DNA of 35,038 nt from Thermoleophilia bacterium (GTDB lineage Bacteria; Actinomycetota; Thermoleophilia; Gaiellales; JAICJC01): contig JAICJC010000026.1 of assembly GCA_025928655.1 (NCBI GenBank), positions 1 through 35,038 on the forward strand, given 5' to 3'. Each line of letters opens with the position of its first letter. The stretch's first letter is position 1. The notes under the pieces were generated by a model. The model was not told the DNA's origin and did not search any database. It worked only from the letters and a program-made list of their open reading frames with translations. A program made the position numbers and the translations under genes. This document shows positions 1 to 35,038 of this stretch, in pieces.

Positions 1-870
1 ACGCGCCCGTAGCTCAGGGGATAGAGCGCTGCCCTGCGGAGGCAGAGGCCGCACGTTCGAATCGTGCCGGGCGCATGGGTCAACCGCGTCGGAGTCTTCG
101 TCAGGCGCGCCGAGTCGGAGAGCATCCACCCCGGCGCGGACAAGGGCACCGCGTATCTGTTCGCCCATCCAAGCGTTATCCGTTTCGCCTGAATCCCATG
201 TATGGATCCCGGCCTGAGGGAAGTCCTTGACAGCGGACAAGACGGCATCCCCAAGACCCTCGATTCCACGAAGCCCCGCGTACAAAGCGACGCTATCGCC
301 ACGCCGGTTTGCGGCGCGCATCATCTCGCCAAGAAGACCGAAGCGAAAAACAACCGAGCCTGTCTGCCCTCGACGTAGCGTCGCTTCCGCCCCATCGACC
401 ACGAGCTTGCCGAACGAGACAGGGGCGGTGTACCTCAGAACGGTGGCAGGAATCGTGATCGCCGTTGAGGCCAGGACGAACGCTGACGCGAGCGCCGTCG
501 TCGCGACCGCCGCGGTAACCCACCCCGCCGGTTGGCCCGAACCCGGAATCAAACCAGCCAAGAACAGTGGCACGATCGTCACAAGCAGCGAGCGGACGAC
601 AAGGCGCAGCACCATTTCGTCGTTGAGCATCATCAACGCCGCTCGCATCCCATACGCCCCCACCGCAAGCTGAGCAATGACGAGCGTGGAACCCACGATG
701 AACACGAACACCGCGATCATCGTGACTGGCACCACCTGTACAAGGCTCTGTAGCCCGGCTGTGGTGCTGACGAGCCACGAGGGTGCGAATGCCCACTGGA
801 GGATCCAGACGACAGCCCAGAAGGCGACGAAGCGGAGTATGACGCCTCGAAGAAGCCCCGGCGTCATCAT
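1..870 (-). CDS. Membrane protein with four N-terminal membrane segments; frame runs through the antisense tRNA and off the window
   Basis: This minus-strand frame opens with ATG at 870 and stays open to base 1 (290 codons with no stop). The N-terminal half has four hydrophobic segments, at about residues 10-30, 47-72, 88-105 and 115-140. A soluble cytoplasmic-looking domain of about 120 residues follows. The start overlaps the stop of the upstream small frame (ATGA at 867-870). From about codon 262 the frame passes into the antisense of the tRNA, giving the tail RHDSNVRPLP typical of antisense tRNA translation. The native C-terminus was therefore probably lost when the segment was joined to the tRNA. 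I do not recognise the family; a DUF2254-like relationship was considered but not supported. Confidence 0.7.
   Translation of the reverse strand, partial: MMTPGLLRGVILRFVAFWAVVWILQWAFAPSWLVSTTAGLQSLVQVVPVTMIAVFVFIVGSTLVIAQLAVGAYGMRAALMMLNDEMVLRLVVRSLLVTIVPLFLAGLIPGSGQPAGWVTAAVATTALASAFVLASTAITIPATVLRYTAPVSFGKLVVDGAEATLRRGQTGSVVFRFGLLGEMMRAANRRGDSVALYAGLRGIEGLGDAVLSAVKDFPQAGIHTWDSGETDNAWMGEQIRGALVRAGVDALRLGAPDEDSDAVDPCARHDSNVRPLPPQGSALSPELRAR
3..75 (+). tRNA. tRNA-Arg, anticodon GCG
   Basis: A full cloverleaf folds: a 7-bp acceptor stem (3-9 with 68-74), D stem GCTC/GAGC, anticodon stem CTGCC/GGCAG (29-33 with 41-45), loop CTGCGGA and T stem GCACG/CGTGC (51-55 with 63-67). The discriminator base is A75 and CCA is not encoded. 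The anticodon at 36-38 reads GCG, which decodes the Arg codon CGC. Most bacteria use ACG, converted to ICG, for this box, so G34 is unusual. The 3' part of this gene is repeated three more times downstream, which marks it as an integration target. Confidence 0.93.
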
Positions 871-1010
871 TTCCGGATCGTGCTGGCCGCGTCGTTCACG
901 GCTAAGGTCTGCCAACGCTCGATCGGGATCTCCGAGATCTCAGACTCGTTGAGCCCTGCGACCGTCGCAAGCTCCTGGTCAGTGATGCCGGCCTTCCTCG
1001 TCGCGAGCAC
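867..1010 (-). CDS. Small soluble protein, 47 aa, coupled to the membrane gene
   Basis: The frame from 1088 to 867 has protein-like composition, with an amphipathic stretch ITDQELATVAGLNESEI that could form a helix-turn-helix-like fold. The only plausible start in frame is GTG at 1010, giving 47 residues. The reading frame is open back to the TAG that ends the upstream gene at 1089. The stop TGA overlaps the next start as ATGA, which supports translation. It may instead be the C-terminal part of a longer gene cut by the TAG. No family is recognised. Confidence 0.4.
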   Translation of the reverse strand: MLATRKAGITDQELATVAGLNESEISEIPIERWQTLAVNDAASTIRK

Positions 1011-1088
1011 GGCGTTGGTGAAGGCGATCTGGGCCGATACGAAGTCGGCCGCAGTAGGATGACGCCCGTCCCGGTGAGGTTTGTTCGG

Positions 1089-1604
1089 CTACGTTGAGGG
1101 AGGCGCGGTGACGGTTTGTGTGACGGTGTCGGTGGTTGTGTCGATGACGGTCGAGACGATGGTCGTCCCGGGGCCAGTTATAGTCTGAGTCGCCGTGATT
1201 GTACTTCCCGGACGGGTTATGGTGATTGGGACTCGCACGGTGCGAAAGACGGTGCCGTCGATCGTCTGGGCGGGGCCTGACACTGTCTGCACATCGGTAA
1301 TCGCGACGGTATGGGCGGGGATGGTGACCTTCGTCCCGTTGCGGCGGATCGTCTTGGCTGGTATGAGGATCTTCGCCGCTTTGCCCTTCACGGTGACGAT
1401 GCGTCCGCTGATCGTGGTGGTGTACGCGCCCCCACGAGGCGCTGCTTTGGCAGAGCCGCCTATGTGCGACCCGGCCACCAAGCCGAGGCCCAGCAGGGCG
1501 AAGCAGGCGAGCACGCCGGGTATCAGCGCGCGCTTGGGCGGGAGCCAATCCGGCATCGCTTTTGGCGCATCGCGCCATCCTGCTAGGCGTCTAAACACCG
1601 GCAA
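1089..1604 (-). CDS. Exported or membrane-anchored Thr-rich protein
   Basis: The 171-residue product has one hydrophobic segment at about residues 26-46, starting ALIPGVLACFALLGLGL, preceded by Lys/Arg. This fits a signal anchor or signal peptide. The remainder is a low-complexity, Thr/Val/Ile-rich region with repeated TIT and TVT patterns, probably extracytoplasmic beta structure or a linker. The first codon is TTG; an internal ATG at 1556 is an equally plausible start. It is the first gene of a minus-strand cluster leading to the membrane protein that reads into the tRNA. The function is unknown. Confidence 0.6.
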   Translation of the reverse strand: MPVFRRLAGWRDAPKAMPDWLPPKRALIPGVLACFALLGLGLVAGSHIGGSAKAAPRGGAYTTTISGRIVTVKGKAAKILIPAKTIRRNGTKVTIPAHTVAITDVQTVSGPAQTIDGTVFRTVRVPITITRPGSTITATQTITGPGTTIVSTVIDTTTDTVTQTVTAPPST

Positions 1605-1838
1605 GCCAATCCCGTCCTATCGACGTTCGCCCCACGTGCCCTGGGACTCGTGCCCGGGGATTCCGGGCGAGTTCGATGGTACCAGATCCAAGCGCCGACC
1701 TCCTGATGGGAGGGTTGCGCGCGCATAACGAAGACCGATCCGAGTCATCCCCTCCAATCCACACACTTGGACAGACGCGGCGGTTCGAGCTTGCGCTCCA
1801 AGAGTGATCTTGACCCGGTCTGGTTGTCACCGGGTTTT

Positions 1839-2150
1839 TCATGCCGCCTGATCTTGGGCGGCGTGGGTGTGATGGTATTCGGCTTCGTATTCGTCGGGGC
1901 TGAGGTAGCCGAGCGCGCTGTGGGCGCGGATCGGGTTGTAGAAGGCTTCGATGTAGTCGAAGATCGCCAGCCGGGCCTGGTCTCGCGTCCGGAAGATGTG
2001 CCGGCGGACGAGCTCGGTCTTGATCGTGCCGATCGCGCTTTCCATGAGCGCGTTGTCCCAGGGGTCGCCGATGCGGCCCATGCTGGGGATGATGGCGGCG
2101 TCGCGGAGGGTGCGGCCGACCAGCAGGCTTCCGTACTGCCCGAGTTCAAC
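1839..2150 (-). pseudogene. IS3-family transposase (OrfB) C-terminal remnant
   Basis: The frame encodes the C-terminal part of an IS3-type DDE integrase core. It contains GDPWDNALMESAIGTIKTEL, including the catalytic Asp-Asn and Glu region, and ends with the family signature YIEAFYNPIRAHSALGYLSP. The N-terminal half, with the first catalytic Asp and the OrfA part, is missing, and upstream sequence in this frame is unrelated. The remnant has about 100 of the usual 280 or so OrfB residues and cannot be active. No clear terminal inverted repeats were found. Confidence 0.85.
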
Positions 2151-2270
2151 CGGTCGTCGCAACACTGCCGGTGTTGGGATGGATCGTAGTGCGTCGGTCT
2201 GCGGTTTCGTGATCTGGTGGTGAGCGGTGCGGGCATCAAGTGGTGTCACATGTCGGATGTGGATGACTTC

Positions 2271-2316
2271 GAGGCCGGCCAGCGCGCCCCCTTGGCAGCG
2301 CTGGCTGGTCGGCCTC
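2271..2316. repeat. Imperfect inverted repeat in IS debris
   Basis: GAGGCCGGCCAGCG (2271-2284) is nearly the reverse complement of 2299-2316, apart from a 4-nt interruption, so a long GC-rich hairpin can form. It lies between the two transposase remnants, and no T-run follows on either strand. It may be part of an IS end or a transcription stop; the sequence does not decide which. Confidence 0.4.
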
Positions 2317-2354
2317 GACGGGCGCGGAGCGTCCGTCCCGGTTACTGGTGGCCG

Positions 2355-2450
2355 TTAGGACGCGACACTTGTCAGCAGGTGCTGGTTTAGGGCTTCGGCT
2401 GGGGTTTGCCAGGCGAGACGCCGTGCGGTACTTAGGAGATTCGCTGACTC
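2355..2450 (-). pseudogene. IS30-family transposase C-terminal fragment
   Basis: The last 31 codons of this minus-strand frame include RRLAWQTPAEALNQHLL and end with TAA at 2355-2357. The pattern R-x-L-x-W-x-TPAEALN is the C-terminal signature of IS30-type transposases. Nothing else of the enzyme is present upstream, so this is a short relic. Together with the adjacent IS3 relic it shows repeated insertion and loss near the left end of the island. Confidence 0.6.
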
Positions 2451-2478
2451 TCGTCGGGCGGACTGCTATCACCGGTGG

Positions 2479-2706
2479 ATGAACCCTGACACGTGTCCCT
2501 ATTGTGACGCAGATCTGCTAATCGTCGGCGTCCGCGAATACGGACTCATCGCGTTCCAGAGCCACCTCCACTGGGATCCGAAGAGTGATTGGTACGGCAC
2601 CGATGACGACCGAGTCACCTACGGCGAGTGCCATTCGATCGACTATGCGTGCCCCAGCTGCGGCCGCGACCTGGGCTTCGACCCCAACGATCCCGATAGC
2701 TATTGA
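2479..2706 (+). CDS. Small zinc-ribbon protein, 75 aa
   Basis: The product has two Cys pairs, TCPYCDAD near residues 5-12 and ACPSCGRDLG near residues 58-67. They are separated by an acidic/aromatic segment (HWDPKSDWYGTDDD). Paired CxxC knuckles are the pattern of a zinc ribbon. The protein is acidic and has no membrane segment. The ribosome site is weak (GGTGG just upstream). It stands alone between IS debris and a convergent membrane gene. The biochemical role is unknown; the zinc binding is inferred from the motif. Confidence 0.65.
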   Translation: MNPDTCPYCDADLLIVGVREYGLIAFQSHLHWDPKSDWYGTDDDRVTYGECHSIDYACPSCGRDLGFDPNDPDSY

Positions 2707-2780
2707 TGCCGGCCAGGTCGCGGATCACGATGGCCTCCCCCCTTCGCGCTCGCGGGGGCGGCATGGGCTTGGCGAATTGC

Positions 2781-3512
2781 CTACGACAAGGTGTTCACGG
2801 CGCGTGCGGCGACCAGAAGAATCGTGATCGCAGAGAGCGTCGACTCGGCCGCCATCAATGTCTTGGCGGGGCGTGTGAGCGGCATGGAGTCGGTCGGGCT
2901 GAACGCGATCGAGTTCGTCAGCGACACGTAGAAGTAGTCCCACAGGCGTGGCGCCCACCCGTCCCGGGCCAGCTGAGGGTTCTCGTCCTGCGGAAACTGG
3001 AAGTCGGGCTTGCGAGGCGCCGTCTCGAGGGCGCGGGCCACCGGCCCCCCGCAATCCAGTTCCCAGTAGGCGAGCCCGAACGCGACGGCGTCGGTGAACC
3101 ACGCCACGCCACCGCTGAAGAGGAGCTGCCGCCCCGTCATGTGCACCCCTGAGCGAGCCACCAACGAGATGACCAGGATGACGACCGCGAGGAAGTTGCA
3201 GCCCCAGACGAGAACGAGCAGCGCGATCACGATCTCCCGCCGGCGGTCATGCCGGACAAGGCGGCCCAATCCCACAACCAGCGTCGCGGAAAGACAGACA
3301 TACGGAACGGCAACGACCAACCACATCCACCACAGGCGGTGCCCCAGCAAGCCCCAATGGGCATGCCTGCTCACGACTGCCAAGACCACGAGAGTACCGG
3401 CGGCTGCGAGCCCGAACGGGGCTGCGTCGTCCCGTGCCTCGCGCACCGCGGCCGCCAGACGATCGGGGGGCGCACGGACGACTGGCTGTCTGGCTGCGTC
3501 GTCCTCGCCCAT
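2781..3512 (-). CDS. Multi-pass membrane protein with a channel-like C-terminal segment
   Basis: The 243-residue product has hydrophobic segments at about residues 37-50, 55-82, 92-118, 128-150 and 220-240. Before the last helix lies DYFYVSLTNSIAFSPTDSMP. An aromatic, Thr/Ser-rich loop followed by SPTD-MPLT is shared by DUF1345-like proteins and resembles the pore region of two-TM potassium channels. Ion transport is therefore possible but not proven. ATG at 3512 has a reasonable GGAGAG ribosome site. It lies downstream of the CorA gene on the same strand, separated by about 175 bp. Confidence 0.72.
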   Translation of the reverse strand: MGEDDAARQPVVRAPPDRLAAAVREARDDAAPFGLAAAGTLVVLAVVSRHAHWGLLGHRLWWMWLVVAVPYVCLSATLVVGLGRLVRHDRRREIVIALLVLVWGCNFLAVVILVISLVARSGVHMTGRQLLFSGGVAWFTDAVAFGLAYWELDCGGPVARALETAPRKPDFQFPQDENPQLARDGWAPRLWDYFYVSLTNSIAFSPTDSMPLTRPAKTLMAAESTLSAITILLVAARAVNTLS

Positions 3513-3688
3513 CGCTCTCCATTATGGGAACGCCGTCGGACGGCCGCGAGTCGCCTCGACGTCGTTCGGCGCGCCGGCCACATCGCTCGGATCACCGTGC
3601 GGTGGAGCCCTCGTGATCGTGCCCGGCCCAGACCTGACCGTCGCTGACAGAGGCGGTCCGCGCACGCGAGTGCCCTCGCCCGGGGGGT

Positions 3689-4783
3689 TTAGGCCCAGCC
3701 TAGGCGCTTGAAGATGATGAGCAGGATGACGAGTGCGGCGAGCTCCGTGCCCACGCCGAGTCCGATGAAGGTTTGCCAGTCGGCGATGTGATTGACCTCG
3801 AACCCGAAGTTTTGGCCGAAGAACCCGGTGATCCAACTCAGAGGCAAGAAGATCGTCGCGATCACGGCGAGCTGCTTCATGACGGAGTTGAGCCGGTTGG
3901 AAACCGTGGAGAGATAGACGTCCATCGCCCCGGTCAGGAGGTCGCGGTAGCTGTCGATCAGGTCGCTGATGCGGATCAGGTGGTCGTACACATCGCGAAA
4001 ATAGCGGTCGTCCTCCTCAGCCATCCCGGGCAGATCCGCTACGCCCCCCATGAGGCTCGCGAACGCGTCGCGCTGGGGGGTGACCGCCTTGCGCATGCCG
4101 ACGAGCAGCCGTTTCATCTGGAAGATCTCCTGCAGCTGTTTGTCGTCGGCCTTGGTGAAGATCGCGTTTTCAAGGTCGTCGATGCGGTCGTCGAAGTCGG
4201 CCAGGATCGGGAAGAAGCTGTCGACGAGGCCGTCGATGATCCGGTAGAGCAGCAGCGATGGTCGATCGATCGGCGCCTTGCGCTTGGCGTAGCGCTTTCT
4301 GATCTCGGCAAAGGCCGGGCAGTCGTCGCGGTGGACGGTGACAAGGAAGCGCTCCGAGTAGAAGCAGTGCACCTCGACCAGTCGGTCATCGTCGGGGACG
4401 GCGCCATAGACGACCAGGAACACGAAGTCGTCGTACTCGTCGATCTTCGCCCGCTGGTCGAAGTGCTCGGAGTCCTCGACGGCGAGTGGGTGGAATTTGA
4501 AGACGTCGCGGAGGGTCTCGAAGTCCGCGCTGCCTGGCCGGTCGAGGTCAAGCCAGAAGAACCCGTCCCGCGCGAGCAGCTTCGCCACCGTCTCGCGGCC
4601 GAAGTCCATCGTGCTACTGCCGTTGTCGTGAAAGACGTGGCAGCTCGATGGTCGGTGCCGGCCGCTCGCCTCGGGCGCATCGTCGGATCGCCTGTCCGCG
4701 AGCGTCCCGGCGCCACCGGGGCCACTGGGTGATGCGTCGTCTGCGATGTACCGATCGTACTGTCCAGCCAGGCACTCGGCCAC
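3689..4783 (-). CDS. CorA-family divalent cation transporter, GQN variant
   Basis: CorA proteins form pentameric Mg2+/Co2+ channels with a large cytoplasmic domain and two C-terminal helices. Here the soluble domain (HPLAVEDSEHFDQRAKIDEY, then the long helix DFDDRIDDLENAIF) is complete. It is followed by TM1 (IATIFLPLSWITGFFG) and TM2 (LAALVILLIIF) and a short basic tail. The canonical selectivity motif GMN is GQN in this protein (FFGQNFG). The first 58 residues before MDFGRET are poorly conserved; the GTG at 4783 could be replaced by the ATG at 4609, although family similarity seems to begin slightly upstream of that ATG. Confidence 0.9.
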   Translation of the reverse strand: MAECLAGQYDRYIADDASPSGPGGAGTLADRRSDDAPEASGRHRPSSCHVFHDNGSSTMDFGRETVAKLLARDGFFWLDLDRPGSADFETLRDVFKFHPLAVEDSEHFDQRAKIDEYDDFVFLVVYGAVPDDDRLVEVHCFYSERFLVTVHRDDCPAFAEIRKRYAKRKAPIDRPSLLLYRIIDGLVDSFFPILADFDDRIDDLENAIFTKADDKQLQEIFQMKRLLVGMRKAVTPQRDAFASLMGGVADLPGMAEEDDRYFRDVYDHLIRISDLIDSYRDLLTGAMDVYLSTVSNRLNSVMKQLAVIATIFLPLSWITGFFGQNFGFEVNHIADWQTFIGLGVGTELAALVILLIIFKRLGWA

Positions 4784-4806
4784 GAACGAAGGCGGCGGAT
4801 CATGCC

Positions 4807-4992
4807 TTACGCGTACGGTGGTCGATCAGGTGAGCCGTGGCCGTTCACGGTTCGTAAATACAGATCGTCACCGAGGCGGACGAGCGGGATCATGACGGGT
4901 TTCGCGGCGTCCCGTTACTGCGACCTGGCGCAAGGTCAATCTGGTGGGCGGCATCCATTTGCGTCGAGCTCCTCGAGCGCCCATGTCGTCAT
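4807..4992 (-). pseudogene. DUF2255-like protein, frameshifted
   Basis: ATG at 4992 has a near-perfect AGGAGG ribosome site 6-7 nt upstream and opens with MTTWALEEL, the usual start of DUF2255-type proteins. The frame stops after 18 codons. The rest of the domain continues in other frames, ending in PVMIPLVRLGDDLYLRTVNG, which matches the family core (VGDDLYVRS...). At least two frame changes and a missing C-terminal end (WFRG region) show decay, although single-base assembly errors could explain part of it. Confidence 0.6.
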
Positions 4993-5267
4993 CGTTGTCC
5001 TCCTCTGGCCGCTAAGGGCGGATGAGCCCTGGAGCGCTCGATCCACCGGCTCCATGGGAGGACCGCCCGCCCGGCGTTGACGGTTGCCATGACCCAACGA
5101 TTTGTCCCTAGGATCGGTCCGTGGCGCCGCCCGCGGCGGGTGGCCTCGAACGACATAACCAAGTCAGCCACCGTGCCCGGCCGCCTCGCCATCAACAGGC
5201 GAAAGGCCCCGCAGCGGGTGTCCGCTGGGAGCCTTCCCAAAGCCGTTAACGGACGCGGGGCGCCCCG

Positions 5268-5688
5268 TCAGGGCTGTCCGAAAGCCGTAGTGGGCGGACC
5301 TGAACCGGGCCCGTAGTGGGCGACCTCTTCGCCTAGCGTGATTGTATCATAAATCACGAGTGCTTGCATGGTGGTGCCGCGGCGGTACACGACTCGCTCG
5401 AGCCGGCGGCGTCGGTCGGGGCCGGGGAGGCCGCCCTCTTCTTCCCACCGCTTGAGATCGGCGCGCGACTGCTCGGGAGGCGTGGGCTCGGGTGAGGCGA
5501 TCACGTTCTCGCGGTGCCCGCAGTCGCCGCAGATCCACGCCTCGATGCTGCCGCTGGGGCGCATGTCGCGATCCGCGACCATGTCCTCGATCGTTGTGCG
5601 GGGTCACCAGTGGGGCGTTGTGTGCCCGCACACCGGGCAGTAACGATCTTGGCGAGGCGGTATCCTCAGGAGGCGGTTCGGTATCCAT
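5268..5688 (-). pseudogene. Two-knuckle zinc-ribbon protein broken by a frameshift and an in-frame TGA
   Basis: The frame read from about 5697 contains RYCPVCGHTTPHW, then TGA (5604-5606), then PRTTIEDMVADRDM and SIEAWICGDCGHRENV. The two CxxCGH knuckles flanking the stop look like one zinc ribbon. The only good start codon upstream (ATG 5688) is in a different frame, so one frameshift is also needed. The shorter frame from ATG 5582 keeps a single knuckle, an Arg/Glu-rich middle and a 104-residue length, and may still be translated. The function is unknown. Confidence 0.5.
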
Positions 5689-5725
5689 GTCGTGGGGGTC
5701 TCTCAACCAGCTCCCTGAGGTGGAG

Positions 5726-6136
5726 CTACAGTTGCCGCGACGACCAAAGCAAGGCCGCCAGGGTCACGGAGGTAACTCCGACCGCCAGACCGACGATCCA
5801 GCCCGTGACGTCCTGGCTGACGAGTGCTGCGCCCAGGATCGTGGCGATGCCGATGATCCCGCCCGTCGCGACCACGCGCATGGATGCGCGTTCGATCCTG
5901 GTACGGCGCCGTTCTCGTCCCGGCACCATGCCTTGAGGGCGGGGCTCGTGCCGACCGGGCCCAGGCTCGGCCGGCGGAATTCCGCCTCCGGCCGGGTCGA
6001 TCGGTTCGTTGGGCACCGCGTCCCCCGGGGGACGCTCACCTGGTGGATCTGAGGCCACGATGAGTAGGGTATCAATGGCCGCGTCCTGCCTGACTGACGG
6101 TCCCGGCGGTCGTGCATCTACCCGCTCTGCTGCCAT
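5726..6136 (-). CDS. Small protein with two C-terminal membrane segments
   Basis: The 136-residue product begins with a Pro/Gly-rich, probably disordered cytoplasmic region of about 80 residues. Two hydrophobic helices follow, VVATGGIIGIATILGAALV and WIVGLAVGVTSVTLAALLW, ending in a short basic tail SSRQL. From memory, similar short tail-anchored hairpin proteins occur in Solirubrobacterales; no function is known. It is divergent from the GH15 gene with about 95 bp between the starts, so the two may share a control region. Confidence 0.65.
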   Translation of the reverse strand: MAAERVDARPPGPSVRQDAAIDTLLIVASDPPGERPPGDAVPNEPIDPAGGGIPPAEPGPGRHEPRPQGMVPGRERRRTRIERASMRVVATGGIIGIATILGAALVSQDVTGWIVGLAVGVTSVTLAALLWSSRQL

Positions 6137-6231
6137 GCCGCTCGAGACGGGTCGCGAGGAGGTGTGCCCGGTCGCGCGCCGCGCCGGTCGGTGTATGGCG
6201 AGGCTGCGGTACGGATCTGGAACCGGATAGG

Positions 6232-8046
6232 GTGGCGGTCGTGGCCCGGATCGAGGAGTACGCGCTGATCGGTGATCTGCAGACGGCGGCGTTGGTCAGC
6301 CGGGACGGCTCGATCGACTGGTGTTGTTTTCCGCGGTTCGACTCGGGCGCCTGTTTCGCGGCGCTCTTGGGCGGGCCTGAGCATGGCCGATGGATGGTCG
6401 CGCCGGCGCGTCCGATGAAGGTGACTCGCCGGTATCGGAGTGACACGCTGATCCTGGAGACGGTGTTTGAGTCAGACGCGGGGTCGGTGCGCGTCATCGA
6501 TTTCATGCCGCCCAGGGGCCGGGCGCCGGACATCGTGCGGATCGTCGAGGGGCTGAGCGGCGTGGTGGCGATGCGCGTCGAGTTGGTGATCCGGTTTGAT
6601 TTTGGGCGCATCCTCCCGTGGATGCGGCGCGTCGATGACGCCCGGGTTGCGATCGCAGGTCCCGACGCCCTCTGTCTGCGCACCCCGGTCGAGGTACGTG
6701 GCCGGGACATGACGACGGTGGCCGAGTTCACGGTCACCGCGGGCGAGCGCATCCCGTTCGTGTTGACCTGGTTCCCATCGCACGAGGACCTGCCGGCGGC
6801 GATCGACGCGGAGCGGGCACTCACCGACTCCGAGGAGTACTGGCTCGGGTGGGGGCGCGCCGGCGACCGCGTCGGCGACTACCACGACGAGGTGCACCGG
6901 TCGTTAGTGGTCTTGAAGGCGCTGACCTACGCACCGACCGGGGGCATCGTGGCGGCGCCGACGACGTCGCTGCCCGAAGCCTTCGGGGGGCTGCGCAACT
7001 GGGATTACCGCTTCTGCTGGCTACGCGATACGACGCTCACGCTGCTTGCGATGCTGCAGACCGGTCACCGGGAGGAGGCCGAGGGCTGGGAGCGCTGGCT
7101 CCTACGAGCGGTCGCGGGCGACCCGGCTGACGTGCAGATCATGTACGGCCTCGCCGGTGAGCGGCGCCTGGACGAACGCGAGCTCGACTGGCTGCCGGGA
7201 TACGAAGGCTCGCGGCCGGTCCGGGTCGGGAACGCCGCATCGATCCAGCTGCAGCTCGACGTGTACGGCGAGGTCGTCGAGGCGCTCTACCAGAGCCGCG
7301 TCCACGGTGTGCCCGCCGACGCCGACGTATGGTCGTTGACGCGCATACTGCTCGGCTGGCTCGAGCACGGATGGCGGCTAAAGGACGCTGGGCTATGGGA
7401 GGTGCGCGGGCCGCCGCGACACTTCACCCACTCCAAGGTGATGGCCTGGGTCGCCTTCGACCGCGGCGTGCGTTTCCACGAGGAGTTCGGCGCGCGCGAG
7501 CCGGTCGGGCGCTGGCGGCGGATCCGCGACGAGATCCGCACCGACGTCCTGGCGCACGCCTGGAACGACCAGCGGCAGGCGTTTACGCAGTCGTACGGCG
7601 CCGATGAGCTCGACGCGAGCATCCTTCTGATGCCGCTCGTCGGCTTCCTCGCGGCGACCGATCCGAGGATGGTCTCGACCGTCGCCGCGATACGACGCGA
7701 GCTCACCATCGACGGTCTCGTCCTTCGCTACCGCCCAAAAGATGGAAACGTCGACGGTCTGCCGGTCGGCGAAGGCGTCTTCCTGGCGTGCTCGTTCTGG
7801 CTCGCCGAAGTGCTCGCCATGCAGGGGGCGCACGACCAGGCGCGCGAGCTGTTCGAGCGGCTGCTCGACCTGCGCAACGACGTCGGCCTGCTCTCCGAGG
7901 AATACGACCCCGCCAGCCATCGCCAGCTCGGCAACTTCCCCCAAGCCTTCAGCCACCTCGCACTGGTAAGCGCCGCGCTCACGCTCGGCCACGACCAGGG
8001 CCTCCGCCGACCGGAAACCCTTCATCAACCGAAGCCGCGCTCGTAG
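6232..8046 (+). CDS. Glycoside hydrolase family 15 (glucoamylase/trehalase-like)
   Basis: GH15 enzymes hydrolyse alpha-glucosidic bonds with inversion (glucoamylase, trehalase, dextran glucosidase). The product has the N-terminal beta-sandwich start RIEEYALIGDLQTAALVSRD and GSIDWCCFPRFDS. It then has the (alpha/alpha)6 barrel with GGLRNWDYRFCWLRD, WLPGYEGSRPVRVGNAA and the C-terminal LLSEEYDP, which carries the usual catalytic Glu, followed by NFPQAFSHLAL. The frame is open from 6112, but similarity begins at ARIEEYALIG, so GTG 6232 or 6241 is preferred. Length is about 600 residues, normal for the family. No signal peptide is seen, so it is probably cytoplasmic and acts on trehalose or short glucans. 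Confidence 0.93.
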   Translation: MAVVARIEEYALIGDLQTAALVSRDGSIDWCCFPRFDSGACFAALLGGPEHGRWMVAPARPMKVTRRYRSDTLILETVFESDAGSVRVIDFMPPRGRAPDIVRIVEGLSGVVAMRVELVIRFDFGRILPWMRRVDDARVAIAGPDALCLRTPVEVRGRDMTTVAEFTVTAGERIPFVLTWFPSHEDLPAAIDAERALTDSEEYWLGWGRAGDRVGDYHDEVHRSLVVLKALTYAPTGGIVAAPTTSLPEAFGGLRNWDYRFCWLRDTTLTLLAMLQTGHREEAEGWERWLLRAVAGDPADVQIMYGLAGERRLDERELDWLPGYEGSRPVRVGNAASIQLQLDVYGEVVEALYQSRVHGVPADADVWSLTRILLGWLEHGWRLKDAGLWEVRGPPRHFTHSKVMAWVAFDRGVRFHEEFGAREPVGRWRRIRDEIRTDVLAHAWNDQRQAFTQSYGADELDASILLMPLVGFLAATDPRMVSTVAAIRRELTIDGLVLRYRPKDGNVDGLPVGEGVFLACSFWLAEVLAMQGAHDQARELFERLLDLRNDVGLLSEEYDPASHRQLGNFPQAFSHLALVSAALTLGHDQGLRRPETLHQPKPRS

Positions 8047-8152
8047 CGGACTGAACCATTTCCCATTGGTTGGAATGGCCGGGCGGGGAACGGCGATTCC
8101 GTTCTTAGTGACGGTGGTTGTCGTCGATCGTGTGGCGCTCCATGAGCACACA

Positions 8153-8377
8153 ATGATGACGCACACCGCCTTCCATGCCGAAAAGCCGATCGTCACGACC
8201 CATCCTGTGAACGGCGGCGACCCGCTCATCTTCACGATCACACCCACCGCCGACCCCACCCTGGTACGGCCGTGGGATCAAGAGCACAAGAACCGAATCG
8301 CGGTGGTGTGCCCCGATCTCGCGAACCTCACCGGCGTCATCGACGCCGGCTGCGCGCAGGTGGCGCCGGGCGTATGA
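8153..8377 (+). pseudogene. Truncated paralogue of the slipin-operon protein (16589-16990)
   Basis: The frame MTHTAFHAEKPIVTTHPVNG, then LIFTITPT and TLVRPWDQEHKNRIAVVCPD, matches the minus-strand protein at 16589-16990 almost residue for residue. It lacks a 17-residue Trp-rich insert and loses all similarity after GVIDA, ending 9 codons later. At DNA level 8165-8346 is an inverted repeat of about 16764-16985. It is therefore a duplicated copy with its C-terminal half lost. Whether the short 74-residue product is made is unknown, and no strong ribosome site is visible. Confidence 0.6.
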
Positions 8378-8384
8378 TCGCAGG

Positions 8385-8585
8385 ATGGGACTCCGGGAAT
8401 GGGCCAGGAGGCTGCGCCGCCGCGAAGACGCGTCGGCCTTGCGGCGTGCCGAGGCGACGAGGACGGAGACGGAAGCGGAGCGGGCCGCCTCGTCGGGCGG
8501 CATCGAGGGTATGGCGGCCGACGAGGCCGCCCGCGAGCACGGGGGCGAACCGCCTTTCGACGAGTCCGAGCAGCCCCCGCGCTGA
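8385..8585 (+). CDS. Small charged protein, 66 aa
   Basis: The product begins MGLREWARRLRRREDASALR, continues with a Glu/Arg/Ala-rich helix, and ends with the acidic segment GIEGMAADEAAREHGGEPPF. Basic amphipathic N-terminus plus acidic tail is a layout I associate with short uncharacterised proteins of Solirubrobacterales. There are no Cys residues or membrane segments. It follows the truncated paralogue by 8 bp. The ribosome site is weak, so the start is not certain. The function is unknown. Confidence 0.6.
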   Translation: MGLREWARRLRRREDASALRRAEATRTETEAERAASSGGIEGMAADEAAREHGGEPPFDESEQPPR

Positions 8586-8644
8586 GCCCGCGGGGTATCG
8601 GGCTGCGGTGTCGGGTTCGGCCGGCGTCCTGTCACCCGACTTGC

Positions 8645-9145
8645 TCATTCACCTGCGTCTGCGTCCGTGGGCGCGTGCACCACGACGACGGGACACGGCG
8701 CGTGATGGACGCATCGTTGACTGACGGAACCGAGGAGCGCGCCTACAAAGCCGCCATGCCCGCGCGACCCGGCGACAAGAAGGTCGTGACTGGATACGCT
8801 CTGAACCAGGACATATGCGGCGGCTCCCTCGACGAGCTGGCGGTCGATCGCGATATCTTTGACCTCTCCGATGATGGGGTCGGTTGCCTGCTCGAGCACG
8901 GCCTGAGCCGCGCGAGCGAGGTTGGTGACATCGACACCGAGCGACTCCGACCCGTACCAGCGGATGGCGCCAGACCCTCCCGTCACGTTTTCGTAGCCGA
9001 GCGTCCAGGCGTGAACGATCCGAAGCGGCGCCTTGCGCAGCCGCGCCTCGGCGAGCGCCCAGCGCAGGGCTTCCGCCGCCCCCGACGATCCGTCGACTCC
9101 GACCACCACGGCAGGGGAACCCTGCGACCTCATCGGCGTGCTCAC
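8645..9145 (-). CDS. Universal stress protein (UspA-like)
   Basis: The product is a single Usp domain of the ATP-binding type. It starts with AVVVGVDGSSGAAEALRWAL (first strand and nucleotide-binding Asp) and ends with LLVAGSRGHGGFVGALLGSV, which fits the G-2x-G-9x-G-S/T phosphate-binding motif. The frame is open to 9214, but GTG at 9145 follows a strong GGGAGAGG ribosome site, so it is taken as the start. Such proteins form cytoplasmic dimers linked to starvation, hypoxia and redox stress. It is transcribed away from the GH15 enzyme. Confidence 0.9.
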   Translation of the reverse strand: MSTPMRSQGSPAVVVGVDGSSGAAEALRWALAEARLRKAPLRIVHAWTLGYENVTGGSGAIRWYGSESLGVDVTNLARAAQAVLEQATDPIIGEVKDIAIDRQLVEGAAAYVLVQSVSSHDLLVAGSRGHGGFVGALLGSVSQRCVHHAPCPVVVVHAPTDADAGE

Positions 9146-9226
9146 GTCCTCTCCCTTCCGTATCCCGCGTTTTGGGGTGCCTCGACGTCGCGACCCCGTG
9201 TCGTTCGGGAGCACCGGCCGGGCCGG

Positions 9227-9595
9227 TCATCCGGCTTCAGCCTTGGGGAGCCCGCAACGTAGGACATCGGCGAGGACGACGGCTTGATTATGCTCGGTGT
9301 CACGGGCGGCGTAGACGAGCGGCAGCGTGCCCTCACGGGCCCGCCGCCGGAGCTCGGAAAGCCGCGACCGCTCGTTCCCAAGCTCCTCGAGATAGCGGCG
9401 GCGAAACTCCGGGAAGCGACCAGGTTCGTGCCCGAACCACTTCCGCAGCGTCGTACTCGGTGCCACTTCAGGTGCCCATGCATCAAGCCTGGCTCGATCG
9501 CGCGACACTCCCCGCGGCCACAGTCGATCCACAAGGACACGGTACCCGTCCGCGGATGCTGCCGGTTCATATGCGCGCTTCAGACGGACATCCAC
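9227..9595 (-). CDS. DUF488 family protein
   Basis: The product carries the full DUF488 core: RLKRAYEP, GYRVLVDRLWPRGVSRDRA, APSTTLRKWFGHEP, FRRRYLEEL and the C-terminal VYAARDTEHNQAVVLADVL. The family is widespread, about 120 residues long, and of unknown biochemical function. GTG at 9595 is preserved five bases after a GGGGAG ribosome site and gives the usual family start; the longer frame to 9622 adds no conserved sequence. A second, truncated copy of the same C-terminal motif lies at 33281-33352 near the last tRNA-fragment repeat. Confidence 0.88.
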   Translation of the reverse strand: MDVRLKRAYEPAASADGYRVLVDRLWPRGVSRDRARLDAWAPEVAPSTTLRKWFGHEPGRFPEFRRRYLEELGNERSRLSELRRRAREGTLPLVYAARDTEHNQAVVLADVLRCGLPKAEAG

Positions 9596-9717
9596 AGTGA
9601 CTCCCCGACCGCGTGCTTCCAAGCGCCCGTCTCAGGCCCCGCCGCACTGTCCGGACGCCGCACGGGATGAGAGGTCGCTATACGGCGCGTTTCGCTGCTG
9701 ATCGCCTCTTCGGACAT
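9580..9717 (-). CDS. Possible 45-aa protein upstream of DUF488
   Basis: ATG at 9717 follows a strong GGGGGAGGAGAG ribosome site at good spacing. The frame MSEEAISSETRRIATSHPVR continues for 45 codons and overlaps the first codons of the DUF488 gene. It could be a leader peptide coupled to DUF488 or the stub of a decayed gene. The composition is ordinary, with no membrane segment or Cys motif. The ribosome site is the main evidence. Confidence 0.35.
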   Translation of the reverse strand: MSEEAISSETRRIATSHPVRRPDSAAGPETGAWKHAVGESLWMSV

Positions 9718-9954
9718 CAGGGCTCTCCTCCCCCGATTGATCGTAGCGCCCCGCGCACGCCGCTCGGAGATCGTGGATTGCGCTCGGCTCGCACGTTCGG
9801 ATCCTCGGCGTCGCCGAGCGGATGGTGCTTCTCCTCGGCCGCCGGCGGTTCGGCAGGGCACCGGCCCGGCTCGGTATCGGAGGCACGACAGCGAAAGCGA
9901 CACGCTCGGCGACACATCGTGCTGGTGAACGCTGCTAGCGACGGCCATTTGCCG

Positions 9955-10127
9955 GGCGATTTGGGTCGGCGAAGGCGCGCGGCGACTTCGACGCACTGGC
10001 CGCCAACGGAGGCGCGCACTGCGCATCGACCTCGGCGCAGACACGACCGCGGGCCTGACGGTGCTCAAGGACACGGTCAAGGAAGTCGTGCGCAACGCGA
10101 CGCAAAACCAAGCCGCAGGGGGTAACG
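9955..10127 (+). pseudogene. Coding-like remnant upstream of gnd
   Basis: Two protein-like stretches lie in different plus frames just before gnd: GSAKARGDFDALAANGGAH, then LRIDLGADTTAGLTVLKDTV, which runs up to the gnd start. Joined with one frame change they would form the C-terminal end of a gene that once preceded gnd in the operon. I do not recognise the family. The rest of 9718-9954 shows no convincing gene on either strand. Confidence 0.3.
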
Positions 10128-10128
10128 G

Positions 10129-11136
10129 ATGCAACTGGGGATGGTCGGCCTCGGACGGATGGGCTCAAATCTCGTCAGGCGGCTTCTGCCCGCCGGCCAC
10201 GAGTGTGTCGTCTTCGACGGCGACCGGGGCCCGGTCGATGAGTTGGCGGCCGAGGGCGCGATGGGCGCCGGCTCCCTCGACGAGCTTGTCGTCAAGCTCG
10301 ATAAGCCCCGGGCGGTCTGGATCATGGTGCCGGCAGGCCGGATCGCCGCGACCTGGCGGAGCGGATGGAGGCCGGTGACGTGATCATCGACGGCGGCAAC
10401 TCCTACTACCGCGACGACATCGCCCGGGCGGCCGCGCTCGCCGACGAGCGCATCCACTACCTGGATGTCGGTACCAGCGGCGGCGTGTGGGGGCTGGCGC
10501 GAAGCTACTGCCTGATGATCGGTGGCGAAGCTGCGGTCGTCGAGCGGCTCGAGCCGCTGTTCGAGGCGATCGCGCCCGGCGTCGAGGCCGCCGCGCGCAC
10601 GCCGGGCCGCGAAGGCACGCCCGCGACCGCCGAGCGGGGCTCCCTGCACTGCGGTCCCGCCGACGCGGGTCGCTTCGTGAAGATGGTGCATAATGGGATC
10701 GAGTACGGCGTCATGGCCGCCTATGCCGAGGGCCTGAATATCCTCAAGAATGCGAATGCCGGTACCGTCGAGCGCGACGCCGACGCCGAGACGGCGCCGC
10801 TCGACCATCCCGAGTACTACCAGTACGAGCTCGACATCGCCTCGGTGACCGAAATTTGGCGGCGCGGCAGCGTAATCGCCTCGTGGCTGCTCGACCTGAC
10901 CGCGGCCGCGCTCCAGGAGTCGCCCGATCTGCGTGAGTACTCGGGCAGCGTGTCCGACTCCGGGGAGGTCCGCTGGACGGCGATCGCCGCGATCGAGGAG
11001 AGCGTCCCGGCGCCGGTCCTGCTGACCGCGCTCGCCTCCCCGCTTCGGCTCCCGCGGCCTCGACCATTTCGCCGACCAGACGCTCTCGGCGATGCGCAAG
11101 CAGTTCGGCGGACACGCGGAGAAACCAGCGGGATGA
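10129..11136 (+). pseudogene. gnd: 6-phosphogluconate dehydrogenase (GndA type) with two frameshifts
   Basis: The enzyme oxidatively decarboxylates 6-phosphogluconate to ribulose 5-phosphate. The N-terminal Rossmann part MQLGMVGLGRMGSNLVRRLL is in one frame. From about 10350 the protein continues in another as MEAGDVIIDGGNSYYRDD, VGTSGGVWGL and the catalytic KMVHNGIEYG. Near 11040 a second shift returns it to a frame ending SAMRKQFGGHAEKPAG and TGA 11134-11136. Pieced together it is a full-length short-type (about 330 aa) dehydrogenase with no missing segment. The two shifts may be recent mutations or sequence errors. The stop overlaps the HAD start as ATGA. Confidence 0.85.
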
Positions 11137-11810
11137 GCGAGATCGAACGGATCGCGGTTCTGTTTAACATCGACGGCACGCTCGTGATCACGGGCGGGGC
11201 CGGCGCCGCGTCGTGGCGGCTGGCGTTCGACGAGCTCTACGGCATCCCGGCCGACATCGGAGAGTTCACCGATACCGGGATGACCGACCCCGACGTCGGG
11301 CGCAAGACCTTCGAGGCGGTGCTGAACCGCAAGCCGGAACGGAAGGAGTTCACGCGGCTGCTCGAGCGGCGGCTCTTCTACCTGCACCAGACAGTCGCCG
11401 ACTCCAAGGACTACCGGGTCCTGGCCGGCGTGGAGGAACTGCTCCCGAAGCTGATCGACGACGGCTATCTGCTCGGTCTGGTCACCGGCAACCTGGAGGC
11501 CGTAGCCCACATCAAGCCGCACCGCGCGCAGCTGAACCGTTTCTTCTCCTTCGGCGGCTACGGCTCCGACTCCACCGACCGCGGCGAGCTGACCAGGATC
11601 GCGCTCAACCTCGCAACGCTCGTCTACGGCGAGCCGGTCACGCCCGAGCAGGCGATTGTCGTCGGCGACACGCCCCACGACGTCGACGGTGCCCACGCCG
11701 CCGGAATGGCCTGCGTCGGGGTCGGCAGCCACAACTTCGACGTCGACCAGCTACGCGCAGCCGGCGCCGACTACGTCATCGCCTCGCTGACCGAACCGCT
11801 GCCGCTATGA
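11133..11810 (+). CDS. HAD-superfamily phosphatase-like protein with Asn in place of the nucleophile
   Basis: HAD phosphatases use the first Asp of DxDGT as nucleophile. Here motif I reads VLFNIDGTLV: the nucleophile position is Asn (codon AAC at 11167-11169), while the second Asp is kept. Motif II (VTGN), the helical cap and motif III/IV (GDTPHDVDGAHAAGM) are normal. The start ATG overlaps the gnd stop and the stop overlaps the next start, so it is the second gene of the pentose-phosphate operon. If the Asn is real, activity would need deamidation or the role is non-catalytic; a single-base error is the other explanation. Substrate unknown, likely a sugar phosphate. Confidence 0.85.
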   Translation: MSEIERIAVLFNIDGTLVITGGAGAASWRLAFDELYGIPADIGEFTDTGMTDPDVGRKTFEAVLNRKPERKEFTRLLERRLFYLHQTVADSKDYRVLAGVEELLPKLIDDGYLLGLVTGNLEAVAHIKPHRAQLNRFFSFGGYGSDSTDRGELTRIALNLATLVYGEPVTPEQAIVVGDTPHDVDGAHAAGMACVGVGSHNFDVDQLRAAGADYVIASLTEPLPL

Positions 11811-12733
11811 GCTCCGAGACGGGCCGCCGCTTCTACATCCTCCCGTTCGACCACCGCGGTTCGATCGAGAAGGAGCTGCTCGAGCTCACCACCGAGCCCG
11901 ACGCCGACGAGCGGGCCCGGATCTCCTCGCTCAAGTCGATCATCTACGCCGGGTTCAGGCAGGCGGTCGCCGGGGGCGCCCCGAAGGACGCGTGCGGCGT
12001 CCTGGTCGACGAGGAGTTCGGCGCCGGAATCGCCCGCTCGGCCAAGGCCGCCGGCTACACGTTGGCGATGCCGGTCGAGCAGACCGGGCGGCAGGAGTTC
12101 GAGTTCGAGTACGGCGACCAGTTCGGCGCCCACATCGAGGCGTTCGACCCGACCTTCGCAAAGGTGCTCCTGCGCTACAACCCGGACGGCGACCCGCAGC
12201 TCAACGGCCGCCAGGAGGCGAAGCTCGCACGGCTCACATCCTGGCTCCGCGACCACCACCGCGACCTCCTGCTCGAACTGCTCGTCCCGGCGACGGAAGC
12301 CCAACTCGGCCAGGTCGACGGCGACCGCGACGCGTATGACCGCACGCTACGGCCGGCTCTGATCGTGCGGGCGCTCGCTGCGCTGCAGGACGCCGGCGTC
12401 GAGCCGCGCATCTGGAAGGTCGAGGGGCTCGACGACTCCGCCGACTGCGAACGGGTCGTGGCTCAGGCCCGAAGAGCCGGCCGCGACGACGTGGAATGCG
12501 TCGTGCTCGGACGCGGCGCCGACCGCGCACGGGTCACAGACTGGCTCCAAGAAGCCGAACCCGTGCCCGGCTACATCGGCTTCGCAGTCGGTCGCACGAT
12601 CTGGGAGAACGTCCTGCGCGAGCACCTCCACGGCCGGCTCGAACCTGCCGCGGCAAGCGAACGGATCGCGGACGAGTACCGCCGGCTGATCGACGTCTAT
12701 GCGGCGGCGGCGGACGCGACGCCCGCCGCATGA
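11807..12733 (+). CDS. DUF2090 aldolase-like protein
   Basis: The 308-residue product starts FYILPFDHRGSIEKELL, the hallmark of DUF2090. This is a class I aldolase-like TIM barrel otherwise found as the C-terminal half of fused inositol-catabolism kinases (IolC). Further conserved pieces are GVLVDEEFGAGIA, LAMPVEQTGRQEFEFEYG, FAKVLLRYNPDGD, WKVEGLDD and FAVGRTIWENVL. It overlaps both neighbours by ATGA. Its place between gnd/HAD and zwf suggests it acts on a sugar phosphate feeding or draining the oxidative pentose-phosphate route; the actual reaction is unknown. Confidence 0.85.
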   Translation: MSSETGRRFYILPFDHRGSIEKELLELTTEPDADERARISSLKSIIYAGFRQAVAGGAPKDACGVLVDEEFGAGIARSAKAAGYTLAMPVEQTGRQEFEFEYGDQFGAHIEAFDPTFAKVLLRYNPDGDPQLNGRQEAKLARLTSWLRDHHRDLLLELLVPATEAQLGQVDGDRDAYDRTLRPALIVRALAALQDAGVEPRIWKVEGLDDSADCERVVAQARRAGRDDVECVVLGRGADRARVTDWLQEAEPVPGYIGFAVGRTIWENVLREHLHGRLEPAAASERIADEYRRLIDVYAAAADATPAA

Positions 12734-14193
12734 CGGCCGCCGCCACCGATTCCGACGCGGCGCCTGCGACGCCCGATGACCACCTGCTGATCCTCTTCGG
12801 CGCGACCGGCGATCTCGCCAGGCGCAAGCTGCTTCCCGGACTCTTCCACCTCGCCGTGGCTGGCCTGATGCCCGCCACCTACCGGATCGTGGGCTCCGGC
12901 CGCACGGAAGGCGCCCCGGACGCCGACGAGTTCCGTTCGTACGTCCGCCAGGCGCTCGCCGAGTTCGGTCGGCGCGAGCTCAGCGACAAGAATTGGGAGC
13001 CGTTTGCCCGCACGCTCTCCTTCGCAGCCGCCACCACGGAGCAGCCGGATGCGCTGCTCGAGGCGGTCGCGCACGCCGAGCAGGAGCTTGGGTCCGGCGT
13101 CCGGCGGCTGATCTACCTTGCGGTGCCGCCGGACGCGTTCGCGCCGATGGTGCAGATGCTCGGCGCCTCCGGACTCACCGAAGGCGCGAGCCTGATCATT
13201 GAGAAGCCGTTCGGGAACGACCTCGCCTCCGCGCGAGCGCTCAACAGGACCTTGCACAGCGTGCTCGACGAGACGCAGATCTTCCGCATCGACCACTTCC
13301 TCGGCAAGGAGGCGGTGCAGAACATCCTCGCCTTTCGCTTCGGCAACGGACTGTTCGAGCCGATCTGGAACCGGGAGCACATCGACTACGTCCAGATCGA
13401 CGTGCCGGAGCAGTTGACGATCGAGGGCCGCGCCGGCTTCTTCGAGCAGACCGGGACATTCCGCGACATGATCGTCACCCACTTGCTGCATCTGCTCGGC
13501 TTCGTCGCCATGGAACCACCGGGCCGCCTCGACGCCCGCTCGCTGCGCGACGCGACCGCGCGCGTCTTCGACGCGATCCAGCCGATCGACCCCGGACGGG
13601 TCGTCTACGGCCAGTACGACGGCTACCGCGCAGAGCCGGGCGTGGCACCCGGCTCCACCATTGAGACGTTCGCCGCACTCGAGGTTAAGCTCGACAACGA
13701 GCGCTGGGCCGGCGTCCCATTTCAGCTGCGCACCGGCAAGGCGCTCGCCGAGAGCCGCCACACAGTCACGCTCGGCTTCAAGAAACCCCCCCAAGGCATG
13801 TTCGCGCGCGGCGAGTCAGCGGCCCAGGCGACCCGCCCCAACGAGCTGACGTTCGAGCTGTCCGATCCCGGCACGATCTGGGTCGACTTCCTCGCCAAGG
13901 AACCGGGCGCCAGCATGAGGCTAGGGGCCGCCTCGCTGATCTTCCGCTTCGGCGACTCCTTCGATCTCGCCAATGAGCTCAAGGCATACGAGCGGCTGAT
14001 TCACGACTGCATGCTCGGCGACCACACGCTCTTCACGCGAGCCGACGGGATCGAACGGCTCTGGGAGGTTTCGGCACCGCTGCTCGAGCACCCGCCGCAG
14101 CCGCTCGCCTATGCCCCCGGATCCTGGGGCCCGCAGGGGATCGACCGGCTCGTCGCGCCCAACCACTGGCACCTCCCATACGACGAGAGATAG
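12730..14193 (+). CDS. zwf: Glucose-6-phosphate 1-dehydrogenase
   Basis: The enzyme oxidises glucose 6-phosphate to 6-phosphogluconolactone and makes NADPH, the first step of the oxidative pentose-phosphate pathway. Motifs: the coenzyme loop FGATGDLARRKLLPGLF, LAVPPDAF, EKPFGNDL, the active-site RIDHFLGKEAVQN, and the C-terminal substrate-domain segments PFQLRTGK and YERLIHDCMLGDHTLF. Length (487 aa) is normal. ATG at 12730 overlaps the DUF2090 stop, and its own TAG is only 2 bp before the next GTG. No lactonase gene is visible, so that step is encoded elsewhere or spontaneous. Confidence 0.97.
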   Translation: MTAAATDSDAAPATPDDHLLILFGATGDLARRKLLPGLFHLAVAGLMPATYRIVGSGRTEGAPDADEFRSYVRQALAEFGRRELSDKNWEPFARTLSFAAATTEQPDALLEAVAHAEQELGSGVRRLIYLAVPPDAFAPMVQMLGASGLTEGASLIIEKPFGNDLASARALNRTLHSVLDETQIFRIDHFLGKEAVQNILAFRFGNGLFEPIWNREHIDYVQIDVPEQLTIEGRAGFFEQTGTFRDMIVTHLLHLLGFVAMEPPGRLDARSLRDATARVFDAIQPIDPGRVVYGQYDGYRAEPGVAPGSTIETFAALEVKLDNERWAGVPFQLRTGKALAESRHTVTLGFKKPPQGMFARGESAAQATRPNELTFELSDPGTIWVDFLAKEPGASMRLGAASLIFRFGDSFDLANELKAYERLIHDCMLGDHTLFTRADGIERLWEVSAPLLEHPPQPLAYAPGSWGPQGIDRLVAPNHWHLPYDER

Positions 14194-14195
14194 CC

Positions 14196-15959
14196 GTGCC
14201 GGACCGAGCAGACCCGCACGCCAGCAACCGCTCCCCCGCCCGCGAGGCCGAGCTCCAGGACGAGTTCCTGCAGGAGAAGCTGCTCGCCGAGGAGGGCGTC
14301 CATCCCCGCATGCGACTCACCCGCGTGCACGTCCGTCTGGGACGCCGGTTCGTCTCGGTCTGGTGGCTGCTCGGGGTCGCGGCGGGTCTGGGCGCCATCG
14401 TGGTGGGGGCCGCCAAGCTCTATGCCGCCAGCTCCGCCGGTTCCCGGTTCCTGACCCAGCACGCCTGCGTCCCCACGTCGCCGCCCGTCCCCGCCGGGAT
14501 GCCCGCATTTGTCCGCTGGACGCACCTGCTCACCTTCTTCTTCCTTGTGATCATCGTCCGCTCCGGCCTGCAAGTGCTCGCCGACCATCCGCGTCTGTAC
14601 ACGAAGGTGCACTGCACGCCGGGCCACGAGTGGCTGCGCTTCCGCGGGCCGGTGCCCCGTGATCGCGTCTGGACGGCCAAGGAAGACACGATCACGCTCA
14701 GCCCGCTGGTCGGATTGCCCGGCGGCCGGCACACGATCGGCGTTGCACGCCACTGGCACTTCAGCTTCGACATCCTGTTCGTCGCCATCGGCATCGTCTA
14801 CATGGTTTTTCTCTTCTCGACGCCGTGGCTGCACCGACTCGTGCCGACGCACACGGCGATTGTCCCGGGCGCGGCCTCCTGCGCCGTCACCTATCTCAGC
14901 CTGCATTTCCCGCGCGGCGCGAGCGGCTACCTCCGCTACGACGCGCTGCAGCAGCTCACCTACTTCGCGGTCATCTTCCTGCTCGCGCCGCTCGCGATCC
15001 TCACCGGGCTGGCCATGTCGCCCGCTCTCGACAACCGCCACCGCTGGTATCCGCGCCTGTTCGGCAACCGCCAGGTCGCCCGCTCGATCCACTTCCTCGT
15101 CATGGTCGCGTTCGTCGTCTTCTTCATCGGCCACATGGCGCTGGTCGCCCTCACCGGCTTCGCCCGCAACCTCAACGACATCACCCTCGGCACCAACCGC
15201 GACAACCTCGACGGCTTCGCGATCTGGACGGCCGTGATCGCGCTCGTTATCACCTTCAACGTCTGGGCGGTGCGCTTCTCCTGGACGCACACCCGCGTCC
15301 TCCAACGCGTCTCGAACCTGACCGTCGGCCGCCTCATGGACCGGCTCTTCGACCACTCAGCGCCGCGAGTCCAGTACCGGCGCGAGGACATCAGCCCCTA
15401 CTTCTGGCCCAACCATGCACGCATGCCCGACAGCCCGGAATGGCGGGCGCTCGCGAGCGACGACTTCCGCGCCTACCGACTCAAGGTGCACGGCCTGGTC
15501 GAGAACCCGGTCGAGCTTTCCATGGAGCAGATCCGGGCGTTTGGCAAGCAGGAGCAGATCACGCTGCACCATTGCATCCAGGGTTGGTCCGGGATCGCGG
15601 AATGGGGCGGCCTACCCTTCGCAGAACTGATCGAGCTCGTGCGCCCTGCCCCCGAAGTCGAGTGGGTGATGTTCTACTCCTTCGCCGCCGGCGGCGAAGG
15701 AGGTGGCCGCTACTACGACTCCCATTCGATCCACGACCTCCGTCACCCGCAGAGCCTGCTCGCCTACGAGATGAACGGCGAACGGCTCCCGATCCTGCAC
15801 GGCCGGCCTTTGCGGCTACGAGTCGAGAACCAGCTCGGCTTCAAGCACGTGAAATGGATCAGCGAGATCGAGTTCGTCCACCACTTCCGCGAACGCTACG
15901 CCGGACAGGGCGGCTACAACGAAGACCACGAGTTCTTCGGCTACCGCGACGAAATCTAG
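14196..15959 (+). CDS. Cytochrome b561-like membrane domain fused to a sulfite-oxidase-type molybdopterin domain
   Basis: The N-terminal ~370 residues hold a four- to five-helix membrane module with His-bearing helices (RWTHLLTFFFLVIIVRSG, HWHFSFDILFVAIGIVY, RSIHFLVMVAFVVFFIGHM) like b561/thiosulfate-reductase gamma subunits. After a linker (PRVQYRREDISPYFWPNHAR) comes a SUOX/MsrP-like molybdopterin domain with VHGLVENPVELSMEQI. The Mo-ligand Cys is at residue 460, in LHHCIQGWSGIAEWGG, and the end is LRVENQLGFKHVKWISEIEF. The fusion would carry electrons between a membrane quinone pool and a cytoplasm-side or outer Mo centre; no Tat signal is seen. GTG start, 2 bp after zwf. Confidence 0.88.
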   Translation: MPDRADPHASNRSPAREAELQDEFLQEKLLAEEGVHPRMRLTRVHVRLGRRFVSVWWLLGVAAGLGAIVVGAAKLYAASSAGSRFLTQHACVPTSPPVPAGMPAFVRWTHLLTFFFLVIIVRSGLQVLADHPRLYTKVHCTPGHEWLRFRGPVPRDRVWTAKEDTITLSPLVGLPGGRHTIGVARHWHFSFDILFVAIGIVYMVFLFSTPWLHRLVPTHTAIVPGAASCAVTYLSLHFPRGASGYLRYDALQQLTYFAVIFLLAPLAILTGLAMSPALDNRHRWYPRLFGNRQVARSIHFLVMVAFVVFFIGHMALVALTGFARNLNDITLGTNRDNLDGFAIWTAVIALVITFNVWAVRFSWTHTRVLQRVSNLTVGRLMDRLFDHSAPRVQYRREDISPYFWPNHARMPDSPEWRALASDDFRAYRLKVHGLVENPVELSMEQIRAFGKQEQITLHHCIQGWSGIAEWGGLPFAELIELVRPAPEVEWVMFYSFAAGGEGGGRYYDSHSIHDLRHPQSLLAYEMNGERLPILHGRPLRLRVENQLGFKHVKWISEIEFVHHFRERYAGQGGYNEDHEFFGYRDEI

Positions 15960-15969
15960 AAGATCGAAA

Positions 15970-16194
15970 ATGACGAGCATCCAGACCGAGAGCCACACCG
16001 TCACGATCGACTACCGCCAGACGCTCGACCACATGATCGCCGCCGGCGCCTATGACCAGGTCAACCGCCGGCCGCAGAAGCCTCCCATTCGAGGGCACCG
16101 CCGTGACGTCCTCCTCGAATCCTGCTACTGGCCCTTCGTCAGCGTAGGCCGACCTCGCCTTCGGGAACTCCCGACCCTGAACCCCTTGCAATGA
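15970..16194 (+). CDS. Truncated small protein of an uncharacterised family
   Basis: The first 34 residues (VTIDYRQTLDHMIAAGAYDQ and VN) resemble the N-terminus of a family whose members start with an VDYS-LE-MI-AG-YDWVN pattern and usually exceed 100 residues. After residue 34 the sequence turns Arg/Pro-rich and unlike the family, while short family-like bits (LPFEGTAV, LAFGNS) appear in another frame. A frameshift near 16070 is likely. It lies 10 bp after the fusion gene and closes the operon. Confidence 0.5.
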   Translation: MTSIQTESHTVTIDYRQTLDHMIAAGAYDQVNRRPQKPPIRGHRRDVLLESCYWPFVSVGRPRLRELPTLNPLQ

Positions 16195-16227
16195 CCCAAC
16201 CAGTACTCCCCGAACTCACCAGAGGCG

Positions 16228-16314
16228 GTGACAGGTTGCGCCGGCGGCGGGCGATCCGCGGTCAGCGCCAACCTCGTGACGCGTGGCAAGAGCATCAGCC
16301 TCACCCTTCCGTGA
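16228..16314 (+). pseudogene. Possible C-terminal end of a lost protein
   Basis: The plus frame VTGCAGGGRSAVSANLVTRG, then KSISLTLP and a stop, looks like the C-terminal strand of a secreted beta-rich protein. It has no start context and no upstream part. The rest of 16195-16421 shows no gene. This is weak evidence, recorded because it fits the pattern of gene tails in this island. Confidence 0.2.
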
Positions 16315-16421
16315 AGGTCGACGTGGGCTGGCCAAACAGACCCGGAGCGGCTGTCGGTTCAACCGGCTCACACCGAAACGATAGGTTGGTACACCACGTG
16401 CCCGGCGGGCGACTCGGGGTG

Positions 16422-16592
16422 TTATGGCGCGTTCAGCTTCCGTGCCGCGTCGATGGCGGAATTCCTGGTGATGTGGCCGGACACGCTTCGCGGGGGAATT
16501 GACGAGCGGTCGATGACGTAGAAGCCGTCGGTCGTACGGCGGCCGTTTGGCAGTTCCTGCGGTATGCGTCGGTACGTGACGACGTACCTCAT
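16422..16592 (-). CDS. Small basic protein, 56 aa, last gene of the slipin operon
   Basis: The frame begins MRYVVTYRRIPQELPNGRRT and continues TTDGFYVIDRSS to SAIDAARKLNAP, ending TAA at 16422-16424. Its ATG overlaps the stop of the upstream gene (ATGA at 16589-16592), the same coupling seen between the two genes before it. That coupling and the protein-like, low-stop composition support a real gene. No family is recognised; there is no membrane segment. Confidence 0.6.
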   Translation of the reverse strand: MRYVVTYRRIPQELPNGRRTTDGFYVIDRSSIPPRSVSGHITRNSAIDAARKLNAP

Positions 16593-16990
16593 GAGATAAC
16601 CATCTCGTGCCTGTCGTAGCGCGCGTCGATCGCGTCGCGGATGTCGATTAGGTACTGCACTCGTTCGTCCTGGTCGGTCTTGAGGTGCGCCGCCGAGTCG
16701 CGTTGGGGAGCGAGTTCTGCCGCGTAGTCAGCGTTTGACTGTGAGACGGCGCGGTCGATCGCGTCGATCACGCCGGCGAAGTCTGCGAGATCGGGGCACA
16801 CCACGGCGATTTGGTTCTCGTGCTCTTGATCCCACGGCCGTACCAGGGTGGGGCCGGCGGTGGCGTGGTGGCGCAATGCCCGCCACCACCATCTCGGCGG
16901 TGAGGGGGTGATCGTGAAGATGAAGGCGTCACCGCCGTTCACGGGATGCGTGGTCAGGATTGGCTTGTTTGCGTGGAAGTCCGTGTTCAT
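16589..16990 (-). CDS. Uncharacterised protein coupled to slipin, paralogous to 8153-8377
   Basis: The 133-residue product reads MNTDFHANKPILTTHPVNGG, then FIFTITPSPPRWWWRALRHH, TLVRPWDQEHENQIAVVCPD and a charged helical end DERVQYLIDIRDAIDARYDR. The Trp-rich insert is absent from the truncated copy at 8153-8377. Its ATG overlaps the slipin stop and its stop overlaps the next gene, so the three are translationally coupled. No known family is recognised; no membrane segment is present. Co-expression with an SPFH membrane scaffold suggests a cytoplasmic partner of slipin, which is inference. Confidence 0.7.
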   Translation of the reverse strand: MNTDFHANKPILTTHPVNGGDAFIFTITPSPPRWWWRALRHHATAGPTLVRPWDQEHENQIAVVCPDLADFAGVIDAIDRAVSQSNADYAAELAPQRDSAAHLKTDQDERVQYLIDIRDAIDARYDRHEMVIS

Positions 16991-17829
16991 GATGTCGTCG
17001 GTTCGGGGGTGGCGATGCCGCCGTTGGTCGCGGCCGGCGTGACCGCGAACGAGCCGCCACTCGCGACGCTCTCGCGCTGCAGGAAGGCCGTCAACTCGTT
17101 GATGGTGCTCATCAGCGGTGCCGGGAAGACGACTGTCGTGTTCTTGTCGACGCCGATCTCGACCAGCGACTGCAGGTTTCGCAGCTGCAGGGCGAGCGGG
17201 TGGGCCATCATCACGTCGGAGGCGTGCGCGAGCTCTCCGGCGGCGAGCGCCTCGCCTTCCGCGGCGATGATCTTGGCGCGCTTCTCGCGCTCGGCCTCGG
17301 CCTGGCGGGCCATCGCGCGCTTCATCGTGTCGGGCAGCTGGATGTCCTTCAGCTCGACCACGGTCACCTCCACGCCCCAGTCCTCGGTCTGGACATCGAG
17401 GATGGCGCGGATGTCGCTGTTGATGCTCTCCGTCTCGGACAAGGTCTCGTCCAGCGTGTGGCGGCCGACGACCGCCCGCAGCGTCGTCTGCGCGATCTGG
17501 CTGATCGCCTCGTCGACGTTCTCGATCGCGACCACCGACCGAACGGCGTCCTTGATCCGGAAATACGCGACGGCCGAGACATCCACCGACACGTTGTCCT
17601 TGGTGATGATGCCCTGCGACTGGATCGGCATGGTCACGATCCGAAGCGACACTCGATGCACCCGGTCGACGAGCGGCGCGATGAAGATCAGGCCCGGCCC
17701 GCGGGCGCCATCCTTCACCTTCCCCAGCCGAAACTGGACGCCCCGCTCATACTGTTTCAGAATCCGAACCGACGCACAGATGGCCAACAACGCCACGACC
17801 GCGATGATGATGACGGCGACGGCGAGCAT
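16987..17829 (-). CDS. Slipin / stomatin-like SPFH protein
   Basis: SPFH proteins oligomerise on the membrane and organise microdomains. The product has an N-terminal membrane hairpin (LAVAVIIIAVVALLAICASV), then the SPFH domain: QYERGVQFRLGKV, GPGLIFIAPLVDRV, KDNVSVDVSAVAYFRI, QTTLRAVVGRHTLDE, and the coiled helix MKRAMARQAEAEREKRAKII, finishing in NTTVVFPAPL. Length (280 aa) matches prokaryotic slipins. Slipins are usually paired with an NfeD protein; here the coupled partners are two unknown genes instead. It heads a three-gene minus-strand operon with ATGA overlaps. Confidence 0.93.
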   Translation of the reverse strand: MLAVAVIIIAVVALLAICASVRILKQYERGVQFRLGKVKDGARGPGLIFIAPLVDRVHRVSLRIVTMPIQSQGIITKDNVSVDVSAVAYFRIKDAVRSVVAIENVDEAISQIAQTTLRAVVGRHTLDETLSETESINSDIRAILDVQTEDWGVEVTVVELKDIQLPDTMKRAMARQAEAEREKRAKIIAAEGEALAAGELAHASDVMMAHPLALQLRNLQSLVEIGVDKNTTVVFPAPLMSTINELTAFLQRESVASGGSFAVTPAATNGGIATPEPTTS

Positions 17830-18039
17830 GATGATCCCTTCTCATCAACCGGGGGGCGGACATCGGCAGGCTCACCGTCCTATCGTCCGGGCGCGGTTGA
17901 CAAACTCTGATGGCCAGCGTACGGGCGGCCAACAATCCCGAGCCGGTACGTACAGGAGCGGCAGCAATCTCGCCTCGGTTGGACCGGCACCACAAGAATA
18001 GCACCAACCCCTTATCGGCGCGGCTGTTTGCGTTACATC

Positions 18040-18078
18040 GGCTGCGGAGCGCGCCCGTGCCCGGCGCTCTCCGCAGCC
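18040..18078 (-). terminator. GC-rich hairpin after the 58-aa gene
   Basis: GGCTGCGGAG (18040-18049) and CTCCGCAGCC (18069-18078) are perfect inverted repeats, with an extra GCGC pairing inside. The hairpin starts 10 bp after the TAG of the small minus-strand gene at 18088. No U-run follows, so it may be a processing or stability hairpin rather than a classical intrinsic terminator. The remaining 17830-18039 shows no gene. Confidence 0.5.
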
Positions 18079-18087
18079 AGGTGCGGG

Positions 18088-18264
18088 CTAGTGGGCGGCG
18101 AGCTCGCCCGCCACGTGGCGCCGCTTGGTCATCTCGGGCAGATTCTTGTGAACCCACTCTTGCGCGATCGAGTTCGAGGCCTCTGCCTCGGCGCGCGAGT
18201 TGAACACGCTGATCGGGGTGACGGCACCGTCGTCTCCTTCGGGTTTGAGCAGCTCATACGACAC
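18088..18264 (-). CDS. Small soluble protein, 58 aa
   Basis: GTG at 18264 opens the frame VSYELLKPEGDDGAVTPISV, then FNSRAEAEASNSIAQEWVHK and a basic end ending ELAAH and TAG. The composition is strongly protein-like and the frame has a stop upstream and a hairpin downstream. No family is recognised. It may be a short alpha/beta protein. There is a weak Shine-Dalgarno site. Confidence 0.55.
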   Translation of the reverse strand: MSYELLKPEGDDGAVTPISVFNSRAEAEASNSIAQEWVHKNLPEMTKRRHVAGELAAH

Positions 18265-18265
18265 G

Positions 18266-18379
18266 AACCCGGGCGCCCCCGCCGCCCTGCTCCTCGGCTA
18301 CGGACGACTCGCCGCGCCGGCGATCGCCGGCGCCGTCACGTCGCTGGCCGAGGCAGCTCGAGATGCAAAAGCATGGTGA
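18266..18379 (+). pseudogene. C-terminal tail of a MocR-type or aminotransferase-fold protein
   Basis: The plus frame APAALLLGYGRLAAPAIAGA continues VTSLAEAARDAKAW and a TGA at 18377-18379. The pattern LLLGYGRL-x-x-x-I-x-x-G-V-x-x-LA is the usual end of MocR/GntR-family PLP-fold regulators. Nothing upstream in any plus frame continues the protein, so it is a cut tail. The assignment rests on a short motif. Confidence 0.45.
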
Positions 18380-18385
18380 GTTGTG

Positions 18386-18532
18386 CTATGCCGCTTGCCC
18401 GCCACCGTGGCACGTGAGGCATTCGAGCCGTGGTCCGCTAGCCGGGTTTCCCTCGCCGGCCGCGGTGCGGTGATCGGTGAATGCTCGGCAGGTCGTGCAC
18501 CACGCACGGCGTGCAGGGGCTTTTGTGCTCAT
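18386..18532 (-). CDS. Small zinc-ribbon protein, 48 aa
   Basis: ATG at 18532 follows GGGAG at 7 nt and opens MSTKAPARRAWCTTCRAFTD. The C-terminal part is PRLECLTCHGGGQAA. The two CxxC pairs (CTTC, CLTC) about 27 residues apart fit a minimal zinc ribbon. A longer frame to 18613 exists but adds no conserved sequence. It lies downstream of the tiny membrane protein at 18585-18668 on the same strand. Function unknown. Confidence 0.6.
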   Translation of the reverse strand: MSTKAPARRAWCTTCRAFTDHRTAAGEGNPASGPRLECLTCHGGGQAA

Positions 18533-18584
18533 CGGAGGACTCCCTCTGTCATGGACGCCGGGCTCCTTCGCGGTTGGACGGATG

Positions 18585-18668
18585 TCACCGGCGAAGCTGG
18601 GGCAGTCGATCACGCATCAGATAGAGGAGCACGGCCACAATTGCCGCGATGACGATAACAGTAAGCAT
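18585..18668 (-). CDS. Tiny single-span membrane protein, 27 aa
   Basis: ATG at 18668 has an excellent GGAGG ribosome site (complement of 18676-18680) with 7-nt spacing. The product is MLTVIVIAAIVAVLLYLMRD followed by RLPQLRR: one membrane helix and a basic cytoplasmic tail, like other small regulatory membrane peptides. It ends TGA at 18585-18587. The zinc-ribbon gene follows about 50 bp further on. No family can be assigned at this length. Confidence 0.65.
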   Translation of the reverse strand: MLTVIVIAAIVAVLLYLMRDRLPQLRR

Positions 18669-18759
18669 CGACGAACCTCCAACCACGATATTGAAACGAG
18701 GACGGCCGAGCTGTTAGGGCCAAAGCGGGCGGGCAGGGTGTGGACCGCGCTCACCGATT

Positions 18760-18840
18760 GTAGCACGAGTTACGAGTTCGGCCCGTGCCGGCCGGACTGC
18801 GCCGCATGTGCGAACACAGCCCGGCCCTGGCTCGTGCTAC
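18760..18840. repeat. Perfect 10-bp inverted repeat with a 61-nt loop
   Basis: GTAGCACGAG at 18760-18769 and CTCGTGCTAC at 18831-18840 are exact inverted repeats. The right arm overlaps the stop of the monooxygenase-like gene. The loop contains further GC-rich pairing (GCCCGTGCCGGCCGGACTGC region). It could be a transcription-end structure for that minus-strand gene or a remnant end of an element. Confidence 0.35.
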
Positions 18841-19139
18841 GCCGTGATCAGCGTTCCGGCCTCGACCTCGTCATAGAAGGCGACCTTCAGCGAGTCGTCC
18901 TGCACGCCCGCTTTGCTCATCGCCTGCTTGAGCTCCGGCATGGCGAAGAACGCCTTCGCCTTGCCGAGATCTTCGAACGTGTGGGTGATGACCACCTCGT
19001 TCGGGTTGTCCTGCGAGCGCAGCACCTGGTGGGCGCGAACGCCGTTTTTGGCCTGAATCGGCGCGAAGCTGTCGTACTCGGTCTTCCAGGCGTCGTAGTT
19101 GGCGACGCGATGCCGCACGAGTGCAGTGGTGCTTGACAT
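18837..19139 (-). CDS. ABM-like dimeric alpha/beta-barrel protein
   Basis: The 100-residue product MSSTTALVRHRVANYDAWKT, then RAHQVLRSQDNPNEVVITHT, FEDLGKAKAFFAMPELKQAM and SLKVAFYDEVE has the strand-helix order of the antibiotic-biosynthesis monooxygenase / dimeric ferredoxin-like barrel group. The start ATG 19139 follows a GGAAGGGGG ribosome site; the open frame further upstream is antisense or belongs to the isochorismatase relic. Substrate unknown; members are often cofactor-free small-molecule enzymes. Confidence 0.8.
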   Translation of the reverse strand: MSSTTALVRHRVANYDAWKTEYDSFAPIQAKNGVRAHQVLRSQDNPNEVVITHTFEDLGKAKAFFAMPELKQAMSKAGVQDDSLKVAFYDEVEAGTLITA

Positions 19140-19212
19140 GGGTGCCCCCTTCCGGGGCGGAGGCCTGGCACGCGATGAGGCTTCAGGAGAAGCGCGCGGC
19201 GAGACTCTGCAC

Positions 19213-19790
19213 TCAGTGTAGCTGCCGGCGGTGGTCCGTGCACCGCGCCGTTCGCCGCCTGTCGCCGGCCCTCTTGCGAATGATCGGGCCGCCGAAATCG
19301 ACGTCCTTCGAGTCCACCGTTCCGGTGGTTCGCCCCGGCGCGGTCTGGTGTGCCCAATACAGGTTCCTGTGCGCGATGACCCTGTCCGGCGGCGGCGCCT
19401 CCCAATCAGTCTGGTCTTCCGTCGTATGCGCATCGCCGACGAGGGTCGCGTCGTAGCCCCTAGCCAGGGCACCGTGCGCGTGGAGCGGACGCACCAGTCG
19501 GTCTGCGCGCCGACCACCACCAGTCGCCCGACACCCAGCCCGGAAAAGCACGGTCACGAGAGTGGTGTCCTCGAATGCGTCGCCATAGTTCTTCTCGACC
19601 AGCGGCTCTGCGGCGCCTGGGGCAAGCGCGGAGACGATCTGCCAGCCGTCGCTCCCGTGGGCGAGTTCGTAGTCCGAGTGCTGGATCCAGACCACCGGTA
19701 CCCTCTCGCGTCGCGCCCGCTCGAACGGTTCGTCGAAGTCGTGATGAGAAGCGCCGGGAGCCCGAACGTGCCTCGTGATGTAGTCCTCCT
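19213..19790 (-). pseudogene. Isochorismatase-like cysteine hydrolase, frameshifted
   Basis: Family pieces appear in order but in two frames: FERARRERVPVVWIQHSDYE, SALAPGAAEPLVEKNYGDAF, then in another frame VVGAQTDWCVRST, which holds the catalytic Cys, then back to HGALARGYDATLVGDAHTTE and SKDVDFGGP. Two compensating shifts flank the catalytic segment near 19525 and 19475. The N-terminal ~20 residues with the first catalytic Asp are also missing, and the expected start codon is ATC. It is therefore a decayed hydrolase rather than a single sequence error. Confidence 0.75.
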
Positions 19791-19954
19791 CACCCCCCGG
19801 TGAGCACACGCGCCGTCGAGACTGCAGCCGACGTGTACCAACGGCGCGCATCGGCACCCCGTGAGCCGGTACCCGCACGTCGTTCTCAGTGAGCGGCGAC
19901 CGCCTGGGGGTTCCGGCGTAGCTGGGCCAGGAACGCCTTGGCGGCTGGCAGCGC

Positions 19955-20130
19955 TGGCGATCCCGAGGGTTCCGCTGATCTCGTGGCCGGTGGCGCTGGC
20001 GCCAGAGAGCTTGCCTGCCTCGTGTTGGCGGGCACCGGAGAGAACGCCAACTCTGATCGCGATGCCGCAGGGCCCCAATCCGAAGCCGGCCAGGAGCCGA
20101 CCGAGTACGACGCGCGCCCACGCCGTGGCC
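19955..20130 (-). pseudogene. MFS transporter fragment (DHA2-like)
   Basis: The minus frame LGRLLAGFGLGPCGIAIRVG, VLSGARQHEAGKLSGASATG and HEISGTLGIA matches the conserved helix-loop-helix of DHA2/EmrB-type efflux proteins (G-x-G-L-G ... EAG-x-x-SG ... G-x-x-GTLGIA). Neither the N-terminal ten or more helices nor the end are present. It lies just inside the second tRNA-fragment repeat. 20131-20351 contains no recognisable gene. Confidence 0.55.
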
Positions 20131-20351
20131 GTTCCCCGGCGACGAGCCTCCCGACGGCCGCTCGTCGGCAGACCGGCGGTCGAGCCTCTGCCGCCCACGA
20201 ACGGCGCGACGCTGCGCCGCTGACAGTGCAAACCCCGGTGCAGCCAAGCGAGATCTCGGCACCTCTCAGATGGTTGGCGGCACCCTCGCTCTATGCGCTC
20301 GGGGAACCACGTCATCAACTGAGCGCCGCCCCTGACGGCGCGAGCACAGTA

Positions 20352-20379
20352 CGCACGTTCGAATCGTGCCGGGCGCATG
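20352..20379 (+). repeat. tRNA-Arg 3'-end repeat, copy 2 (att-like)
   Basis: 28 bases here are identical to tRNA-Arg positions 50-77: the T arm, the 3' acceptor strand and two flanking bases. There is no 5' tRNA half. Same orientation as the intact gene. A perfect repeat of a tRNA 3' end is the standard mark left by a tyrosine-recombinase integration. The nucleotidyltransferase gene ends 3 bp to the right. Confidence 0.85.
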
Positions 20380-20382
20380 CAC

Positions 20383-20937
20383 TCAAGAGGCGGCCCCGTC
20401 TGCGGCCGACGACGCCAGCGCATCCACCCAACGGCGCGTCTTCTCACGGTCGGTGTCTGGCATCAAGTCGACCAGCAGCATCAACTGCCGTGTATCGACC
20501 AAGCCGGCTGCGATCGCGTCTCGGGCGTACTGGATGTCATGTTCTCGACCTGCCGCGAGCTTTGCCATGACCAGGTCGTGGACCTCCATGCACCAAGCCG
20601 TCGCCACTTCGCCGGGTTTCCGCGTGATGGCGACCACCTCGACACGGATCAAACGCGCCTCCCAACCGGCGGGCGCGCGGATGGTCTCGGGCCCGACGCC
20701 ATGTCCGTAGTAGTCGTTTGTGGCATGAAACTGGGAGCCGTCACCGATGCTGGCGTCGATCTCGACGGCGCGCTCGGGAGCGCTGCGCGGGTAGAGGTCG
20801 ACCTCCATTGATCGGAGAAGCGGCGCTGGCGGGTCGGGGTATTGACCCAGCACAGCCTGACTACCGACGACGACGACGTCGTCATTGACCACGGTCGCAG
20901 CCGCTCGAATCACATGCTCGAAGCCTTTTCGATTCAC
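20383..20937 (-). CDS. Nucleotidyltransferase of DUF6036/AbiEii-like type (probable toxin)
   Basis: The 184-residue product has a polymerase-beta-like nucleotidyltransferase core: VVVGSQAVLGQYPDP (GS motif), then SMEVDLYPR (the acidic pair), a substrate region FHATNDYYGHGVGP, and a C-terminal helical part with VHDLVMAKLAAGREHDIQYA. This is the usual architecture of DUF6036 and AbiEii-related nucleotidyltransferases, several of which are toxins in type IV-like systems. Its ATG overlaps the stop of the HTH gene (20934-20937), so the regulator is translated first. The stop lies 3 bp from the tRNA-fragment repeat. Target molecule unknown. Confidence 0.75.
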   Translation of the reverse strand: MNRKGFEHVIRAAATVVNDDVVVVGSQAVLGQYPDPPAPLLRSMEVDLYPRSAPERAVEIDASIGDGSQFHATNDYYGHGVGPETIRAPAGWEARLIRVEVVAITRKPGEVATAWCMEVHDLVMAKLAAGREHDIQYARDAIAAGLVDTRQLMLLVDLMPDTDREKTRRWVDALASSAADGAAS

Positions 20938-21641
20938 GGCGTGAACCTCTCTTCGACCTGCTCAATCAGGCGGGCACGCTCCTGCTCCGTCAGAAGCCCG
21001 GCGAACGGAGACGTCTGGCGAAGTTCGCTCGCCTGTGTTGTCTGCGCCCCGAGCCGGCGTTTCATCTGCTCAAGGGGCAGCGCGAGAACACGGCGCCATT
21101 CCGCAATCCACCGAGGGTCGACCGTGTTGTCGGCCTCCCATCGATTAAGTCGGCGTTGCGCTCTGGCGACCATGGTGGCATCAAGCCGCTCGGCGACAAG
21201 GCGATGGTATGCGAGCGAGTGCAGCTGAGCGGCTTCATGCCTTCGACGCCTTTTGGGGGGGACAAGCCTGTTGAGATCAGCCGTTTCCACGGAACGGTGG
21301 CGCCGCTGACGGATGACGGCTGATAGCGGCCGTTTCGCATCTGAACGCTCAACCTCATCGAGCAGATCCACAACGGCGCCTAGAGGGACTTCGAGGCGAT
21401 CGTCCGGGGTCAAAACGGTCGGTATGTCGCCGGAATCCACCCAGCGCTGGAATGCCGACTGAGACACACCCAGGAGTCGGGCCGCCTGGGCAGGGCGAAG
21501 TGTCTGCCCCACGACCTCACTCAGAATGTCCTGAGCTTCCACAACGTTGGCCAGGCCCGACTCGTCGAGTCCGCCGCCAGACGCCCGCTTGAGGCAGACG
21601 AGCGCTCTGATCAGCTTCTCAGATTCGGTGCGCGCCATCAT
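20934..21641 (-). CDS. HTH protein, probable antitoxin/regulator
   Basis: The 235-residue product has an N-terminal helical segment, then an excisionase/MerR-like winged HTH around residues 48-85: LRPAQAARLLGVSQSAFQRW, VDSGDIPTV, RLEVPLGAVVDLL. The C-terminal half is Arg-rich and helical (VPPKRRRRHEAA, RLNRWEADNTVDPRW). It precedes and overlaps the nucleotidyltransferase gene, as in toxin-antitoxin operons where the first product represses and neutralises. Its own upstream region is AT-rich with dyad half-sites. The antitoxin role is inference from organisation. Confidence 0.75.
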   Translation of the reverse strand: MMARTESEKLIRALVCLKRASGGGLDESGLANVVEAQDILSEVVGQTLRPAQAARLLGVSQSAFQRWVDSGDIPTVLTPDDRLEVPLGAVVDLLDEVERSDAKRPLSAVIRQRRHRSVETADLNRLVPPKRRRRHEAAQLHSLAYHRLVAERLDATMVARAQRRLNRWEADNTVDPRWIAEWRRVLALPLEQMKRRLGAQTTQASELRQTSPFAGLLTEQERARLIEQVEERFTP

Positions 21642-21660
21642 GGCCGGACTCTACCACAAG

Positions 21661-21720
21661 TTGAGAAAAATTGCCGTATTTCTAAACTTTGTATCTATAT
21701 CGAATACGCAGATTTTCTAA
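21661..21720 (-). promoter_or_regulatory. AT-rich control region with TTTCTAA half-sites
   Basis: The 60 bp upstream of the HTH gene is far more AT-rich than the rest of the window. TTGAGAAA (21661-21668) and TTTCTAAA (21679-21686) form an imperfect dyad with 10-bp spacing, and a third TTTTCTAA half-site is at 21713-21720. This is a plausible autoregulatory operator/promoter for the HTH-nucleotidyltransferase pair. A -10-like TATAGAT is readable on the minus strand near 21694-21700. Confidence 0.5.
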
Positions 21721-21785
21721 TGTTTTAGAGGGCAGTGAGGAGTCCAGGCGTGCCGGGTCCGTCCCGCGTCGGCGACCGGTGCGAT

Positions 21786-21833
21786 GGAGGCAGAGGCCGC
21801 ACGGTCGAATCGTGCCGGGCGCATGGCTCAACC
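21786..21833 (+). repeat. tRNA-Arg 3'-half repeat, copy 3 (att-like)
   Basis: 48 bases match window positions 38-85, from the tRNA anticodon loop to 10 bp past the 3' end, with two mismatches (21804 T to G in the T loop; 21827 G to C). Same orientation. It is the longest repeat and the best clue to the true core of recombination. The two mismatches show it is older than copy 2. Confidence 0.85.
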
Positions 21834-21867
21834 AAGCCGTTCTCGTGGTGGCCGAAACCGCGAAAAA

Positions 21868-22122
21868 GCAAGCATTCGGCGTTCGGCCTCTTCCTCCGGA
21901 GGGGGATGAGCAGCGCAAGAGTCGGGCCGAGAAAGAGCGAGATGCGGAACTTCCCGCGCGCGAGGAGAACGCGAGCTCGCGGCGATCGCCGAGTACGGCA
22001 ACGAGGCGCTTTGCCAGTTCAGCGACGGCATAAGCGAGGATGTGCGAGAGCCATACAACGGCTGCGTCACCATCGACGGAGACCTGCTCCGCGTCCCCTT
22101 CGGCCGCCGTGCCCAGGTCTAA
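21868..22122 (+). pseudogene. Uncharacterised small protein, frameshifted
   Basis: The plus frame GVRPLPPEGDEQRKSRAEKE and RDAELPAREE continues, after one frame change near 21965, as RELAAIAEYGNEALCQFSDG, ISEDVREPYNGCVTIDGDLL and VPFGRRAQV with TAA at 22120-22122. The charged helical first part joined to a compact Cys-containing second part reads as one protein. The upstream end runs into the tRNA repeat, so the start is missing. No family is recognised. Confidence 0.45.
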
Positions 22123-22259
22123 CCCAGACGCTGGCTGCCTCGCGGCCGGGCTTGAGGCGATCCCGATCCGCGACATCCTCATCGAGGTGTAGCTCGATCG
22201 GAATCGAGCGCCCAGCGCTCCGGGTCGCCTTCCTACCTGACCCGCCGTAGGCTTGGGCT

Positions 22260-22739
22260 ATGTCGCCGAGGAGCACGAATCGCATCGCTCTCCTCGTCGT
22301 AGCCGTCATCGCGATCGCGGCCATCGGAGCGGCGCTCAGGTCACACTCGAAGCACGACCCGAGCCAGACCCTGCACGCTCCCTCCCGGATGGCTCGCGTG
22401 GCCCGGTTCGCGCGGAGCCAGGCGCGCATCCTTGGCGACCCCGGACTCGCCCACGCGACCGTGATCTTCGGCCCCCAGACGGTGCAAGCGACCGGCGGAG
22501 TGCGCCTCACGAAGTCAGAGGCCTACATCGTCCTATCCGGCCAGTTCCGCTGCGACCACTGCCACGACCTCGCCACCGCAGCACTCGGCCAGAACGGTCG
22601 CTGGCACGCCAAGACGCTCGGCTACACCGTCTCCTGGCCCACCCTCGCCGTACTCGGCATCGGCACAGACACCAAGCCGGACGGGCTCAACCTGCCACCC
22701 ATCACCAGCATCAACGGCGCCACCATCGTCAAGCTCTGA
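22260..22739 (+). CDS. Membrane-anchored protein with a CxxCH motif
   Basis: The 159-residue product has an N-terminal anchor or signal (RIALLVVAVIAIAAIGAAL) after a short basic segment. The soluble part includes FRCDHCHDLATAALG, whose CDHCH fits the CxxCH covalent heme-binding motif, and VSWPTLAVLGIGTDTKPDG. No distal Met ligand is obvious, so heme attachment is possible but unproven; the Cys pair might instead bind metal. A diheme cytochrome c is encoded 1.2 kb downstream. No strong ribosome site. Confidence 0.65.
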   Translation: MSPRSTNRIALLVVAVIAIAAIGAALRSHSKHDPSQTLHAPSRMARVARFARSQARILGDPGLAHATVIFGPQTVQATGGVRLTKSEAYIVLSGQFRCDHCHDLATAALGQNGRWHAKTLGYTVSWPTLAVLGIGTDTKPDGLNLPPITSINGATIVKL

Positions 22740-23002
22740 TCCGGCTGGGCTGACGAGCATCTCCCGGGCCTCGCGCTCCTGGATCAAGGGCGAGCATCGC
22801 CCCCACAAGCCGCTCCCGCAGGCACCCAGGCGCGGCCACCTCGCCCTGGTCGATTCGCTCGACCGACCGCGTGCTGGAGACCTGCTCGCCAGGCTGCACG
22901 CCGATCTATTGAGTCTCGTGCCCGGTGCTCAGGGCCCACCGGCAGTCCCGGCCTCGACTCGGCGCCGAGGGCGAGCGCCCGAGTGACCGCTACGATCGGC
23001 TC

Positions 23003-23705
23003 GTGTTCGGGTCGCAGCACCGAGAACGCCACCGCAGCCACCGCACCGGGTGGTTGCGAGCCGCGGTCCTCGGGGCGAACGACGGCATCGTTTCCACTGC
23101 GTCCATCATCGTGGGCGTCGCCGCTGCAAACTCAACCCGGGCCGCAATCGTGACCGCGGGTGTCGCCGGCCTTGTCGCCGGCGCCGCATCGATGGCCGCC
23201 GGCGAGTACGTCTCGGTCAGCTCGCAGGCGGACGCCGAGCAGGCCGACCTCGCCCTCGAGAACGCCGAGTTGCGCGCCGATCCGGCGGGTGAGCGCCGGG
23301 AGCTCGCCTCGACCTACCGTCGCCGTGGCCTCTCGCCTGACCTGGCAGACGAGGTTTGCAGCCGAGCTTAGCCAGCGCGACGACCTGCTCGAGGTGCATG
23401 CCCGCGACGAGCTCGGTATGACCGAGCTCTCCCACGCCCGGCCGTTCCAGGCAGCCGGCGCGTCCGCGACCTCGTTCACCGTTGGCGCGGCGCTTCCTCT
23501 GCTCGCCGTGATCGTGTCGCCGAGCTCGACGCGGATCCTCCTCACCATGTGCGCGACGGCCCTCGCACTCGTGGCCACCGGCTGGGCGGGCGCCTCCCTG
23601 GGCGGCGCGCCGCCACTCCGCGGGGCCGCCCGCGTCGTCGTCTGGGGTATCGCGGCGATGCTGCTCACAATGCTGGTCGGGCGGGCAGTCGGCACAGCCG
23701 TCTGA
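23003..23705 (+). pseudogene. VIT1/CCC1-family iron/manganese transporter with a one-base insertion
   Basis: The GTG at 23003 opens a frame with GWLRAAVLGANDGIVSTASI, VGVAAANSTRAAIVTAGVAG and AGAASMAAGEYVSVSSQADA, the VIT-family signature with the DG and AGE(Y)-VSVSSQ metal helices. The frame ends at about 23369 after GLSPDLADEV. The rest (QRDDLLEVHARDELGM, then three membrane helices to GRAVGTAV) is in another frame. Removing one T from the TTT at 23356-23358 restores a complete protein. The change may be a sequence error or a young mutation. Confidence 0.8.
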
Positions 23706-23895
23706 CGCGTGCGCTCAGAGCCCCCAGCCATGCCTGACGGAGGCGGGCGCCCTCGCGACTGCCTCCAGACCAAATGGAGCGTGACCCGGCGACTCGCTCG
23801 CGTTGGCGCGGGTTGCCGTCGCGGTGGACGCGGCGGTAAAGCCGCAATCACGGGAGGCGAGCACCGACCGCAGACCCGATCAGTACTTCCCCACG

Positions 23896-24756
23896 ATGCG
23901 GGGGGCGGCCTTCGTCTTCGCCATGGCCGGGATCGTGCTCGTGATCGTCGCGGTAGCCGTCACGGCGTGGATCGGCGGCCGCTAGAGCGCCTCGGGGCGC
24001 ACGACGACCGTCGTCCACACGACCGCGTCCGGCGGCGCGACGACGCCCGCGCCGTCGAGCGTGAGCACCACGGTCGCCGCCGGTGCCCACGACTACAACC
24101 AGTTCGCCTGCGCCCAGTGCCACGGCATCGGCGGTGTCGGCGGCGTGTCGGCCGACGTCCCGGCGCTGAACAAGCTGGGCACGGCGTTCACCGTCGCGCA
24201 GCTGCGGCAGGTCATCGAGCACGGCCTCGGTGCGAGCGCGAACCCGACCAAGCCGTACATGCCCGTCTGGCACGGGGTCGTGTCACCGCGGCAGGTGTCC
24301 GAGCTCGCCGCCTACATCCGCGCCGATCTTCCGGCCGTGGCCGGCGCCACGCCCGTTCAGGTTCCGACCGACCAGGGCCTCGCGGTCGAAGGATCCGCGC
24401 TCTACGTACGCGACGGCTGCATCAACTGCCACGGCCCGAACGGCCTCGGCGGCGTGCCCAACCCGCAGTCGCCGGACAAGACGATCCCGCCACTTTCCGG
24501 CCCGGACTTCCGGCACGAGTTCAACACGCCCGCGAAGATCGCTGACGTCATCCGGTCGGGCAGCGTCATCGGCCGCGCGCCGATCGTGAGCATGCCGCAC
24601 TGGGGCGGGATCCTCCCCGCCGGAGACGTGCGGGCGCTCATCGCCTACCTGGCGACCCTCAGTAGCGGATCCGCGGTTCGGCGCTGTCTGCGAGCATCGG
24701 GAGAGGGCATGGGTGAGGGGCTCCTCACATGCACCGCCAAGGCTGAGGATCGATGA
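23896..24756 (+). pseudogene. Membrane-anchored diheme cytochrome c with an in-frame TAG
   Basis: ATG at 23896 encodes the anchor GAAFVFAMAGIVLVIVAVAV, followed by TAG at 23983-23985. The same frame then continues without another stop through a Thr/Ala linker and two c-type heme sites: FACAQCHGIGGVGG and GCINCHGPNGLGG. Each has a downstream Met (KPYMPVW, IVSMPHWGG). Reading the TAG as sense would give a normal ~285-aa anchored diheme cytochrome c for periplasmic-side electron transfer. The part after the stop could be made alone from the GTG at 24061 but would lack the anchor. The C-terminal 35 residues look unrelated. Confidence 0.7.
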
Positions 24757-24890
24757 AGATCCTCGTCATGGTGGACGAGCCGCTGATCCCGGCGTTTCCC
24801 CGGGCATGCGCTCACGGCCCAGGGGCATGCCGCGGAGACGGTGATGTGCGGCGAGGAGGGCCTCAACCGCCGGTGCGTGACATGACAAAA
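24753..24890 (+). pseudogene. Response-regulator receiver-domain remnant
   Basis: ATG at 24753 follows GAGG and reads MKILVMVDEPLI, the first strand and acidic pocket of a receiver domain. A second frame continues ALTAQGHAAETVMCGEEGLN, the expected next helix and strand. Everything after that is missing. This is a short broken start of an OmpR-type gene. 24891-25038 shows nothing further. Confidence 0.5.
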
Positions 24891-25038
24891 TGGCTGAAGG
24901 TCGGGGGCGGGAGTTGCGGGGCCGCAGCCCCGAGGAACGCCTGTACCTCCGTGCATCTGTCTGCTCAGGTCCGGACGCCCGGCCTTCGGCCGCCCGGGAT
25001 CACCCGCGACGGTGAGGTGACCGCCGCGTCGACCTTCG

Positions 25039-27096
25039 CTAGTTCCGCGTCTTCCAGATCATCGCCGGGTCGGGGCTGCCGTCCGGCGTGACTGGAATGA
25101 ACTCGAACCCGTCGGGGATGTGCAGGTACCCCGGGGCCGTGCCGCCGACCGCGGTGTGGCCGTACTGCCACACGATCCGCTTCGTGCGCGGGTCGATCAC
25201 GACCACGCGGTCGTTGAAGTCGTCGCCCACGATCACGTCGCCGTTGGGGAGCATGGCCGCCAGGCTGGGGTGGTCGAGCATCCCGGGTCCGGATGGCGGG
25301 TGGTACGTCCACATCACCGCCCCGGTGCGGCGGTTCAGGATGACCACGCCGCCGGGACGCGCGTAGTCGGCGACGATGATGTTGCCGTTGCGGGTCAGCT
25401 GCGGGTCGGAGGCGTAGCTCACCGGCGCCCTGTAGACGTGGACGAGCTGTCCCGTCAGGGTCATGTCGTCGATGTAGCCGCCGTTGATCTCGCTGATCAG
25501 CACGTGGCCGTTTCGAAGCGGCGTGTCGCCGTTGATGTCGCCGAAGCTGGCCGGCGGGTTGTGGACGCACACGCCGGTGGTACCGAGGATGCGCACGATC
25601 CGCTGGCCGCGGATCTCGAGCACCCTGCAGTTGTAGGCGTCGGCCACGATGACCAGGCCGTGCTGCAGGGCATACGCGTCGTCGGGCCAGTCCATGTAGC
25701 CAGGCGCCGACCCGATCTGGCCGGGATGCCCGTACCGCCAGACCAGCTTCCCGCGCGGGTACGAGACCCGGATGATGTCCTGGTGATCCTCCTCGTTCGC
25801 GATGATCTGACGTCCCGACGGCGTGAAGAAGGTGTCGTCGTCGAACTGCAGGCTGACCCCCGATCTGCGGCGCGGGAACCGCCAGATGACCTGGTGGGCG
25901 GGAGTCACGATCAGCATCCGGTCGTTGCCGCGGTCGGCGATCAGGAGGTCTCCCGGCAGCGGCCCGCGGAACATCGCCGGGAGGGTGGTTCGTCCACCGG
26001 AGTGGTGGTGACGGCGGGCCGGCCTGTGGACCGTCGTCCAGCGCAGCCGGAGCACCGACGACACCGGCCCGGTGCCGTCGGAACCGCCGACGACGACCAG
26101 CCCGGAGGGCGTCGCCGCGACGCCCGCGCCCGACAGCGGATGCGGGAGCCTCGCCACGACGTGCGCCCGGCCGGAGGCCGTGACGGCAACCACCTGGTCG
26201 GTAGGACTCCCGCCCGAGGTGATCCCGCCGATGACGTACATGACGCCGTCCAGCACCCCGGCCTCAGCGTGCATCAGCGCCTGCGGCAGCGCACCGATAC
26301 GCGTCACGTGACCGGTCGCCGGATCGAACGCGAGGATGTCGCGGGTCGGGCCGGTGAGGGTGCGGCCGCCGGCGATCAGCACGCGGCCGCCGAGCGGCGC
26401 GACCGCCGCGTAGCGCAACCCCTGCGGGAGCGTCCCGACGACGCGCGCCCGCGGCCCGCCCGAGTAGGCGAGCACATGATCCGAGAACACCCGGCCGGTG
26501 TAGCCGCCGACGAGGTAGGCCGACGATCCGATCGACGCCGCCGCGAGGTCCGAGAGGGGCGTCGGCAGCGCCCCGACCAGCGCCGTCGCACCGGACGCCG
26601 GGGTGTATCGGCCGATGCCCGAATAGCTCGTGGCCCGGCCACCGCCGAGCACGTACAGCCGGCCCCCGACAAGCACCGCGGCGGCGTCGTGCAGCGGGGT
26701 GGGGAGCGGCTTCAGCGTCCGCACGCCGCCCGGGTCGATCCGGAGTACCGACCCCGACGATGCCTGCGACGCGTCGAGGCCGCCGAACGCGTAGACCCGT
26801 CCGCCGCGCACCGTGACGGCAGGGTCCTGGACCGCCTGGGGCAGATCGTCCATCACGCTGATCTCGAGTCGCCGGCGCACCGTCCGGGTGCGATCCGTGG
26901 CGGACGGCGCCGCGGTTGAGCCGTTCGCCGGCGCGGGGCCTCTTGCGGTCTGTGCCGCGGCGTGAGGATCGTCCACGCCCCGTCCCTGGGCCAGGCCGAT
27001 GCCCAGCGCCAGCAACACGACCGCCGCCACGGCCACCGCCGCTCGCCGCAGCCCGATGCGGCGTCGACGTCGGCGTGGGTGGCGCGGCGCGGGCAT
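25039..27096 (-). CDS. Exported double beta-propeller protein (Kelch plus NHL/PQQ-like)
   Basis: After a twin-Arg-rich start and a signal/anchor (AAVAVAAVVLLALGIGLAQG), residues ~80-360 are six Kelch-like repeats, each with a GG pair (VYAFGGLD, LYVLGGGRA, AYLVGGYTG, VLIAGGRT, MYVIGGITSGG, VVVGGSDG). Residues ~385-685 form a second propeller with repeats such as LLIADRGNDRMLIVTPAHQV, LVIVADAYNCRVLEI and DVIVGDDFNDRVVVIDP, like NHL or arylsulfotransferase-type sensors. A basic HH-rich linker joins them. Probably extracellular binding rather than catalysis; the ligand is unknown. It is divergent from the fdh-like relic. Confidence 0.85.
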   Translation of the reverse strand: MPAPRHPRRRRRRIGLRRAAVAVAAVVLLALGIGLAQGRGVDDPHAAAQTARGPAPANGSTAAPSATDRTRTVRRRLEISVMDDLPQAVQDPAVTVRGGRVYAFGGLDASQASSGSVLRIDPGGVRTLKPLPTPLHDAAAVLVGGRLYVLGGGRATSYSGIGRYTPASGATALVGALPTPLSDLAAASIGSSAYLVGGYTGRVFSDHVLAYSGGPRARVVGTLPQGLRYAAVAPLGGRVLIAGGRTLTGPTRDILAFDPATGHVTRIGALPQALMHAEAGVLDGVMYVIGGITSGGSPTDQVVAVTASGRAHVVARLPHPLSGAGVAATPSGLVVVGGSDGTGPVSSVLRLRWTTVHRPARRHHHSGGRTTLPAMFRGPLPGDLLIADRGNDRMLIVTPAHQVIWRFPRRRSGVSLQFDDDTFFTPSGRQIIANEEDHQDIIRVSYPRGKLVWRYGHPGQIGSAPGYMDWPDDAYALQHGLVIVADAYNCRVLEIRGQRIVRILGTTGVCVHNPPASFGDINGDTPLRNGHVLISEINGGYIDDMTLTGQLVHVYRAPVSYASDPQLTRNGNIIVADYARPGGVVILNRRTGAVMWTYHPPSGPGMLDHPSLAAMLPNGDVIVGDDFNDRVVVIDPRTKRIVWQYGHTAVGGTAPGYLHIPDGFEFIPVTPDGSPDPAMIWKTRN

Positions 27097-27215
27097 TGGC
27101 GGGCGACCCTATCCGGGGCGGATTGGCGACGGCCAACCGCCTCGTCGTCTCCCGGCGCCCGATCCGACCCCAACATTCGCTGCCGCTTCCAAGCATCGCC
27201 GCCGATAGTCAGGGT

Positions 27216-27659
27216 GTGAAGAGATCCAGCGATTCACCAGGAGCGAGCGCGCGGCGCACTGGCTCGTCGCCGCGGCATTCGCCGTCATGCTGTTCACGGG
27301 CGGGCAGGTCCCCCATCACTGGACGTGGACGACACTCGCACTGGACATCCAGGTCGGGGCGGCCGTTGTCCTGGTTGTGGGACTCGCAGCGCTCCTGCTG
27401 TTCGGAAACCGCAATGCCCTGCGAACGAGCGCTCGTCAGCTGTGGTCGCTGCGCCGCGACGATCGGGCATGGCTCTCCCCGCTTCGCATCCTGGCCCACC
27501 GGCTCAACCCCCTCGACCCGGCACGCGCTACGGGGCATGACGCTCGGCGGCGTCGACCGGGAGTGGGCGCGACACCACCACTCGCGCTGGGTCGAGGAGG
27601 TCGAGACTCACGCGGACATCGTCGCCGAACCCAGCCCTCGACGGCTTGGCGAGATGTGA
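27216..27659 (+). pseudogene. Formate dehydrogenase gamma-subunit (cytochrome b556)-like remnant
   Basis: The GTG at 27216 is followed, after a one-base shift, by RFTRSERAAHWLVAAAFAVM, LFTGGQVPHHWTWTTLALD and a second membrane helix AAVVLVVGLAALLLFGN. These match the first two helices of fdhG/FdoI-type subunits, including the heme-binding His region. The middle is deleted; the last part, in another frame, is STRHALRGMTLGGVDREWAR and HHHSRWVEEVE, the family C-terminus. The membrane part is therefore incomplete and non-functional. The other formate dehydrogenase subunits are not in the window. Confidence 0.7.
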
Positions 27660-27849
27660 AACCGCCCCGCGGTCAACGTGGGATCGACCCGGTTTCGTGG
27701 ACGGGTCCGGTTAGGCGGCATCGGCGCCCTGGTGGTGATCTTCTCGTAGTCGGCGGGCCGCGCTTGGCGCGAACGGATCGCGCCCGGCTCGCTCCGCACC
27801 TTTCCCCGTCCTTGCAGCCGCCTCTGCCGCTGCACTATGGTCCCCCCCA

Positions 27850-28134
27850 ATGCCGAGATACCTGATCGAGCGCACGTTCACCAGGTCGATCGAGGAGATG
27901 CCTCCGGTCGCCTCACGGTCGAAGCGGATTGTGAGCACGGCGTTCCCGGAGATCACCTGGGAGCACAGTCACGTCGTCGTCGGCGACGACGGACGGGTTC
28001 GCACGTTCTGCGTCTACTCGGCTCCTCACGAGGAGATGGTGCGAGAGCACTCCAGGGAGCTCGGCGACCACATCATCGACGTGATCCACGAGATCGCGGG
28101 CGACGTCTCTCCCGAAGACCTGCCTGACGAATAG
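27850..28134 (+). CDS. DUF4242 family protein
   Basis: The 94-residue product opens MPRYLIERTFTRS, has TWEHSHVVVGDDGRVRTFCV in the middle and ends AGDVSPEDLPDE. The order of strand, W-x-HS-x-V strand, TFCVY strand and helix is the DUF4242 (nickel-binding-like) ferredoxin fold. Many members sit beside sensor or cyclase genes. The convergent neighbour here is the cyclase-ATPase gene, about 50 bp away. Function unknown. Confidence 0.8.
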   Translation: MPRYLIERTFTRSIEEMPPVASRSKRIVSTAFPEITWEHSHVVVGDDGRVRTFCVYSAPHEEMVREHSRELGDHIIDVIHEIAGDVSPEDLPDE

Positions 28135-28182
28135 GGCCAGTGATCCCGCGCCGCGTCAGGCCGTCAGGCGCGGGTCGGAGAA

Positions 28183-30258
28183 TCAATCGCCGACGCCCGC
28201 CGCGCCGGTCTGCTCGGGGTCCTGATCGCGATCGACAGGTTCCCCGCGGTGGAACGATCGCCACCACACCAGCGCCAGTCTGCGGCGAAGATCGCGCCGC
28301 ACTGCCGCGTTCTCGTCCGGAACCAGGTCGAACGCCTCCTTGTACAGGCGCTCCGCGTGTTCCATCGCCCAGCCGCGCTCGGCTTCCTCGGCCGCCTCGA
28401 TGAAGTACCGCACCGCGCGGTCGCCCTCGCCCGCCTCCCGCCAGTGGCGCGCCATCTGCGCGACCGCCTCGCCGGTCGCAGGCGCCTCCTGCTCGAGGTA
28501 GCGCGCGAGTTCGGCGTGCAGCCCCTGCCGGCGCGCGCGCGGCAGCATCTCGTAGGCAGCGTCGCGGATCAGCATGTGACGGAACGTGTACTGCTGCTCG
28601 CCCGCGATCGCCGAGACGGCCTCCCGCTTGATCAGATCGCGCCGCTCCAGCGCGGCGAGCGTGTCGCCCAGACCGCCGGCGTCGCCGGTGACTCGCTCAA
28701 CCGGCCCGCGCCAGAACACCTTGCCCATCACCGCCCCGGCCAGTACGGCGGCTCGCTCGCTCCTGGGCAACGCGTCCAGGCGCGCGGTGACGATGCCGCG
28801 GATCGTGGTCGGCATGGCGTCCGGGCTCCCGGCTCGCTCGGCAAGGGTCGCGGCCAACTGCTCGATGAACAGCGGATTGCCCTCGGCCATCTCGGCGAAC
28901 ATCGCCGCACGCTGGCGGCGCTCTCCCTCGTCGATGCCGCGCAGGACGTACAGCGCGAGCGCCTCCGCCTCCTCGCCGGCCAGCGGGTGCAACGGCATCG
29001 AGATGTAGCCCGGCAGTCCGCCGCCCCAGCCCGGCCGCGAGTCGAGCAGGTCGGGCCTGGCCAGCGTCAGGAGCAGAATGGGCGGTCCGTGCATCCGGCT
29101 CGCCAGCTGCTCGATCAGGTCGAGCAGGCCGCGGTCGGCCCAGTGGATGTCCTCGAACACGAGCATCGTCCGCTGCTCGCCGGCGATCGCCTCGATGAAG
29201 CATCGCACGGAGAAGAACAGCGCCTCGCGGTCCTCGGCGAGCATCTCCGACTCGACCCCCAGGATGATGCCGAGGTGCCCCGCCACCACATCGGGCTCAT
29301 GCACCTCCAGGCGGACACACTCGGCCCTCAGCTTCTGCAGAACGGCAGCGGGCTCATCGTTCTCGAAGACCCCCGCGAGTTGTTTCACCTGCGTGCCGAA
29401 GGCGCCGTAGGCGCTGCTCTCGCGGTAGGGCAGGCAGCGCCCGCGCACGCTGCGGCCGCCTTCGGCGGCCACGAGCCGCCCGAACTCGGACGCGAGCCGC
29501 GTCTTGCCGATGCCGGGAGGCCCGAGCACCGTGACGAGATGGGCGCTACCGGATGCGGCACGCTGCCAGATGCCCTTCAGCATCGCAAGCTCGCCGTCGC
29601 GGCCGACCAGCGGCGTCCGCGGTGCGCCGTGGTCGGAGCTGAGCCGTTCGGCCAGCCACACGTCGACCGGCTCCTCCTTGCCCTTCGCGATCACCGGCTC
29701 CGCCGGAGCGTAGGCGACCACCTGGTTCGTGCACCGGTATGTCTCGCGGCCGACGAGCACGCCGCCGGCCGGCGCCGCCGACTGCAGGCGCGCGGCCGTG
29801 TTGATGACGTCGCCCGCGACCATCGCCTCGCCCATCTCGGGCCGGGAGCCGATTGTCACCAGCGCCTCGCCCGTATTGACCGCGATGCGCACTTGCGTGC
29901 CAAGGGCGGCTCGCACCGACAGGGCCGCGCGCACCGCGCGCTCGGGGTCGTCGCCGTAGGCCGTGGGCGCGCCGAATACGCCGACCACCGCGTCGCCGAT
30001 GAACTTCTCGACAACGCCGCCGAACGAGTCGATCTCGGTGCGCACGCGCGCGTGGTAGGGCGCCAGGATGGCACGAACATCCTCGGGATCGAGCGTCTCG
30101 GCACGCGAGGTGAACCCGACCAGGTCGACGAAGATGACCGTGACGATCCGGCGCTCTTCACGTGACGGCGCCGTCGCGCCGGCGAGCGCCCGGCCGCAGG
30201 CCAGGCAGAACTGCGCGATCGGCGGGTTCTCCTGGCCGCATGAGGCGCAGATGCTCAC
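28183..30258 (-). CDS. Class III adenylate/guanylate cyclase fused to an AAA-type ATPase
   Basis: The 691-residue product begins with a zinc ribbon (CASCGQENPPIAQFCLACGR). The class III cyclase domain spans residues ~37-205: VTVIFVDLVGFTSRAETLDP (metal Asp), FGGVVEKFIGDAVVGVFGAP, VRIAVNTGEALV and AGDVINTAARLQSAAP. Then comes a signal-transducing ATPase with P-loop VLGPPGIGKTRLASEFGR and Walker B LVFEDIHWADR, and a helical TPR-like C-terminus. Such proteins are common in actinobacteria and may link nucleotide state to cAMP output. No membrane segment; cytoplasmic. Full-length or nearly so: the helical end is shorter than in long members. Confidence 0.93.
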   Translation of the reverse strand: MSICASCGQENPPIAQFCLACGRALAGATAPSREERRIVTVIFVDLVGFTSRAETLDPEDVRAILAPYHARVRTEIDSFGGVVEKFIGDAVVGVFGAPTAYGDDPERAVRAALSVRAALGTQVRIAVNTGEALVTIGSRPEMGEAMVAGDVINTAARLQSAAPAGGVLVGRETYRCTNQVVAYAPAEPVIAKGKEEPVDVWLAERLSSDHGAPRTPLVGRDGELAMLKGIWQRAASGSAHLVTVLGPPGIGKTRLASEFGRLVAAEGGRSVRGRCLPYRESSAYGAFGTQVKQLAGVFENDEPAAVLQKLRAECVRLEVHEPDVVAGHLGIILGVESEMLAEDREALFFSVRCFIEAIAGEQRTMLVFEDIHWADRGLLDLIEQLASRMHGPPILLLTLARPDLLDSRPGWGGGLPGYISMPLHPLAGEEAEALALYVLRGIDEGERRQRAAMFAEMAEGNPLFIEQLAATLAERAGSPDAMPTTIRGIVTARLDALPRSERAAVLAGAVMGKVFWRGPVERVTGDAGGLGDTLAALERRDLIKREAVSAIAGEQQYTFRHMLIRDAAYEMLPRARRQGLHAELARYLEQEAPATGEAVAQMARHWREAGEGDRAVRYFIEAAEEAERGWAMEHAERLYKEAFDLVPDENAAVRRDLRRRLALVWWRSFHRGEPVDRDQDPEQTGAAGVGD

Positions 30259-30351
30259 GACTCGAGTCTACGGCCCGCCCGCGTCGTCGGCCATCGTTGT
30301 CCGAAGGTCAGCCGGCCCCTGCGAAGGCAGTAGGAACCGCCCATGTCCTCC

Positions 30352-30921
30352 TCAGAGGGAATCGATCCAGCGTTCAAGGCGGCGGCCTTCGCGGAGCATG
30401 AGGTCGGGGTCACGCAGGGTGTTGGCGAGGAGCGAGACGCCCTGGTATGCGGAGATGAGCGCAACGGCCAGGTCTTCGGCGTCACGACGGCCCATCAGGC
30501 TGAACTGGTTCTGCGCCCACCTGAGCGGCACTTCGATCAGGCGGCGAGCGGCCTGCTGCAACGCATCGTCGCGTTTGTCGAGCTCCTGGCAGAGGCTGCC
30601 GTGCGGGCAACCCCGTTCGGCCGCCAGATCGCGCTGCTCGATGAACGCGCGAATCAGCGCTTTGAGACGCGTCCGCGGCGTTCGGTGACGCTCCAAGGAG
30701 GCGAGCATCGCCTCGATCTCGCGGACGTGGGCGTCGATCGCCGCGTCGACCAGGTCGTCTTTGGTCTTGAAGTAGTAGTAGACGTTTCCCGGGGGAACGT
30801 CGGCCGCCTGTGCCACTTCGGCGAGGGTCGTTCGCTCCAGACCCTGCTGGTAGACGAGCTGGCGCGTGCCCTCCACCAGCCGCTGGCGCTTGTCTCGTCC
30901 CCGGGGTTCTGAGCGAGTCAT
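30352..30921 (-). CDS. TetR-family transcriptional repressor
   Basis: The N-terminal HTH is TTLAEVAQAADVPPGNVYYY followed by FKTKDDLVDAAI, the standard TetR recognition helix and cap. The C-terminal ligand-binding domain contains RGCPHGSLCQEL with two Cys residues, a pattern seen in redox- or electrophile-sensing members. The gene is divergent from an MFS efflux gene with 75 bp between the starts, which contains two perfect palindromes. Control of itself and the efflux operon is the natural inference. Confidence 0.93.
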   Translation of the reverse strand: MTRSEPRGRDKRQRLVEGTRQLVYQQGLERTTLAEVAQAADVPPGNVYYYFKTKDDLVDAAIDAHVREIEAMLASLERHRTPRTRLKALIRAFIEQRDLAAERGCPHGSLCQELDKRDDALQQAARRLIEVPLRWAQNQFSLMGRRDAEDLAVALISAYQGVSLLANTLRDPDLMLREGRRLERWIDSL

Positions 30922-30935
30922 CTAACTCACGTTAG
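30922..30935. promoter_or_regulatory. Palindrome CTAAC-N4-GTTAG in the TetR/MFS control region
   Basis: CTAAC (30922-30926), TCAC, GTTAG (30931-30935) is a perfect dyad, immediately upstream of the TetR start. It is a candidate TetR operator or autoregulatory site. Confidence 0.55.
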
Positions 30936-30967
30936 CACTTGCGTCGAGCTTCACGGCGTGATACTAA

Positions 30968-30985
30968 GTCAGTCAACTCACTGAC
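30968..30985. promoter_or_regulatory. Palindrome GTCAGT-N6-ACTGAC upstream of the MFS gene
   Basis: A perfect 6-bp dyad with 6-bp spacer lies 11 bp before the efflux gene start. The size is typical of a TetR operator, and repression of the MFS-YCII operon is likely. Confidence 0.65.
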
Positions 30986-30996
30986 AAAGGTGCCAA

Positions 30997-32496
30997 ATGG
31001 ACACGATCCCAGACTCACCCGCACGGGAAGCCGCGACGGGCCTCACCGAGCCGCCATTTCTCTCGACCCGTACGGGGGTGCTGACCCTGCTGCTGTTGTG
31101 CGCCGTGCAGTTCCTCGATGTGGTCGACGGCTCGATCGTCAACGTCGCGCTCCCCTCGATCGAGCACAGCCTCCGCTTCTCCCAGCAGAACCTCCAGTGG
31201 GTCGCGACCGGGTACGTGCTCACGTACGGGGGCTTCCTGCTCCTCGGCGGACGGGCCGCCGACCTCCTCGGCCGGCGACGAGTGCTCGTAGCCGGCGTGG
31301 TCGTGTTTGCCGCCTGCTCGCTCGTCGCCGGCCTCGCGCGTGCCGAGGCGACCATGATCGGCGCCCGGCTGGCCCAGGGCGTTGGCGCGGCGCTGATGGC
31401 ACCGGCTGCGCTCTCCCTCGTCACCACCTCGTTCAGGGAGGGCGTCGACCGCCACAAAGCGCTGGGCATCTGGGGTGCGATCAGTGGACTGGGGTCGGCC
31501 ACGGGCGTCTTCCTCGGCGGGGTTCTCTCGCAGGGGCCTGGCTGGCGCTGGGTCTTCTTCGTCAATCTGCCGGTGTGCGCCGCCATCCTGGTCGCAGCGT
31601 TCCGGCTGCTCGACGGAGACCGGTCCCACCGTCCTCGGCGAGCATTCGATCTGGCGGGAGCGGTGCTCGCGACCGGATCCATGCTGCTCCTGGTCTACGC
31701 CCTGATCCAGGTTCCCGATCACGGCTGGAAGAGCATCCACGCACTCGGAGCGTTCGCTGCATCAGCGCTCCTCCTCGTCGGGTTCGTCGTCAACGAGCGG
31801 CGTTGTCGAACCCCGCTGATCCCGTTCTCGATCTTCCGGGTGCCCGGCCTGGTCGCGGCCGACGTCACACAGCTCATCGCCTTCGCCGGGTTCTACGCGA
31901 CGTTCTTCTTCCTCACCCTCTACATGCAGAACGTCCTCGGCTGGTCGCCGATCGAGGCAGGAGCTGCCTACCTCCCTGTGACGGTCGGCCTGGGAATCAG
32001 CGCGTCGATCTCGCCGCGAGTGTTCGGCCGGTTCGGCACACGCCCCGTCCTCGTCGGCGGGGCGATGCTGGCGGCCACCGGCATCTACACCCTCTCGCGG
32101 ATCCCGCTCAACGGCACGTATCTCGCCGACGTCCTCCCGGGACTGATCGTCATGTCCCTCGGCCTGGGAGTGATATTCGTCGGCGCCACCGTCGCAGCGA
32201 ACGCCGGCGTCCCCGCGAGTCAGGCCGGACTCGCAGCCGGACTCCTCAACGCCTCCCTCCAACTCGGGATCGCCGTCGGTCTCGCGATCTTCTCTGCAGT
32301 TGCGACGACCCGAACAGACCACCTCCTCGCGGTCCACGCGAACGCCGCGCACGCTCTGGTCGGCGGCTACGGAGTGGCGCTCCGCGCCGCCAGCGCCTTC
32401 CTTGGGGTGGCAGGTCTGCTCGCGCTCGGCACCATCAACTCGCGCGGAGACACCCCGCTCCCACCCGCCGCGGAGCCAAGACCAGAAACGCTCTGA
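30997..32496 (+). CDS. MFS drug efflux transporter, DHA2 (EmrB/QacA) type
   Basis: The 499-residue product has about 14 membrane helices. Conserved elements: FLDVVDGSIVNVALPSIEHS (helix 1 motif D), WVATGYVLTYGGFLLLGGRA, the loop motif DLLGRRRVLVAG, GVFLGGVLSQGPGWRWVFFV (motif C region) and SQAGLAAGLLNASLQLGIAV. It is proton-driven export of small molecules, substrate unknown. ATG at 30997 has an AAAGG ribosome site. It is followed by a YCII gene 29 bp downstream in the same operon. Confidence 0.95.
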   Translation: MDTIPDSPAREAATGLTEPPFLSTRTGVLTLLLLCAVQFLDVVDGSIVNVALPSIEHSLRFSQQNLQWVATGYVLTYGGFLLLGGRAADLLGRRRVLVAGVVVFAACSLVAGLARAEATMIGARLAQGVGAALMAPAALSLVTTSFREGVDRHKALGIWGAISGLGSATGVFLGGVLSQGPGWRWVFFVNLPVCAAILVAAFRLLDGDRSHRPRRAFDLAGAVLATGSMLLLVYALIQVPDHGWKSIHALGAFAASALLLVGFVVNERRCRTPLIPFSIFRVPGLVAADVTQLIAFAGFYATFFFLTLYMQNVLGWSPIEAGAAYLPVTVGLGISASISPRVFGRFGTRPVLVGGAMLAATGIYTLSRIPLNGTYLADVLPGLIVMSLGLGVIFVGATVAANAGVPASQAGLAAGLLNASLQLGIAVGLAIFSAVATTRTDHLLAVHANAAHALVGGYGVALRAASAFLGVAGLLALGTINSRGDTPLPPAAEPRPETL

Positions 32497-32525
32497 CCAC
32501 CCCGACGATCAGAAAGGGACACACC

Positions 32526-32861
32526 ATGCCGCACGTCCTCTTCGTCTACGACCGCCCCGACTCGCTGGCCGCTGCCTCGGAGGAGACCCGTCAGGCGGTC
32601 TACCGGGAATACCAAACCCTCGCCGACATCCCACACATGGTCGGCCACCGCCTCGACCCAGGCGACCCCGGAACGATCCTGACCGTCACCGACGACGATG
32701 AACCCCCGCGGCTCGAACCGGTCGCCACGGGCGGCCTCCGAATCATCGGGTTCTACCTTCTCGCAACAGGCGACGCCGACCGCGCTCTGCAACTCGCCGC
32801 CCGCATCCCTGCCGCCCGTCGGGGTGGTGCGATCGAGATCCATCGACTTGCAGGCGAGTAG
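32526..32861 (+). CDS. YCII-related protein
   Basis: The 111-residue product has the ferredoxin-like YCII/DGPF pattern: HVLFVYDRPDS, a helix EETRQAVYREYQTLADIP, strands GTILTVTDDD and GLRIIGFYLLATGDADRALQ, and the end IPAARRGGAIEIHRL. In actinobacteria these sit beside TetR/ECF regulators. Here it is in the efflux operon, with an AAGGGA ribosome site. Enzymatic role unknown. 32862-33043, just downstream, contains no gene I can support. Confidence 0.85.
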   Translation: MPHVLFVYDRPDSLAAASEETRQAVYREYQTLADIPHMVGHRLDPGDPGTILTVTDDDEPPRLEPVATGGLRIIGFYLLATGDADRALQLAARIPAARRGGAIEIHRLAGE

Positions 32862-33043
32862 TCACCGATCGCGACACGGCAGTCGCTGCCGACCCCTCGT
32901 GCGGGGAGCGAATCGATCCCGACGATGAGCAGGCGCGTCGTCAAGCGAGAAGTTCGCTTCCAGCACCTGCTGGGTGGCACAGACGCGCCCGGGCTCTCGG
33001 CATTGACCTCGCCAGAGGGCCGCCCGACTCCCCGGTAGCGTAC

Positions 33044-33081
33044 GCAGAGGCCGCACGTTCGAACCGTGCCGGGGCGCATGG
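33044..33081 (+). repeat. tRNA-Arg 3'-half repeat, copy 4 (att-like, degenerate)
   Basis: The sequence matches window positions 42-78 (anticodon stem to just past the 3' end) with one substitution and one inserted G. The T arm is still a perfect stem, so it clearly derives from the tRNA gene. Same orientation as the other copies. It ends the third segment; the frame on its right runs into it. Confidence 0.8.
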
Positions 33082-33207
33082 CTCCCACGCAAGCTGTCGG
33101 AGTTCGTCGTACGAGAGCAGGCGCGGAGGGCCGGCGGCCGGCACGAAGCGGACGTGCCGCGCCGCCCGGCCGCGGGTGCGCCTGTCGACCAGGGTGATCT
33201 CGACCAT
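33082..33207 (-). pseudogene. N-terminal fragment of an unknown protein cut at the tRNA repeat
   Basis: ATG at 33207 opens MVEITLVDRRTRGRAARHVR, then FVPAAGPPRLLSYDELRQLA and WE, with good protein composition. At 33081 the frame runs into the antisense of the tRNA fragment (tail RFERAASAYA) and continues meaninglessly to 32941. The gene was therefore cut at the junction, as with the membrane gene at the left tRNA. No family is recognised. Confidence 0.45.
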
Positions 33208-33280
33208 CCGCGGCGGAGCCTCGGCACGGCGCGCAGACCGCCGAAGCCGCCGCCGCTGCCGACGACCACCCGGTGCGCCA

Positions 33281-33352
33281 CTATGAGCCGGCGCGGAGCG
33301 TGGTCAGGAGCTCGGCGAGCACGACCGTGCCGTTGTGCTCGGTGTCGCGTGC
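33281..33352 (-). pseudogene. C-terminal fragment of a second DUF488 gene
   Basis: The minus frame ARDTEHNGTVVLAELLTTLR then AGS and TAG (33281-33283) matches the end of the intact DUF488 protein at 9227-9595 (ARDTEHNQAVVLADVL). The rest of the gene is not present upstream; 33353-33433 contains no continuation. A duplicated or exchanged copy was lost, leaving this tail near the last tRNA repeat. Confidence 0.7.
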
Positions 33353-33433
33353 CCCGCTCCTTCGCTTTTCGACTCAGACTCCGCGGCGGGCGCCGAGGAG
33401 GCGCCGGCCGGCCACCCCGTGGCGCAGCCGCGC

Positions 33434-33931
33434 TCACGCGTTCGCGCACGTCCAGCCGTCCGGCATGCGCCCGCTCTCGATGAACGCCCTCAGCTCCGCG
33501 CTCGCGCGGCCGCCAAGCACCTCGTCGGCGCGCGGGTAGAGGATCGGCTCCTCCTTCGAGTTGTGATGCTCGAGCTGGGCCAGCAGCTGTTCGCACGCGG
33601 GCACTTCCGCCCCGGTCTTCTCGCCGAAGAGCCCGCGCTCGATCGACCCCATCGTCCGCCACAGCTCGCCGTGCTCGCGCAGCATCACGAAGATCGGCGC
33701 GACGAGCCCGGCCGCGCGCAGGGGCGGGAAGAGGAACTCCTCTTCGAGGAAGATGTGGCGGCGGAGGGCCGCCATGGCCTCCCTCAGATGCTCGGCACGC
33801 CCCTGCTCATCGCGCCGGGTCGCCAGGTAGGCCTCGACAGCCCGGTCGATCTCGCGATGCTCACGCTCCAGCGCCGAGGCAAGAGTCCGTTCACCCGATC
33901 CCTCTCCGCTACGCGAATGCCGGCGCATCTG
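33434..33931 (-). CDS. Hemerythrin-like domain protein
   Basis: The four-helix bundle diiron site is complete: ALEREHREIDRAVEAY (H-x-x-x-D/E), RRHIFLEEEFLFPPL, FVMLREHGELWRTM and LLAQLEHHNSKEEPILYPRA. Such proteins bind O2, NO or sense iron/redox state. The ATG at 33931 lies inside the end of the cupin gene (23-bp overlap), so the two are coupled. The longer upstream frame is a shadow of the cupin gene. Length 165 residues, usual for the family. Confidence 0.9.
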   Translation of the reverse strand, partial: QMRRHSRSGEGSGERTLASALEREHREIDRAVEAYLATRRDEQGRAEHLREAMAALRRHIFLEEEFLFPPLRAAGLVAPIFVMLREHGELWRTMGSIERGLFGEKTGAEVPACEQLLAQLEHHNSKEEPILYPRADEVLGGRASAELRAFIESGRMPDGWTCANA

Positions 33932-34331
33932 CGGGCCAGGTTTCAAGACGCTCGGCGAAGTCCGGCGGCGTGAGCACGACGAGCGTGCGCGCCTCGGCGT
34001 CGCCGGCGTTCTCGAGGCGCACGCGTACGCCGACCGGAATCGTCGCGACCGTGCCGGGCTCGAGGGTATTCGCATCGCCCCCGCCTGCCTCCACGAGCCG
34101 AAACCGTCCTGCCAGCGGCACGAGCAGGACGGCGGAGTCGCCATGGTCGTGCTCGGGCATGGCACCGCCGGCCGGCATCGTCACCTCGAGCACGCCCACC
34201 GGCGCGTCCACGGCCGTACCGACCACGACCCGCACCGCCGGTCCGCCGGGGAACGGCGCGCGCCTGCGCTCACCGGCGTCGACGTCCCAGCGGCGGACGC
34301 CCTGCCCGGAGGCCTTCGAGAGCTGGGACAT
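33909..34331 (-). CDS. Cupin-domain protein
   Basis: The product is a single small cupin: VGVLEVTMPAGGAMPEHDHG (first metal-binding His cluster), DSAVLLVPLAGRFRLVEAGG, and the second motif PGTVATIPVGVRVRLENAG, which lacks the usual His. Only one His cluster is intact, so metal binding may be weak. It is the first gene of a pair with the hemerythrin gene and divergent from the AhpD-like gene. A sensor or detoxification role is plausible but not shown. Confidence 0.85.
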   Translation of the reverse strand: MSQLSKASGQGVRRWDVDAGERRRAPFPGGPAVRVVVGTAVDAPVGVLEVTMPAGGAMPEHDHGDSAVLLVPLAGRFRLVEAGGGDANTLEPGTVATIPVGVRVRLENAGDAEARTLVVLTPPDFAERLETWPADAPAFA

Positions 34332-34371
34332 GCGAAACCCCCTATCTTCGATGCTAATGTTTTACGCCGTC

Positions 34372-34379
34372 ACTATAGT
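34372..34379. promoter_or_regulatory. Divergent control region with palindrome ACTATAGT
   Basis: The 66 bp between the cupin and AhpD-like starts is AT-rich against the GC-rich background. It contains the perfect palindrome ACTATAGT and a TTTTAC element about 10 bp away. It probably holds both promoters and one operator, allowing common control of the two divergent units. Confidence 0.4.
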
Positions 34380-34397
34380 CTAAAAAGGAAACATCCG

Positions 34398-34868
34398 GTG
34401 CGAATCGACTATCACAGGGCCTTCCCCGCCGCGAGCCGCGCCATGGTCGGGCTGGAGCAGGCGGTGGCGGCGAGCGGTCTCGAGCCGGGGTTGCTCGAGC
34501 TCGTGAAGATGCGTGCTTCACAGCTGAACGGCTGCGCCTATTGCCTCGACATGCATTCAAAGGACGCGCGCGCGCGTGGCGAGGACGAGCAGCGGCTGCA
34601 CGTGCTCGCCGCCTGGCGCGAGGCACCCTTCTACAGCCGGCGGGAGCGGGCAGCGCTGGCCTGGTGCGAGTCCCTGACGCTGCTGCCGCAGACCGGCGCC
34701 CCCGACGACGTCTACGAGCAGGTGCGAGCCGAGCTGGCGGAGGAGGAGATCGTCGCGCTGACGCTCGCGATCGTGGCCATCAACGGCTGGAATCGCTTCG
34801 CCGTGGGGTTCCGCAGCCCGGTCGGCGACTACGTCTCCGCGCACAGCCGGGCCACCGCAGAACCGTGA
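34398..34868 (+). CDS. AhpD-like / carboxymuconolactone decarboxylase-family peroxidase
   Basis: The 156-residue product has the AhpD signature: LELVKMRASQLNGCAYCLDM followed by H, the CxxC-x3-H catalytic site, then ERAALAWCESLTLL and ALTLAIVAINGWNRFAVGF. The two Cys residues reduce peroxides with an external thiol donor. GTG at 34398 follows AAAAAGGAA at good spacing; the frame upstream is not conserved. Divergent from cupin/hemerythrin, so an oxidative or nitrosative stress locus is likely. Confidence 0.92.
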   Translation: MRIDYHRAFPAASRAMVGLEQAVAASGLEPGLLELVKMRASQLNGCAYCLDMHSKDARARGEDEQRLHVLAAWREAPFYSRRERAALAWCESLTLLPQTGAPDDVYEQVRAELAEEEIVALTLAIVAINGWNRFAVGFRSPVGDYVSAHSRATAEP

Positions 34869-34907
34869 CCGGGATCCGCCGCCGCCCGCGCCTGAGGCTG
34901 AGGTGCG

Positions 34908-35038
34908 ATGCCCGAGCTGCCTGAGGTGGAGACGATTCGGCGCGGCCTCACGGCGACGGTGCTGGACAGACGCGTCGAGCGAATCGGGGTGCTGTGGCAA
35001 GCGTCACTGCACAGGCGTATCGACCAGGGGTTGGCTGG
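34908..35038 (+). CDS. mutM: Formamidopyrimidine-DNA glycosylase, 5' end
   Basis: The first codons read MPELPEVETIRRGLTATVLD, the nearly invariant start of Fpg/MutM, in which Pro2 is the catalytic N-terminal nucleophile after Met removal and Glu3 is also catalytic. The enzyme excises 8-oxoguanine. About 43 codons are in the window and the frame is open to the edge. It lies 40 bp after the AhpD-like gene on the same strand, which fits a link to oxidative stress. Confidence 0.93.
   Translation, partial: MPELPEVETIRRGLTATVLDRRVERIGVLWQASLHRRIDQGLA

Follow-up and report, generated by a model that had tools for sequence, protein, structure and literature searches.

A slipin gene with no adjoining NfeD gene and its small downstream partner gene in two species of one Thermoleophilia genus

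Analysis of the window (the whole stretch of 35,038 nucleotides, contig 8 of a 3.69-Mb draft genome of a Thermoleophilia bacterium) revealed a slipin gene followed by a gene for a 133-aa protein. Alignment-based comparisons showed that the pair, the gene order and the upstream region are conserved in two species of the genus, and that a decayed third copy exists. We see an even chance that the two genes constitute an operon in which an NfeD-free slipin is produced together with a genus-specific small cytosolic protein that would bind the slipin assembly and tune it. The NfeD-free slipin belongs to an already described, widespread type, while the small downstream gene is uncharacterised. The features referred to below are as follows (G001 is a congeneric genome; contig 29 is from the same genome as the window).

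16987..17829, minus strand: slipin / p-stomatin (SPFH1-type), 280 aa, with a hydrophobic N-terminal segment ahead of the SPFH domain
16589..16990, minus strand: partner protein, 133 aa, with a conserved amphipathic WWWR stretch, no transmembrane segment and, by prediction, two long helices in its C-terminal part
16422..16592, minus strand: 56-aa ORF, doubtful and left out of the system
17830..18010, minus strand: upstream region of the slipin-partner pair, conserved with G001 and contig 29
8153..8356, plus strand: truncated second partner copy without the Trp-rich stretch and the C-terminal half, no adjoining slipin

The initial annotation had described three genes joined by ATGA overlaps and headed by an SPFH scaffold. 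Minus-strand ORFs of 280, 133 and 56 aa with 4-nt ATGA overlaps do occur at these positions, and the 280-aa protein is a clear SPFH/Band_7 member (E 3e-42), matching PF01145 (Band_7) over residues 23-194 with 145 bits and E 3.1e-42. The hydropathy (KD19) maximum of 3.2 at residues 1-19 indicated an N-terminal membrane segment, and, as regards oligomerisation through a C-terminal coiled coil, the charged AEAEREKRAKIIAAEGEA region is present. Identification as HflK or HflC was rejected, the NCBIfam equivalog scores being 74.1 and 68.5 against cut-offs of 159.4 and 134.4, respectively. A membrane-microdomain system, as had also been proposed, is inferred from what is ascribed to the slipin family.

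The part of the three-gene layout that did not hold is the third gene, so that one of the two coupled partners proposed, the 133-aa protein, is supported and the 56-aa ORF is not. No convincing homologue of the latter was found in 100 relatives, weak matches (E 0.01-0.04) being rejected as homologues; its GC content by codon position (0.55/0.54/0.80) gives a weak coding signal and its predicted fold is uninformative (pLDDT 50). Moreover, in the high-GC window 88 of the 179 ATGA sites (49%) begin frames that run for 56 codons or more. The 56-aa ORF is indistinguishable from a chance frame and as a gene is unsupported; it could still be an orphan gene.

Long spurious frames are numerous in this high-GC genome, and the 133-aa ORF might itself be such a chance frame and no gene. 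We hold this to be very improbable, as the substitution pattern already contradicts it. In the congeneric genome G001 a slipin gene is likewise followed by a partner ortholog, whose product is 59% identical over 121 aa; changes between the two are in excess at third positions, dN/dS of the partner core is about 0.18 (0.263/1.50, with dS close to saturation) and the GC content by codon position of the ORF is coding-like (0.65/0.44/0.81). Since G001 keeps the pair in order and dN/dS is low, the 133-aa ORF is, on comparative grounds, a real gene. The slipins of the window and G001 share 82% identity with a dN/dS of about 0.14 (0.117/0.83), and these ratios showed both proteins to be under purifying selection. 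The G001 junction is anomalous: its overlapping ATG leads into the wrong frame, and the partner is read from a TTG that directly follows the slipin stop codon, unless one T within a TTTT run results from misassembly.

The Trp-rich stretch of the 133-aa protein is PPRWWWRALRHHA. It had been described as an insert; the stretch is present, but relative to homologues nothing is inserted, the WWWR core being found in all three full-length members and absent solely from the truncated copy at 8153-8356. The amphipathic moment peaks at this stretch (PPRWWWRALRH), and no transmembrane segment was detected (KD19 maximum 1.39). Neither the 133-aa nor the 56-aa protein could be assigned convincingly to a Pfam, NCBIfam or PHROG family; the 133-aa protein gave no above-cut-off match in Pfam or NCBIfam and nothing significant in a PDB sequence search. 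An AlphaFold2 model built from two sequences (pLDDT 60) placed helices at residues 33-42, 68-93 and 100-124, suggestive of an N-terminal part that is small and rich in strands, with a short helix at the Trp-rich stretch and a pair of long helices. With this low-confidence model as query no solved fold matched at E <= 0.001, and Pfam, NCBIfam, hydropathy and fold searches revealed neither an NfeD/OB-fold domain nor transmembrane helices.

No NfeD gene was found beside the window slipin. The proposal that the small genes stand in place of NfeD goes too far: NfeD is not replaced throughout the cell, for the genome retains a canonical NfeD-slipin pair elsewhere, on contig 47, and this pair is common to G001 and a further genome, G002. 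The slipin tree splits into two fully supported clades, each on a long branch from the root as drawn. NfeD is found in the flank of 23 of the 25 loci of the sister clade and of none of the 25 loci of the window-type clade, for which mostly 1.5 kb was examined. The 25 window-type slipins comprise eight placed on the tree and 17 obtained from other families in a wider search of the class, the latter assigned by search score rather than by tree and with about 1.5 kb of flank examined. The window slipin is thus placed, from phylogeny and gene neighbourhood, in an NfeD-free clade common across the class.

Slipins of this kind were described by Hinderhofer et al. (2009), who listed 50 genomes with SPFH1 lacking NfeD, described these genes as single-gene cistrons and suggested either duplication with loss of NfeD or the use of NfeD from another operon (PMC2636767). 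The window slipin resembles them in its Band_7 domain, its N-terminal hydrophobic segment, the lack of an adjoining NfeD and the presence in the same genome of a second slipin with NfeD; it differs in that a genus-specific small gene overlaps its 3' end. The NfeD1b-slipin operon (PH1510-PH1511 type, as on contig 47) likewise is a tight two-gene unit with a slipin of the same superfamily, whereas the partner in the window is encoded downstream, has 133 aa and no transmembrane segment, and matches no NfeD or ClpP-class family.

The suggestion made in 2009 (PMC2636767), together with the canonical pair that the window's genome carries on contig 47 and shares with G001 and G002, speaks for a simpler account in which the window slipin is a duplicate that lost its NfeD and uses one encoded elsewhere, the downstream gene being irrelevant. 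This account appears unlikely: it leaves the conserved second gene unexplained, and the deep split between the slipin clades means that the window slipin is no recent duplicate.

The 133-aa family comprises four copies. Two lie directly 3' of an intact slipin gene, and a third, on contig 29, comes after a slipin gene that has lost an internal part; the fourth is the truncated fragment at 8153-8356. Three of the four known copies therefore directly follow a slipin sequence, and the outcome that the initial annotation had named as speaking against it, a family located for the most part apart from SPFH genes, was not observed. The fragment at 8153-8356 shows 66-78% identity over 76-79 aa, its missing stretch is flanked by two nucleotide matches (91% and 80%), and it is probably a remnant. 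On contig 29 the slipin start is kept, the remnant slipin tail overlaps the partner frame by ATGA, and the partner has a frame break with the WWWRALR stretch conserved. This stretch of contig 29 may be genuinely paralogous, may come from a second strain or may in part reflect misassembly. Contig 29 (L006, G000:C29) also carries, at 4457-6657, a second copy of the region of the window's GH15 trehalase-like gene (~84-94% identity), in which this gene is broken into forward and inverted pieces.

A search of genome contigs with the 133-aa partner gave the G001 record as the sole match, and a family profile run against 396 genomes of the phylum found nothing beyond the window's own genome. Weak matches in six other genomes (E 0.001-0.008) were dismissed as noise, the retrieved loci containing no slipin sequence. 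Searches of viral contigs, plasmids and phages gave no relative. The intact slipin-partner pairs known are two, both from draft genomes of one genus, and by these searches the partner looks restricted to that genus (two species so far), like a genus-level acquisition. Because of this restriction the partner did not generally replace NfeD; NfeD-free slipins, moreover, form a class-wide clade and were described in 2009.

Over about 125 nt upstream of the slipin gene, the three copies (window, G001 and contig 29) share conserved blocks. In the window's genome this region occurs at two slipin loci only and is not a repeated element; no Rfam match was found at gathering score, and the region is probably the shared promoter and leader of the pair. 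The genes flanking the pair are rearranged or lost between the window and G001. Upstream, a 58-aa ORF (18088-18264, minus strand) looks like a truncated copy of a 105-aa ABM-like protein, of which it comprises the C-terminal half; the protein is full-length in G001 (L007:6158-6475) and also occurs near the contig 29 slipin.

The wider surroundings include a tRNA-Arg gene (3-75, plus strand) whose 3' half is repeated directly at 20352-20379, 21786-21833 and 33038-33084, with matches of 28/28, 46/48 and about 89%. These repeats resemble attachment-site remnants of a composite genomic island, and the slipin pair is placed between the tRNA-Arg and the first of them. A tyrosine integrase, sought on the window contig on account of these repeats, was not found; a fragment of an rve integrase core, a transposase remnant, lies at 1839-2249 (minus strand), about 2 kb from the tRNA. 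Between two of the repeats (20383-21641, minus strand) a DUF6036 nucleotidyltransferase gene overlaps a gene for a helix-turn-helix protein, a pair that resembles a toxin-antitoxin system of the AbiE type.

The 133-aa family comes after two of the 25 window-type slipins, and 23 are without it. Several of these 23 precede genes of unrelated kinds (STAS, dodecin, MpsC, PRC-barrel, LapA-domain-like, enoyl-CoA hydratase) and some have no obvious downstream gene. Two of the partner-less slipin genes overlap the next gene, for an enoyl-CoA hydratase and a LapA-domain-like protein, by ATGA; tight overlap alone is thus no evidence of a dedicated functional pair. Such variation from genome to genome within one slipin clade is what would be expected if the 133-aa gene were a lineage-specific hitchhiker in a downstream slot that turns over freely, co-transcribed with the slipin gene and with a product that does not touch the slipin. 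This is the main rival to the adapter reading, and we consider it a serious possibility, somewhat short of an even chance. Against it, the adjacency has been held at a slipin dS of about 0.8 despite the rearranged or lost flanks, and it is found again in the third, decayed copy. A more specific form of the adapter reading, in which the 133-aa protein would be a slipin partner of a new type, a soluble adapter anchored by its Trp-rich amphipathic helix and one of several unrelated, lineage-specific partners that substitute for NfeD in this slipin clade, is put forward tentatively and seems rather doubtful.

In the operon reading with a tuning partner, the slipin, like other stomatins, would form oligomers at the cytoplasmic membrane, and coupled translation of the shared message would supply the partner. 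The partner may then bind the cytosolic side of the slipin assembly. Its amphipathic WWWRALR helix would rest at the membrane surface and its pair of long helices would dock on the slipin coiled coil, and in this way the partner may tune or direct the slipin scaffold during membrane stress. The NfeD of contig 47 may still serve the window slipin in trans. A precedent for partners other than NfeD is the SPFH protein YdjI of Bacillus subtilis, which acts with YdjG/H and PspA (PMC8581546). The likeness lies in an SPFH protein that acts with non-NfeD partners; YdjG/H are membrane integral, whereas the partner in the window is predicted to be soluble.

What bacterial slipins do without NfeD may be approached through the class-wide NfeD-free clade with its changing downstream genes. 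The clade provides a defined set for asking whether slipins recruit different client or adapter proteins, and in the 133-aa family it offers a small candidate partner that lends itself to testing.
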